DNA from: Lysobacter avium
Lineage (GTDB): Bacteria; Pseudomonadota; Gammaproteobacteria; Xanthomonadales; Xanthomonadaceae
NCBI RefSeq assembly: GCF_015209745.1
Contig: NZ_CP063657.1
Coordinates: 868,001-932,000, forward strand
Length of the DNA stretch: 64,000 nucleotides
Direction of reading: 5' to 3'
In this document: piece by piece, positions 1 through 64,000 of the stretch
How the letters are laid out: every line of letters starts with the position of its first letter
How positions within the stretch are numbered: position 1 is the stretch's first letter
Notes under the pieces: generated by a model
What the model saw: only the letters and a program-made list of their open reading frames with translations
Databases searched by the model: none
Told to the model about the DNA's origin: nothing
Made by a program: the position numbers and the translations under genes

Positions 1-372
1 GCGCTCATGCGCGCCTCCCCTGTGGGCTATAATTATGCCGTCCTTGTCAGTGAGTTTAGACGAGGACCACTGCTTTAGTTCCACTACAATCAGGCGTGGT
101 CGGTTGTCCGAGCCGCGGCCAGAGAGAATAAAATCTATCCTCTTGGATGTTTGCGGAATCCCGTATTCGATACCGACACCCATATCATCGGGCATGTCCT
201 TGTCGCGAAGCACCTTTGCCATCTGTCCCAGAGATTCGCGCCAGGATCGAATCTCAGCGTGGGGAACATATTTTCCGGTAGCGGCCAGATACGCACTGGA
301 CACCACATCCTCGATGTCCCTGTTGTCCGTGTCGTGCAGGAAGCGTGTTTTGGTACCTTGGTAGATGATCAA
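1..372 (-). CDS. PD-(D/E)XK nuclease / Schlafen-group-3 (DUF2075) helicase, N-terminal part only
   Basis: Only the first 124 codons lie in the window; the gene runs off the left edge. The reading frame is open from a TTG at 372 to base 1. The N-terminus looks like the domain preceding DUF2075 (SLFN-g3 helicase) in DNA/RNA helicase-domain proteins. It carries IPQTSKRIDFIL followed by RLIVVELKQW, i.e. the D...ExK pattern of a PD-(D/E)XK nuclease fold. The start is set by an AGGAG at 383-387 and by a TTGA overlap with the stop of the upstream MazG-like gene, so the two are translationally coupled. Base composition is visibly AT-richer than the rest of the window, suggesting transfer. The helicase part itself is not visible here. 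The family call rests on recalled family sequence; a role in defence is inference. Confidence 0.75.
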   Translation of the reverse strand, partial: MIIYQGTKTRFLHDTDNRDIEDVVSSAYLAATGKYVPHAEIRSWRESLGQMAKVLRDKDMPDDMGVGIEYGIPQTSKRIDFILSGRGSDNRPRLIVVELKQWSSSKLTDKDGIIIAHRGGAHER

Positions 373-749
373 GGCTTCCGATCTCCTGGCCGCGGCGAAG
401 GTAGATCGGTGTACTTTGTACTTTGCCCTTTCGCTAGATCTACTGGGTATTTCTCTCCGTTTTTTTTCATCTTGCGCCAAGCAGCCGCGACCGGATCAAC
501 ACTTAACTTGTCCGCCAACTGTAAAACGTAGATAAAAACGTCGGCTATCTCGTCGCTTACTTGTTCGTGCTTTTTGCTGGATAAAGATCGACTCTGTTCG
601 TCGGTGAGCCATTGGAAATGCTCCAGCAGTTCGGCAGCTTCGACGGACAACGCCATTGCGAGATTCTTGGGGGAGTGAAATTGCTTCCAATCGCGCGCTT
701 CTGCGAATTCGCGCAGGGCGTTCCTCAGCGTTTCGATGTCCTGGGTCAT
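369..749 (-). CDS. MazG-like nucleotide pyrophosphohydrolase
   Basis: A 126-residue all-alpha NTP pyrophosphohydrolase of the short MazG-like/RS21-C6 type, which hydrolyses (d)NTPs to NMP and pyrophosphate. Visible metal-binding motifs are EAAELLEHFQW (ExxE) and DEIADVFIYVL (ExxD), as in the family. The start at 749 is preferred over the ATG at 785 because GAGGAA lies about 8 bases upstream of it. The stop TGA overlaps the TTG start of the nuclease/helicase gene (TTGA at 369-372), so they form one operon. Base composition is lower in GC than the core genes to the right. The substrate cannot be told from the sequence; dCTP or other non-canonical nucleotides are possible. Confidence 0.85.
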   Translation of the reverse strand: MTQDIETLRNALREFAEARDWKQFHSPKNLAMALSVEAAELLEHFQWLTDEQSRSLSSKKHEQVSDEIADVFIYVLQLADKLSVDPVAAAWRKMKKNGEKYPVDLAKGQSTKYTDLPSPRPGDRKP

Positions 750-865
750 ATAGGGTTCCTCGGCTAATCCCAATGCTAACCCCATCCCTACAAGGGCGTT
801 GGGCTATTAGCCGCTCAGTGCATGTGGTGCGCTAGGCTCCCTCTCTAACCTCATCGGCGCGGCTC

Positions 866-1282
866 ATGCGCATCCCCTTCACCCTCCAGCGCCTCGACCA
901 CGTCGTCCTGCGCGTGCGCGACATGGCCGCGATGCAGGCGTTCTATTGCGACGTGCTCGGCTGCTCGGTCGAGCGGCGGCAGGACGACATCGGGCTGCTG
1001 CAGTTACGCGCCGGGGACTCGTTGATCGACCTGGTCGATGTGGCCGGCGAGCTGGGTCGCGAGGGCGGTGCGGCGCCGGGCGAGGAGGGCCACAACATGG
1101 ACCATCTGTGCTTGCAGGTGCTGCCGTTTGACCGCGCGGCCATCGAGGGGCATCTGCGCGCGCACGGCGCCGAGGTGGGCGAGTTCGGGTCGCGCTACGG
1201 CGCGTTGGGGCAGGGGCCGTCGCAGTACCTGTTTGATCCTGAAGGCAATCGGGTCGAGCTCAAGGGGCCTCCGGCGGGGTAA
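866..1282 (+). CDS. VOC family (glyoxalase/bleomycin resistance-like) protein
   Basis: A 138-residue single vicinal-oxygen-chelate domain. The N-terminal strand LDHVVLRVRD gives the first metal ligand His. NMDHLCLQV gives the second His at the start of the second beta-alpha-beta module, and YLFDPEGNRVEL ends with the expected Glu ligand. Length fits a small glyoxalase-like or dioxygenase-like enzyme, but the substrate is unknown. It stands alone between the AT-rich left segment and a lipoprotein gene. No clear Shine-Dalgarno sequence precedes the ATG. Confidence 0.85.
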   Translation: MRIPFTLQRLDHVVLRVRDMAAMQAFYCDVLGCSVERRQDDIGLLQLRAGDSLIDLVDVAGELGREGGAAPGEEGHNMDHLCLQVLPFDRAAIEGHLRAHGAEVGEFGSRYGALGQGPSQYLFDPEGNRVELKGPPAG

Positions 1283-1369
1283 TGCCGACCGCCTGCGGCT
1301 ATGCTGCGGGCACTGCAAGTCAGCAGCGGCGTCGATCGCGACGACCGGAACCACACACGGAGAGCCGAA

Positions 1370-1966
1370 ATGCACGGATCGATGAAGAATGTCCTGGGGA
1401 AGTTGGGGATCTTGCTCTGCTTCGGGCTGTTGTCTGCCTGCGCGGAGTCCGGTGCGCCGTCTGCGGAGGGGAGCGCGAGCGACCGCGCACCGGCGGCCGC
1501 CAAGTCGGTGGACGGGCTCAGCTTCACCATCAGTGGACCGGCGTTTGCAGAACCGGCGACGTTCGAGGTCCCCGCCGATAGCCGGGAGCTGCGCACCTAT
1601 CTGTCCGACAGCATGTTCAGCCTCACCGTGTCCCCCAACGAGCGGCTGCGCTCGACGGATGGCAAGCACGTGCTGACCGGGGCGATCCTCGGCACGCAGC
1701 CGGCAGGCGTAGGCGAGTCCACCGAGGCCAGCGGCGTGACGGAGGCCACCTTCAACTTTGATACCGATGCCGCCACCGAGCGCCAGCAGGGTCCGTCGAT
1801 GGCGTTCTCCTCCAAGGGCGAGAAGCAGCCGATGCGCATCGTGATGGAGACCTTCGAGGATGGGAAACGCGCTGCGGGACACTTCAGCGGGAAGTTGCAG
1901 CGGCTCAACATCGACCACACGCAAGAGATCTACGACGTGGACGGCAAGTTCGACGTCGAGAATTGA
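1370..1966 (+). CDS. Putative lipoprotein of unknown function
   Basis: 198 residues beginning with a short basic segment, a hydrophobic stretch and the lipobox LLSAC, so it should be lipidated and exported. The start at 1370 is chosen because GGAG lies about 8 bases upstream and because it gives a normal lipoprotein signal; an internal Met four codons later is also possible. The rest is polar with no family I recognise. It repeats sentences typical of beta-sheet exported proteins (SFTISGPAFAEPATFEVP). It converges on the DUF2254 gene with only 6 bases between the stop codons. Confidence 0.7.
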   Translation: MHGSMKNVLGKLGILLCFGLLSACAESGAPSAEGSASDRAPAAAKSVDGLSFTISGPAFAEPATFEVPADSRELRTYLSDSMFSLTVSPNERLRSTDGKHVLTGAILGTQPAGVGESTEASGVTEATFNFDTDAATERQQGPSMAFSSKGEKQPMRIVMETFEDGKRAAGHFSGKLQRLNIDHTQEIYDVDGKFDVEN

Positions 1967-1972
1967 TGCCGC

Positions 1973-3268
1973 TCAGCTGATCGCCGACACGCCGCCCGCC
2001 GCCTGCGCAACCCGCGCGGCGGCGGCGCGCACGCGCTGGATGTCGTCAGGCAGGCTGAGCGCGTTTTCGCAGCGCGCCAGGGCGCTGCGTGACTGTTGCA
2101 ACGCCGCTTGCCGGTAGCGCGGCTGGTCCACCGTGGCCAGCATGTGCAGCACCTTCTGCAACTGGATCGCCACCTCCACGGTGGCGGCGCCGTCGCGGGC
2201 GATGGCCACGAAGAAGTCATCGAACAGTTCGTCCAGCTTCACTCCCGGCACGCGGATGCGGGGAAACCGGACTTCTTCGTCCTCGTCCAGTTCGTCGGAG
2301 TACGGCGAGGACCATTGGGCGAGGACGCGCGCGCCGCGGCTGAGGATCTCGATGGCGGTGCCGGGGTCATTGACGGCGGCGGACAGCGCGCGCGAGGCGA
2401 TTTCCGCCATGACGCACAGCCCCAGCCGCGGATCCTGGTCGAAAGATCGCTCCGAGGAGATGTTGAACGCCCTGGCCAGCTTGCGCATTGTCTCTTCATC
2501 GTGGGTGCCGGTGACCGATGCGACGGGCCGGCCCGGTCCGGCGAGTTCACCGGGCAGCAGGTGGACCACCACGTGCAGGTCCGATTCTTCGGCAAGTTCC
2601 TGCAGGGCGCCCATGTCGATGTACTGGACGTAGCCGATCTTGCGCGCGGTCAGCGGCATTCCCGGCTTGTCGGTTGCATCGCTGTGCTCGTGGAGCGGCG
2701 CGCCGCCCAGGTAGGGCAGCTTGTAGCGGGCGCGTATGGACTTGGTGGCTTCCTTTTCCACCCGCTCGCTGGTGGGGCCCACCCGGCCGAGTTCGAGCAC
2801 GTAGTCGATCCAGCGCAGCAGGGTGATCACGATGATCACCAGCACGCCGAGCGTCACCGCGTACAGGATCACCCGTCCGCTGTCGCCGTACAGGCCGGTG
2901 TGCAGCCCAATGATGCCGACCACGCTGAAAAGGAACGAGCCCACGAAGGTCGCCAGCGCGTTCTGCGCCGTTGCATCCGCGCTCAGCAACCGCGTGGCGC
3001 GTGGGGTGACGTTGTTGGTCGAGGACGCGAACGCCGCGACCATCGTGCTCAATGAGAAAATCGTCACCGCCAGCATGCTGCTGGCGATGATGTTGAGCAG
3101 GCTGCCGACGGCGGTCGCGCCGATCTGGGTTGTCACCTCCGGCGGGATGAAACGCTTGAGCACGATCGCCGCCAGCGCGGTTACGACCCCCAGCAGGGAG
3201 AACGCCGTGGCCCGCAGCCACATTTGGCGGGAGAGCTGGAGGACGAGCCACTGCAGGCGCGAAAACAT
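1973..3268 (-). CDS. DUF2254 family membrane protein
   Basis: 431 residues. The first half has four predicted membrane segments (around ATAFSLLGVVTALAAIVL, LLNIIASSMLAVTIFSL, FVGSFLFSVVGIIGL and LYAVTLGVLVIIVITLL). The second half is a long soluble domain with the pattern MAEIASRALSAAVNDPGTAIEIL that is characteristic of DUF2254. Function is not established. The ATG at 3268 is preferred over the in-frame TTG at 3274 because GGGAG lies about 9 bases upstream of it. It follows mgtE on the same strand 61 bases downstream and may be cotranscribed. Confidence 0.85.
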   Translation of the reverse strand: MFSRLQWLVLQLSRQMWLRATAFSLLGVVTALAAIVLKRFIPPEVTTQIGATAVGSLLNIIASSMLAVTIFSLSTMVAAFASSTNNVTPRATRLLSADATAQNALATFVGSFLFSVVGIIGLHTGLYGDSGRVILYAVTLGVLVIIVITLLRWIDYVLELGRVGPTSERVEKEATKSIRARYKLPYLGGAPLHEHSDATDKPGMPLTARKIGYVQYIDMGALQELAEESDLHVVVHLLPGELAGPGRPVASVTGTHDEETMRKLARAFNISSERSFDQDPRLGLCVMAEIASRALSAAVNDPGTAIEILSRGARVLAQWSSPYSDELDEDEEVRFPRIRVPGVKLDELFDDFFVAIARDGAATVEVAIQLQKVLHMLATVDQPRYRQAALQQSRSALARCENALSLPDDIQRVRAAAARVAQAAGGVSAIS

Positions 3269-3329
3269 GGTCAACAGCTCCCACCGGAATTCGAAGGCAG
3301 CTTAGCAGCGGCGTCCGCGCTGTCCGTCC

Positions 3330-4691
3330 TCAACGCAGCAACACCAGCGTGGCCAGGCCCAGGAAGCTCAGGAAACCCATCACGTCGGTGATGGTGGTCA
3401 GCACGACGCCACCGGCCAGCGCGGGGTCAAAGCCCATGCGCTTGAGTGTCACCGGCACCATCACGCCGCCGGCGGCGGCGGTGAGCAGGTTGATGGTCAG
3501 CGCGGTACCGATCACCGCCGACAGCAGCGGGTCGTGGAACCACAGCAGCACGATCAGCCCCAGGCCAATGCCCAGGCAAACGCCGTTGATCAGCGCCACG
3601 CGCAGCTCCTTGCGCAGCAGTGCGCCGATGTTGGACGAGCCGATCTGGTCCAGCGCCAGCGCCCGGATCATCAGCGCGAGTACCTGGGTGCCGGCATTGC
3701 CTCCCATGCCCGCGACGATCGGCATCAGGATCGCCAGCGCCACGATCTTGTCGATGGAGCCCTCGAACTGGCCGATGACGCCCGCCGCCAGGAATGCGGT
3801 GCACAGGTTCACGCCCAGCCACACCAGCCGGCGGCGGAACGCGCGCCGCGCCGGGCTGAACATGTCCTCGTCCTCGGCCAGGCCGGCGGCGCTGAGCGCC
3901 TGGTGTTCGGCGCGGTCGCGGATGATGTCGACCACGTCGTCGATCGTGATCCGTCCCAGCAGGGTGTGGTTGTTGTCGACCACCGGCGCGCTGAGCCAGT
4001 CGTGGTCGGAGAACTGGCGCGCGACCTCGTCGCTGGAGTCCTCCACGTCGAACGCCGGCTGTTCCGAATCCAGCAGCCGGTTGATGGGCGTTGAAGGGTC
4101 GTGCGTCAGCAGGGTCGCCAGTCCGAGGCGGCCGCGGTACTGGTGGCGCCGGCTGACCACGTAAAGGTAGTCGGTGTGTTCGGGCAGCTCGCCGCGCAGG
4201 CGCAGGAAGCGCAGCACCACGTCCACGGTGGCGTCGGCACGCACGGTGACCACGTCGGGGTTCATCAGTCGCCCGGCGGTGCCTTCGGGGTAGGAGAGTG
4301 CCTGCTCCAGGCGCTCGCGGTGCTCGCGGTCCATCGACTTGAGGACTTCATCCAGAACGGTGGCCGGCAGGTCACCGACCAGATCGGCCAGGTCGTCGAT
4401 GTCCAGGTCCTCGACCGCCGCGACGATTTCATCCGCGTCCATGTCCGCCAGCAGGCTTTCACGGACCTCGTCACCGACGTGCAGCAGTACCTCACCGTCA
4501 TCTTCGGGATCGACCAGGCCCCAGACCACGACGCGCTCGTCCAAAGGGAGCGACTCGAGCAGGTTGCCGATTTCCGCGGGCGAGAGCGTGTTGACCAGAC
4601 GCCGGATCGGACCCAGCCGGCCGCTGTCGAGCGCGTCGGCGAGCAGGCGCAACTGATGCGACGTCTTGTCCTGGCGGACGGTCTCGGCCAT
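3330..4691 (-). CDS. mgtE: Magnesium transporter MgtE
   Basis: A 453-residue inner-membrane Mg2+ channel. An N-terminal alpha-helical MgtE_N domain (about 1-130) is followed by a CBS pair (about 135-260, including GRLMNPDVVTVRADATVDVVL and LLGRITIDDVVDIIRDRAE). A C-terminal five-helix pore domain contains the glycine-rich MPIVAGMGGNAGTQVLALMIRAL segment that is diagnostic for the family. In MgtE the N and CBS domains sense cytoplasmic Mg2+ and close the pore. Start is supported by AAGGAG upstream of the ATG. Length is normal. Confidence 0.96.
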   Translation of the reverse strand: MAETVRQDKTSHQLRLLADALDSGRLGPIRRLVNTLSPAEIGNLLESLPLDERVVVWGLVDPEDDGEVLLHVGDEVRESLLADMDADEIVAAVEDLDIDDLADLVGDLPATVLDEVLKSMDREHRERLEQALSYPEGTAGRLMNPDVVTVRADATVDVVLRFLRLRGELPEHTDYLYVVSRRHQYRGRLGLATLLTHDPSTPINRLLDSEQPAFDVEDSSDEVARQFSDHDWLSAPVVDNNHTLLGRITIDDVVDIIRDRAEHQALSAAGLAEDEDMFSPARRAFRRRLVWLGVNLCTAFLAAGVIGQFEGSIDKIVALAILMPIVAGMGGNAGTQVLALMIRALALDQIGSSNIGALLRKELRVALINGVCLGIGLGLIVLLWFHDPLLSAVIGTALTINLLTAAAGGVMVPVTLKRMGFDPALAGGVVLTTITDVMGFLSFLGLATLVLLR

Positions 4692-4837
4692 GCGTGCTCC
4701 TTGTTCGGAAGCCGCATCCGAGATGGATGCGATCAGTGTTGTCGGTCGTGGTGCGATTATCCGCGCTGCGGCCGGCGCTGCACAGCCGCGGGTGCTTCAT
4801 GGTATTGGTATGCCGCATTCAACATCGGACGTACGAC

Positions 4838-5245
4838 ATGGCCTTACGATTCGTTCCTGCTGCGACCTCACTGGCATTGGCGCTTGCGCTGGCTGCCTGC
4901 AGCGCGCCGCCCACGCCGGAGCAGCTGCCCTTCTTCGAGCCGGGCGTGGAGTTCACCGTGAATCAGGTGGGTACCGGGTGCAAGGCTGACGGGGCTTACC
5001 GGGCCAAGGTCAGTTGGGACGTTCCGCCGTCGATGTCGTCCAAGATCGAGGTGCAGGTGGGCGACGACCGCGCGGGGGTTTTCGCCCGCAGCAACGAGTC
5101 CACCGGCAGCGAAGAGACCGGGGACTGGGTCCGCGACGGCACGCTGTTCGTCATGATCGACCGCGATACCGAGATGGTGTTGGCGGCGGTGAAGGCCGGG
5201 CCGGGCAACTGCACCGCGCCGGCCTTGGAGACTGTCGGCGACTGA
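4838..5245 (+). CDS. Putative lipoprotein of unknown function
   Basis: 135 residues with a signal peptide ending in the lipobox LAAC, so it is likely anchored to a membrane facing the periplasm. The mature part is small and has a cysteine near each end (TGCKAD and PGNCTAP) that could form a disulfide. I do not recognise a family. The start at 4838 is chosen because it begins the signal peptide; upstream in-frame codons add a segment that does not look like a protein N-terminus. It is convergent with ptsI, 39 bases away. Confidence 0.7.
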   Translation: MALRFVPAATSLALALALAACSAPPTPEQLPFFEPGVEFTVNQVGTGCKADGAYRAKVSWDVPPSMSSKIEVQVGDDRAGVFARSNESTGSEETGDWVRDGTLFVMIDRDTEMVLAAVKAGPGNCTAPALETVGD

Positions 5246-5284
5246 CCCTCGCCGACCCAAGAACTGACCCGCCCGGGTACCGGC

Positions 5285-7006
5285 CTAGCTGGCGAGCTGG
5301 CGCTCCATCCAGTGCTCGATCTGGGCGCGGTCGCGTGCCCGCATCAGGGCCGGTGCGCGGGCCCGCAGCGCGTGCACATCGCAGGAGCGGATCGTGCGGC
5401 GCACTTCCAGCAGGCTGCTGGGGTGCACGCTGAACTGCTCCAGCCCCAGCGCCAGCAACAGCGGACTGAAACGCGCATCGCCGGCGATCTCGCCGCACAC
5501 CGACGCCGGGATCGCGTGCTTTTTTGCCAACAGCAACACGTCGCGCATCACCCGCAGGACGGCGGGGTGGAGCAGGGTATGCAGCTCGCCGAGCGCATCG
5601 TTGTTGCGGTCGGCGGCGAGCAGGTACTGGATCAGGTCGTTGGTGCCGATCGCGACGAAATCGATGTCGCTGATGAAGCCCGACAGGGCGATCGCCGCGG
5701 CGGGCACCTCGATCATCGTGCCCAGGGCCACACGCGGGGCGATCTCGTGGCCCTCGCCGCGCAGCTCGGCGGCGATGCGGTCCAGCTCCGCGCGCACGGT
5801 GCGCACTTCCTCGCGCATGGTCACCATCGGCAGCAGGATGCGGACCGGTCCGTAACCGGAGGCGCGCAGGATGGCGCGCAGTTGCGTCTCCAGCAGCCCG
5901 GTGCGGGCCAGCGACAGGCGGATGCCGCGCACGCCCATCGCCGGGTTGGGCTCATCGCGCAGCGCCAGGCCCGTGCGGTCGGCCTTGTCCGCGCCCAGGT
6001 CCAGGGTGCGGATCGTGACCGGGCGACCGCTCATGCCCAGCACGACATCCCGGTAGGCGTGGAACTGCTCCTGTTCGTCGGGCAGGTCGTTGCTGCGCAG
6101 AAAGAGGAACTCTGTGCGGTACAGGCCGATCCCGGTTGCGCCCAGGGCGTGGGCCTCGGCGACGTCCTCGCGCGATTCGGCGTTGGCGTGCACCTCGATG
6201 CTGACATCGTCGCGGCTGCGGTTGGGCTCGCTGCGCAGGCGGTTGAGCGCGCGCTGGTCGCGTGATTGCGCGCGCAGTTGGGCCCGGTGGTTGCGCAGGT
6301 CCGGGGCGCGCGGTTCGATCACCACGGTGCCGGCGCTGCCGTCCACGATCAGCGCATCGCCGTCGTTGACCCGCTGCAACAGCCCCGGCACGCCCACCAC
6401 CATCGGCAGGTGCAGGCTGCGGGCAAGGATCGCACTGTGCGAGAGCGCGCTGCCGGAGGACGTCACGATGGCGACCACCCCCTGCTGCTGCAGCTGGGCC
6501 AGCTCGGCCGGGGCGACGTTGTCGGTCACCAGGATTTCCCCGGCGACCCCGGCGGTGTCGTTCAGGCGGCGATGCAGGCTCGCGTGTACGCGCGCGATGA
6601 CCTGGTCGATGTCATCCATGCGGCTGCGGAAGTAGTCGTCGTCCATCCGCGCGAACACGGCCGCGATACGGTCTCGTTGCTGGCGCAGGGCGTAGTCGGC
6701 GCTGCTGTGGTCGGTGCGGATCAGCTCGTCCAGGCCGTGCAGCAACTCCGGGTCGTCCAGAAGCAGCGCATGCAGGTCGAGGAACTCGCCGACCTCATGC
6801 GCCAGTGCGCCCTGGAGGCGGTCGCGCATGGCGTGCATCTCGGTGCGGACCCGGTCGATGGCGTCGTGCAGGCGCGCCAGCTCCGCATCCACATCCGCCG
6901 GGTCGATGTACTCGGCGACCACATCGACCACGTGTGGCAGGCGCACGCGGGCACGTCCAAGGGCGCTGCCCCGCGATGCTGCCAGTCCGGACAGTTCCTG
7001 CCGCAT
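5285..7006 (-). CDS. ptsI: PTS enzyme I (phosphoenolpyruvate-protein phosphotransferase)
   Basis: 573 residues, the length of a classical enzyme I without the GAF domain of EI-Ntr (PtsP). It takes phosphate from PEP and gives it to HPr in the cytoplasm. The phosphorylated His is H190 in SGSALSHSAILAR, where most enzyme I proteins have GGxTSHxAI. The PEP-binding barrel shows LGTMIEVPAAA, FVAIGTNDLIQYLLAADR and the catalytic Cys in SVCGEIAGD. It follows ptsH with a 6-base gap, at the distal end of the long kdsD-to-ptsI cluster. No sugar permease is encoded in the window, so the phosphate probably goes to the two EIIA proteins and serves regulation. Confidence 0.95.
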   Translation of the reverse strand: MRQELSGLAASRGSALGRARVRLPHVVDVVAEYIDPADVDAELARLHDAIDRVRTEMHAMRDRLQGALAHEVGEFLDLHALLLDDPELLHGLDELIRTDHSSADYALRQQRDRIAAVFARMDDDYFRSRMDDIDQVIARVHASLHRRLNDTAGVAGEILVTDNVAPAELAQLQQQGVVAIVTSSGSALSHSAILARSLHLPMVVGVPGLLQRVNDGDALIVDGSAGTVVIEPRAPDLRNHRAQLRAQSRDQRALNRLRSEPNRSRDDVSIEVHANAESREDVAEAHALGATGIGLYRTEFLFLRSNDLPDEQEQFHAYRDVVLGMSGRPVTIRTLDLGADKADRTGLALRDEPNPAMGVRGIRLSLARTGLLETQLRAILRASGYGPVRILLPMVTMREEVRTVRAELDRIAAELRGEGHEIAPRVALGTMIEVPAAAIALSGFISDIDFVAIGTNDLIQYLLAADRNNDALGELHTLLHPAVLRVMRDVLLLAKKHAIPASVCGEIAGDARFSPLLLALGLEQFSVHPSSLLEVRRTIRSCDVHALRARAPALMRARDRAQIEHWMERQLAS

Positions 7007-7012
7007 GCCGGC

Positions 7013-7282
7013 TTACTGGTCCTCGTCGAAGCGGCGGTCGAACAGCGCGGCCACCGCGTCGGCGACATTGGATTCGTCCTCGCCTTCCACCCGCAGGCGC
7101 ACCTGGGTGCCCTGGCCGGCGGCCAGCAGCATGACGCCCATGATGCTCTTCGCATTCACCTCGCGGCCCTTGGCGATCAGGGTGGCATTGGACTGGTAGC
7201 CCGACAGCAGCTGGACCAGCTTGGCGGTCGCGCGCGCATGCAGGCCCAGGCGGTTGGAGACGGTCAAATCGCGTTCGATCAT
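7013..7282 (-). CDS. ptsH: PTS phosphocarrier protein HPr
   Basis: 89 residues. H15 in NRLGLHARATAKLV is the site phosphorylated by enzyme I. S46 in AKSIMGVMLLAA is at the exact position of the regulatory serine phosphorylated by HPr kinase, and hprK lies 1.4 kb upstream in the same cluster. This means both the PEP-dependent and ATP-dependent branches can act on this protein. It is followed by ptsI after 6 bases. Confidence 0.96.
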   Translation of the reverse strand: MIERDLTVSNRLGLHARATAKLVQLLSGYQSNATLIAKGREVNAKSIMGVMLLAAGQGTQVRLRVEGEDESNVADAVAALFDRRFDEDQ

Positions 7283-7333
7283 GGCAGTGTTCCGGAAACC
7301 GTCATCAAGAGGAGCCGCTGCGGGTGGCGCTGG

Positions 7334-7726
7334 TCACCAGTCGTCCTGACGCACGCCGTTGCGCGCGCCAGCGGCGGCGACCGCTGGCAGTTCATCCAGC
7401 CCCAGCTCGGCGTAGTTCAACACGCGCAGCAGCATCGGCAGGCTGAGCCCGGAGACGCGGTGGACCCGCGTGCCCAGGTGCGCCAGCGCAGCCGCCAGGT
7501 TGCTCGGCGTCGCACCGTACATATCGGTCAGCACCAATACGCCATCACCATCGTCCACGCGGCGCATCGCCGCACTGGCCTTTGGCAACATCGCATCGGG
7601 GTCACTGTCGAAGCCGACCTCCAGCGCTTCCACCCGCAACGGGAGTGGATTGAGCAGGCCCGACGCGACCGCAAGAATGGTGCTGCCGATACCTTCGTGG
7701 GTGAGCAGGAGAATACCGACAGACAT
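7334..7726 (-). CDS. PTS EIIA component, mannose/fructose type
   Basis: 130 residues of the EIIA-Man fold. The N-terminus SVGILLLTHEGIG places H10 as the phosphorylated His, and LVLTDMYGATPSNLA is the conserved second loop. The usual EIIB, EIIC and EIID subunits are not in the window. In related proteobacteria such lone EIIA-Man proteins sit with rapZ, hprK and ptsN and act as regulatory phosphate acceptors rather than sugar importers; that role is inferred here from context. Confidence 0.9.
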   Translation of the reverse strand: MSVGILLLTHEGIGSTILAVASGLLNPLPLRVEALEVGFDSDPDAMLPKASAAMRRVDDGDGVLVLTDMYGATPSNLAAALAHLGTRVHRVSGLSLPMLLRVLNYAELGLDELPAVAAAGARNGVRQDDW

Positions 7727-7795
7727 GCGACAAAGTTAACAGACGGCGGTGCGCTGCCGGTAGCCGGCGTCGTTGCAATGTAGCGGCGCGGCGCT

Positions 7796-8722
7796 CTAGT
7801 CCAGTTCGCGGTGGTGCACGGCGACTTCGTCCCAGCCCTGCTCGCGCGCGGCACGGGCCATGCGCTCGGCCAGATACACCGAGCGGTGGCGGCCGCCGGT
7901 GCAACCAAAGGCGACGGTGATGTAGCTGCGGCTGGTGTCGGTGTGCAGGCGCGGCAGCCAGGTTTCCAGCAGTGCGCCGACCTGGTCGGCGAACTCGTTC
8001 ACCAGCGGCTGGTTGGCAAAGAACTCCGCCACCGGAGCATCCCTTCCCGACAGCGGTCGCAGGCCGGGATCCCAATGCGGATTGGGCAGGCAGCGCGCAT
8101 CGAACACGAAGTCGGCATCCGCCGGCACGCCGTGGCGGTAGGCGAAGGACTCGAACAGCAGCGAGACAGTGCTGGTGTCACCCAGCGCGAAGCGGGTGAT
8201 GATGTGCCGCCGCATCTGGTGGACGTTGAGATCGCTGGTATCCAGCTGGGAATCGGCCAGCTGGCGCAGCGGACGCAGCACCTGGCGCTCCAGCGCGATC
8301 GCATCCGCCAGCGCCAGGCCCAGGTGGCTGAGCGGGTGGCGGCGGCGGGTGTCGGCGTAGCGCTTGATCAGGATGTCGTCACGGGTCTCCAGGAAAATCA
8401 CCCGCGGGTCCATGCCCAGCTTGCCCAGCTCGGCGAGCCATCCCGGGATGCTGGCCAGGTCGCGGTGACTGGTGCGTACGTCGATGCCGACGGCCAGTTT
8501 TGCGGTCTCCGTTTCGGCCAGGTTGGCGGTGGCGGCGCGGACAAATGCCGGCAGCAGCTCGGCCGGGAGGTTGTCGACGCAGTAGTAGCCCAGATCCTCG
8601 AAAGTCTTCAGGGCTACGGATTTGCCCGAGCCGGACATGCCACTGACGATCACCAGCGCCGCTTCAGCGAGCGGTTTCTCATCGGTGGGGGGCGTGGGGA
8701 GGTCGTTTTCCGTCTTGTCCAT
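7796..8722 (-). CDS. rapZ: RNase adapter RapZ / nucleotide-binding protein
   Basis: 308 residues. The N-terminal P-loop is GMSGSGKS (28-35). The C-terminal domain contains [17 protein letters not shown], the signature of RapZ/YvcJ. In enterobacteria RapZ binds the sRNA GlmZ, recruits RNase E and controls glucosamine-6-phosphate synthase; whether it has the same RNA partners here is unknown. It is 4 bases downstream of hprK, so the two are cotranscribed. Confidence 0.94.
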
Positions 8723-8726
8723 GGGC

Positions 8727-9689
8727 TCAGGGGGTACCGCGTTCCAGGAAGTTGCTGTGGCGGGCGATGAACGCCGCGGCGGGGTCCATGCCTTTCATGC
8801 GCAGGCTGTGCAGGCGGGCCGCCGCTTCGGCGAGGACGGCCAGGTTGCGCCCGGGCATGACCGGCAGGGTCGTCATCGGCACGTCGAGATCGAGCACGCG
8901 GCGCGCCGAATTGTCACCGATCAATCGTTCAAGGCCGCCGGAGTCGGCGGGGACGTCGCCGGGCTGGGTCAGGTGGGTGATCAGGCGCAGGTACTTGTTG
9001 CTCTTGACCGCGGTGTCGCCGAACATCTGGCGGATGTTCAACACGCCCAGGCCGCGCACCTCCAGCAGGTCCTGCAGCAGCTCCGGACAGGTCCCGTCCA
9101 GCACATCAGGCGCGATCTGGGTGAACTCGGGCGCATCGTCCGCAACCAGCCGGTGGCCGCGGGTGATCAGCTCCAGCGCGAGTTCGCTTTTACCAACACC
9201 CGAATCCCCCGTGATCAGCACACCGATCGAATAGATCTCCATGAACACGCCATGCAGGGTGACCCGCGGCGCGAGCGTGCGCGCCAGTTGGTACTGCAGG
9301 TGGTTGAGCAGCTCATGGCCGCGCAGCGGAGATCCCCACAACGGCGTCATCGATTCCTCGGCCGCCTCCAGCAGGTCGGCCGGGCAGTCCTGCGCCTTGC
9401 TGATGACCATCGCCAGCGGACGGAACTGGATGATCCTCTCGATGGTCTCCCAGCGGTGGCGTGAGTCCAGCGAGTCCAGCCAGGCCAGTTCCTCGGCGCC
9501 CAGGATCTGCACCTTGTTGGGATAGATGGCGTTGAGGTAACCGGCCAGCGAGGGGCGCCGGTCCAGGGTATCGACCGCCTCGAGCACGCGTCCCCGCCCG
9601 GCCTGGCCGGCGTACCAGCGCAATTGAAGCCGTTCGCGCTGCCGTTCAAACAGATCCTCGGCGCTGATGCGGGCACTGGACATCGGCAT
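8727..9689 (-). CDS. hprK: HPr kinase/phosphorylase
   Basis: 320 residues. The P-loop GDSGVGKS is at 161-168, preceded by the catalytic His in TLHGVFMEI (H146). The HprK signature is [16 protein letters not shown]. HprK phosphorylates HPr on Ser46 with ATP or pyrophosphate and removes that phosphate with inorganic phosphate. The partner residue is present in the HPr encoded downstream. The start lies 1 base after the ptsN stop. Confidence 0.95.
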
Positions 9690-9690
9690 G

Positions 9691-10188
9691 TCAGGCGACG
9701 CTGGGGCAGGCGGGGGCGGCCAGCAGGCAGCGGGTCAGCTCGAGGGTATCGCCCGCCTCGCGCAGGCGCAGCCGAAACGCGGGATCGGAGAAGTATTCGG
9801 CAAGCTCCGCCAGCTGTTCCAGGTGCTTCATGTTCGAGTGCAGCGGTACCACCATGGCCATGACCAGGTCGACCGGGATGCCGTCGGCGGCACCGAAGTC
9901 GACCGGCTCGGCCAGGCGAAGGAAGGCGCCACGGCTGTCGTCGATGGAATCCAGGCGGCCGTGCGGGATGGCGACGCCGTGGCCGATGGCGGTGCTGGCC
10001 AGCTGTTCGCGCGCGTGCAGGCTGTCACCGATCAGCTCGGAAGCGGGGGTGGCCACGCCCTCGGGCGTCGCGTCATCGCTCGCTGGCGTGGCCAGCAGGC
10101 GCGCCGCGGTCTCGATCACCGCGGCACGGTCCCGGCTGCCGGACACGATGGCGACGCGTCCGGCGCTCAAAAGATCAATCAGGGGCAT
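9691..10188 (-). CDS. ptsN: Nitrogen-regulatory PTS EIIA protein
   Basis: 165 residues with the EIIA-Fru/Ntr fold. H76 in [14 protein letters not shown] is the phosphorylated His, and the C-terminal half carries [26 protein letters not shown]. PtsN regulates potassium transport, sigma-54-linked functions and envelope metabolism in other proteobacteria by its phosphorylation state. The order rpoN-hpf-ptsN is the classical sigma-54 cluster order. Confidence 0.94.
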
Positions 10189-10193
10189 CTTGG

Positions 10194-10523
10194 CTAACCG
10201 GTTTCACCGATTCGGGAGAGGCTTTCGGCGCGGCGCGACTGGTCGACCTGCTTGCCCTTGTGCTTGAGCAGCAGGCGGTCGAGTTTATCCACGAGCAGGT
10301 CGATCGCCGAGTACATGTCGGGTGCTGCCGCATCGGCGTGGAGCGTGCGGCCGGCACAGACGATGTTCGCCTCGGCGCGATGGTCAGGCTTGTCCAGTCC
10401 CAGCTGCACGCGCACCTCGAAGGGCTGCTCGAAATGTCGCTGCAGGCGGCCGAACTTGGTCTCCACGTATTCGCGCAGGGCGGGGGTGACGTCAAGCTGC
10501 TGGCCGTAGATTTCAATCCGCAT
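10194..10523 (-). CDS. hpf: Ribosome hibernation promoting factor, short form
   Basis: 109 residues of the ribosome-associated sigma-54 modulation protein family, short HPF type, lacking the C-terminal dimerisation domain of long HPF. The start MRIEIYGQQLDVTPALREYVE and the segment VRVQLGLDKPDHRAEANIV are typical. It helps form inactive 100S ribosomes in stationary phase. AAGGAG precedes the ATG. It lies 68 bases downstream of rpoN, and only 5 bases before ptsN. Confidence 0.94.
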   Translation of the reverse strand: MRIEIYGQQLDVTPALREYVETKFGRLQRHFEQPFEVRVQLGLDKPDHRAEANIVCAGRTLHADAAAPDMYSAIDLLVDKLDRLLLKHKGKQVDQSRRAESLSRIGETG

Positions 10524-10591
10524 GGAAAGACTCCTTTACCTGGCGACGGGAGACCAGCATAGCCCAGCCCGGGCTCCGTGAATCCGCCCGT

Positions 10592-12028
10592 TCAGGCCAT
10601 GCGCACCCGGTCCTGGGAGGACACGATCCCCATCGCCTCGCGGTACTTGGCTACGGTGCGGCGGGCAACCGGGATGCCGGCGGCCTTGAGCGTTTCGGCC
10701 AGGCGCGCATCCGACAGCGGCTTGCGCGGGTTCTCGGCCTGGATCAACTCGCGGATCATCGACTGGATGGCGATGCTCGACGCCTCGCCACCGCTGCCGG
10801 TGTCAATGCCGGAGGCAAAGAACGCGCGCAGCGGGATGGTGCCGCGTGGTGTGCGGGCGTACTTGCGCGCGATGGCGCGCGACACCGTCGATTCGTGCAT
10901 GCCGATCTCGGCTGCCACCTCACGCAATGTCAGCGGACGCAGCGCCGCGTTGCCGAACTCCAGGAAGCCGGCCTGCTGGCTGATCAGGCAGCGGGCGACT
11001 TTCAGCATCGTCACCCCGCGTGCCTCCAGGCTCTTGAGCAACCAGCGCGCTTCCTGAAGGTGCCCCTTGAGGTAGTTGGCGTCGGCGGAGTCGGCGTGGC
11101 GGATCATGTTCTCGTAGCCGCGATGGATGCCGATGCGTGGCCGCATGCTCTCGGAAAGGGCCACCCGCCACATGCCGTGCTGGCGCCAGATCACGACGTC
11201 GGGAGCGACGTAGGTGTCCTCGGCGATATCGCCGATCCCCGCGCCCGGACGCGGCTCCAGCGAACGCAGCAAATCGACGGCCGTTTCCACCTCGCTCACG
11301 GCCAGCTTCATCTCGGTCGCCAGACCCGCAGCGCCCATCCGCGGCAGCCGCTCGAGGTGATCGCGCACCAGGGTGAGGGCCAGCTCGCGCCCCGGGATGC
11401 ATTCGTCGAGCTGCCGCAGTTGCAGGCTGAGGCATTCGGCGAGGTCGCGTGCACCGACGCCGATCGGGTCGAAACGCTGGATCTGGTGCAGCACCGTGAG
11501 GACTTCTTCCTCGTCTACGATCAACTCGGGCGCAAGGGTCGCAGCGACCGACTCCGGCGATTCCCGGAAATACCCGGCCTCGTCCATGGACTCGATCAGC
11601 ACCACCGCGATCTGGCGGTCGCGCGGTGACAGGTGGCTCAGGTGCAGCTGCCACAACAGGTAATCCTGCAGGCTTTCCGACTCGGCCACCTGCTCGGCCG
11701 GGTCACGCTCGCTGTCGGGATCGGCCGGGCCGACGCGCTGATACCAGACCTCGCCGTCGTCGGGGCCCCAATCCGCCTCGGGGGGCGCCGGGGTGTCGTT
11801 TTCGTGGACCGCTGCCTTGTCGCCAGATGCATCGTCACCGCCGGCCGGATCCGGGATCGCGGCATCCGTGGTGTGTTCGGTCCAGTCCAGCAGCGGGTTG
11901 GACTCGACCGCAGCCGCCAGTTCCGCCTCGAGTTCAGCCGAAGACATCTGCAGCAGCCGGATGGCCTGCTGCAGCTGGGGTGTCATGACAAGGCTCTGGC
12001 CGAGTGATGTCTGCAGTTGGGGCTTCAT
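10592..12028 (-). CDS. rpoN: RNA polymerase sigma-54 factor
   Basis: 478 residues. The glutamine- and leucine-rich region I (LGQSLVMTPQLQQAIRLLQMS) interacts with activators. An acidic region II follows, and the C-terminus has the RpoN box ARRTVAKYRE that binds the -24 element. The ATG at 12028 (MKPQLQ) is the usual family start; an in-frame GTG at 12034 is less likely. It directs transcription of enhancer-dependent genes. Confidence 0.97.
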   Translation of the reverse strand: MKPQLQTSLGQSLVMTPQLQQAIRLLQMSSAELEAELAAAVESNPLLDWTEHTTDAAIPDPAGGDDASGDKAAVHENDTPAPPEADWGPDDGEVWYQRVGPADPDSERDPAEQVAESESLQDYLLWQLHLSHLSPRDRQIAVVLIESMDEAGYFRESPESVAATLAPELIVDEEEVLTVLHQIQRFDPIGVGARDLAECLSLQLRQLDECIPGRELALTLVRDHLERLPRMGAAGLATEMKLAVSEVETAVDLLRSLEPRPGAGIGDIAEDTYVAPDVVIWRQHGMWRVALSESMRPRIGIHRGYENMIRHADSADANYLKGHLQEARWLLKSLEARGVTMLKVARCLISQQAGFLEFGNAALRPLTLREVAAEIGMHESTVSRAIARKYARTPRGTIPLRAFFASGIDTGSGGEASSIAIQSMIRELIQAENPRKPLSDARLAETLKAAGIPVARRTVAKYREAMGIVSSQDRVRMA

Positions 12029-12117
12029 GGTCACCGTATGGTTGCGGCGCAGACACGGTTCCGCGCGGCGGCCTTACATCATGCCCGCAATGGTCGGCTT
12101 CGATGTGTGATGCAACG

Positions 12118-12837
12118 CTACAGGCGGAAGGTGTCGCCCAGATAGACCCGGCGCACGTCCGGGTTGGCGAGCAGCGTGTCCGGCGCCCCCTGCGCGAGCA
12201 CGCTGCCTGCGTTGAGGATATACGCGCGGTCGCAGATGCCCAGGGTTTCGCGCACGTTGTGGTCGGTGATCAACACGCCGATGCCGCGATTCTTGAGATG
12301 GCGCACGATGCGCTGGATGTCCGCCACGGAGATCGGGTCGACGCCGGCAAACGGCTCGTCGAGCAGCATCAGTCGCGGATTGCCGGCCAGGGCGCGTGCA
12401 ATCTCGACCCGGCGGCGTTCACCGCCCGAGAGGCTGGCGCCCAGCTGGTTGGCGACGTGGTTGACCTGCAGCTCCTCCATCAGCGAGGCGAGTTCGCGCT
12501 CGCGGCCGGCCTTGTCCAGATCCTCGCGCAGCTCCAGCGCGACGCGCAGGTTGTCGGCCACGGTGAGCTTGCGGAATACCGACGGCTCCTGGGGCAGGTA
12601 GCCCATGCCGTATTTGGCCCGGGCATGCATCGGCTCGCCGGTGATGTCCTTGCCGTCGAGCAGGATCTGCCCGGCATCGGCCGGCACCAGGCCGACGATC
12701 ATATAGAAGCAGGTGGTCTTGCCCGCGCCATTCGGCCCGAGCAGGCCGACCACTTCCCCGGCGTCGAGCGTCAGGCCGAAATCGCTGACGACCTCACGCG
12801 AGCCGTAGGACTTGCGCAGGCCCTTGGCAACCAGCAT
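12118..12837 (-). CDS. lptB: LPS export ABC transporter ATP-binding protein
   Basis: 239 residues. Walker A is GPNGAGKTT, the ABC signature is [15 protein letters not shown] and Walker B is [12 protein letters not shown]. The short C-terminal region and the Q-loop sequence [12 protein letters not shown] are typical of LptB, the cytoplasmic ATPase that powers LPS extraction by LptFG. The ATG shares one base with the lptA stop codon (TGATG), showing translational coupling; the preceding in-frame TTG at 12840 is not needed. Confidence 0.96.
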
Positions 12838-13385
12838 CAATCGGTCTCCGCTTCGCCGGAGGCTTTGTTCTTTTCGGCAGGGGCGGCGTTGCGCGGCATG
12901 ATCCGCATGTTGACGCGGCCGTTGCCTTCACCGCCGCTGGTCACCTGACCGGTGGTCATGTTGTAGACCACGCGTTCGCCGCTCAAGGTGCCGCGCGGCT
13001 GCTTGATGTTGACCTTGCCGGTGAACACGACGGTGTCGGTGGTGACGTTGTAGTCGATCTTGCTCGCGACGGCGTTCATGCGGCTGCCGTCGTCCATCTG
13101 CTGGGAAAGCGTGGCCGGCGAGCCGGTCAGCACGACCTGGGCGATGTCGCCGCCGCGCGCGCGGATCTCCGCCCGGACGGCTTCGGCGTGCAGGGTGCCC
13201 TGGTCGATCACCACACCGCCGGAAAGGACCGTCGGCGTGCTGTCATCCAGGCTGCCTTCCTGTTTGCCGGCGCTCACGTCCATCGGTTGGTTTCGATCGG
13301 ATTTCTTCGCCATGGCCATCGGGGTGGCGGCGGCAACAAGGATGATGAGCAGGCCGACGAGCGCCTTGGTGTGGTTAGCGGGCAT
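12837..13385 (-). CDS. lptA: Periplasmic LPS transport protein
   Basis: 182 residues with a signal peptide ending AMA. The OstA-like jellyroll repeat is seen in [21 protein letters not shown] and [17 protein letters not shown]. LptA forms the periplasmic bridge carrying LPS from LptC to LptD. The ATG at 13385 overlaps the lptC stop by 11 bases; the further upstream TTG at 13397 would be inside lptC and is rejected. The tail is rich in charged residues. Confidence 0.92.
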
Positions 13386-13935
13386 AGCTGGATTCAACCT
13401 CCGATTGGAGCGTGTACTGCTTGGTGGCCAGATTCACGTCCAGCCCGTTGCCGCGGAGTATAGAGCCCGGCCGGTTGATGGTGACCTGCACCGGCGAATC
13501 GATGCGGTCCGCATCCGGGAATACGTTCAGCTCCTGGGTGTCGATGTTGACCTTGTCGGAGTGGCGTCCGTCGCTGACCGCATTGACATCGCCGCGCAGG
13601 CGCAGCTCATCGCCGTCGGCGCTGATCCAGCCGGTCTTGGACGTCACTTCCCACGCGTCGGCGTTGTCCTGCCTGGGCGGAATCAGGAAGCGGGGCGTGG
13701 TCACGTCCATGGTTTCCAGCACCGGGTCACGCGCGAGCCGCGGGGCGCGCAGGGTGAAGGATTCCTTGCCCGTCGCGTCCAGCACGACCAGCTCGAAGTC
13801 GTTGAGCAGATAGTCCGGCCGGCCGCCGATTTCCTGCCGCAGTTCCGGACCGGTGGTCATGCGGGTCAGCAACGCCCAACCACTGGCGACCGCTCCCAGC
13901 AACAGCACAATGCCCACGGGGATGCGCCAGTTCAT
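13375..13935 (-). CDS. lptC: LPS export protein LptC
   Basis: 186 residues: one N-terminal membrane helix (RIPVGIVLLLGAVASGWALL) followed by a periplasmic beta-jellyroll with TLRAPRLARDP and WISADGDELRLRGDV. LptC receives LPS from LptBFG and hands it to LptA. The start overlaps the kdsC stop by 4 bases (ATGA). Confidence 0.93.
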   Translation of the reverse strand: MNWRIPVGIVLLLGAVASGWALLTRMTTGPELRQEIGGRPDYLLNDFELVVLDATGKESFTLRAPRLARDPVLETMDVTTPRFLIPPRQDNADAWEVTSKTGWISADGDELRLRGDVNAVSDGRHSDKVNIDTQELNVFPDADRIDSPVQVTINRPGSILRGNGLDVNLATKQYTLQSEVESSYAR

Positions 13936-14534
13936 GCGTTGTGCCCCGTTATGCGTGCGGTCCGATCGGCCTGTTCAAGCGCCGCGGCGTTGATCAACGC
14001 GTCGACCTTGCCGTGGGCGTGCAACAACAGGTCGCACAACTCCCGTCCGGCTCCCTCGCCGGCGCGAGCCGTTGTAATCCAGTGGGCGCGTTCGCGGATC
14101 CAGACGTGGGCGCTGGCCGGTGCCACGGCAAATCCGACCTGCTGCATGGCGCCCAGGTCAGGGAGGTCATCACCCATGAAGGACACCGCGTCCAGGCCGA
14201 TGCCCAGGCGCGTGGCAATCGCGCGCACCGTGGCGAGTTTGTCGCTGACTGCGGTGTGGACTTCGCTCAGCCCGAGCTCGGCGCCACGGCGCTCCACGAT
14301 GGTGCTGGCGCGGGCGGTAATGAAGGCGACCTCGATCCCGACCTTGCGCAGCATCACCAGGCCCAGGCCGTCATGGACGTGGAAGGCCTTGGTTTCTCGG
14401 CCCTCGCTGTCGAACCGCAGCCGGCCGTCGGTCAGCGTGCCGTCGATGTCGAAACAGGCCAGCTGCACGCGTCGCGCGCGTTCCACAACGGCGGTGCCGG
14501 TCGCGGTGTGAACCAGGGGCGTGGACATGCTCAT
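13932..14534 (-). CDS. kdsC: 3-deoxy-D-manno-octulosonate 8-phosphate phosphatase
   Basis: 200 residues, HAD superfamily. The nucleophile motif is DIDGTLTDG (D29 and D31), the second motif is VAFITARAS, and the fourth is GDDLPDLGAM. It dephosphorylates KDO-8-P to KDO for lipid A-core synthesis. Its start overlaps the kdsD stop by 4 bases. Confidence 0.95.
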   Translation of the reverse strand: MSMSTPLVHTATGTAVVERARRVQLACFDIDGTLTDGRLRFDSEGRETKAFHVHDGLGLVMLRKVGIEVAFITARASTIVERRGAELGLSEVHTAVSDKLATVRAIATRLGIGLDAVSFMGDDLPDLGAMQQVGFAVAPASAHVWIRERAHWITTARAGEGAGRELCDLLLHAHGKVDALINAAALEQADRTARITGHNA

Positions 14535-15538
14535 ACGACCCGAGCCCGCAGCAGGTCATGGATGTTGAGTGCACCGACCAGGCGGCCATCCGCGTCGACG
14601 ACCAGCAGGCCGCTGATCTTGTGGGTTTCCATCAACTGGGCGGCCTCTACCGCCAGTGCGCCCTGGTCGATGGTGCGCGGATTGCGTGTCATGACCTCGT
14701 CGATGCGCGTGGTGCGCAGGTCGACCTCATCGTCGTCCAGGCTCCGGCGCAGGTCACCATCGGTGTAGAGGCCGAGCAGGCGGTCATCGGCCAGGTCGAC
14801 GATCGCGGTCATGCCCAGCCGCTTATGGGTCATCTCCACCAGCGCCTCGCTGACGCTGGCCTGTGCGCCCACGCGTGGGACGTCCGCGCCCACATGCATG
14901 ATGTCGGCGATGTGCAGCAGCAGCCGACGCCCCAGCGCGCCGGCGGGGTGGGAGCGGGCGAAATCGTCGGCGGTGAAGCCGCGCGCCTCCAGCAGGGCGA
15001 CGGCGAGCGCATCGCCCATCGCCAGCGAAGCCGTCGTGCTGGAGGTCGGCGCCAGATGCAGCGGACAGGCCTCGGTCGGCACGCTCACGTCCAGGTGGAC
15101 GTCAGCGGCGCGCGCCAGGGTGGAGCCGGCGCGGCCGGTCATCGAGATCAGCTTGTTGCCCTGCCGCTTGAGACCCGGCAGGAGCATGGCGACTTCGTCG
15201 CTTTCCCCCGAATAGGACAGCGCCAGCACGACATCGGCGTCGGTGATCATGCCCAGGTCGCCATGGCCGGCCTCGCCGGGATGCACATAGAACGCCGGTG
15301 TGCCGGTGGAGGCGAGGGTGGCGGCGATCTTGCGCGCGACATGGCCGGATTTGCCCATGCCGGTGCAGACCACGCGCCCTTGCGCTGCCAGCATCAAGCG
15401 GCAGGCCGCACTGAACTCGCCGTCCAAACGGGTGGCAACCGCGGTCAGGGCCTTGGCTTCGATGTCGAAAACGCGGCGGCCGCTGGCGGCGTAGTCGAAT
15501 TCGTGCAGGTTTTCGGGAAGTTCGGGAGATGTGGCCAT
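14531..15538 (-). CDS. kdsD: D-arabinose 5-phosphate isomerase
   Basis: 335 residues. The N-terminal SIS domain contains GMGKSGHVARKIAATLASTG and LSYSGESDEV. Two C-terminal CBS domains contain HKRLGMTAIVDLADDRLLGLYTDGDLRR and HKISGLLVVDADGRLVGALNIHDLLRA. It isomerises D-ribulose 5-phosphate to D-arabinose 5-phosphate, the first step to KDO. It is the first gene of the 13-gene minus-strand cluster. Confidence 0.95.
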   Translation of the reverse strand: MATSPELPENLHEFDYAASGRRVFDIEAKALTAVATRLDGEFSAACRLMLAAQGRVVCTGMGKSGHVARKIAATLASTGTPAFYVHPGEAGHGDLGMITDADVVLALSYSGESDEVAMLLPGLKRQGNKLISMTGRAGSTLARAADVHLDVSVPTEACPLHLAPTSSTTASLAMGDALAVALLEARGFTADDFARSHPAGALGRRLLLHIADIMHVGADVPRVGAQASVSEALVEMTHKRLGMTAIVDLADDRLLGLYTDGDLRRSLDDDEVDLRTTRIDEVMTRNPRTIDQGALAVEAAQLMETHKISGLLVVDADGRLVGALNIHDLLRARVV

Positions 15539-15576
15539 TTCGGAGCAGTGGGCTTTCCGCTAGGCTAGATCGGCTG

Positions 15577-15582
15577 ATTTTA
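15577..15582 (-). promoter_or_regulatory. Possible -10 element for kdsD
   Basis: The minus strand reads TAAAAT here, about 40 bases before the kdsD start, in the 181-base divergent region between kdsD and ibaG. No good -35 hexamer is seen at the right distance, so this is tentative. Confidence 0.25.
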
Positions 15583-15719
15583 CGCAGATTGCGGGCTGGC
15601 GTATCCCGTCCGCTGAACCATCACCGACCGCGGCGCGTGCGCTTGCCCGAGTCGGGCGGAACTCCGCGCTTCACCTTCCGGCGAGCCTGCCTCGCCGCTC
15701 CGATTGCGAGACCCCATAC

Positions 15720-17218
<1,499 letters not shown>

Positions 17219-17223
17219 TCAGC

Positions 17224-17254
17224 AAAAACCCCGCTCAAGGCGGGGTCTTTGTTT
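17224..17254. terminator. Bidirectional hairpin terminator between murA and the DUF3108 gene
   Basis: Seven-base stem ACCCCGC/GCGGGGT (17228-17234 with 17240-17246) and a five-base loop. It is preceded by a run of five A and followed by CTTTGTTT, so it works in both directions. It lies between convergent genes just after the murA stop. Confidence 0.8.
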
Positions 17255-17288
17255 GAAACTACAGGGGGTCCTGATCAGCAGGTGACGA

Positions 17289-18005
17289 TCAGTTGACCGA
17301 CTTCACCCGCAGGTCGATGTCGTCCTTCCCACCCTTGCGCTGGAGGATCCGCGCCGGGATCGGCATGCCTTCCACCAGCCAGGCGATGGTCTGCTTGTCA
17401 CCGTCGGTATTGACGACCTTGGTCGCTTCGACCTGCTTGCCGTCGACGGTGATGATTTCCTTGCCACTGACCTTGTAGCTGAGCTGCTTGACGCGGCCGT
17501 CGTCGACCATGCGGTACTTCAGCGGTTTGCCCGCGGCGAGGTCGCGCACCAGCGCCAGGTTGATCAGCAACGCGTCCATGTCGCCAGCCTGCAGCTTGAT
17601 CGGCTTGGACCGCTCCGGCTTCACATCGCCGGACCAGGTAGCGATCCCCTGGCCCCAGTCGTACGTCGCGGTCTTGGAGGAACGCTTGACCAGGACCTGG
17701 TTGCTGTCCTCGCTCGACAGCGGACGCCAGGTACCGTTGTTCTCGTCGAACACGGTGCTCTGGTTGAGGTTTGCGAGCGGCGTGCTGATCGCCAGGGTGT
17801 AGCGCCAGCGCTCGCCGGACTCCGGGGCCAGGGTCATCTTGCCGGTCGCCTGCATGCCCTTGTAACTGGCCAGGTAGTCGGCGCTGAAGGCCTCGATCGC
17901 CCATGCCGGGGAGGCGGCCAGCAGCAATGCTGCGGCCGCGCCGAGCATGCGCCAACGGGGCGTCCGCGCGGAAGCGGGGGATTTCATGCGGGGGTCGGAA
18001 AGCAT
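17289..18005 (-). CDS. DUF3108 exported protein, copy 2
   Basis: 238 residues with a signal peptide ending SPAWA. The DUF3108 core includes YDWGQGIATWSGDV, AGDMDALLINLALVRDL and YRMVDDGRVKQLSY. It is a paralogue of the gene directly upstream, with which it abuts with no gap. The ATG at 18005 is favoured because AAAGGAG of the upstream coding region lies at proper distance. Function of DUF3108 is unknown; exported location is inferred from the signal. Confidence 0.85.
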   Translation of the reverse strand: MLSDPRMKSPASARTPRWRMLGAAAALLLAASPAWAIEAFSADYLASYKGMQATGKMTLAPESGERWRYTLAISTPLANLNQSTVFDENNGTWRPLSSEDSNQVLVKRSSKTATYDWGQGIATWSGDVKPERSKPIKLQAGDMDALLINLALVRDLAAGKPLKYRMVDDGRVKQLSYKVSGKEIITVDGKQVEATKVVNTDGDKQTIAWLVEGMPIPARILQRKGGKDDIDLRVKSVN

Positions 18006-18800
18006 CTATTCAACTCCTTTGTATTCGACCAGACGCAGGTCGTACACGTCTTTGCCGTTCTCACGTTTCAACATGCGGATAGGGCTGGGTACGTTGCGGA
18101 CGACCCAGATGATCGTGTCTTCGTTGTCCTTGCTCCGGGTGGCCTTCATCGCGTTGTAGGGCATGCCGGCGACGGTGATGCTTTCGCGCTCGTCGGCAAC
18201 GACGTAGCGGTGGTCACGCACGCGGCCATCGTCGACGAACCGGTAATCCAGCGTCTTGCCGGGGGCGGCGTCACGTATCACCGCCAGGTTGATCAGCAGA
18301 CCGGTCATGTCGCCGTCCTGCAGCGGCACCGGACGGCGACGGCTTTCCTTGATATCGCCCTGCCAGTTGGCCGCGCGGGAGTTCCAATCGTAGATGCCGA
18401 CGGTCTGCTTGCGCGTGAATACGCTCTTGTTGACGGTCGCCTGGGTAATCGGCCGATACACCTCGCCCAGGTCGTCAAAGACGCTGCTCTGCTCGGCGTT
18501 GAGGCCGACAAAACCCATCAGGCCACGCGTGCCATGCATGACCAGGTCGGTGCGCCAGCGCGGCGCCTTCTGGCGGACCAGCTGCATGGTCGCCTCGCCC
18601 AGCAGCTTGCCGTCCTTGTACACCGCGTAGGTGGCCAGGAAGGGTTCCAGCACGTGCGGGCTCGTGTCGGTCTCCGCTCCAGCCAGCGGCGCCGGCGGGG
18701 TGGTGGAGGGCACGGCGGTTTGCTGCTGCGCGAGTGCCGCGACCGGCAGTAACAGGGCAAGCAGCAGGGAGCGGTGCAGGATGGTGGCGATCGGTCGCAT
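18006..18800 (-). CDS. DUF3108 exported protein, copy 1
   Basis: 264 residues with a signal peptide ending AALAQ. It shares with the downstream copy the segments YDWNSRAANWQGDI, DGDMTGLLINLAVIRDA and YRFVDDGRVRDHRY, so the pair arose by tandem duplication and then diverged considerably. It lies 13 bases downstream of purN on the same strand. Role unknown. Confidence 0.85.
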   Translation of the reverse strand: MRPIATILHRSLLLALLLPVAALAQQQTAVPSTTPPAPLAGAETDTSPHVLEPFLATYAVYKDGKLLGEATMQLVRQKAPRWRTDLVMHGTRGLMGFVGLNAEQSSVFDDLGEVYRPITQATVNKSVFTRKQTVGIYDWNSRAANWQGDIKESRRRPVPLQDGDMTGLLINLAVIRDAAPGKTLDYRFVDDGRVRDHRYVVADERESITVAGMPYNAMKATRSKDNEDTIIWVVRNVPSPIRMLKRENGKDVYDLRLVEYKGVE

Positions 18801-18813
18801 GTGGGCGGAAGGC

Positions 18814-19497
18814 TCAAGTGGTCGTCAGCAGCGGAGGATGCAGGTTGTTGTCTGAATCCAGCTTCATCGGCGCCTCGAGCCGGAGGCCGTCGATGTGGAT
18901 CGCCTCGTCCCGCAGCTCGATCCGCCGGGCGGCGAACAGCCGCAGGGTGGCGACCAGCAGGGGATGTTCACGCTGCAGTACCCGCGCCGCCAGCCTTTCG
19001 GCATCGTCGCCGGGCAGGACCGGCAGGCAGGCGTGCGCGATCACCGGCCCGCCGTCCAGCTCGGCGGTGACGTAATGCACGCTGGCGCCGTGTTCGGAGG
19101 CGCGCGCGTCGAGCGCCTGCTGATGCGTGTGCAGGCCCTTGTGGGCGGGCAGCAGCGATGGATGGATGTTGATGATTCGCCCGGCGTGCGCGTCGACCGC
19201 TGCGGCGCCGAGCAGGCGCATATAACCGGCGCAGACGATCAGGTCGGGGCGGGTGGTGTCGATCCGGGAAAAAAGTTCGGTCTCGTAAGCCTGGCGATCC
19301 GGAAATCGCTTCCGTTGCACTGAAACGGCGGGGACGCCGGCGCGTTCTGCGCGCTCCAGGACCGGAGCGCGGCGGCGGTCGGAAAAAACGCCAACCATCT
19401 GCGCATCCAGCGTCCCGGCCGCAATCGCGTCCATGATCGCCTGCAGGTTGCTGCCGCGTCCGGAGGCGAGCACCGCGATACGCAGCGGGGACGTCAT
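18814..19497 (-). CDS. purN: Phosphoribosylglycinamide formyltransferase
   Basis: 227 residues. It transfers a formyl group from 10-formyl-THF to GAR in purine synthesis. The N-terminal GRGSNLQAIMDAI binds the phosphate of GAR. The catalytic Asn-His pair is in IINIHPSLLPAHKG, and the catalytic Asp is in TAELDGGPVIAH. The C-terminus is about 15 residues longer than in E. coli. It follows purM after 23 bases. Confidence 0.95.
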   Translation of the reverse strand: MTSPLRIAVLASGRGSNLQAIMDAIAAGTLDAQMVGVFSDRRRAPVLERAERAGVPAVSVQRKRFPDRQAYETELFSRIDTTRPDLIVCAGYMRLLGAAAVDAHAGRIINIHPSLLPAHKGLHTHQQALDARASEHGASVHYVTAELDGGPVIAHACLPVLPGDDAERLAARVLQREHPLLVATLRLFAARRIELRDEAIHIDGLRLEAPMKLDSDNNLHPPLLTTT

Positions 19498-19520
19498 AGG
19501 GGGATCACCGGGCGGTCGGA

Positions 19521-20546
19521 TCAGCCGATCCGGACGCGCTCGTCAGCGCCGGCCGCCACCACCTCACCGATCCGCCGGTGCGACAGCGCGAGGCCATCGA
19601 GGGTGGATTCAACGGCTGCCGCCGTGTCCTGTCGCACCACCAGCACGAAGCCGATGCCGCAGTTGAAGGTGCGCCACATTTCCGCGTCGGCCACGACGCC
19701 TTCGCGCTGCAGCCACTCGAACACGGGCGGCAGGACGATGGTCGACGCCTCGATGCGAACGCCAAGGCCTTCCGGCACCACACGGACGATGTTCTCGGTC
19801 AGGCCACCGCCGGTGATGTGGGCCATGGCATGCACCGCGCGGCCGTGTTCGCCGCGCAGCAGCGCCAGGACGGGTTTGACATAAAGCGCGGTGGGCGCCA
19901 TCAGTGCATCGATCAGCGACGTGCCGTCAAAGTCCACATCGTCCGGACGCCCGGCGCGATCGAAGATGCGACGGATCAGCGAATAGCCGTTGGAATGAGG
20001 GCCCGAAGACGCGATGCCGATCAATACGTCGCCCGCAGCGACGCGGCTGCCGTCGCGCAGCTCGGACTTCTCGACCGCGCCGACGGTGAACCCGGCCAGG
20101 TCGTATTCGCCGGGGGCATACATGTCCGGCATCTCCGCGGTCTCGCCGCCGATCAGGGCGCAGCCGGCCAGTTCACAGCCGCGCGCGATGCCACCGACCA
20201 CGGCAACCGTGGTCTCGATGTCGAGCTTGCCGGTGGCGAAGTAGTCCAGGAAGAACAGCGGTTCGGCGCCCTGCACCAGCACGTCGTTCACGCACATGCC
20301 GACCAGATCGATGCCGATCGTGTCGTGGCGGCTGAACTGCTGGGCCAGCTTCAGCTTGGTGCCCACGCCGTCGGTGCCCGACACGAGTACCGGCTCGCGG
20401 TACTTGCCGGACAGGTCGAACAGGGCGCCAAAGCCGCCCAGCCCGCCCATCACCTCCGGGCGGAAAGTGCGCTTCACCAAGGGTTTGATGCGCTCGACCA
20501 GCTCATTGCCCGCGTCGATGTCGACTCCGGCATCGCGATAGGTCAT
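19521..20546 (-). CDS. purM: Phosphoribosylformylglycinamidine cyclo-ligase
   Basis: 341 residues from the ATG at 20546 ([14 protein letters not shown], the usual family start); an in-frame GTG at 20579 would add 11 residues. Motifs are [35 protein letters not shown] and [11 protein letters not shown]. It closes the imidazole ring to make AIR. It is divergent from the DUF2066 gene with about 160 bases between. Confidence 0.94.
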
Positions 20547-20705
20547 GGGGGCGGCAGCAGGTGTGGACGGTGCGGTCACGGCAGGCTCGAGGGCGCGGGT
20601 AGCCGCTGATTTTAGCAGTCAAGCGCGCCCGTGGCCCGTGCGAATGGACGCCGCGGCGGCGGTGCGGCACCATTTCGAACTGGCATCGAGTTGACGGGAA
20701 CCACC

Positions 20706-21917
20706 ATGGCGTATGCGACGGGCACGAAAAGCGACGGCGAACGCCGCGGTGCGGTCTTGCGACGAGGGAATCGGACGCCCGCCGGATGGCTGATCTGGGC
20801 GTGCATCGCCATGTTGGTGACCGCCAGTTTCGGCGCGTCCGCGCAGCGCGTGGAAGGCGATCGTGCCGTCGCGCAGGGAGCCTACAACGCCGAAGTGGCG
20901 GTCAAGGGGCAGGGCGCGGACGAGCGTCGCCGGGCATTCTCGCGGGCGCTTGTCCAGGTGCTGGGCAAGCTTTCGGGCGACCGCGGCGCGGCGTCGCGAC
21001 CCGGCGTGGGCGCCGAACTGCGCCAGGCCGAGAAATACGTGCGCAGTTTTGACTACCGCCAGGACGAGGGCCGCTCCGCCAGCGGCGCGCCAAGCTTCAA
21101 GACGATGCTGGTGGTCCGGTTCGATGAAGCCGCCGTTGATGACCTGGCATTGACGCTGGCGCTGCCGGTCTGGCCACAGCCGCGACCGAAACCCGTGCTG
21201 TGGCTGGCCATCGATGATGGCAGCGGACCGCGCCTGGTGGACGTCAAGAGCGCCGATGCCGCGCGCTCCACCCTGGACCGGGCCATCGAGCGTGGCTACC
21301 GGCTGGGGCTTCCAGGCGGCAGCGCGGCCGAGAAGGCCGTGGTGGGAGCTATCTGGCGCGGCGACACCGCAGCCGTGGCGCGTGCCTCGCAGCGCTACAG
21401 CCCGCCGATGCAATTGATCGGCAAGCTCTACCGCAGCAGTGGCGGCTGGACGGCGGACTGGATCTTCGTGGACAACGGCAAGGTGTTGTCGCGCTGGTCG
21501 GAGAGCGGCGCCAGCGCCACGCAATTGATGGCGACCGGTGCCGATGGCAGCGCTGATGCGCTGATGAAACGCTATGCCAAGCGTCCTGACACCGGTCCGG
21601 CCGGTACCTACCGTATCGCCTTCACGGGGCTGCGCAGCGCCGACGACTATGTGCGCCTGTCCGGTTACCTGCAAGGTCTCACCGTGGTGCGCGGCATGCG
21701 CCCGGCGCTGGCGACCGCCCAGCGCATGGAGTTCGACCTGGACCTGCTGTCGGGCGTGCGCGGGTTCAACATGATGGTGGAGCGCGATGGCGTTCTTGCC
21801 GCGCTCGACAGCGGCCGGGACACATCCATCGGGGCGGTCGGCATGCCAGGAACGGACGCCACTGACGGTCAGCCCGTGACTGCCTCGGGTTCCGTGCCGG
21901 TCTATACGCTCCACTGA
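20706..21917 (+). CDS. DUF2066 domain exported protein
   Basis: 403 residues. After a basic N-terminus comes a hydrophobic segment (AGWLIWACIAMLVTASFGASA) that acts as signal peptide or anchor. The DUF2066 region follows with AYNAEVAVKGQGADERRRAFSRALVQVLGKLSG. Function unknown. It overlaps perM by one base and with hda forms a three-gene operon, an arrangement seen next to purM in related genomes. Confidence 0.85.
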   Translation: MAYATGTKSDGERRGAVLRRGNRTPAGWLIWACIAMLVTASFGASAQRVEGDRAVAQGAYNAEVAVKGQGADERRRAFSRALVQVLGKLSGDRGAASRPGVGAELRQAEKYVRSFDYRQDEGRSASGAPSFKTMLVVRFDEAAVDDLALTLALPVWPQPRPKPVLWLAIDDGSGPRLVDVKSADAARSTLDRAIERGYRLGLPGGSAAEKAVVGAIWRGDTAAVARASQRYSPPMQLIGKLYRSSGGWTADWIFVDNGKVLSRWSESGASATQLMATGADGSADALMKRYAKRPDTGPAGTYRIAFTGLRSADDYVRLSGYLQGLTVVRGMRPALATAQRMEFDLDLLSGVRGFNMMVERDGVLAALDSGRDTSIGAVGMPGTDATDGQPVTASGSVPVYTLH

Positions 21918-23070
21918 TGGAAAACACGGATCCGCTGGTCGAAATCGCCCGCTTCCTGCGGCGGCTGCAATGGGCGGCACTCGCGGTGGCGCTGTGCTGG
22001 CTGGTGTGGCTGCTGTCGCCGGTGCTGTCCCCGTTCGTGCTGGGCGCTTTGCTGGGCTGGCTGGGCGACCCGTTGGTGGACCGGCTGGAGCGGGCCGGGC
22101 GTTCGCGCAACACCGCGGTGTTGCTCGTGTTCACTGCGATGACGCTCTTTGTGGTGCTTGGCCTGGTGCTGCTAGTGCCGCTGATCCAGGAGCAGATCAT
22201 GACCCTGATCGACTCCATCCCCGGCTACCAGCACTGGATCATCAGCACCGCCATGCCGTGGGTCGAGATGCGCACCGGCATGGAGATCACCGGGTGGCTG
22301 GACCTCAATCACCTGATTGAACTGATCCGGTCCAACTGGGAGAGTGCGGGCGGATTTGCCAGCAACCTGCTGGGCTACATGTCGCGCTCCAGTTTTGCCC
22401 TGATCGCGCTGGCGGCCAACATCGCGTTGCTGCCGGTGGTGACGTTTTTCGCCCTGCGCGACTGGGACCTGCTGGTCGCGCGCGTGGCGTCCTTGATCCC
22501 GCGTGATCATCTGCAGACCGTCACCCGGCTGGTCACCCAGTCAAGCGATGTGCTGAGTGGATTCCTGCGTGGGCAGTTCCTGGTCATGCTTGCGCTGGGC
22601 GTCATCTACGCCGTAGGACTGTGGGGCGTTGGCCTGGACCTGGGCATCCTGATCGGCATCATCGGCGGCATCCTGACCTTTGTTCCCTACGTTGGGCCGG
22701 CCACGGTGCTGGTGCTGGGCTGCATCGCTGCGGTCGTGCAATACGGGGACTGGCAGCACTTTCTGGCGGTCCTGGTGGTGTTCGGCGTCGGCCAATTGGT
22801 GGAAAGCTACTGGCTGACGCCGAAGCTGGTCGGCGATCGCATCGGCCTGCACCCGGTGGCGGTGATCTTTGCCGTGCTTGCGGGCGGCCAGTTGTTCGGC
22901 TTCCTCGGCATGTTGATTGCCCTGCCGTGCGCAGCGGTGGTGAACGTGTTGCTGCGCTACGCGGAGGAACGCTACACCCACAGCCGCCTCTACGCCGGCG
23001 CTCCTTCACCGATGATCATGGTCGGCGACGAGCCGACGGTCCCGGTGGTCGCCTCGGAGCCAAGGGGCGA

Positions 23071-23074
<4 letters not shown>
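21917..23074 (+). CDS. AI-2E family transporter (PerM-like)
   Basis: 385 residues with about eight membrane helices: two near the N-terminus, then a soluble region, then a C-terminal block containing LGILIGIIGGILTFVPYVGPATVLVLG, the best conserved part of the family. The family includes the AI-2 exporter TqsA and Na+/H+ antiporters; the substrate here cannot be decided. The ATG overlaps the previous stop (TGATG), and the stop overlaps the GTG start of hda. Confidence 0.88.
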
Positions 23075-25542
<2,468 letters not shown>

Positions 25543-25602
25543 GCAATCTCCGATGGCCGCCGGGAAGGCGGCAGGCGATGGGGTTAATGGGGTCGAGGTG
25601 GA

Positions 25603-25866
25603 TCAGCGGCGCGTCGAGCGGCGGCGTTCGCGGACCATGTCCTGCACTACCAGCAGGACCATCGCGGCGATGATGGCCAACGCCCACACCAGCAGTCGGC
25701 TGGTGACGCCCATCTCGGTGGCCAGCCAGCTGCCGGCCAATGCGCCGACGATGCCCAGGACGATGGTCATGATCCAGCCCATCGGGTCCGGGCCGGGTTT
25801 CAAAAGCCGGGCGAGGATTCCGATGAGCGCGCCGCCGGCCACGTAACCCAGTACTCCGTTGAACAT
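25603..25866 (-). CDS. GlsB/YeaQ/YmgE family membrane protein
   Basis: 87 residues with three hydrophobic segments and glycine-rich GYVAGGALIGILARLLKPG and GIVGALAGSWL, typical of the transglycosylase-associated (Tag) family. Small inner-membrane protein, often stress-induced; exact role unknown. It ends in a basic Arg-rich tail. It stands alone between amgK and the M20 peptidase gene. Confidence 0.85.
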   Translation of the reverse strand: MFNGVLGYVAGGALIGILARLLKPGPDPMGWIMTIVLGIVGALAGSWLATEMGVTSRLLVWALAIIAAMVLLVVQDMVRERRRSTRR

Positions 25867-25925
25867 GGCGTTCTCCGTTACAGCGCAGATGGGTGCAGCG
25901 CCCGCGTTGGCGTGCTGCCCGTCAC

Positions 25926-27431
25926 TCAGCAGCAGCCATGATCGCCGCGTTCCTGCACGCTGCCAGCGGCGGCCACACCGGTGGTCTCCCCGCGCTGTCC
26001 GGCTTCGTGGTGACGGGTGATCACGTGGGCGACGCTGGCGGTGACCCGCTTGCCCATCGGAATATGCAGGAATTCATTGGGACCGTGGGCATTGGAGTGG
26101 GGTCCGAGTACGCCGGTGATCATGAACTGCGCGCCGGGGAACTTCTCGCCCAGCATGCCCATGAACGGGATCGAGCCGCCTTCGCCCATGTACATCGCCG
26201 GCCTGCCGAAACAGGCCTGGCTGGCGCCTTCGATCGCCTGGGTGAGCCACGGCGACTGCGCCGGCGCGTTCCAGCCGGTCGAGGACTTCTCCAGTTCCAG
26301 CTCGACATGCGCGCCGTTGGGCGGATTGTCGAGCAGCGTCTGCTTGAGGATCTCGCCGGCACGCTTGCCGTCCAGAGTGGGCGGGAGGCGCAGCGACAAC
26401 TTCACCGCCGTGTGCGGGCGCAGCACATTCCCCGCCGAGTCCAGCGAGGGCATGCCATCGATCCCGGTGACCGACAGTGCCGGGCGCCACGTCCGGTTGA
26501 GCACCAGTTCGGCCAGATCCTCGTCCATCGGTTGCATCCCGTCGAGCAGCGGGAACTTGTCGTACACCGCGGTGCCCAGCACACCGGCCGCCTGCCGCGC
26601 CTGCTCCAGACGTTCGGCAGGAACCTCCGCATGCAGACCTTCGACGATGATCCGGCCGCTGTTCTCGTCTTCCAGTCGCGACAGCAACTGGCGCAGCAGG
26701 CGGAAGCTCGACGGCACCACGCCGGACGCGTCGCCGGAATGGACGCCTTCGCTGAGGACCTTGACCGTGAAGTTGCCGCCGGCCAGGCCGCGCAGCGAGG
26801 TGGTGCACCACAGCTGCTCGTAGTTGCCACAGCCCGAATCCAGGCAGACGACCAGCGACGGCTTGCCGATGCGCTCGGCAAGGTGGTCCACGTAGGCCGG
26901 CAGGTCGTAGCTGCCGGACTCCTCGCAGGCCTCGATCAGGACCACGCAGCGGGCATGCGGCAGCTTCTGCTCGTGCAGCGCCATCACCGCGGTCAGCGAG
27001 CCGTAGATCGCGTAACCGTCGTCTGCGCCGCCACGCCCGTAAAGGCGGTCGCCCTTGATGACGGGCTTCCACGGGCCGAGGTCGTCATCCCAACCGGTCA
27101 TCTCCGGCTGCTTGTCCAGATGCCCGTAGAGCAGCACGCAATCCTCGTCGCTGCCGCCATTGGCGGCCGGAATCTCGATGAAGATCAACGGGGTGCGGCC
27201 TTCCAGCCGGACGACCTCGATCTGCATCCCCGGGATCGACTGCGCGCGCGCCCAGGTCTCCATCAACGTGACGGCCTGCTCCATGTAGCCATGCTCAACC
27301 CAGTCGGCGTCGAACATCGGCGACTTGTTCGGAATGCGGATGTATTCCACCAGTTGGGGGACGATTTCAGCGTCCCACTTGTCGGCCACGAAGCGGTCGA
27401 TGGCAGCGGAATCGATCTGGTTGGCATCCAT
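25926..27431 (-). CDS. M20 family metallopeptidase (dipeptidase)
   Basis: 501 residues. The two-zinc site is visible: GHLDKQPEM (His, Asp), GRGGADDGYA (bridging Asp), EACEESGS (catalytic and ligand Glu), LDSGCGN (Asp) and GPHSNAHGPNEF (His). No signal peptide, so cytoplasmic; it probably splits dipeptides or short peptides of the CNDP type. The last 25 or so residues form a tail with several His and a final CC that goes beyond the usual family end. ATG at 27431 is preferred over GTG at 27440. Confidence 0.9.
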   Translation of the reverse strand: MDANQIDSAAIDRFVADKWDAEIVPQLVEYIRIPNKSPMFDADWVEHGYMEQAVTLMETWARAQSIPGMQIEVVRLEGRTPLIFIEIPAANGGSDEDCVLLYGHLDKQPEMTGWDDDLGPWKPVIKGDRLYGRGGADDGYAIYGSLTAVMALHEQKLPHARCVVLIEACEESGSYDLPAYVDHLAERIGKPSLVVCLDSGCGNYEQLWCTTSLRGLAGGNFTVKVLSEGVHSGDASGVVPSSFRLLRQLLSRLEDENSGRIIVEGLHAEVPAERLEQARQAAGVLGTAVYDKFPLLDGMQPMDEDLAELVLNRTWRPALSVTGIDGMPSLDSAGNVLRPHTAVKLSLRLPPTLDGKRAGEILKQTLLDNPPNGAHVELELEKSSTGWNAPAQSPWLTQAIEGASQACFGRPAMYMGEGGSIPFMGMLGEKFPGAQFMITGVLGPHSNAHGPNEFLHIPMGKRVTASVAHVITRHHEAGQRGETTGVAAAGSVQERGDHGCC

Positions 27432-27638
27432 GTTGGGCACCCGAATCTGTAGGGGGAGCCATTGTACCGCCGGCGCTCGCGTCGGAATTTCCCTACCCCA
27501 TGACGGGTTGCGTTCCTACGCGTGCCTGACGACTTGGTTGATTCCCCCAGATGGGGCGGTGGGTCAAAGTTCATCCACCGGCACCGATCACGTGCCTTCG
27601 GGGATGGAACCCCACACACCACCAACAGGAGTCAGGTC

Positions 27639-27944
27639 ATGAAGTCACTGCTGATGATTGCAAAAACGCTGGTGCTGTCGATCCTGCTTACCGGCATCGC
27701 CTGGGCGCAGGAGACGGTGAACATCAACACCGCCGAGGCAGCGGAAATCGCCCAGGTGCTGACCAACATCGGTCCGGCCAAGGCACAGGCAATCGTGGAA
27801 TACCGCGAAGCCAACGGCGCGTTCCGCAGCGTCGAACAGCTGGCCATGGTCAAGGGTATCGGCCTGGCGACCATCGAAAAGAACCGCGACCGCATTGCGC
27901 TCTCTGCTGCCGGCAAGACACCCGGGAACATAGCCCAGCGCTGA
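27639..27944 (+). CDS. ComEA-like helix-hairpin-helix protein
   Basis: 101 residues: signal peptide (LSILLTGIAWA) and a ComEA-type double helix-hairpin-helix motif (NINTAEAAEIAQVLTNIGPAKAQAIVEYREANG then VKGIGLATIEKNRDRI). It should bind double-stranded DNA in the periplasm, possibly during transformation. No comEC is near. AGGAG lies upstream of the start at 27639, which begins the signal peptide. Confidence 0.9.
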   Translation: MKSLLMIAKTLVLSILLTGIAWAQETVNINTAEAAEIAQVLTNIGPAKAQAIVEYREANGAFRSVEQLAMVKGIGLATIEKNRDRIALSAAGKTPGNIAQR

Positions 27945-27990
27945 CTACACACCACCTGCGTAGACACCGGGATGTCGAAACAGGTGGAGT

Positions 27991-28011
27991 CGTGGGCAAG
28001 GACTGCCCACG
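27991..28011. repeat. Inverted repeat (8-bp stem) after the ComEA-like gene
   Basis: CGTGGGCA pairs with TGCCCACG around a five-base loop. It is the first of two hairpins in the 196-base gap between the ComEA-like gene and hutD. No T-run follows. Confidence 0.6.
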
Positions 28012-28041
28012 CTCAGGGGAGAACCCTGGACAGGGATGTAC

Positions 28042-28075
28042 GCCACCCGCTGCAGAGGGATCTGCAGCGGGTGGC
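28042..28075. repeat. Long perfect inverted repeat upstream of hutD
   Basis: Left arm 28042-28056 and right arm 28061-28075 form a perfect 15-base stem with a GGGA loop. It contains PstI-like CTGCAG in both arms. Sequence after it has no strong T-run. It may be a terminator for the ComEA-like gene, an RNA structure in the hutD leader, or a protein-binding site. Confidence 0.75.
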
Positions 28076-28140
28076 ACTGCTTTGGCAACGACGGAACCCG
28101 CGCAGATGGCAGACTGTCGTTCCGCCTCGATCTTCGCGCC

Positions 28141-28815
28141 ATGAATCCGCATGTCATTCCAGCCGCCGATTACCGCCGCGAGCGCTGGCGCAACGGCCTG
28201 GGCTGGACAAGGGAAATCAGTCGGGCTGGAGGTGAGTCGGACTGGGCGTGGCGCATGTCGATCGCGGAAGTCGATGCCGACGCCGCGTTCTCGCGTTTTC
28301 CCGGCGTCGACCGGGAAATATGCCTGCTGTCGGGGAACGGTGTCGACCTGTGTTTCGATGACGGGGCGCGCGAGGGGCTGGAGCCGCCGCACGGGCGGCA
28401 TCGCTTCGAAGGTGAGCGGGTAGTGCGTGCCGCGCTTCGCGACGGACCGGTGCAAGTGTGCAATCTGATGTGGCGACGCGACCGGGTCGGCGTCCGAGTC
28501 TGGCATCGTCCGCTGGTGGGGTCGATGGTGCTGTTTGCCGAGGTGGGAGACACATGGCTGCTGCATCTGCTGGCCGGACAGGCCCTGTTCTCGGGGGGCA
28601 GCGGACTCACCGGCTTGTCGGGCGGCGACACGGCTGTGCTCCGTTCCAACGTGGACGAGCGGGCGCGTTATGCCCTCGAGGGCGGCGGCGAGGCCTTGGT
28701 AGCACGCATCACCCCGGCGGCGTCCGGTGCGCGGGACGGCCATGTAATCGGGTGCGCGAGTGGCTCAGTAGACGTCCCGCCGGTATCGACCCTCGGCGAG
28801 GATGGCTTGCCATAG
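28141..28815 (+). CDS. HutD/Ves family protein
   Basis: 224 residues of the HutD/Ves cupin family, recognised by YRRERWRNGLGWTREI at the N-terminus and WRMSIAEVDADAAFSRFPGVDREICLLSG. Biochemical function is not established; HutD is linked to histidine use in some bacteria, but no hut genes are near. The 3' end overlaps the diflavin reductase gene by 51 bases on the opposite strand. Confidence 0.87.
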   Translation: MNPHVIPAADYRRERWRNGLGWTREISRAGGESDWAWRMSIAEVDADAAFSRFPGVDREICLLSGNGVDLCFDDGAREGLEPPHGRHRFEGERVVRAALRDGPVQVCNLMWRRDRVGVRVWHRPLVGSMVLFAEVGDTWLLHLLAGQALFSGGSGLTGLSGGDTAVLRSNVDERARYALEGGGEALVARITPAASGARDGHVIGCASGSVDVPPVSTLGEDGLP

Positions 28816-30462
28816 CGGCTCGCCCGCGATGGAAACCAGTGCAGCGTCCACCGCGGGCGCCATGCCTTTCAGGCTGCCGCAGACGTAAACGGACGCGCCC
28901 CGGTTCAGCCATTCCCGAAGGGCCTCGGCGCGCTCTGCGAGCAGGTGCTGGACGTAGCGTCGTGTCGCAGTGTCGCGCGAGAACGCGATGTCCAGCCGTT
29001 CGATCTGCCCGGAGCGGTGCCACGACTCGATGTCCTCACGATAGTGGAAGTCGTGGGCCGTGCTGCGTTCGCCAAACAGCAGCCAATTGTTTTGTCGACC
29101 GGTGTTGATCCGCTCCTGCAACAGTGCGCGCAGACCTGCCAGACCGGTGCCGTTGCCAATCAGGATCAGGGGGCGCCCGTCGCCGGGAGCGTGGAAATTG
29201 GGGTTACGGCGGATGCGCAGGTCGATCGCGCCGGGGGCATCGCTGTGCGCGGTCAGCCAGCCGCTTCCCAATCCAAGCGATCCTTGCTCATCGCGGGTCT
29301 GGCGCACCAGCAACCGCAGGCAGCCTTCGGCCGGGGTGGACGCGATGGAATAGGCGCGATGGGGCAGGGGAAGGAGCTCATCGGCGACTTGCTGTGCGCC
29401 CTTGCCCTGCACGTCGGCCTTCGAAGGCAAGCGGCTGGATGCGAGCAGTTCGGCCAAAAGCAGGTGGCGCTGCGCGTTCCTGGGGCCGGCGGTGACCGGT
29501 AAATCGCCGTCGAGGCCGCAGGCAGCAAGCCAGTCGCGGACGTGGTCGGCGGGGTTCTGCGGGCCTATCTCGGCCACGTCACCGGCCTGCCATCGCAGGT
29601 GGTCGGGGCTTTCGGGGGACATGCGCAGATCGAATACCGGTGCGCCGGGGCTGCCGTCGTTGAGGTGCCGACGCTGGTCCAATGACCAGAGTGCGTACGT
29701 GGGCGGCTCCCAGTCAACCTGGTCGGCTGCCCCGCAAAACCGGCCCAACAGGTACTGCCAGTGGCGCAGGGCGCCGGGATCGCCGTCGTCGACTTCGACC
29801 ACGTCAAACAGCGGGTGGGCGCCGGCGCCGCGAAGCCAGCGATCGATGTGGTGGCCAAACGCGCAGAAGTGCTGGTAGTCGCTGTCGCCAAGGGCCAGGA
29901 CGCCGTAACGCAGATGGTCGAGCCGTGCGTCGCCGGGATCCATGCATTGGCGAACGAAGTTGAAAGCGGGGTCGGGCGCGTCGCCTTCGCCGGTGGTGCT
30001 GGCGACGAACAGAACGTTGCGCGCGGCTCGCAGGGTTGGCAGGTCCAGATCCTCAATACTCGCCAGCCGGGCGGTTTGTCCCCCCTGCCGCAGCGAAACA
30101 GCGCTCCGCTCGGCGAGCGATTCCGCCTGTCCGAACTGGCTGGCGTGAACCACCAGCCATTGCGCCTCGTCCGCGGCCTCCGCAAACGTCGCGACGGCAG
30201 CCGAGGACACTGCTTGACGAGGTCGCGACCCGCGAAGCAGACGCACGAAGCCCGCATATCCGGCAATTACTGCGCCGGAGCCAAGCAGCGTGGATGTGCG
30301 CCACACCGGCGCGCTCCAGGTGTCGAGCTGCCATCGCGCCAGCGCAGCGGCGATCGCGGCGAAGCCCAGGATCAGCAGACCGTTGCCGAGCGAGCCGGCG
30401 CTCACCGATCGGCGGTAACGGTGTGCCCGAGACGATGCGACAGATGTCGGAATGCTGTTCAT
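28765..30462 (-). CDS. Membrane-anchored diflavin (FMN/FAD) NADPH reductase
   Basis: 565 residues. Two membrane helices at about 25-42 and 54-71, then a flavodoxin domain (VHASQFGQAESLAE, FVASTTGEGDAPDPAF, LALGDSDYQHFCAFG), an FAD domain with RAYSIAST, and an NADP domain with GNGTGLAGLRALL and VYVCGSLKGM. This is the layout of sulfite reductase alpha/cytochrome P450 reductases, but no sulfite reductase beta gene is present. It starts within the apbE stop (ATGA). In this operon it probably feeds electrons from NADPH to the PepSY membrane protein. That partnership is inference. Confidence 0.88.
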   Translation of the reverse strand: MNSIPTSVASSRAHRYRRSVSAGSLGNGLLILGFAAIAAALARWQLDTWSAPVWRTSTLLGSGAVIAGYAGFVRLLRGSRPRQAVSSAAVATFAEAADEAQWLVVHASQFGQAESLAERSAVSLRQGGQTARLASIEDLDLPTLRAARNVLFVASTTGEGDAPDPAFNFVRQCMDPGDARLDHLRYGVLALGDSDYQHFCAFGHHIDRWLRGAGAHPLFDVVEVDDGDPGALRHWQYLLGRFCGAADQVDWEPPTYALWSLDQRRHLNDGSPGAPVFDLRMSPESPDHLRWQAGDVAEIGPQNPADHVRDWLAACGLDGDLPVTAGPRNAQRHLLLAELLASSRLPSKADVQGKGAQQVADELLPLPHRAYSIASTPAEGCLRLLVRQTRDEQGSLGLGSGWLTAHSDAPGAIDLRIRRNPNFHAPGDGRPLILIGNGTGLAGLRALLQERINTGRQNNWLLFGERSTAHDFHYREDIESWHRSGQIERLDIAFSRDTATRRYVQHLLAERAEALREWLNRGASVYVCGSLKGMAPAVDAALVSIAGEPLWQAILAEGRYRRDVY

Positions 30463-31547
30463 GGCTGAGCGAGCGCGGCGCGGAATTGCGGAGTCATGCG
30501 CGTCTTGAAGCCGTCCCCGTCGTGCCATACGAAGAACGCGGCAAGCTTGCGGCGGCGGGCGTAGTCCCAGCCCTGCGCGGGACCGAGCACGGTAAGCGCG
30601 GTCGCCAGCGCGTCGGCATGCATGCACTCGGCGTGCAGTACCGATACCGACGCCAGGCCATGCGAGACCGGCTGGCCATTGCGGGGGTCAACGGTGTGCG
30701 AGTAACGCCGCCCGTTCTCAGCGAAAAAATGCCGGTAGTCCCCCGAGGTCGCCATGGCCATGCCGTCCAGCGCGACCACCGGTTGCGCGGCCGCTGCGCG
30801 CTCGTTGAAGTCGGCCGACGTGGGCTGCTCCACGGCAATCCGCCACGGCGTGCCCTCCGGCTTGTGGCCGTGGCTGCGCAGTTCGCCGCCCACCTCCACC
30901 AGGAAAGCCGGTACTTCCTGCGCCAGCAGATACCGCGTGACCTGGTCGACCGCGTAGCCCTTGGCGATTCCTGACAGATCCACATACGCGTCGCCCGGCT
31001 GGGTCATGACGCCAGAGGGGTCAAGCTTCAGGCGTTGCCAGCCCACGCGTGTCATGGTCCGATCAAGCAACGCGGCATCAGGCGCCCTGCGTTCCCCATC
31101 CGGCCCGAAACCCCACAGGTTCACCAGCGCGCCGACAGTCGGATCAAACGCCCCGCCGGTGTCGTGGGCCAGTGCAAATGCGGCGTCCATGACCTGGCGC
31201 ATTTCCGGCGGCAGCGCCTGTCGGGTGCCGGCCGCCGCGCGATTGAAACGACTCAGGTCGGAACCGGGCTCCCAGGTGCTCATCTGCGCGACCACAAGGT
31301 CGAGTTGCGTCTGCACACCGCGCTGAAGGTCGGGGATCGCCGCCGCATCGGCCTGCAGCGTCACCGACCACGTCGTGCCCATCGTCAGCCCGTTCATGCT
31401 TTGCATCGACTGGGCCGCGGACGGCGCGACCGTCGCCGTCTCCGCTGCTGTCGCTGAAGCCGTCGACGCCAGCGCCGCGTTTGCACACGCGGCCACAGAC
31501 ATTCCGCAGGCGAGCACCAACGCTGACAGGGCAGCCGCGAGACGCAT
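30459..31547 (-). CDS. apbE: FAD:protein FMN transferase
   Basis: 362 residues with an N-terminal export signal. ApbE motifs: MGTTWSVTL, MSTWEPGSDLSRFN, DLSGIAKGYAVD and YSHTVDPRNGQPV, with the metal-binding region HADALATALTVLG. It moves FMN from FAD to a Ser/Thr of a target protein in the periplasm. The probable target is the DUF2271 protein of the same operon, which has the required motif. It lies two bases after the DUF4198 stop and overlaps the reductase start. Confidence 0.93.
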   Translation of the reverse strand: MRLAAALSALVLACGMSVAACANAALASTASATAAETATVAPSAAQSMQSMNGLTMGTTWSVTLQADAAAIPDLQRGVQTQLDLVVAQMSTWEPGSDLSRFNRAAAGTRQALPPEMRQVMDAAFALAHDTGGAFDPTVGALVNLWGFGPDGERRAPDAALLDRTMTRVGWQRLKLDPSGVMTQPGDAYVDLSGIAKGYAVDQVTRYLLAQEVPAFLVEVGGELRSHGHKPEGTPWRIAVEQPTSADFNERAAAAQPVVALDGMAMATSGDYRHFFAENGRRYSHTVDPRNGQPVSHGLASVSVLHAECMHADALATALTVLGPAQGWDYARRRKLAAFFVWHDGDGFKTRMTPQFRAALAQP

Positions 31548-31549
31548 GC

Positions 31550-32362
31550 CTACTGGGGCAGCACTTCAAGCGTGGCGACGTAGCTCAGGCGCCGCTTGCT
31601 GGCCTCGGGGAGCGAGGTCAGCTCGTCGGTGCTGGTGGTCTCCAGCCAGTACATGCCCGCGTGCGGCCACTTCACCTGGAAGTTGCCGTCTGCACCGGTC
31701 ACCACCTTGATCTCCTCGGGCTGGTCGCGGTAACGGCTCGCGCCGGGGATGATCTCGACCTCCAGCCCGGCCGCGGGCTTGCCGTCGAGCAGCAGCTGGA
31801 AGGTCGCCGTCTCTTCGGCATACAGGTCATTCGGATGCGTCACCGGGACCATCTCGATGCCCTTGCCAGACGGCTTGAACACGCTCGTGGTCGGCGAGCC
31901 CACCGTGGCGAACGTCTCGACGCTGCCGAGCGACTCGGACACTTCAACGTCGGTCGCCGCCGCCGGAATCCCGGTCTTGAATTCGGCAGGGGTGCCGCGC
32001 CAGCGCTTGTTCTCACCGTCCAGCTGGTACTGGGCGAACATGCCGTGGTTGACCACCGCCAGCTTGTAGGTGCCTTGCTGGTTGAGCTCGAGATCGAACA
32101 CGCTGCGGTACTTGCCCGTCGCGCTGTTCTGCGGCGCCACGCGACTGCCGTCGGGCGAGGTGACCTGCAGGCCGTCCAGGCGCAGCGGCACGTGGTTGAA
32201 ATAGAACAGGTCGTTGGAAACCGCCGCGTCGACGGTCATCCACGCGCCGGTGTCGGAAAACACGGTGGCGGAGGGGTGCAGCCAGGTCTTGTGCGCGGAG
32301 GCAGCCGATGGCGCCAGGCACAGCGTGAGGGCAGTGGCGATGCCGATGAGCTTGAGGTTCAT
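31550..32362 (-). CDS. DUF4198 periplasmic protein
   Basis: 270 residues. A signal peptide ends in SAASA, so the mature protein probably begins HKTWLHPSAT, i.e. with an N-terminal His and a second His five residues on. DUF4198 proteins are predicted metal-binding periplasmic proteins of beta-sandwich fold. The C-terminal half has the repeat-type segment AGLEVEIIPGASRYRDQPEEIKV, like carboxypeptidase-regulatory domains. AAAGGAAT precedes the ATG at 32362. It sits between the DUF2271 gene and apbE. Confidence 0.88.
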   Translation of the reverse strand: MNLKLIGIATALTLCLAPSAASAHKTWLHPSATVFSDTGAWMTVDAAVSNDLFYFNHVPLRLDGLQVTSPDGSRVAPQNSATGKYRSVFDLELNQQGTYKLAVVNHGMFAQYQLDGENKRWRGTPAEFKTGIPAAATDVEVSESLGSVETFATVGSPTTSVFKPSGKGIEMVPVTHPNDLYAEETATFQLLLDGKPAAGLEVEIIPGASRYRDQPEEIKVVTGADGNFQVKWPHAGMYWLETTSTDELTSLPEASKRRLSYVATLEVLPQ

Positions 32363-32406
32363 TGCGGATTCCTTTGGGGATCGGTGTGGATGTGGCCGGC
32401 GCAGGC

Positions 32407-32961
32407 TCAGGGCGTTATCGAGACGCGCACCTGACCCAGCTCGGAAGTGCCTTTGGCCTTCAACTGCTGCGGGGACGAGCCGGGCCAGGTGATGGGCACG
32501 CTGACGACTTCGCGGCCGCCGACTTCCCGCGCGGCCTCGATGACCAGTTCGTACCTGCCGGGCGGCAGGCCCTTCAGCGGCCCTTTTGCGTCGTTGAAGC
32601 GCAGCTGGTGCTGTCCGGCCGGGCGCGTCGCGCCGCTTACCCCGTCCACTGGCATAGGCGTGGAGCGTCCGCTGCGGCGCCACCACTGGCGCATGTCCTT
32701 CAACCACTTGCTGCCTTCGCCGGCTTTCATCTCGACGTCGTACCAGACCGCCAGGTTGGCGGCGACGCTGTGGTCAGGCCGCTCCAGCCACATGGCCACG
32801 TACGGGCGGTGGTACTCGGACACGTTCAGGCGTGGAATCTCGACGCTGATCTCCAGCTCGGCGGCTGGCAACGCGGCGGGCAGGACCAGCATCGCGAACA
32901 GCGCGGCTGTGGCGATTGCACGCAAGCGCGCAGGTGGCTTGCTGAAGAGACGGTGCGGCAT
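32407..32961 (-). CDS. DUF2271 periplasmic protein with FMN attachment motif
   Basis: 184 residues with a signal peptide ending LPAA. The DUF2271 core is YVAMWLERPDHSVAANLAVWYD and KWLKDMRQWWRRSG. It contains DGVSGATRP at 106-114, which matches the ApbE recognition pattern Dxx(S/T)GA(S/T); T112 would carry FMN. apbE lies in the same operon. It is therefore probably a periplasmic flavoprotein taking electrons from the PepSY membrane protein. The motif is seen directly; flavinylation is inferred. Confidence 0.88.
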   Translation of the reverse strand: MPHRLFSKPPARLRAIATAALFAMLVLPAALPAAELEISVEIPRLNVSEYHRPYVAMWLERPDHSVAANLAVWYDVEMKAGEGSKWLKDMRQWWRRSGRSTPMPVDGVSGATRPAGQHQLRFNDAKGPLKGLPPGRYELVIEAAREVGGREVVSVPITWPGSSPQQLKAKGTSELGQVRVSITP

Positions 32962-32980
32962 CGGGCAGGACCTCTGGGTG

Positions 32981-33619
32981 TCAATGCATGAAAAGGATGA
33001 TCAGCAGCGCCGGCAGCGCCACGCCGAGGCCGACCATCGGCCAGGTTTTTCCGCGCTGGCGCGAATGCATGTGCAGCAGCCACAGGCCGGTGAGGGCGAA
33101 CAGCAGGCACGCCACCGCGAACAGGTCGATGAACCAGCGCCAGGCCGCGCCGGTGTTGCGGCCCTTGTGCAGGTCGTTGAGCCAGGCGATGACGCCGCGG
33201 CTGGTCTGTTCGTATTCCAGCTCGCCGGTGGCGCGGTCGATCGCCAGCCAGGCATCGCCGCCCGGGCGGGGCAGGGAGACATACACCTCGTCGTCCGCCC
33301 ACTCGGCGCTGCGGCCCTTGGCAAGGACGTTCATCTCCGTTGCCAGCCAGTCGACGACGCTGGCCGGCAGGGGCGCTCCCTCGGTGTAATCCCCCGAAAG
33401 GCTGCGCAGGACACTCGCCGGCAGCGTGTCGGTGCGGGTGTCCACGCGCGGGGTCGCCTCGATCTGGGCAGCATGGTTGAGGGTGATGCCGGTGGCCGAA
33501 AACACCAGCAAGGCCGCCAGGCTGACGGCCGCGCTCATCCAGTGCCATCGGTGCAGCGTCTTCAGCCACCAGCCCCGGGTGGAGCTGGCGCTGCTGGTGG
33601 TTGCGGCAGTGGCGGTCAT
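32981..33619 (-). CDS. PepSY-associated transmembrane protein
   Basis: 212 residues from the ATG at 33619; longer starts at 33655 or 33682 would place the coding region at or over the operator. Three membrane helices: WHWMSAAVSLAALLVFSATGITL, FIDLFAVACLLFALTGLWLL and GLGVALPALLIILF. A PepSY-type periplasmic domain lies between the first two, with LAIDRATGELEYEQ. Histidines beside the helices (LHRWHW, LNHA, LHKGRN, LLHMHS) could hold heme b. It is the first gene of the flavin operon and likely carries electrons across the inner membrane. Confidence 0.85.
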   Translation of the reverse strand: MTATAATTSSASSTRGWWLKTLHRWHWMSAAVSLAALLVFSATGITLNHAAQIEATPRVDTRTDTLPASVLRSLSGDYTEGAPLPASVVDWLATEMNVLAKGRSAEWADDEVYVSLPRPGGDAWLAIDRATGELEYEQTSRGVIAWLNDLHKGRNTGAAWRWFIDLFAVACLLFALTGLWLLHMHSRQRGKTWPMVGLGVALPALLIILFMH

Positions 33620-33667
33620 GGAGTCGCGGTCACCGGGATTGGCACGATCGGCAATCATATTGCAGAT

Positions 33668-33683
33668 GAGAATCAGTCGCAAT
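33668..33683 (-). promoter_or_regulatory. Fur-like operator upstream of the PepSY operon
   Basis: The plus strand reads GAGAATCAGTCGCAAT, preceded by GAT. It matches the GAGAATCATT-type half of Fur boxes, and 14 of 16 bases match the sequence at 39314-39329 upstream of the Fiu-like receptor, in the same orientation to the gene. It lies about 50 bases before the PepSY start. Confidence 0.55.
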
Positions 33684-33712
33684 TGATCATTCGGCCGGCC
33701 TCATGCGCAGGC

Positions 33713-35902
33713 TCAGAAATCCACGTTCACCGACAGCCACAAGCGCCGGCCGGCCTCGCTGGTGCTGCGGGTGTTGGCGTACGCCACGGTGCCGTTATCG
33801 TCATACGGCAGGTAGTCGACGAAATCCTTGTCGAACAGGTTGTACACCGCGGCGTTGAGGCTGATCGCGTCGCTCACCCGGTAGCGGCCGCCCAGGTGGA
33901 ACTGGGAGTAGGACTTGTAGTCGCCCAGCTGGTCCTGCGCGGCGCCCGCACCCCGGTAGCGCGCGCTGCGGTACTCGCCGCGCAGGTACAGGGCCAGCGC
34001 GTCGGTCGCCTGCCAGTTCACGCTGCCGTTGAGCAGGTTCCTGGGCGTGTTGGTCAAGGGCGTGCCGTTGGCGCTGCCGCTTTTCTGCTCGCTGTCGGTG
34101 CGGGTGTAGTTGAGTTGCAGCTTCCATGCCTCGGCCAGCGGAACCTGCATGGCGAATTCCGCGCCGCGGGTCACGGCCTTGTCGATGTTGACGGTCTGGC
34201 CGAGCGTCGCCGAGCGCGGAAACCAGCCCACGTCCACGCAGCTTGAGCCGGAGAAGTCCGCGGCGTTGTAGGCGGCCTGGCTGAGCCCGAATGCGCAGTT
34301 GGCTACCGGCGTACCGCTGGCGATCTTGTCGCTGAAATCGTTGTTGAACACGGTCAGGCTGGAGCTGAAGCCGTTGTCGGCCGCGTAATACACACCCAGC
34401 TCGGTGGTGGCGCTGGTTTCCGGCTTGAGCGTCGGCGTGCCGATCAACGGGATGGTGCCCTGGCCGCCGAAGCCCTTGATGCCCGGGGTCAGGTCCTCGA
34501 TGTTGGGCGAACGGTAGCCTTCGCTGTAGCCGCCCTTCACGACCCAGTTCGCGTTGGCGTTCCAGACCAGGTACGCACGCGGACTGAGGTGGCTGCCAAA
34601 GGTGCTGTGGTCGTCATGGCGCGCGCCGACGGTGAGGTTCAGCGCGTCGTTGATGCTCCACTCGTTTTCGGCGAACAACGCCCACTGGTGGAACTCGAAG
34701 GCGTCGCTGGCCACGCCGTCGACCAGTTTTGCGTCCAGGTACTGGCCACCGACGGTCAGCTTGTTGCTGCCGATGTCGGTAACCAGTTTGGTGTCGAAGA
34801 CGCGATTGCGGTTTTCCAGCTCGCGCGGGCTGCCGGCGCCCGCCGTGCCGGCCGGCAGCAGCCGCCCGATCGTCTCGGTGGTGGTTTGCTGCAGGCTGCT
34901 CTCAAGTGCGCCCAAGTCGTAGCGCGCGTCCCACGCCAGGGTGGCCTGGTCGCGGTTGAAGCGCAGGCTCGGAGCGTATCCGCCGGCGCCCAGGGTGCCC
35001 ATCTGGCCGGTGCTGTTGTCGTACTCCTGGCGTCCGCTGGTGACGTCCAGCCACAGGTCGTGGTCGTCCGATGGCGTGAGCGCCAGTCGCGCGCCCACGT
35101 TGTGGCTGTCATAGCTGACCGGGTTGGCGCCCATCCAGGGGACGATCTCCTCGCCGGACAGGTCCGTGTATGCGATGTCGGAGGCGTCGCGCTTGAACCA
35201 GCCGCCACGCAGCGACAGGCCGAGCAGGTCGCGGACCAGGGGACCGTCAACGAAAAAGTTCGCGCCATACAGATTGCCGAAGGACGAATCCTCCTGAAGG
35301 CTGGTCTCCATCCCGACCGAGCCTGCCCACGCCGCGCCGACCTTGCGGGTGATGATGTTGATCACCCCGCCCATCGCATCCGATCCGTACAGGGTCGACA
35401 TCGGGCCGCGGATCACCTCGATGCGGTCGATCGCCGACATCGGCGGGATGAAGTTGTTCGCGGTGTTGCCAAAATTGTTCGGCGCGACGTTACCGGAAGT
35501 GTTCTGGCGGCGGCCATCGATCAGCACCAGGGTGTAGCTGGACGGCATGCCGCGCAGGCTGATCTGGGGCGCGCCGGTCTTGTCCACGCCGACTCCGATG
35601 TCCACGCCTTCCACGTTCACCAGCGCGTCTGCCAGGCTGTGGATCGGCTGCTTGACCAGTTCCTCGCGGGTAAGCACCGTGATGCTGGCCGGCGCCTCGC
35701 GCACCATCTGCTCGAAGCCGGCGGCGGTGACGACGACCGCATCCAGATCGATCGGGCCGGCGGTGGCCGCGTCGCCGGCCACTCCGGTCGCTGCACTGGC
35801 GATGACCGGAGACGACAGGGCAAGCAGCAGCGCCAGCCCAAGGCCGGCACGACGGTGATGGGCAAGCGGTGCGATGGAACGGGTCGGACGGGGCGCGGTC
35901 AT
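33713..35902 (-). CDS. TonB-dependent outer-membrane receptor (FepA/CirA/BfeA-like)
   Basis: 729 residues: signal peptide, plug domain with ITVLTREELVKQPIHSLADALVNVEGV, SLRGMPSSYTLVLIDGRR and IEVIRGPMSTLYGSDAMGGVINIITRK, then a 22-strand barrel ending in LSVNVDF with the terminal Phe needed for outer-membrane assembly. It imports a ferric siderophore or similar using TonB energy. A Fur-like site lies about 140 bases upstream. It precedes the PepSY operon, which has its own operator. Confidence 0.92.
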   Translation of the reverse strand: MTAPRPTRSIAPLAHHRRAGLGLALLLALSSPVIASAATGVAGDAATAGPIDLDAVVVTAAGFEQMVREAPASITVLTREELVKQPIHSLADALVNVEGVDIGVGVDKTGAPQISLRGMPSSYTLVLIDGRRQNTSGNVAPNNFGNTANNFIPPMSAIDRIEVIRGPMSTLYGSDAMGGVINIITRKVGAAWAGSVGMETSLQEDSSFGNLYGANFFVDGPLVRDLLGLSLRGGWFKRDASDIAYTDLSGEEIVPWMGANPVSYDSHNVGARLALTPSDDHDLWLDVTSGRQEYDNSTGQMGTLGAGGYAPSLRFNRDQATLAWDARYDLGALESSLQQTTTETIGRLLPAGTAGAGSPRELENRNRVFDTKLVTDIGSNKLTVGGQYLDAKLVDGVASDAFEFHQWALFAENEWSINDALNLTVGARHDDHSTFGSHLSPRAYLVWNANANWVVKGGYSEGYRSPNIEDLTPGIKGFGGQGTIPLIGTPTLKPETSATTELGVYYAADNGFSSSLTVFNNDFSDKIASGTPVANCAFGLSQAAYNAADFSGSSCVDVGWFPRSATLGQTVNIDKAVTRGAEFAMQVPLAEAWKLQLNYTRTDSEQKSGSANGTPLTNTPRNLLNGSVNWQATDALALYLRGEYRSARYRGAGAAQDQLGDYKSYSQFHLGGRYRVSDAISLNAAVYNLFDKDFVDYLPYDDNGTVAYANTRSTSEAGRRLWLSVNVDF

Positions 35903-36041
35903 GATCTGGAAGGGATTCCCATAGGACGTGCAAGGCGAAGCCGCCGGCTTCTGCCGACGAGAGCGCTAGTGGTGAGTGGCGAAATTGCAGCGCGTGGGGC
36001 GGTAACGAAGGCGCCGCTGTTTCATGAACAGGGCGATCGTA

Positions 36042-36063
36042 GATGATAATGGTTCTCAGTTGC
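36042..36063 (-). promoter_or_regulatory. Fur-like operator upstream of the FepA-like receptor
   Basis: The sequence GATGATAATGGTTCTCAGTTGC contains TGATAATGGTTCTCA, close to the Fur consensus of repeated GATAAT units with GAGAA(C/T) on the opposite strand. It lies in the 215-base gap between piuC and the receptor gene, in its promoter region. Confidence 0.6.
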
Positions 36064-36117
36064 AAGCGCTGCGAGCGCCATCCCTTCGCCTCACGGCCGC
36101 GCAGCCGTCGGCTCGGC

Positions 36118-36810
36118 TCAGGTTTCCGCCCAGAGCCGCAGCAGGTTGTGGTAAACCCCCGTGAGCTGAAGCAGCGCGGCGGAATTCTCCCCCGAAGCGG
36201 TCAGGGCCTGGATCGCGGTATCCATCTCGAACAGCATCCGGCGCTGGGCGTCATTGCGGATCAGGCTCTGGATCCAGAAAAAGGCGGCCAGCCGGGCGCC
36301 CCGCGTCACCGGCTGGACCATGTGCAGGCTGCTCGACGGATACAGGATCAGGTCACCCGCGGGCAGCTTCACTTCGTGCGTGCCATAGGTGTCGTGGATC
36401 ACCAGCTGGCCGCCGTCGTACTCGTCGGGTTCGGACAGGAACAGCGTGCAGGAGATGTCGGTGCGCATCGTCGCGGCGACCTGCCCCGGCGGGGCGGCCG
36501 GGGTCATCACTGCGCCGTCGACGTGGAGGCCGTAGGTGCCGCCGCCCTGGTAGCAGTTGAAACGCGGCGGCAGCGCACGCAGGGGCAGGGCGGCGGCGAA
36601 ATACAGCGGGCTGGCGGCGAGTGCGGCAGTGACGAGCTGCCCCAACTCGTGTCGCACCGGCGAGCCATCGGGCAACTGCAGATTGCGCTTGACCCCGGCG
36701 CCCTGGGGGCCGACGGTCTCGCGGCCATCGGTCCAGGCGGCGCTTTCCAGCGTCTTGCGGATCCGGGACAGGGACGCGTCGTCCAGTACGCCGGGGACAT
36801 GCAACAGCAT
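36118..36810 (-). CDS. piuC: PKHD-type Fe(II)/2-oxoglutarate hydroxylase
   Basis: 230 residues. The iron ligands are H and D in [10 protein letters not shown] and His in [14 protein letters not shown]; the Arg of the latter binds 2-oxoglutarate. The family is the PiuC/YbiX group, which is always close to Fiu/PiuA catecholate receptors and is repressed by iron. It starts 12 bases after the Fiu-like receptor gene. Substrate unknown, possibly a siderophore. Confidence 0.92.
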
Positions 36811-36822
36811 CGCGGGCTCCGA

Positions 36823-39150
36823 TCAGAAGTGGTAGTTGACGGTGAACATCATCGAGCGCGGCGTGCCGGGGGTGTAGCGGTAGCCGCTCTTGTTGATCGC
36901 GGCCACATAGTCCTTGTCCAGCAGGTTGTACAGGTTCAGGCGCAGATCCAGATTGGGCGATACGGCATAGCTGGCGACGGCGTCCACGACCCAGTAGTCC
37001 TTGGTGTACGCCGGGGTGCCCACCGCGCCGTCCACGCCGCGCTTGAGCGCGCCGGAGTAGCGCGCGCCGCCGCCGATGGTTATCCCGTTGGGGAAATCGT
37101 AGGTCGACCACGCGGTGAATGCGCGCTTGGGCGTGTAGGTCAGGTCGGTGGATCCGTCAGTGCTTACCGCCGGACCAGACAGCACGTCGGTGTCCATCAC
37201 GGTGAACCCGGTCGACACCGACCACGCATCGGTCACCTGGCCAACCGCGCTGAGCTCCACGCCGCGGACCCGCTTGCGACCGGTCTGGTAGTACTGTTGA
37301 TCGACCGGATCGCGGATGAGCTCGTTGCTGATGCGGGTGTCGTAGAGCGCGGCCGTCAGCATCAGGCGCTGGTCGAGAACGTTCCACTTGGTGCCGATCT
37401 CGGCAGTGCGGGCTTTTTGCGGGTCGAGTGCCGGGTTGTCTGGACTGCGCTCCGCGTCGCTCAATTCCAGGCTCCCACCGCCGGGCGGTTGCTGGGCGAC
37501 CGCGTAGTTGGCGTAGAAGCTGCCGTTGGCCACCGGTTTGTAGAGCGCACCGAGCTTCCAGTTCAGCAGCGTGTCGGAGATGCGCGCATCCACCCCGGGC
37601 ACGATGGAGCCTTCATCGAGCAGTCCGCAATCCGGGCCGCGACGACCACCGCAGGGCACGGTGCTCTGGAATTGCGTCTTGTAACGGTCGGCGCGCACAC
37701 CGCCGTTGAGCTGCCATTGCTCGTTGAATGCAATGGTGTCGAACACGTACGCCGCCACGGTGTCGGTGCGACCCTCGCCGCGGGCGCCGCTGCGCTCCCA
37801 CTGCAGGCCGGTCACGTCGGGGTTCGGTCGATACAGGTTGACTGCCGGCCACGCCGTGCCAGTCACAGCACGCATGCCGTAGGTGTCGAGCTCTTCGCGG
37901 GTCAGCTCAATCCCGGCGCTGAGGTCGTGCCGCAAGCCGCCGGCGTCGAACCGGGTCGCCAGCGCGGTCTGGTTGGTCATGATCGTGTTGCGCTGGTTCT
38001 TGAACGTCGGCAGCGAGCGCGCCACGGTCCAGCCCGACGGGTCATCCAGGTCCGGCGTGACCAGATTGGCGGTCGAACCCATGAACGCCGTCAGCAGGTA
38101 GTCCTGCTTGGTGCTGCCCCAGCGGGTGGTGTTGATGAGTTGCGTCGCGTCGGACAGGTCGTGCTCGATGCGCAGCGTCGCCATGTCGGCGGTGACGTCG
38201 TCGTAGTCTGACAGCGTGCCGTAAAAGTTGCTGGACGCGACCGGGTCGGCATCGCCGAGCTGCGGACGGCTCGGATCGGGCGAGCTGTAGCCGGGCAGGC
38301 CGATCGTTGGCACGCCGCCGTCGGGCAGGTTGTCCTGCTTGACGTGCAGCAGATTCAGGGTGGTGCGCGTCGGGGTGCCCAGGCCGAAAGCCAGCGATGG
38401 AGCGATCGCCCAGCGCTTGTTCTCGATCGTATCGCGGCCGGGAACGCCGCTGTCCTGCGCCATCAGGTTCAGGCGCAGCGCGCTCGTGCCGCCCAGGGTC
38501 TGGTTCCAGTCCGCAGTGACGCGCTTCTGGTCGGCGCTGCCGTAGGACGCACTGACCGAAGTACGGTCGTGGCCGTGGGCCTGCTTGCTCACCAGGTTGA
38601 TCGCGCCGGTAGGGGCGGTGCGGCCGTTGTCGGTGCCCGCGGGGCCCTTGGCCACCTCGATCTGCTCGATGTTGAACACGTCGCGCGAGATCGATCCGAG
38701 ATCACGCACACCGTCTACAAAAATGCTGCCGGAGGTGTCAAAACCGCGCAGGTAGATCGCATCGCCGGTCGTCGTGTTGCCGTTCTCGCCCGCGTAGAAC
38801 GTGCCGACGCCGGGGCTGTTGCGGAGCGCTTCGGTGAGGTTGGTCGCACCCCGCTCGTTGAAGAGGTCGCTGCCGATCACGTTGATGGTCTGGGTGGTGT
38901 CCAGCAGCGGCTGGCTGAACTTCGGCGAGGACAGTTGGCCCGAGGAATAGACCTTGCCGCGCTTGCCCTCGACGTGGACCGTCTCGAAATCCTTGGCGTC
39001 GGCGGCAGGGCCACCGTTCGACTGGGCCGTTGCGGCCAGCGGTGCGGCGAGCACGAGCCCGGTGAGCAGCGAGACCGACAGGCTGGAGTGTTGGGCCGAG
39101 CCCGTTTTGCGGAGTGATACGGCGTGCTTGCGACTGGTGATCGGGGACAT
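36823..39150 (-). CDS. fiu: Catecholate siderophore TonB-dependent receptor (Fiu/PiuA-like)
   Basis: 775 residues. Signal peptide ends TATAQ-like (LAATAQ). The plug has LDTTQTINVIGSDLFNERGATNLTEALRNSPGV, YLRGFDTSGSIFVDGVRD and IEVAKGPAGTDNGRTAPTGAINLVSK, characteristic of Fiu/PiuA. The barrel ends MFTVNYHF with terminal Phe. It takes up monomeric catecholates and related siderophores. It is followed by piuC. A Fur-like site is about 165 bases upstream. Confidence 0.92.
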   Translation of the reverse strand: MSPITSRKHAVSLRKTGSAQHSSLSVSLLTGLVLAAPLAATAQSNGGPAADAKDFETVHVEGKRGKVYSSGQLSSPKFSQPLLDTTQTINVIGSDLFNERGATNLTEALRNSPGVGTFYAGENGNTTTGDAIYLRGFDTSGSIFVDGVRDLGSISRDVFNIEQIEVAKGPAGTDNGRTAPTGAINLVSKQAHGHDRTSVSASYGSADQKRVTADWNQTLGGTSALRLNLMAQDSGVPGRDTIENKRWAIAPSLAFGLGTPTRTTLNLLHVKQDNLPDGGVPTIGLPGYSSPDPSRPQLGDADPVASSNFYGTLSDYDDVTADMATLRIEHDLSDATQLINTTRWGSTKQDYLLTAFMGSTANLVTPDLDDPSGWTVARSLPTFKNQRNTIMTNQTALATRFDAGGLRHDLSAGIELTREELDTYGMRAVTGTAWPAVNLYRPNPDVTGLQWERSGARGEGRTDTVAAYVFDTIAFNEQWQLNGGVRADRYKTQFQSTVPCGGRRGPDCGLLDEGSIVPGVDARISDTLLNWKLGALYKPVANGSFYANYAVAQQPPGGGSLELSDAERSPDNPALDPQKARTAEIGTKWNVLDQRLMLTAALYDTRISNELIRDPVDQQYYQTGRKRVRGVELSAVGQVTDAWSVSTGFTVMDTDVLSGPAVSTDGSTDLTYTPKRAFTAWSTYDFPNGITIGGGARYSGALKRGVDGAVGTPAYTKDYWVVDAVASYAVSPNLDLRLNLYNLLDKDYVAAINKSGYRYTPGTPRSMMFTVNYHF

Positions 39151-39313
39151 TCGGGTGCCTGAATGGGGAGCCAGGCGTGACGCGGCCTCGTGGGCGCATC
39201 ACCACTCTGGTTCGATCGAAGGGGAGCCCCGCGGAGGCACCGGATCGGGGGATCCGCCGACCTAAAGACCGGTCGCGCACCGCTGCAGGAACGGCGCAAT
39301 GTTAAACGCAATC

Positions 39314-39329
39314 GAGAATCGTTCGCAAT
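39314..39329 (-). promoter_or_regulatory. Fur-like operator upstream of fiu
   Basis: The plus strand reads GAGAATCGTTCGCAAT, preceded by GCAATC. It differs at two positions from the element upstream of the PepSY operon. The 250-base gap 39151-39400 between fiu and the Rieske gene otherwise shows no gene. Confidence 0.5.
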
Positions 39330-39400
39330 AGCGAAGACGAAACACGGCGAAAGATCGCCGCGTGGCGCGCGTGTGTCGAACAGCGAACCTTGGCGCCGAC

Positions 39401-39721
39401 TCAGCGGTCGTCGCGCGTCCAGACTTTGTCGTCTTCGACCTTGACCGGGAAATTCACCACCGGCTCGTAAGCAGGCGCACACAGGGCGCTGCCGTCGCGC
39501 ACGTCGAACTTCGCGCCGTGGAGAACGCATTCCACGGTCGCCGTGTCGCCATCGAAACGGCCGGCCGAGAGCTCGAAGTCTTCATGCGAGCACTTGTCTT
39601 CAAACGCGTAGAACGTGCCATCAAAGTTGACCACCATGATCGGCGTGTCGCCGTCCCAGGCGACGGTGGATTCGCCGGGAAGCAGCTCGGCGGTGCTGCA
39701 GACCAGGGTCCATTCACTCAT
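39401..39721 (-). CDS. Rieske [2Fe-2S] non-heme ferredoxin
   Basis: 106 residues. The cluster motif is C-x-H in KCSHEDFEL and C-x2-H in ECVLHGAKFD. It resembles the small ferredoxin components of dioxygenases but is linked to the suf operon, in which it is the last gene. Its ATG overlaps the acetyltransferase stop. It may receive a cluster from the Suf machinery or supply electrons to it. Confidence 0.93.
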   Translation of the reverse strand: MSEWTLVCSTAELLPGESTVAWDGDTPIMVVNFDGTFYAFEDKCSHEDFELSAGRFDGDTATVECVLHGAKFDVRDGSALCAPAYEPVVNFPVKVEDDKVWTRDDR

Positions 39722-40313
39722 TGCCGGGCTCCTCCGTGTCCGGCGCAGTGCGCAGGCGCTTTTCCAGGATTTCAAAACGCAGGTCCGCGCGGCGGGGAAG
39801 GCCGAAGCGCTCGTCGCCGTAGGGAAAGGGCTTGTGGATCCCCGTGCGCTGATAGCCGCGGCGTTGGTAGAAGCCGATCAGTTCCTCGCGCACGTCGATC
39901 ACGCTCATGCGCATCAGCGGCAGCTGCCATTCGTCACGGACGATGCGCTCGGCCTCGTCCATCACGGCCTTGCCGACACCGCTGCCCTGCAACTGCGGCC
40001 GAACCGCGAACATGCCGAACTGTGCGGCTTCAGAGGGGTTGTCATCGTCGGGAGCGATGTAGGCGCAGGCGACGATACCGGCCGGGGCGGTGTCGACGTC
40101 GCCCGGCCTCTCGGCCACCAGCAGCATGCTGTCGGTACGCGCCAGGCAGGCCTGAAGGTCGGCGACGTCGGTGCGCTGCCCGTCCAGCAGGTCGGCCTCG
40201 GTGGTCCATCCGGCGCGGCTCGACTCGCCCCGGTAGGCGGACTGGACCAGCGCCAGCAACCCGTTGAGGTCGGCAGCCGTCGCCGCGCGGAAGTGCAGGG
40301 CGGCCATGCTCAT
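39714..40313 (-). CDS. GNAT family N-acetyltransferase
   Basis: 199 residues. The acetyl-CoA binding motif is FAVRPQLQGSGVGKAVMDEAERI, followed by MRMSVIDVREELIGFYQRRGYQ. The target is unknown. It lies between sufS and the Rieske gene and overlaps both by a few bases (ATGA with sufS), so it is firmly part of the suf operon. Confidence 0.9.
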   Translation of the reverse strand: MSMAALHFRAATAADLNGLLALVQSAYRGESSRAGWTTEADLLDGQRTDVADLQACLARTDSMLLVAERPGDVDTAPAGIVACAYIAPDDDNPSEAAQFGMFAVRPQLQGSGVGKAVMDEAERIVRDEWQLPLMRMSVIDVREELIGFYQRRGYQRTGIHKPFPYGDERFGLPRRADLRFEILEKRLRTAPDTEEPGNE

Positions 40314-41587
40314 GCCAGCAGGTTTCTCACCTTGCCCAGCGCGGCAACGAAGACGTCGATCTCTTCGAAGGTGTTGTAGAACGCAAACGATGCCCGGCAG
40401 GTGGCCGGAACGCCGAAGTGGTGCATCAGCGGGTGCGCGCAATGGTGTCCCGAGCGCACGGCCACGCCTTCCAGGTCGAGCAACGTGGCCAGATCGTGGG
40501 CATGGGCGCCTTCGACCAGGAAGCTGATCACCGCGGCCTTCTCGCGTGCCTTGCCGAAGATCCGCACACCCGGCACTTTCTCCAGCGCCGCGGTGGCGTA
40601 ATCGAGCAGCGCCTGTTCGCGCGCTGCGATGTTGTCCATCCCGATCGCGCCCAGGTAATCCACCGCGGCGCCGAGTCCGACGAAGCCGGCGATATTGGGG
40701 GTGCCCGCCTCGAACTTGTGTGGCGCATCGTTGAACACGGTGCCCTCGAAGCTGACCTCGCGGATCATCTCGCCGCCGCCGAGGAAGGGCGGCATGGCCT
40801 TCAGGTGCTCGGGGCGTGCCCACAGCACGCCGGTGCCGGTTGGGCCGGCCATCTTGTGGCCGGTGAGGGCGTAGAAGTCGCAGCCCAGCGCAGCGACGTC
40901 AAGCGCCAGATGCGGCGCCGCCTGCGAGCCGTCCACGAGCGTGGTGATGCCGCGCTTGCGCGCCTGCCTGCAGATCTCGCGCACCGGGTTGACCGTCCCG
41001 AGCACGTTGGAGACGTGGGTGAAGGCGAGCAGCTTCACCTCGGGTGTCAGCAGCGAATACAGATGCTCCAGGTCCAGGTCACCGCGCTCGTCCAGGTTGG
41101 CGACCTTGAGCACGGCGCCGGTGCGCTCGGCGACCAGCTGCCACGGCACGATGTTGGCGTGGTGCTCCATCCGCGTCAGCACGATGGCGTCACCCGGCTG
41201 CAGCCGCGGCAGGGCCCAACTGTAGGCGACCAGGTTGATCGCGAAGGTGGTCCCGCTGCACAGCACCAGCTCGTCGCTGCGCACGTTGAGGAAGCGGGCC
41301 AGCTTGCGGCGGGCCCCCTCGTAGGCCTCGGTGGCCTCCGAGCCGAGCGCATGCACCGCCCGGCTGACGTTGGCGTTGTGTTGGCGGTAGAAGTCGTCGA
41401 CCGCCTCGATCACCGCCGCCGGCTTCTGGCCGGTGTTGGCCGAATCCAGGTACACCAGCGGCTTGCCGTGGACCTGGCGGGTCAGCAGCGGGAAGTCGGC
41501 GCGGATCCTCGCCCAGTCGACCGCACCCGAACCGGCTGCATGCGTCGTGGGTGGCTGTGGCGCCGTGCCTGAGGCCGCGGCGGTCAT
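40310..41587 (-). CDS. sufS: Cysteine desulfurase SufS
   Basis: 425 residues, group II desulfurase. PLP-binding Lys is in ALTGHKMAGPTGTG; the persulfide Cys is in RSGHHCAHPLM. EHHANIVPWQ and DGSQAAPHL also match. It makes sulfane sulfur from cysteine for Fe-S clusters. The first 20 residues are an extra low-complexity Ala/Pro/Thr extension. Starts within the sufD stop (4-base overlap). Confidence 0.96.
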   Translation of the reverse strand: MTAAASGTAPQPPTTHAAGSGAVDWARIRADFPLLTRQVHGKPLVYLDSANTGQKPAAVIEAVDDFYRQHNANVSRAVHALGSEATEAYEGARRKLARFLNVRSDELVLCSGTTFAINLVAYSWALPRLQPGDAIVLTRMEHHANIVPWQLVAERTGAVLKVANLDERGDLDLEHLYSLLTPEVKLLAFTHVSNVLGTVNPVREICRQARKRGITTLVDGSQAAPHLALDVAALGCDFYALTGHKMAGPTGTGVLWARPEHLKAMPPFLGGGEMIREVSFEGTVFNDAPHKFEAGTPNIAGFVGLGAAVDYLGAIGMDNIAAREQALLDYATAALEKVPGVRIFGKAREKAAVISFLVEGAHAHDLATLLDLEGVAVRSGHHCAHPLMHHFGVPATCRASFAFYNTFEEIDVFVAALGKVRNLLA

Positions 41588-42875
41588 GCCGGAATGGACC
41601 GTTCGAGCGCGTGGTCGAGTCGGGCCAGCGCCGCATCGCGCATGCCGGTGTCCTCCAGTACGGACAGGGTCTCGCGGCAGAACGCGGCGGTCAGGATCTG
41701 CCGCGCCTGCTCGGACGGCAGGCCGCGCGTGCGCAGGTAGAACATCGCGGTCGGATCCAGCTGCCCCACCGTGGCGCCATGGGCGGCCTGCACCTCGTCG
41801 GCGTGGATGACCAGCACCGGCTGGGTATCGATCTCCGCGCCCTCGCTGAGCAGCAGGTTCTTGTTGGAGAGCATGGCGTCACTGCCATCAGCGCCCTGGC
41901 GGATCTGGATGCCACCATGGAAGACCACGCGCGAGCGCCCCGAGCCGACGCCGCGCCAGACCAGTTCGCAGGTGCTGTCGCGCCCTGCATGATCAATCCC
42001 CAGACGGGTGTCCAGATGACGCTTGCCGTCGGCCAGCAACACGCCGTTGGCGTGCACGTGCGAGCGCTCGCCCAGCAGCACCACGTTGAGCTCGTGGCGC
42101 GACAGGCCGGCGCCCAGTTCGAGGTCGATGCGGCGGTACTCGGCGTCCTCGCCCACAACGGCATCGGTGCGGTGGATCAGGGTCGCGCCGTCCGATTCGT
42201 CCTGCAGGCGCGCGTGGGACAGGCGGGCGTCCTTGCCCAGCTGCACCTGCAGGATCGAGTTGGCGAAATGGCGGTGATCGCCGGCCATCAGCTGATGCTC
42301 GACCACGTTCAGGCGCGCGCCCTCGCCAAGCTCGATCAGGTGACGCAGGTGCCAGGCCTGGTCGCTGTCATCGCCGGTGCCGACGAAGACCAGATGAACC
42401 GCCTGGGCTGGCTGCTCGTTGGCCTCCACCCGCAGGACCACGCCCTCGGCGGCCAGCGCCGCATTGAGCCGGGCGAACACTTCGTCGCTGCGATCATAGC
42501 TGCGCTGCATGAAGCCGGCGGCGTCGGTTTCACCTTCGTCAAGCACCTCGGACACGCGCTGAAGGGTGACGCCCGCGGGCAGCCCTGCGATGTCGGAGCC
42601 GGCCTCGTGGTAGCGACCGTTGACGAACACGATGCGCGGCGAGGGGATCGCCGCAAGCAGCGCAGGATCGATCGCGGGAGCCACGTCGACAGACTCGAAC
42701 GTCCGCCGCTCAAGCGCGCGCAGTGGCGTGTACTTCCACGCCTCCACACGGGCGTGCGGCAGACCATCACGCATCGCGGCGTCGAGCGCCGCACGTCGCG
42801 CCCCGCCGAGGCCGGCGGCGTCGCGCGACGGCAGGGTGTCGAAAGGGGCCGCCAGCGAATCCAGCAATGCGCTCA

Positions 42876-42876
<1 letters not shown>
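41584..42876 (-). CDS. sufD: Fe-S cluster assembly protein SufD
   Basis: 430 residues with the SufBD beta-helix core: NVVEHQLMAGDHRHFANSILQV and HEVQAAHGATVGQLDPTAMFYLRTRGL (in this copy DEVQAAHGATVGQ). The N-terminus ARVEAWKYTPLRAL is the SufD N-terminal helical region. It forms the SufBC2D scaffold. Shares one base with the sufC stop. Confidence 0.95.
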
Positions 42877-43652
<776 letters not shown>

Positions 43653-43668
43653 GATGGTTTTCTCGTGT

Positions 43669-43714
43669 CCCGCCGGGCGGGTAAAGATGTCGGGTCCGGC
43701 CGCGAGGGCCGGAC
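43669..43714. repeat. Two hairpins in the sufB-sufC spacer
   Basis: CCCGCC/GGCGGG at 43669-43681 and a perfect GTCCGGCC/GGCCGGAC stem with a five-base loop at 43694-43714. They lie in the 75-base gap between the sufB stop and the sufC start, the only loose junction inside the suf operon. They may act in RNA processing or stabilise the downstream mRNA. Confidence 0.6.
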
Positions 43715-43727
43715 GCGGAAAGGGGGT

Positions 43728-45224
<1,497 letters not shown>

Positions 45225-45267
45225 GGGGTGCCTGTCCTGTTTTGAATATTGGTGCTGAATGAGGGTG

Positions 45268-45732
45268 TCAAATGTTGGCCAGACGCAGGTCGATGCGCCT
45301 CGCGCCCGGGAGCGGTGGGTCGGCCGGTCGCGGCGGGACCAGCATCTGCGCCAGGCTGACCGAGCGCAGCGCGTCGGCGACCACATCGTTGATGTGGCGC
45401 CAGTTGGCACGTACGTGGCAGGAGTCCTGGATGCCGCAGTTGCCTTCGTGGATACTGCACTCGGTCATCGCCAGCGGGCCTTCCATCGCCTCGACGATTT
45501 CGACCAGGCTGATGGATTCCGGCGCGCGGGTCAGGCGATAGCCGCCATTGGCGCCGCGGAAGCCTTCCACCAATCCCGCCTGGGCCAACGGCTTGAGGAG
45601 TTTGCTGACGGTCGGGGTCTCCAGTCCGGCACGCTCCGCCAGCTCCGGCGCACTGAGCACCAGCGACGGATTCGCCGCGAGCACGGTCAGCACCACGGTC
45701 GCGTAATCGGTGAGTTTGGTGACCCGCAACAT
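45268..45732 (-). CDS. sufR: Rrf2-family SUF regulator (IscR-like)
   Basis: 154 residues. The N-terminal winged helix is [44 protein letters not shown]. Cys 92, 99 and 105 ([21 protein letters not shown]) can hold an Fe-S cluster, so it likely senses cluster status and controls the suf genes. It is the first gene of the operon. AAGGAG precedes the start. Confidence 0.93.
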
Positions 45733-45756
45733 GGGTTCTCCTTAATCAGTACCGTT

Positions 45757-45785
45757 ATTGTACGGATTGTTGATCGGGCTTCCAA
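45757..45785 (-). promoter_or_regulatory. Promoter of the suf operon
   Basis: Minus strand: -35 TTGGAA (45780-45785), 17-base spacer, -10 TACAAT (45757-45762). The start codon of the Rrf2 gene is 25 bases below the -10. The near-repeat GTACcG/GTACgG overlaps the -10 and may be the binding site of the Rrf2 protein itself. Confidence 0.65.
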
Positions 45786-45912
45786 GCGCATTGACGATGG
45801 CGGCGTTCGGACGCCCGAATCCGCACCAGCCTTCCACCGGGCGTCGTTCCAGCTATGGCGTGCAGGGGCAGCTGGGCCACAATACGCAACTGTCTCCCGC
45901 TGGAAGCCTTGC

Positions 45913-46404
45913 ATGCCGCGCAAGATCATCGCCCGCCATTCCGCCATCCACGGCACTGGGGTGTTCGCCGTCGCACCGATCGCCAAGGGCGAGCGGATCG
46001 TGGAATACACCGGTACGCGCCGCACCCACGCAGACGTCGATGCCGGCGACAGCGGCGATGCGTCGTCCGGGCACACGTTCTTTTTCACCCTCAACGACGA
46101 GTACGTGATCGACGGCAACTTCAAGGGCGGGGTGGCGCGCTGGATCAACCACAGCTGCGAACCCAACTGCGAGGCGCTGCTGGTCGAGCACGAAGGCGAT
46201 GACCGCAGCCTGGATCGCGTGTTCATCGAGGCGATCAGCGACATCGAGCCGGGCGACGAACTGGTCTACAACTACGGCATCACCCTGGCCGAGGCGCATA
46301 CGCCCAGGATGAAGCGGATATGGGCCTGCTACTGCGGCGCCGATACCTGCACCGGGACGATCCTGCAGCCCAAGTCCAAGCCGCGCGGCAAGCGCAAAAG
46401 CTGA
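45913..46404 (+). CDS. SET domain protein (putative lysine methyltransferase)
   Basis: 163 residues. SET motifs are in order: HGTGVFAVAPIAKGERIVEYTG, ARWINHSCEPNCEA (NHSCxPN), DELVYNYG and the post-SET cysteines CYCGADTCTG. All catalytic elements are present, so it can probably methylate a lysine with SAM. The bacterial substrate is unknown. It is divergent from the suf regulator and has a basic Lys/Arg tail. Confidence 0.92.
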   Translation: MPRKIIARHSAIHGTGVFAVAPIAKGERIVEYTGTRRTHADVDAGDSGDASSGHTFFFTLNDEYVIDGNFKGGVARWINHSCEPNCEALLVEHEGDDRSLDRVFIEAISDIEPGDELVYNYGITLAEAHTPRMKRIWACYCGADTCTGTILQPKSKPRGKRKS

Positions 46405-46513
46405 CGGCCCAGCGGCGGTGCAATTGGACATAGGTGCACCCCACCGGCACGCGTGAGGCGGGCGCTGACTGGTTAAGATCGACGGTCCCTATGCACTGTT
46501 CCAGGAGTCCGGC

Positions 46514-47314
46514 ATGAGTTCGATCCAAGGCAAGGTCGCCGTTGTTACCGGCGCGGCCAGCGGCATCGGCAAGGAAATCGCTTTTGATCTTTCCCGTGCC
46601 GGGGCCCGGGTTGCGATTGCGGACATCAACCTGGACGGCGCGAGTGCGGTGGCCGAGGAAATCCGGGGTGCCGGCGGCGATGCGATGGGCATCGCGATGG
46701 ACGTCACCGACGAAGCTGCGGTCAATGCCGGCGTCGAGGCGGCAGTGGCCGCGCTGGGTCCGATCGACATCCTGGTATCCAATGCGGGCATCCAGATCGT
46801 GAATCCGATCGAGAGCTACGCGTTTGCCGACTGGAAGAAGATGCTCGCCATCCACCTGGATGGCGCCTTCCTGACCACCAGGGCGGTGCTGCCGCACATG
46901 TACCGCGACGACGGCCAGGGCGGAAGCCGCGGTGGCGTGGTGATCTACATGGGCTCGGTGCATTCCCATGAGGCGTCGAAGTTGAAGGCGCCCTACGTCA
47001 CCGCCAAGCACGGGCTGCTGGGACTGGCGCGCGTGCTGGCCAAGGAGGGCGGCAGCCGAGGGGTGCGCAGCCACGTCGTCTGCCCGGGATTTGTGCGTAC
47101 GCCGCTGGTGGACAAGCAGATTCCCGAGCAGGCAAAAGAGCTCGGTATCAGCGAGGAGGAGGTCGTCAAGAAGGTCATGCTGGGACAGACCGTCGATGGC
47201 ATCTTCACTACGGTCGAGGATGTGGCGCAGACGGTGCGCTTCCTGGCCGAGTTCCCCAGCGCGGCGCTGACGGGGCAGAGCGTCGTGGTCAGCCACGGCT
47301 GGTACATGCAGTAA
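46514..47314 (+). CDS. 3-hydroxybutyrate dehydrogenase (SDR)
   Basis: 266 residues, classical SDR. NAD-binding [13 protein letters not shown] in [14 protein letters not shown], catalytic Ser in MGSVHS, and YVTAKHG with catalytic Tyr and Lys. The C-terminal part ([29 protein letters not shown]) matches D-3-hydroxybutyrate dehydrogenases, which oxidise 3-hydroxybutyrate to acetoacetate. No polyhydroxybutyrate genes are near. Confidence 0.9.
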
Positions 47315-47348
47315 CAGGACGAACTTGGTCTGCACCTGCCTGCGGCGG

Positions 47349-47849
47349 CTATGACACAAGCGGCAGGGTGAATTCACTCGTCCAGGCCTGCGGGGTCATC
47401 ACGGAAAAGAGCCCGAGCCGCCGGCAGCGTTTCGCCAGCACGAGGAGGTCGTGATCGCGGCTGAGCAACCAGCGCGCACCCGCGTCCCGGGCCAGTTCGA
47501 GAAACTTCTGGTCGTCGGGATCGCTGCAGCGTGGCAGCGGCGGATCTGCCGTCAGTGATCTGGCAGCCGCGGGAGCAGCGGCGACATCCGCAACCAGGGC
47601 GTCAAACGAATCGATCAATTCCGCCTGGCGCCGCGGATCCAGACGCAGTGAGGGGTAGGCGAGTACGCGCCGCCACTCCGCGCGCGTGTCGGCGTTGACC
47701 ACCGCGATGAGCCTTCCCGATAGCAGTGCCTGCGCCAAGGTGGCGACACCCGGATCGTCGAACAGCAGCAGGTCGAGGCAGACGTTTGTGTCCAGAACGA
47801 TCCGTTCTGCGCCGCACAATCGGCCCATTGGGACATCCGGCCTGTTCAA
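47349..47849 (-). CDS. PIN-domain protein (putative RNase toxin-like)
   Basis: 166 residues. PIN acidic residues: D20 in IVLDTNVCLD, E in DTRAEWRRVL, D in CSDPDDQKFLELA and D in SRDHDLLV, a complete site. The group is COG1569-like toxin components, but no antitoxin gene is beside it. The start is TTG at 47849; ATG at 47828 would remove seven residues and is possible. It follows the DUF1439 gene by 18 bases. Confidence 0.85.
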   Translation of the reverse strand: MNRPDVPMGRLCGAERIVLDTNVCLDLLLFDDPGVATLAQALLSGRLIAVVNADTRAEWRRVLAYPSLRLDPRRQAELIDSFDALVADVAAAPAAARSLTADPPLPRCSDPDDQKFLELARDAGARWLLSRDHDLLVLAKRCRRLGLFSVMTPQAWTSEFTLPLVS

Positions 47850-47867
47850 GCCAACGCGCGAACCGAA

Positions 47868-48425
47868 CTACTGCGAGACATCCAGCACCACCACGCCGTT
47901 GTCGATCCGCGCCGCACCGATGCGGCGCGCCACCAGTCGCTGGACCAGTTCGTGGTCCAGCCGGTAGATCGGCTCTTCGATCGCGAATGCGGCCAGCCAC
48001 CCATTGATGAGTTCCCGCGAAGCGTCATTCAACGAGCCACCGGCACTGTCGATGGTTTCAATCACTGGATCCTGGAGGTGAAGGCCAAGGGTCTGGGGGT
48101 CGAAGCGCAGGCCACTGGTGATCAGGATGCGTCCAAGCTGACGGGGCTCGGCGCGCGCACCAGTCACCGCGCTCGCGTTCAGGCTAAGGCGAAGCCGGTT
48201 GCTGTCGTAGGGGATGGAAAGTCCCGGCTTCTCCAGCCGCAAGGTGGCAAGACCCGCCAGTTTGTCGAACTCCCGCGGAAAGTTCCGGTCCAGCGAACGC
48301 TGCAGTTGCGGCTGGGTGAACGTTACCTGGCTGCTGAGCATGGAGCCGAAGGTGTTGAGTGTGGAGCAGCCTGCAATCACGATCGCGGCCAAGGCAAGGG
48401 ACATGACGACAACGGCTGTACGCAT
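47868..48425 (-). CDS. DUF1439 lipoprotein
   Basis: 185 residues with signal and lipobox IAGC. The DUF1439 (YceB-like) part includes FTQPQLQRSLDRNFPREF and the C-terminal VVVLDVSQ. YceB-type proteins are lipid-binding-like beta-structured lipoproteins of unknown role. The PIN gene follows directly, probably in the same transcript. Confidence 0.88.
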   Translation of the reverse strand: MRTAVVVMSLALAAIVIAGCSTLNTFGSMLSSQVTFTQPQLQRSLDRNFPREFDKLAGLATLRLEKPGLSIPYDSNRLRLSLNASAVTGARAEPRQLGRILITSGLRFDPQTLGLHLQDPVIETIDSAGGSLNDASRELINGWLAAFAIEEPIYRLDHELVQRLVARRIGAARIDNGVVVLDVSQ

Positions 48426-48558
48426 GGAAGCTCCTGCAACGATTACCGGACCGTCAGCCAGTCGTTGATGACCTGCCGGGTCGCCGGTGACGGGATCGCC
48501 GGCTTGCTGATCCTAGCGCCTGGCGGGGATGGTTGCGTGTATGGATCCACGACTGGTG

Positions 48559-49434
48559 CTACCAGTCGATCATGCCGCTGACGATCGGGCAGACCCTGCC
48601 TCCCGACCAGATCTCGCCGTCCTCGTCGACCCGCAGGTTCAGCCGGGCGTCGAATCCCACCTCGCGGCCCTGACTGGCCACGTAGCGGCCGTTGCGGCCG
48701 GGCAGGGCATCGTTCTCGCGCAGCCAGGCGGCGAGGACCGCATTGGCCGCCCCGGATGCGGCGTCCTCGAACGGGGTGCCGGCACCGACGAAAGCACGCA
48801 CCGCCAGGTCGTGGTCAGCACCGTCGGAGCGCGCGAATGCCAGCAGCCCCATCGAATCGGTGCTTGCCGCCAGTTGCGCGATGGCCGTCCAGTCCGGATT
48901 CGCCGAGCGCAGCGCGTCTTCACCCGTCAGCTCCGCTACCCACCAGCGACGCCCGCCGTCCATCAACGCAGGCGGCAACCCGCCCACTGGCAGGCCACGC
49001 AAGGCCGGAGCCAGCTTGGTGTCGTCAGCACGCCCGACCTCAGCCACCCGCGCGGTTGGCGTGCGGACAGCGATCGAGCGTTGGCCGTCGTGGTCGTCCA
49101 CCTGCAGCGGCAACAGCCCGGTCATGCCTTCCTGCACGATGCGTCCATCGGTTGCCTCCGCCATCCCGGCCTGCAACACCGCATAAGCCGTGCCGATGCT
49201 GGGGTGGCCCGCGAAGGGGACCTCGCGGTCGGGGGCGAACATGCGGATGCGGTAATCCGCGTCAGCAGCGGCTGGCGCGAACACGAACGTCGTTTCCGGA
49301 CGGTCCGACCAGCGGGCGATGGCCTGCATTGTTGCTGCATCCAGGCCGTCGGTGTCGAGCACTACGGCCAAAGGGTTTCCGGCACCGGGCCGGTCGGCGA
49401 ACACGTCCAGTTGCAGGTAGCGGCGCTGGGTCAT
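48559..49434 (-). CDS. PhzF family isomerase/epimerase
   Basis: 291 residues. The catalytic Glu is in WSDRPETTFVF; VPFAGHPSIGTAYAVL and GAGTPFEDAASGAANAVLAAWL are conserved loops of the two halves. Start at 49434 (MTQRRYLQLDVFAD) is the family start. There are no phenazine genes, so it is probably a general metabolic enzyme of unknown substrate. Confidence 0.9.
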   Translation of the reverse strand: MTQRRYLQLDVFADRPGAGNPLAVVLDTDGLDAATMQAIARWSDRPETTFVFAPAAADADYRIRMFAPDREVPFAGHPSIGTAYAVLQAGMAEATDGRIVQEGMTGLLPLQVDDHDGQRSIAVRTPTARVAEVGRADDTKLAPALRGLPVGGLPPALMDGGRRWWVAELTGEDALRSANPDWTAIAQLAASTDSMGLLAFARSDGADHDLAVRAFVGAGTPFEDAASGAANAVLAAWLRENDALPGRNGRYVASQGREVGFDARLNLRVDEDGEIWSGGRVCPIVSGMIDW

Positions 49435-49741
49435 TGCGGGGGTCCATTGAACGGGGGGCGGCGACACTAATGCGATGGAACGCAAAAAGCCTGCGGCGGG
49501 AACCGGAGCCAATACGTGCGCCAAGGGATTCTAGTGCTTACAGGCAGACACGAAGTCACGGAGCGTGGCATCGAGAAGGGGGCACCAATCGTGTCGTTTC
49601 TGCGGTTGTTCATCCACGCTCACCTGCTTGACCCACTCCTTTGTGTTGCGGGCGGTACCGCGCGACGTGTTTCAGGCGATAGGATGCACATCGTTGTTTT
49701 TTCCCTTTCCGGTCGTCGGCTGGAACCAGGAGATCGGATTG
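49435..49741. other. 307-base non-coding region upstream of lysAC
   Basis: It lies between the divergent PhzF and lysAC genes. I see no gene. It contains AT-rich GTTGTTTTTTCCCTTTCC near 49691-49710. AGGAG about 10 bases upstream of the lysAC ATG at 49742 is the likely ribosome binding site. No lysine riboswitch core could be recognised by eye. Confidence 0.5.
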
Positions 49742-52320
49742 ATGGCTGCAAGGCAGAAGTGGCTGGTGCTGAAGTTCGGTGGAACCTCGGTATCCAGGCG
49801 TGACCGTTGGGACACGATCGGGCGCATGGCGGTGGAACGCGGCGCGGCCGAAGGCGCGCGCGTGCTGGTTGTCGTGTCCGCCATGTCCGGGGTCACCAAC
49901 GAGTTGCAGGCCATCTGCGACGGCGACGATGCGGTGGCGCGGGTGGCCGCGCTGGCCCATCGCCATCGCGTCTTCTGCGAGGAGCTTGGCCTGGATCCGG
50001 AACAGGCGCTCGGTCAGCGCCTGGCTGAGCTGGAGGGTCTGCTGCAGGATCCCCGCGCCGCCGGGCGCGCCCTCGCCTGGCAGGCCGAGGTGCTGGCGCA
50101 GGGAGAACTGCTGTCGTCGAGCATCGGCGCCGCCTACCTGTGCAGCCAGGGCATGGATTTTGGCTGGTGCGATGCGCGCGACTGGCTGCAGGCCGGGCAC
50201 GTGCCCAATCGCACCGAAGCGGCATTGCGGCTCTCGGTGCATCCGCGGCGCGAGATCGAGCCCGGTTTCAACGACCGCTTCACCCAACACCCCCGCGCGT
50301 TCGTCCTGACCCAGGGCTTCATCGCCCGCCACGAGGATGGCGGCACGGCGGTGTTCGGTCGCGGTGGCTCGGACACCTCGGCGGCGTGTTTTGGTGCGCT
50401 CCTGGGTGCGGTGCGCGTGGAGATCTGGACCGACGTCCCGGGCATGTTCAGCGCCAATCCGCGCGAGGTGCCCGATGCGCGCCTGCTTACCCGCCTGGAC
50501 TACGCCGAAGCGCAGGAGATCGCGACGACCGGCGCCAAGGTCCTGCACCCGCGCTCGATCGGACCATGCCGGCGGGCGGGTGTGCCGATGATGATCCTGG
50601 ATACCTCGCGCCCCGAACTGCCGGGCACGCGGATCGACGCCACGGCCGCCGCCATACCCGGCGTCAAGGCGATCAGTCGCCGCGACGGCGTGGTGCTGGT
50701 GTCGATGGAGAGCATCGGCATGTGGCAGCAGGTCGGCTTCCTGGCCGACATCTTCGAGCTGTTCAAACGCCACGGCCTGTCGGTCGACCTGATCGGTTCC
50801 TCGGAGACGAACGTCACCATCTCGCTGGACCCGGCCGACAATCTGGTGACCAGCAATGTGCTGGAAGCACTGGCCACCGACCTGGCGAAAGTGTGCCGGG
50901 TCAAGGTGATCGCCCCGTGCACCGGCATCACCCTGGTGGGCAGGGGCATGCGCTCGCTCCTGCACCGCCTGTCCGACGTCTGGGCGACTTTCGGGCGCGA
51001 GCGCGTACACCTGATCTCTCAGTCTTCCAACAACCTCAACCTGACCTTCGTGATCGACGAGGCGGACGCGGACGGCCTGCTGCCGTTGCTGCATGCCGAA
51101 TTGATCGCCAGTGGAGCAATGCCCGTGATGGATTCCGACGTGTTTGGCCCGAGCTGGCGTGAGATCGAGTACGGCCGCCCGCAGCGACGCGAGCCGTGGT
51201 GGATAGGGCAGCGGGAGGACCTGCTGGCCCGCGCCGAAGCCGGCACTCCGCGCTATGTCTACCATCTGGCGACGGTTCGTGAGCGAGCCCGCGACATGCT
51301 GGCGACGGACGCCGTCGACCGGTGTTTCTTCGCCATCAAGGCGAACCCGCATCCGGCCATCCTGCGCACCGTGACCGACGAAGGGCTGGGCCTGGAATGC
51401 GTGTCGCTGGGAGAGCTGGAGCACGTGTTCGGGACCCTGCCGGAACTGCCCGCCTCCCGTGTGCTGTTCACGCCCAGCTTTGCGCCCCGGCGCGAATACG
51501 AGGCGGCGCTGGCGCGGGGCGTAACCGTCACCCTGGACAACATCGAGGCGTTGCAGCGCTGGCCGGAGGTCTTCCGCGGCCGCACGATCTGGCTGCGGCT
51601 GGACCTGGGTCGGGGCGACGGGCACCACGAGAAGGTCCGCACCGGCGGCGCCGCGGCCAAGTTCGGCCTGCCGCTGGCCCGCTTCGACGCCTTCCTGGCC
51701 CATGCGCACGCGCTGGATATCCGCATAAGCGGCCTGCACGCCCACCTGGGCAGCGGGATCGAGGACCCGCGTCATTGGCGCGAGGTGTACGCGCACCTGG
51801 CCGGGCTGGCCGACACGGCCGGCGACGTGGACACCATCGACATCGGCGGAGGCATGCCGATTCCGTATACCCCCGACGCCCAGGATTTCGACCTCGCGGT
51901 CTGGCGCGCCGGCCTGGATGAGATCAAGGCAGCGTTTCCGCGCTACGCGCTGGTGGTGGAGCCCGGACGTTACCTGGTCGCCGAAGCCGGCGTGCTGCTG
52001 CTCTCGGTCACCCAGGTGGTCGAGAAGGACGGCGTGCACCGCATCGGCTGCGATGGCGGCATGAACGTGATGATGCGTCCGGCGTTGTACGACGCCTGGC
52101 ACGGCATCCACAACATCAGCCGGCCAGGCGACACGTCGACGACCGCGTTCGAGATTGTCGGCCCGATCTGCGAAACCGGCGACGTGCTCGGCCGCAAGCG
52201 ACTGCTGTCCAGCGCCACGGCCGAGGATGACGTCATCCTGGTCGCCGATAGCGGCGCCTACGGCATGACGATGGCCAACACCTACAATCTGCGCGCCCTG
52301 CCGGCAGAGGACATCATCGA

Positions 52321-52324
<4 letters not shown>
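49742..52324 (+). CDS. lysAC: Bifunctional aspartate kinase / diaminopimelate decarboxylase
   Basis: 860 residues. Aspartate kinase comes first: VLKFGGTSV, GRGGSDTSA and GAKVLHPRS, then ACT domains with QQVGFLADIFELFKRHGLSVDLIGSSETNVT. The second half is a fold-III PLP decarboxylase: K533 in FFAIKANPHP binds PLP, HAHLGSGI and DIGGGMPIPY, then EPGRYLVAEAG. The first and last steps of lysine synthesis are thus on one chain. Such fusions are typical of Xanthomonadaceae. The stop overlaps murL (ATGA). Confidence 0.96.
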
Positions 52325-53677
<1,353 letters not shown>

Positions 53678-53697
<20 letters not shown>

Positions 53698-55087
53698 AGG
53701 TCGGCGCGTCGCGCTGTGGGGCTGGGGGCGGGAGGGAAAGGCCGCGTGGCGTGCGGTGCGCTCCCGGTTGCCGACCCTGCCACTGACCCTGTTTTGCATG
53801 CGCGACGAAGTGGCGGCTGCCCGCGGTTGCGGTGACATCCTCCTGAATGTCGAGGTCGAAGCGTCCGCAGACCGGCTGGCGGCGTTCGACGTCGTGATAA
53901 AGTCCCCCGGCATCAGCCCCTACGGGGCAGAAGCGGCCGCGGCAGCCGCGCGCGGCACGCGTTTCATCGGCGGCACCGGCCTGTGGTTTGCCGAGCAGGG
54001 CGACGCGGCAGGCATGGCCCGCAACACGGTGTGCATCACCGGGACCAAGGGCAAGAGCACCACGACGGCCTTGCTCGCCCATCTGCTGCGCGCCGCAGGC
54101 CGCCGGACCGCGCTCGCCGGGAATATCGGCCTGCCGCTCCTGGAGCTCCTGGACGTGGCGCCAGCCGAGGCCCCCGCAAGCTGGGTCATCGAGTTGTCCA
54201 GCTACCAGACGGGCGACGTCGCCGCCAGCGGCGTGCGCCCGGATATCGCGGTGGTGCTGAACGTGTTTCCGGAGCACCTGGACTGGCATGGCAGCGAAGC
54301 CCGGTACGTGGCGGACAAGTTGCAGCTGGTCACCGCGGCCCGGCCCCGCGTTGCCGTGTTGAACGCGGCCGACCCGCGGCTTGCGGCCCTGGATCTGCCC
54401 GACAGCGACATCCGCTGGTTCGGCGACGAGTCCGGCTGGCATCTCCGCGGCGACATCCTCTTCGACCGCGATACACGGGTAATGGACACCTCCTCGCTAC
54501 CGCTACCGGGACGGCACAATCGCGGCAACCTCTGTGCAGCCCTGACCGTGCTGGATGCGATGGGCCTGGATGCGCCGGCTCTCGCGACACGCGCAAAAGA
54601 CTTCATTCCGCTGCCGCACCGCCTGCAGACGCTTGGTACCCGCGACGGCCTCACCTGGGTCAACGACTCGATCAGCACGACGCCCTACGCAAGCCTGGCC
54701 GCATTGGAATGCTTCGCCGACCGGTGCGTCGCGATCCTGCTGGGTGGTCACGACCGCGGCGTGGACTGGTCGGAGTTTGCCAAAGCGCTCGCCGGCCATG
54801 CGCCGCAGGTGGCGGTCACGATGGGAGCCAATGGTCCGCGCATCCATGCGCTGCTGGCCCCGCTGGCCGCCGATGGCGAATTTGTCCTGCTGCAAGCCGA
54901 GGGCCTGGCGGATGCCGTCGGCAAGGCGCGGGCGACGCTCGATGGTGATGGCGTGCTCCTGCTCTCGCCTGGCGCGCCCAGTTTCGGTCCGTATCGCGAT
55001 TACGTTGCGCGCGGCCGGCATTTCGCGGAGTTGGGCGGATTCGATCCGGAGGCGATCAGCGCAATCCCCGGATTGGGAATCGCCTGA
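53678..55087 (+). CDS. murD2: UDP-MurNAc-L-Ala-L-Glu ligase MurD2
   Basis: 469 residues from the GTG at 53678, which begins with [16 protein letters not shown]; more upstream starts lie deeper inside murL. The ATP site is [18 protein letters not shown] (around 120) and the central domain has [11 protein letters not shown] and [11 protein letters not shown]. MurD2 adds L-Glu, not D-Glu, to UDP-MurNAc-L-Ala; MurL then epimerises it. Overlaps murL by 20 bases in another frame. Confidence 0.9.
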
Positions 55088-55113
55088 GCCGCAGGCGCGA
55101 GGCGAACGGAAAT

Positions 55114-56112
55114 TCAGTGGTCGCGGTTGACCGCGTAGTCCGCCAACCCGCGGAGCGCGCCGAGATGGGCGTTGTCGTCCAGCCCTTCCAGCGCAGCCAC
55201 GGCGCGAGACGCATAGTCGCGCGCCAGCTGGCGGCTGTAGTCCAGCCCGCCGGTGGCGTTTATCGCGGCCAGCACGACCGGCAGGGCGCCGGTGTCGCCG
55301 TCCTGGATCGCTGCGCGCAGCGTTTCTGCAGTGTCTGGATCGCTGTGGCGGATGGCGTGGATCAGCGGCAGTGTGGCCTTGCCTTCGGCGAGGTCGTCGC
55401 CCAGGTTCTTGCCCATGGTTTCCGCATCCGACGCGTAATCCAGGACATCGTCGGCAATCTGGAAGGCGAAACCGAGGTTCAGGCCGTAATCGTGCAGCCT
55501 GTCCTGGGTTGCCTCGTCGACGCCGGCCAGCAGTGCGCCCAGGCGCGTCGCGGCGGCAAACAGCACCGCGGTCTTGCGCTCGATGACCCGGATGTAGGCC
55601 GCCTCGTCGGTGTCGGGGTTGCGAACGTGCAGCAACTGCAGCACCTCGCCCTCGGCGATCCGGTTGGTGGTGTCGGCCAGAATCGTCTGCACCTGCATCG
55701 AGTCCAGCTCGACCATCAACTGGAAACTGCGCGAATACAGGAAATCGCCGACCAGGACGCTCGCCGCATTGCCCCAGACCGCGTTGGCGGTCCTGCGGCC
55801 GCGGCGCAGGTCGGACTCATCGACAACATCGTCGTGGAGCAGAGTCGAGGTGTGGATGAATTCCACCACCGCCGCCAACTGGTGAGCATCCGGCCCGCGG
55901 TGGTCCAGCGCCCCGGCCGCCAGCAGGAGCAACATCGGCCGCAGGCGCTTGCCGCCCGCGTTGATGATGTATTCGGAGACCTGGTTGATCAGCACGACGT
56001 CGGACGCCAGGCGACGCCGGATCAAGGCATCGACGGCCGTCATGTCGTCGCTGGCCAGCGCCTGGATCTCATCAAGGCCGGGAGTCGCGCGTTGGGGGAC
56101 GGAAGCGTGCAT
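55114..56112 (-). CDS. ispB: Octaprenyl diphosphate synthase (polyprenyl synthetase)
   Basis: 332 residues. First aspartate-rich motif LLHDDVVDESDLRRG, second FQIADDVLDY. GKRLRPMLLLL binds the allylic substrate. It makes the side chain of ubiquinone. Start at 56112 gives the usual length; a longer frame upstream lacks features. It converges on murD2 with 26 bases between. Confidence 0.94.
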   Translation of the reverse strand: MHASVPQRATPGLDEIQALASDDMTAVDALIRRRLASDVVLINQVSEYIINAGGKRLRPMLLLLAAGALDHRGPDAHQLAAVVEFIHTSTLLHDDVVDESDLRRGRRTANAVWGNAASVLVGDFLYSRSFQLMVELDSMQVQTILADTTNRIAEGEVLQLLHVRNPDTDEAAYIRVIERKTAVLFAAATRLGALLAGVDEATQDRLHDYGLNLGFAFQIADDVLDYASDAETMGKNLGDDLAEGKATLPLIHAIRHSDPDTAETLRAAIQDGDTGALPVVLAAINATGGLDYSRQLARDYASRAVAALEGLDDNAHLGALRGLADYAVNRDH

Positions 56113-56217
56113 GAATGACCAGAATGCGGGGGACCGGGGATTATAGGCGTTCGCGGCCGGCCGGAAATCCGAGGGCGCCGAAGGGAGTCGCCCGACCTTG
56201 GCCGCCCGGTGGGCCGG

Positions 56218-56223
56218 TATACT
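56218..56223 (+). promoter_or_regulatory. Likely -10 element of ssb
   Basis: TATACT lies 41 bases before the ssb ATG, in the divergent region with ispB. A poor -35 (GACCTT) lies 18 bases upstream of it. Confidence 0.45.
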
Positions 56224-56264
56224 TGCCTGCCCGTCGCCGCCGGCGACCTCATAGGACCGCATTC

Positions 56265-56756
56265 ATGGCACGTGGCATCAACAAGGTGATCCTGGTCGGC
56301 AATCTCGGCAACGATCCCGACATGAAATACACCCAGGGCGGCATGGCCATCTGCACCCTGTCGCTGGCGACCACCAGCGTGCGCAAGGACAAGGACGGCC
56401 AGCAGATCGAGAAGACCGAATGGCACCGCGTGAAGCTGTTCGGCAAGCTGGGCGAAATCGCCGGCGAGTACCTGAAAAAGGGCCGCCAGGTCTATATCGA
56501 AGGTTCGATCCGCTACGACAAGTTCACCGGCCAGGACGGCGTGGAGAAGTACTTCACCGACATCGTCGCCGATGAGATGCAGATGCTGGGCGGCGGCGGC
56601 GGTGGCGGCGCCGAGGGCGGTGGCCGTGATTTTGACCGCGAGGAGCGGACCTCGCGCCCCGCACCCCGCCAGGCCGCCGCGCCGCGCCGTGAAGCCGCGC
56701 CAGCGAAGTCCAATGACTTCGGCGATGATTTCGCGGACGACGATATCCCGTTCTAG
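56265..56756 (+). CDS. ssb: Single-stranded DNA-binding protein
   Basis: 163 residues. OB fold: GINKVILVGNLGNDPDMKYTQGGMAICTLSLAT and WHRVKLFGKLGEIAGEYLKKGRQVYIEGS. A flexible Gly/Ala/Arg linker follows and the acidic tip DDDIPF recruits partners. Start at 56265 is the typical MARGINKVIL. Confidence 0.97.
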   Translation: MARGINKVILVGNLGNDPDMKYTQGGMAICTLSLATTSVRKDKDGQQIEKTEWHRVKLFGKLGEIAGEYLKKGRQVYIEGSIRYDKFTGQDGVEKYFTDIVADEMQMLGGGGGGGAEGGGRDFDREERTSRPAPRQAAAPRREAAPAKSNDFGDDFADDDIPF

Positions 56757-56772
56757 CAGGCATCCGCGTTTT

Positions 56773-56788
56773 ATCCGATGCATCGGAT
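56773..56788. repeat. Perfect 16-bp palindrome between ssb and rfbB
   Basis: ATCCGATGCATCGGAT is self-complementary over its whole length. It lies 16 bases after the ssb stop and about 85 before the rfbB start. There is no T-run, so it may be a protein operator for the rfb operon rather than a terminator. Confidence 0.55.
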
Positions 56789-56872
56789 CGAGGACGCTAG
56801 TAGGATGCCACCGCGATATCGCCGTGCTGCGGTCGATAAAAAACCTTCTTGATTACAATTTTGGAGCGTTGC

Positions 56873-57928
56873 ATGCCGACGTGGTTGGTGACCGGCGGGG
56901 CCGGTTTTATTGGCGGAAATTTCGTCCTTGATGCGGTTCAGCGGGGGATCAAGGTGGTCAACCTTGACGCCCTGACCTACGCGGGCAACCTGGACACCCT
57001 GTCATCGCTGGATGGCAATCCGTCGCACGTGTTCGTCCACGGCGACATCGGCGACGCCGCACTCGTGGCTCGGCTGTTGCGCGAGCACCAGCCCGACGCG
57101 GTGATCAATTTCGCCGCCGAGAGCCATGTGGATCGCTCCATCGATGGCCCCGCCGAGTTCGTCCAGACCAACGTGGTGGGCACGCTCAGCCTGCTGGAGC
57201 AGGTCCGCGACTACTGGAAGTCGCTGGACGGCTCGCGCGCGGCGGATTTCCGCTTCCTGCACGTCTCCACCGACGAGGTCTACGGCACCTTGGGGGATAC
57301 GGGGAAGTTCACCGAAACCACGCCGTACGCGCCCAACTCGCCGTACTCCGCTTCCAAGGCGGCGTCCGACCACCTGGTGCGTGCGTTCCACCACACCTAC
57401 GGCCTGCCGGTACTCACCACCAACTGCTCCAACAACTACGGGCCTTACCAGTTCCCGGAGAAGCTCATTCCGCTGATCATCGCCAAGGCGCTGGCCGGCG
57501 AGCCGCTGCCGATCTACGGCGATGGCCTCAACGTGCGCGACTGGCTGTTCGTGTCCGACCACTGCGCGGCGATCCGACGTGTGCTGGAGGCAGGTCGGGT
57601 GGGCGAGGTTTATAACGTCGGCGGTGAGGCGGAGCGCACCAACATTGTCGTGGTGCAGACGATCTGCCGGCTGCTCGACCAGCGACGGCCGCTTGCCGAC
57701 GGCCGCAAGCGCGAATCGCTGATCACCTACGTCCAGGACCGCCCCGGCCATGACCGCCGCTACGCGATCGATGCCAGCAAGCTGCACGGCGAACTGGCCT
57801 GGGAGCCGGCGATCACCTTTGATGAGGGCATGGCACGGACCGTTGACTGGTACCTGGACAACGCGCCGTGGGTGCAGCGGGTGATGGACGGCAGCTACCG
57901 GCTCGAGCGCATCGGTGGCGTGGCGTGA
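56873..57928 (+). CDS. rfbB: dTDP-glucose 4,6-dehydratase
   Basis: 351 residues, extended [16 protein letters not shown] binds NAD, STDEVYG gives the catalytic Asp/Glu pair and [12 protein letters not shown] the Tyr/Lys. Second enzyme of dTDP-L-rhamnose synthesis. Start at 56873 is preceded by TTGGAG. First gene of rfbBACD. Confidence 0.96.
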
Positions 57929-58821
57929 TGACCACATCGGCGCGCAAGGGCATCATTCTCGCCGGTGGCTCGGGCACGCGCCTGTATCCGGTCACCCAGG
58001 CGATCAGCAAGCAGCTGCTGCCGATCTTCGACAAGCCGATGATCTATTACCCGCTCAGCGTATTGATGCTGGCCGGGATTCGGGAGGTGCTGATCATCAA
58101 CACCCCCCACGAGCAGGCCCTCTTCCAGAACCTGCTCGGTGACGGTTCGCAGTGGGGGATGAAGATCGAGTACGCGGTGCAACCCAGTCCTGACGGACTA
58201 GCGCAGGCGTTCCTGATCGGGCGCGATTTCCTGGCCGGACAACCCAGCTGCCTGGTGCTGGGCGACAACATCTTCCACGGTCCGGGCCTCACCGCGATGT
58301 TGAAGCGCGCCGACGCGCGCCCGCACGGCGCCACGGTGTTCGGCTATTGGGTCCGCGATCCGGAGCGCTACGGGATTGCCGAGTTCGACACGGACGGAAA
58401 AGTCGTCGGTCTGGAGGAAAAGCCTGAAAGACCGCGATCCAATTATGCTGTAACCGGGCTCTATTTCTACGACGGGCGGGCCAGTGAATTCGCGGCGCAG
58501 ATCAAGCCCTCGGAGCGCGGCGAGCTGGAAATCACCGACCTCAACAAGCGCTATCTCGACGAGGATGCCTTGCACATGGAGCGTCTTGGCCGCGGCTATG
58601 CATGGTTGGACACGGGCACCCACCAGTCCTTGCTGGAAGCATCCAATTACGTGGAAACCATCGAGGCGAGACAGGGCCTGCGCGTCTGCTGTCCTGAGGA
58701 GATCGCCCTCCACAATGGCTGGATCAGCAACGACCAGCTGCGCGCGCTTGCCCAGCCGCTGGTCAAGAACGGGTATGGCCAGTACCTGTTGTCGCTCATC
58801 GATCGCGGGTACGTGGAATGA
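57928..58821 (+). CDS. rfbA: Glucose-1-phosphate thymidylyltransferase
   Basis: 297 residues. Nucleotide-binding [20 protein letters not shown] and metal-binding LGDNIF. It makes dTDP-glucose, the first step of the pathway. The ATG shares a base with the rfbB stop (TGATG). Confidence 0.97.
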
Positions 58822-59375
58822 AAGTCATCCAGACCGACCTGCCCGGGTGCATGGTTTTCGAGCCGCGGGTGTTCAGCGACGACAGGGGATTCTTCTTCGA
58901 GACGTTCAATCACGACAAACTCATCGAGCACGGATTGCAGCCTTCATTCGTGCAGGGCAACACCTCCCTGTCACGTAAGGGCGTTCTGCGGGGTCTGCAT
59001 TACCAGTGGCCGAACCCGCAGGGCAAGTACGTATCGGTGGTGCAGGGCGGAGTCTGGGATGTTGCCGTGGATATCCGCCGCGGCTCACCCCACTTCGGCC
59101 GCTGGACGGCGGTTGTGCTGAGCGCCGAAAACAAGCGCCACCTCTGGATTCCGGAAGGGTTTGCCCATGGTTTCGTGACCTTGAGCGAGCAGGCGGTCTT
59201 CACCTACCTGTGCACGGCCACCTACGACCCAGAGGCGGATGCGAGCCTGCGGTGGGACGATCCACGCCTGGCGATCGATTGGCCGGTTGGGTCCCCGGTG
59301 CTCTCGTCGAAAGATGCCGGTGCCCCCCTCCTGGATGACCTGGCAGACGAGCGCTTGCCGGTGTACCAGGGCTGA
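58818..59375 (+). CDS. rfbC: dTDP-4-dehydrorhamnose 3,5-epimerase
   Basis: 185 residues, cupin fold. Catalytic His in [10 protein letters not shown] and Tyr in [26 protein letters not shown] matches the family. Third step of dTDP-rhamnose synthesis. Starts within the rfbA stop (ATGA). Confidence 0.96.
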
Positions 59376-59380
59376 GTGCG

Positions 59381-60286
59381 ATGAGGCTGCTGCTGATCGG
59401 TGGCAACGGCCAGGTCGGCCATGAGCTGCGGCGAGCGCTCGCGCCGTTGGGTGATGTCGTGGTTACCACGCGTGATGGCCTTCTCTCCGACCGCGTGCCC
59501 AGCGAGAATCTGGATCTTGCGCAGCCGCCAGCCGTCGCCGATCTGGTTGAGCGCGTTGCTCCCGACGTGGTTGTCAACGCGGCCGCCTACACTGCGGTGG
59601 ACCGCGCCGAGGACGAACCCGGCTTGGCGCATCGGGTCAACGCCGAGTCCCCGGGCCGGATCGCCGAGGCCTGCAAGCGCATCGGCGCAAAGCTCGTGCA
59701 TTACTCCACCGACTATGTCTTTGATGGCCAAGGGCTCCGGCCCTACCGGGAAGACGACCCGACCGCTCCCCTGGGCGTCTACGGCGCGAGCAAACTGGCA
59801 GGCGAAGAGTCGATCGGGGGCAGCGGCGCTCAGCACGTCATCCTTCGCACGGCTTGGGTTTACGGGCTGCACGGCAGCAACTTCCTGCGCACCATGTTGC
59901 GTCTGGCGGGTGAGAGGGACGAGCTGCGCGTGGTGGCCGACCAGATTGGCTCACCGACGCCCGCGTGGCTGATCGCGGACGTTACCGCGGCGCTGCTGCG
60001 GGGGGGTATCGACACCTCGGGGGTGTTTCATCTCGTCGCGGGCGGTCAGACCAGTTGGCATGGATTTGCCGAGGCAATCATGCATGACGCCGGTAAAGCG
60101 GGTCTGTTGACACGTGAGCCGCGTGTGCTGCCGATCACCACGTCCGAATTTCCCACTCGCGCTGCCCGGCCTGCGTATTCGGTACTGGACACGGCACGCC
60201 TCGTTGAGCAGTTCCAACTGGAGCTTCCCGACTGGCGCAGCGCGTTGGCAGCAACGCTTCCGACCACGGCCGGCTGTACACGCTGA
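59381..60286 (+). CDS. rfbD: dTDP-4-dehydrorhamnose reductase
   Basis: 301 residues, SDR. LLIGGNGQVGHEL binds NADPH; YSTDYVFDG and YGASKLAGE carry the catalytic residues. Last step to dTDP-L-rhamnose for O-antigen or exopolysaccharide. Lies 5 bases after rfbC. Confidence 0.95.
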   Translation: MRLLLIGGNGQVGHELRRALAPLGDVVVTTRDGLLSDRVPSENLDLAQPPAVADLVERVAPDVVVNAAAYTAVDRAEDEPGLAHRVNAESPGRIAEACKRIGAKLVHYSTDYVFDGQGLRPYREDDPTAPLGVYGASKLAGEESIGGSGAQHVILRTAWVYGLHGSNFLRTMLRLAGERDELRVVADQIGSPTPAWLIADVTAALLRGGIDTSGVFHLVAGGQTSWHGFAEAIMHDAGKAGLLTREPRVLPITTSEFPTRAARPAYSVLDTARLVEQFQLELPDWRSALAATLPTTAGCTR

Positions 60287-60490
60287 TCGGTCACGCGGCG
60301 TGCGCTGATCTGGCGTTCAAACCGCTTGATGCAGTACGCTTCGCCGCGGGGAGTAACCATCAGGGGATGGACCGTCTATCTCGGATGTCCGCAAGGCTGC
60401 GGTTTCTGCATGCGTGTGCGTGCGGGTCGGCAGATTGCGGGGCACGCCCGCTTTTCCACTCAGATTTTCACTTCCGAACAGGAGTTGGAC
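60287..60490. other. 204-base gap between rfbD and the S9 peptidase gene
   Basis: No gene or convincing hairpin terminator was recognised. The last part contains AAC AGGAG before the TTG start of the peptidase gene. Confidence 0.4.
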
Positions 60491-62518
60491 TTGAACCGCA
60501 TTGTCCTGGCAACACTGGCCACCGCGATGTTCGCGGCACTGACGCTGTCACCCGTTTCCGCACACGCAGAATCCACGACTGCAAAGGCGCGCCCGGCCAA
60601 CATTTCTGCTGGCCAGGTCGATGTGGATCGATACGTCCGCGCTGATCTCTTCGAGTCGATCAAGATCTCGCCCAAAGGCGACTACCTCGCCGCCACGGTG
60701 CCGCTGGATAACGGCCAGCGCACCGGCCTGGTCATCATGAGCCGCGCCGACAAGACTATTACCGGCACCTTTTCGCAGGGCAAGAATACCCACATCGATG
60801 ACTTCCACTGGGTCAACGATGAGCGGGTCCTCATCGGTATCGCCGAGAAACTCGGAGCGCTGGAGGCGCCCCAATCCACCGGCGAGCTGGTGGCGATCAA
60901 TGCCGATGGCGGCAGGCCGCAGTTCCTCGTTGGCCAACGGATGATGGGCGAGGGTGCCGGGACTCGCATCCAGCCGCGCAAGGTCGAGCGCGTGGCGGCC
61001 TATCTTGTTGACCCCCTCCTGAGCGACGACAAGCGGGTGATCATTTCGGTGATGCCGTTCTCGGCTGATCCGTACACGCGGGCCGAGTCGATGGACGTGT
61101 ACACCGGCCGCAGGGTTCAGGTGGCGAAGGCGCCAGTGCGCAATGCGAGCTTCATCACCGACAACCACGGTGTCGTCCGTTTCGCCGCTGGCGCCGGCAC
61201 GGACCGACGCCAGCGGGTTTACTACCGTGATGGCGACGGTTCCGACTGGCAACTGATCAACGACGAAAGCGCTAGCAACCTGGTGTGGTATCCCCTGGGT
61301 TTTGCCGCCGATGACAGCGTCGCCTACATCGGCAGCACCACGCTGGACGGCCCCGACGAAGTGCTGGCTTTTGATCCCGCTACCGGCAAGACCAAGCGTG
61401 CATTGCGCGACAACGACGTCGATCCTGCGATGGTCCTGCAAAGCGTGGGTGGCGCTGCTCCCGTCGGCGTACTGCTGCACGACGGCAAGCCCCGCACGGC
61501 ATTCTTCGACGAGCAGTCCGAAGACGCACGCCTGTATCGCAGCCTGGAGGCGGCGTTTGCAGGCGATGCGGTTCGCATCACCTCGCAGACCGCCGATGGC
61601 AACCTCACCCTGGTCAAGACCTGGAGTGACCGCAGCCCGGGCGACTACTACCTGTTCAATCGCGAGACCAAGAAAGCGGATCACCTGCTGAGCCAGCGCG
61701 AGTGGTTCGATCCGCGCGAGATGGCCGAGCGACGCCCGATCACCCTGAAGGCGCGCGACGGTCTGACGCTGCACGGTTACCTGACGCTTCCCAAGGGTGT
61801 AGCGGCAAAGAATCTGCCGATGGTCGTGCATCCCCATGGCGGACCGTTCGAGATCCAGGATACCTGGGGATTCGAGAACGATTCGCAGCTGCTGGCCGAA
61901 GCGGGATACGCAGTATTGCAGCTGAATTTCCGCGGTTCCGGTGGCTACGGCAAGCCCTTCATCAACGCCGGGCAGCGCCAGTGGGGCCTGGCGATGCAGG
62001 ACGACCTGACCGACGCTACTCGTTGGGCGATCAAGGAGGGGGTCGCGGACGCCGGAAGGATCTGCATCTATGGCGGCAGTTACGGTGCCTACGCGTCGTT
62101 GATGGGTGTCGCCAAGGAGCCGGACCTCTACCGCTGCGCGGTGGGCTACGCCGGGGTGTACGACTTGCCCACCATGCACACCCATGGCGACATCCAGGGG
62201 CATGGCTCGGGCGAGACCTACCTGCGTGAATGGATTGGCGAACGCAATGAGCTCGCCGCCGTGTCGCCCAGCAACATGGCTGACCGGATCAAGGCGCCGG
62301 TGTTCCTGGCGGCAGGTGGCGAAGACCAGCGCACCCCGATCGAGCACAGCAAGATGATGGAACGGGCCCTGCGCAGCAACGGCGTTCCGGTCGAGACGCT
62401 GTACTACAAGAACGAGGGTCACGGCTTCTATCTCGAGGCCAATCGCCGTGAGTACTACACACGTCTTTTGGATTTCCTGTCGCGCCATATCGGTGGAGCG
62501 CGCGCCAAGCTCGACTGA
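60491..62518 (+). CDS. Secreted S9 family prolyl oligopeptidase-like peptidase
   Basis: 675 residues from a TTG start, with GGAG 6 bases before. A signal peptide ends SAHA. A beta-propeller-like region is followed by an alpha/beta hydrolase domain. The catalytic Ser is in YGGSYGAYAS, Asp in AGGEDQRTP and His in KNEGHGFYL. Likely cleaves peptides in the periplasm. Another TTG two codons upstream is equally possible. Confidence 0.9.
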   Translation: MNRIVLATLATAMFAALTLSPVSAHAESTTAKARPANISAGQVDVDRYVRADLFESIKISPKGDYLAATVPLDNGQRTGLVIMSRADKTITGTFSQGKNTHIDDFHWVNDERVLIGIAEKLGALEAPQSTGELVAINADGGRPQFLVGQRMMGEGAGTRIQPRKVERVAAYLVDPLLSDDKRVIISVMPFSADPYTRAESMDVYTGRRVQVAKAPVRNASFITDNHGVVRFAAGAGTDRRQRVYYRDGDGSDWQLINDESASNLVWYPLGFAADDSVAYIGSTTLDGPDEVLAFDPATGKTKRALRDNDVDPAMVLQSVGGAAPVGVLLHDGKPRTAFFDEQSEDARLYRSLEAAFAGDAVRITSQTADGNLTLVKTWSDRSPGDYYLFNRETKKADHLLSQREWFDPREMAERRPITLKARDGLTLHGYLTLPKGVAAKNLPMVVHPHGGPFEIQDTWGFENDSQLLAEAGYAVLQLNFRGSGGYGKPFINAGQRQWGLAMQDDLTDATRWAIKEGVADAGRICIYGGSYGAYASLMGVAKEPDLYRCAVGYAGVYDLPTMHTHGDIQGHGSGETYLREWIGERNELAAVSPSNMADRIKAPVFLAAGGEDQRTPIEHSKMMERALRSNGVPVETLYYKNEGHGFYLEANRREYYTRLLDFLSRHIGGARAKLD

Positions 62519-62670
62519 CCTCCTGACACCCGCCGCAGCGACGCCAGACGTTTGCTGCGGCGTTGTCACGCATCGTGACGACAGGCCCGGGTGATAGGGC
62601 GGATTTTCAGGCTATCCTCCCCGGGTTGCGTTATCCACGGGCCACGCCCACTTCCCGACCGGAGCCGTCG

Positions 62671-64000
62671 ATGAGTACTCCAGCACCCGTCCCCGCCCAG
62701 GCGCAACTGACCGTTCGTGCCGTGGTGCTGGCGATTGTCCTCGCGGTGATCCTGGCGGCGGCCAACGCCTACCTGGGCCTGTTTGCCGGGCTGACCATCG
62801 CCACTGCGATTCCGGCCGCGGTGGTCTCGATGGGTGTGTTGCGCCTGCTCGGCGGCGGCACGATCCTGGAAAACAACATCGTCCAGACCGGTGCATCTGC
62901 GGGTTCCTCGATCGCCGCGGGGGTGATCTTCACCATTCCCGCGCTGGTGATCATGGGCTACTGGCCCGACTTCAAGTACTGGTGGGTGCTGGGCATCGCC
63001 GGACTGGGCGGTCTCCTGGGCGTGCTGTTTTCGGTGCCGCTGCGGCGCTCGATGATCGTGGAGGATCCGCTGCCATTCCCAGAGGGGAAGGCGGCAGCGG
63101 AAGTGCTCAAGGCCGGTGACAATCCCGGCCCCGGCATGCGGATCCTTGCGATCTCCGGTGCGATCGGTGCGGTGGTGAAACTCGCCGCGACCAGCGGCCT
63201 GCGCCTGATTCCGGATACCTGGACCCAGTCCACCTATCTGGGCAGTTCCAACATCACCGCGTTCATCGGCACCAACCTCTCGCCGGCACTGCTGGGAGTG
63301 GGATACATCGTCGGTCTGAATGTCGGCATCGTGGTGTTGTCGGGCGCCGTCCTCTCCTGGCACATCGCAATCCCGCTGTACCAGGCGTTCTTCACGGGCA
63401 CCGATCCGGGATTGGCGGCCTCGTTGGGGAATGCATCATCGGCTGACGCGGCGTTTGCCATCTGGGGCGCCAAGATCCGCTACCTGGGGGTCGGTGCGAT
63501 GCTGGTCGGTGGTATCTGGACCCTGTTTTCGTTGCGAAAGTCGTTGCTCAACGGGGTCAAGAGCGGGTTCGCCGCGGCACGCAAGAGCACCGGACCGGCG
63601 CTGGCGGAAACCGAGCGCGACCTGCCGATGAAGTGGATGCTGATCGCGCTGGTGGTCTTCACCCTGCCGCTGCTGGCGCTGTACCAGATGATCGTCGGCC
63701 AGTGGCTGGTGAGTATCCCGATGACGATCATCATGATCGTTGCCGGCTTTCTGTTTGTCTCGGTGTCGGCGTATCTGGCCGGGCTGATCGGATCTTCCAA
63801 CAACCCGGTGTCGGGCATCACCATCTCGACCATCCTGTTCGCATCGGCGGTGCTGGTCGTGCTGCTGGGTCCAAGTGGACTGGAGCCGGTGGGTGTGGGT
63901 GGCGCACCGTTGGGAGCGGTGGCTGCGATCATGATCGGCGCGGTGGTGTGCTGCGCGGCCGCCGTGGGTGGCGACAATCTGCAGGACCTGAAAGCCGGCT
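62671..64000 (+). CDS. OPT family oligopeptide transporter, N-terminal part
   Basis: The gene starts with ATG at 62671 (GGAG about 8 bases upstream) and runs off the right edge after 443 codons. The N-terminus has LTVRAVVLAIVLAVILAAANAYLGLFAGLTIATAIPAAVVS and the ENNIVQTGASAGSSIAAGVIFTIPAL motif, which is typical of the OPT/YSL-like family. Many membrane helices are visible. It probably imports peptides or metal chelates with protons. It lies 152 bases after the S9 peptidase, which could supply peptides. Confidence 0.9.
   Translation, partial: MSTPAPVPAQAQLTVRAVVLAIVLAVILAAANAYLGLFAGLTIATAIPAAVVSMGVLRLLGGGTILENNIVQTGASAGSSIAAGVIFTIPALVIMGYWPDFKYWWVLGIAGLGGLLGVLFSVPLRRSMIVEDPLPFPEGKAAAEVLKAGDNPGPGMRILAISGAIGAVVKLAATSGLRLIPDTWTQSTYLGSSNITAFIGTNLSPALLGVGYIVGLNVGIVVLSGAVLSWHIAIPLYQAFFTGTDPGLAASLGNASSADAAFAIWGAKIRYLGVGAMLVGGIWTLFSLRKSLLNGVKSGFAAARKSTGPALAETERDLPMKWMLIALVVFTLPLLALYQMIVGQWLVSIPMTIIMIVAGFLFVSVSAYLAGLIGSSNNPVSGITISTILFASAVLVVLLGPSGLEPVGVGGAPLGAVAAIMIGAVVCCAAAVGGDNLQDLKAG

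Follow-up and report, generated by a model that had tools for sequence, protein, structure and literature searches.

What do five adjacent genes encoding a PepSY-type membrane protein, a DUF2271 protein, a DUF4198 protein, an ApbE flavin transferase and a diflavin reductase do together in Lysobacter avium, and how does this ApbE read its target? The window, by which we mean the whole stretch of 64,000 nucleotides analysed here (contig NZ_CP063657.1, positions 868,001 to 932,000), carries these genes tightly packed on the minus strand at 28765-33619, transcribed in the order given with intergenic gaps of 19, 44, 2 and -4 bases, as a sequence-only reading of this DNA had described (Table 1). Two TonB-dependent receptors and a dioxygenase are encoded upstream of the cluster on the same strand. 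The locus is in our judgement a probable iron-acquisition module of the PepSY/DUF2271 flavinylation kind, in which ApbE appears dedicated to DUF2271 and the two could change together.

Table 1. Features of the PepSY/DUF2271 cluster and its neighbourhood, in window coordinates.
Feature	Position	Strand	Evidence or remark
HutD/Ves-family protein	28036-28815	+	PF05962; convergent with reductase gene
Diflavin reductase (flavodoxin and FAD/NAD-binding), N-terminal membrane anchor	28765..30462	-	PF00258, PF00175
ApbE, FAD:protein FMN transferase	30459..31547	-	PF02424 E 5e-88; nearest solved 5mgy, 3pnd
ApbE S268-G-D-Y271-R272	30732..30746	-	S268 triad serine; Y271-R272 vary with DUF2271 motif
DUF4198 periplasmic protein	31550..32362	-	PF10670; mature N-terminus His codon 32291-32293
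DUF2271 periplasmic protein, expected ApbE substrate	32407..32961	-	PF10029 E 1e-52
Flavinylation motif D106-G-V-S-G-A111-T112-R-P	32620..32646	-	T112 predicted acceptor, A111 the -1 residue
PepSY_TM-like membrane protein, three helices	32981..33619	-	PF16357 E 3e-79
Fur-box-like site before PepSY gene	33662..33680	+	12/19 to E. coli consensus
TonB-dependent receptor	33713..35902	-	nearest CfrA/CirA-type models, below their cut-offs
Fur-box-like site before receptor 33713-35902	36045..36063	-	14/19 to E. coli consensus
PKHD-type Fe(II)/2OG dioxygenase, PiuC/YbiX-like	36118..36810	-	NF003975 332.8 bits, cut-off 180
TonB-dependent receptor, Fiu/PiuA-like	36823..39150	-	NF007349 1124 bits, cut-off 686
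Fur-box-like site before Fiu-like receptor	39314..39332	-	12/19 to E. coli consensus

Conservation of the five-gene cluster

The co-occurrence in related genomes that had been proposed as a check is borne out when named genomes are scanned with the DUF4198 protein: of the best 80 of 238 loci, ranked by DUF4198 similarity and mostly from the same family, 75 keep the full set of five with order and strand unchanged, so that the grouping is not a product of chance. Among the other five, three show no ApbE, one shows no reductase and one begins at DUF4198 at a contig edge; the top named matches are from Lysobacter. Within 99 genomes of the same family, a strong PepSY match occurs in 43 and a strong DUF2271 match in the identical 43, of which 42 also have a strong DUF4198 match (hand count). 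At class level (114 genomes), DUF2271 exceeds its cut-off in 3, PepSY_TM_like_2 in 10 and DUF4198 in 13; DUF4198 therefore occurs without DUF2271 as well. Three loci (L169, L170 and L174, Steroidobacter-type plus one MAG) carry a GAT motif, PepSY, DUF4198 and the reductase, with no ApbE found in the locus.

Components of the proposed electron path

The reductase exceeds the cut-offs for both PF00258 and PF00175 and has CysJ and cytochrome P450 reductase as its nearest solved relatives; the CysJ model covers residues 371-597 below its curated cut-off (237 vs 668 bits), and the profile search returned no separate FAD_binding_1 match. Of the two helices attributed to it earlier, both near the N-terminus, one is clear and the other weaker, with two visible in 73 of 79 relatives by a simple hydropathy scan. 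From its domains, the protein is probably the entry point for NAD(P)H electrons.

The PepSY protein scores 266.2 bits against PF16357 (cut-off 27) and 42.0 bits against PF03929 (cut-off 28.8). Its three hydrophobic helices and several histidines (positions 23, 26, 49, 151, 183, 185 and 212) are present as first read; all 80 aligned sequences, the window's among them, have His49, His151 and His185, whereas His26 is kept in 76 and falls in a gap in the other 4. This pattern makes a transmembrane electron carrier with haem the likely role. PDB sequences gave no match to the PepSY family profile at E up to 10. Structurally, the protein weakly resembles FoxB (7ABW), a PepSY-like protein with two haem sites of two conserved histidines each (PMC11334425), which is longer (360 vs 212 residues) and for which the cited passages mention no DUF2271 partner. 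An importer role, proposed for some PepSY proteins (PMC7190382), was considered for this one and dropped.

The DUF2271 protein contains DGVSGATRP exactly at residues 106-114, which makes Thr112 the expected FMN acceptor; SGAT at 109-112, alongside an ApbE, matches the motif [S/T]GA[S/T] stated by Meheust et al. (PMC8238504). A DUF2271 protein from Amantichitinum is flavinylated on the motif Thr and loses flavinylation when this residue is replaced (PMC8238504). His51 and His118 are also invariant in 80 of 80 DUF2271 sequences. The ApbE retains the triad Ser268, His284 and Asp312, corresponding to the Ser/His/Asp triad that defines ApbE FMN transferases (Ser241-His257-Asp285 in the Vibrio enzyme), and in Listeria FmnB Arg262, five residues past the triad Ser257, makes contact with FAD and with the triad His (PMC12052999); in sequence, position S+3 of our ApbE, Tyr271, is thus a neighbour of the active site.

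In the mechanism that we propose, the TonB receptors would import ferric chelates to the periplasm, the membrane-anchored reductase would accept electrons from NAD(P)H on the cytoplasmic side, PepSY haem held by the conserved histidines would move them across the membrane, and FMN placed on Thr112 by ApbE would accept them and reduce ferric iron, whereupon DUF4198 (metal-binding fold, N-terminal His) may bind the freed ion or aid its release. The electron path of the sequence-only reading fits this anatomy and repeats, in essence, a published proposal (PMC8238504), but its description as complete was too strong because the contacts between partners and the final acceptor are inferred.

Covariation of the ApbE loop with the residue preceding the acceptor

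The cluster in the window carries the canonical pair, ApbE Tyr271 and DUF2271 Ala111. Across 80 DUF2271 proteins (the window plus 79 from the best 80 of 238 named loci), the residue before the acceptor is Ala in 24 and Pro in 56, the latter reading DGV or DGI followed by [S/T]GPT. This sample was extended by 60 loci from a phylum search and by 80 more (mostly two families of other classes, with some of the window's family), in both cases a part of the places listed, and by a second locus of the same genome. ApbE lies within 5 kb of DUF2271 in 196 of the resulting 221 loci and not in 25; dropping 10 further loci for gaps, strand or low score leaves 186 usable ApbE/DUF2271 pairs.

Among these, Tyr at S+3 of ApbE accompanies 81 GA motifs and is missing from 5, while 11 non-GA motifs are found with Tyr and 89 without it. 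Trp occupies S+3 or S+4 in 66 of 80 Pro-type pairs vs 2 of 86 GA pairs. When one pair is taken per 50%-identity ApbE cluster (n=22), the counts are 10 GA with Tyr, 0 GA without, 1 non-GA with Tyr and 11 non-GA without (Fisher p 1.7e-5). The rule is not strict, given the exceptional pairs: six Pro motifs and five other non-GA motifs with Tyr, and five GA motifs without. Four distant DUF2271/ApbE loci (L254, L255, L257 and L258), in which long DUF2271 frames suggest fusions, have RPT, RET or GPT as motif and an ApbE loop without Tyr.

Across the pairs, Tyr at S+3 from the triad Ser accompanies the Ala preceding the acceptor Thr; in variants of the GA dipeptide, most of them with Pro, the loop has mostly lost Tyr and usually carries Trp. 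We consider, at about even chances, that each ApbE is dedicated to its DUF2271 target and that recognition within such pairs has been rewritten on several occasions, the SGDYR loop reading the -1 residue, with Tyr matched to Ala and a Trp-bearing loop to Pro. We infer that the contact is a direct one and that the variant motifs continue to be flavinylated. Each cluster ApbE appears to be dedicated to its own DUF2271, and the pair would therefore be free to change together: the cluster enzyme is the sole ApbE in 13 of 14 genomes searched, the exception being the window's genome, which has three, and FMN_bind proteins were not found in 31 of 33 genomes.

The covariation, should it hold, would locate the point at which ApbE reads its target and would account for variant sites missed by motif searches; naturally distinct ApbE/tag pairs would then be at hand for flavin-tagging, which relies on a single recognised motif (PMC12052999). 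If recognition is rewritten in this way, the code would be tunable, with Dxx[S/T]GA[S/T] as one of its settings, and the DGV[S/T]GPT sequences of Xanthomonas, Stenotrophomonas and Pseudoxanthomonas would count as genuine flavinylation sites. The locus itself is canonical for the known kind, and it is the family-level coupling of Tyr271 with the -1 residue that is apparently new; we did not find it in searches of open-access PubMed Central text or in passages of PMC8238504, PMC11334425 and PMC12052999, those of PMC8238504 giving only [S/T]GA[S/T].

Shared ancestry and loss of flavinylation as possible explanations

The covariation could instead be mostly shared ancestry, a few clades having changed both features for unrelated reasons, which we hold to be unlikely, if the most serious of the alternatives. 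Tyr271 gives a likelihood ratio of a dependent over an independent model (4 df) of 30.3 on a tree of PepSY and DUF4198 with 167 taxa and of 40.9 on an ApbE tree built without the SGDYR loop; the values of Arg272 on these two trees are 17.1 and 22.4. Tyr271 ranks first of 239 variable columns (92 ApbE, 89 DUF4198 and 58 PepSY) with its 30.3, ahead of one column of DUF4198 and a further one of ApbE at 20.5 each; PepSY columns reach at most 15.1. The DUF4198 and PepSY control columns, co-inherited with the pair, come from the genes used to build the tree. In the reverse scan, with Tyr271 fixed against 192 columns (41 DUF2271, 91 DUF4198 and 60 PepSY), Ala111 comes first at 25.6 and the next column reaches 19.8; the -2 Gly is outside the top 12. 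Thus Tyr271 and Ala111 pick each other in both directions, beyond what the co-inherited columns reach.

Independent contrasts are few: they agree with the pairing in 5 cases, oppose it in 0 and tie in 5 on the PepSY and DUF4198 tree (p 0.031), and on the ApbE tree in 6, 0 and 5 (p 0.016); in this cruder measure Tyr271 ties with one Leu column. That about half of the contrast pairs are tied speaks for common descent, as does a single clade that holds 55 of the non-GA sequences and whose motif change and Tyr change share one branch. The motif changes on the branch of the Tyr change in 5 of 10 instances on the first tree and 5 of 11 on the second, one of them depending on the root.

Less probable still is that the variant motifs mark a loss of flavinylation, DUF2271 working without covalent FMN while motif and ApbE drift. 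Substitutions of G to A and of A to V in another ApbE target lower flavinylation to about 50% (PMC12052999), from which it follows that the G and A positions of the motif matter to ApbE, and which would be compatible with such a loss. ApbE is missing within 5 kb from 9 of 119 non-canonical loci, but likewise from 16 of 102 canonical ones. Moreover, the 100 non-GA pairs retain the acceptor Thr, the triad Asp and Lys196 in all 100, the triad His in 98, the triad Ser in 96 (with Thr replacing it in the other 4) and the first motif Asp in 85; retention of the acceptor, Lys196 and the triad favours continued flavinylation.

DUF4198 and the metal handled by the cluster

The place of DUF4198 in the path had been left unexplained; from its fold and N-terminal His, the protein now has a likely function in binding metal in the periplasm. 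The best start is the ATG at 32362, giving 270 residues, and the signal peptide ends ..SAASA before HKTW, with cleavage ahead of His24 judged by eye. His24 is conserved in 81 of 81 sequences and, in another alignment, in 46 of 46; His57 and His176 are conserved as well. The fold is shared with IsDUF4198 (9GCB, with Ni) and Zcp (9MHx, structures with Cu, Zn and Co) at 14-17% identity. A phmmer search of the PDB with the protein itself gave nothing significant (best E 0.13), and the family profile matched significantly only Zcp chains, labelled formyltransferase there; no paper evidently about the Zcp protein was found in open-access PubMed Central. Residue 1 of the 9GCB chain aligns with His24. 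The counterpart of its second ligand, His18, was not located, there being no sequence match and the structural alignment giving ranges only.

IsDUF4198 binds Ni with a Kd of 18 nM (PMC12537917), and this, together with the metals in the Zcp structures, raises the idea that the cluster reduces or handles nickel, copper or zinc rather than iron. We regard this as improbable, since a Fiu-like siderophore receptor and a PiuC-like dioxygenase are encoded next to the cluster, the corresponding operon of Caulobacter responds to iron and Fur (PMC3751524), and Fur-like sites, though weak, precede three genes. For these sites we scored the window against the E. coli Fur-box consensus; they are no more than suggestive of Fur control, because 29 window positions on both strands reach at least 12/19 and the best two (15) lie elsewhere.

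Relation to known systems

The iron reading places the locus as a further case of a published design for iron reduction, in which DUF4198 gains a likely metal-binding place. Meheust et al. describe 3220 PepSY-like flavinylation clusters, which include DUF2271 in 2833 cases, DUF4198 in 1500 and a TonB receptor in 231 and share with the window a PepSY-like protein, ApbE, DUF2271 and DUF4198; the reductase here is a separate diflavin protein, and they note 1077 PepSY genes with an NAD-binding domain (PMC8238504). The idea of a new system was dropped, since the same operon has been published from Caulobacter crescentus (PMC3751524): CC3059-CC3063 (CCNA_03155-03159) encodes, by published descriptions and in the same order, a putative transporter (PepSY-family in PMC12004947), DUF2271, DUF4198, ApbE and a sulfite-reductase-type flavoprotein. 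Expression of this operon rises under iron limitation and in the absence of Fur, its repressor (PMC3751524), and mutants with transposons inserted in the operon are less fit in EDTA (PMC12004947).

In contrast to the Caulobacter operon, the cluster in the window stands directly behind receptor and dioxygenase genes. These resemble CciT/CciO, a PiuA/PiuC-like pair in which a TonB receptor likewise adjoins a dioxygenase and which is needed for iron under chelation (PMC12004947), but, unlike that pair, they form one run with the PepSY cluster.

The window's own genome also contains a second DUF2271 cluster (L003, 9971-13643; C1:1464970-1468642), with DGVSGAS in DUF2271, SGDYR in ApbE, a 742-residue fused PepSY-flavodoxin-reductase and adjoining frames that resemble two-component regulators, so that this genome holds both a split (28765-33619) and a fused version. 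Its third ApbE (L351, C1:1254227-1255048) has SGGYG instead of SGDYR and sits in an apparent nos (nitrous oxide reductase) operon, judged by eye, with an FMN_bind match near, at C1:1246310.
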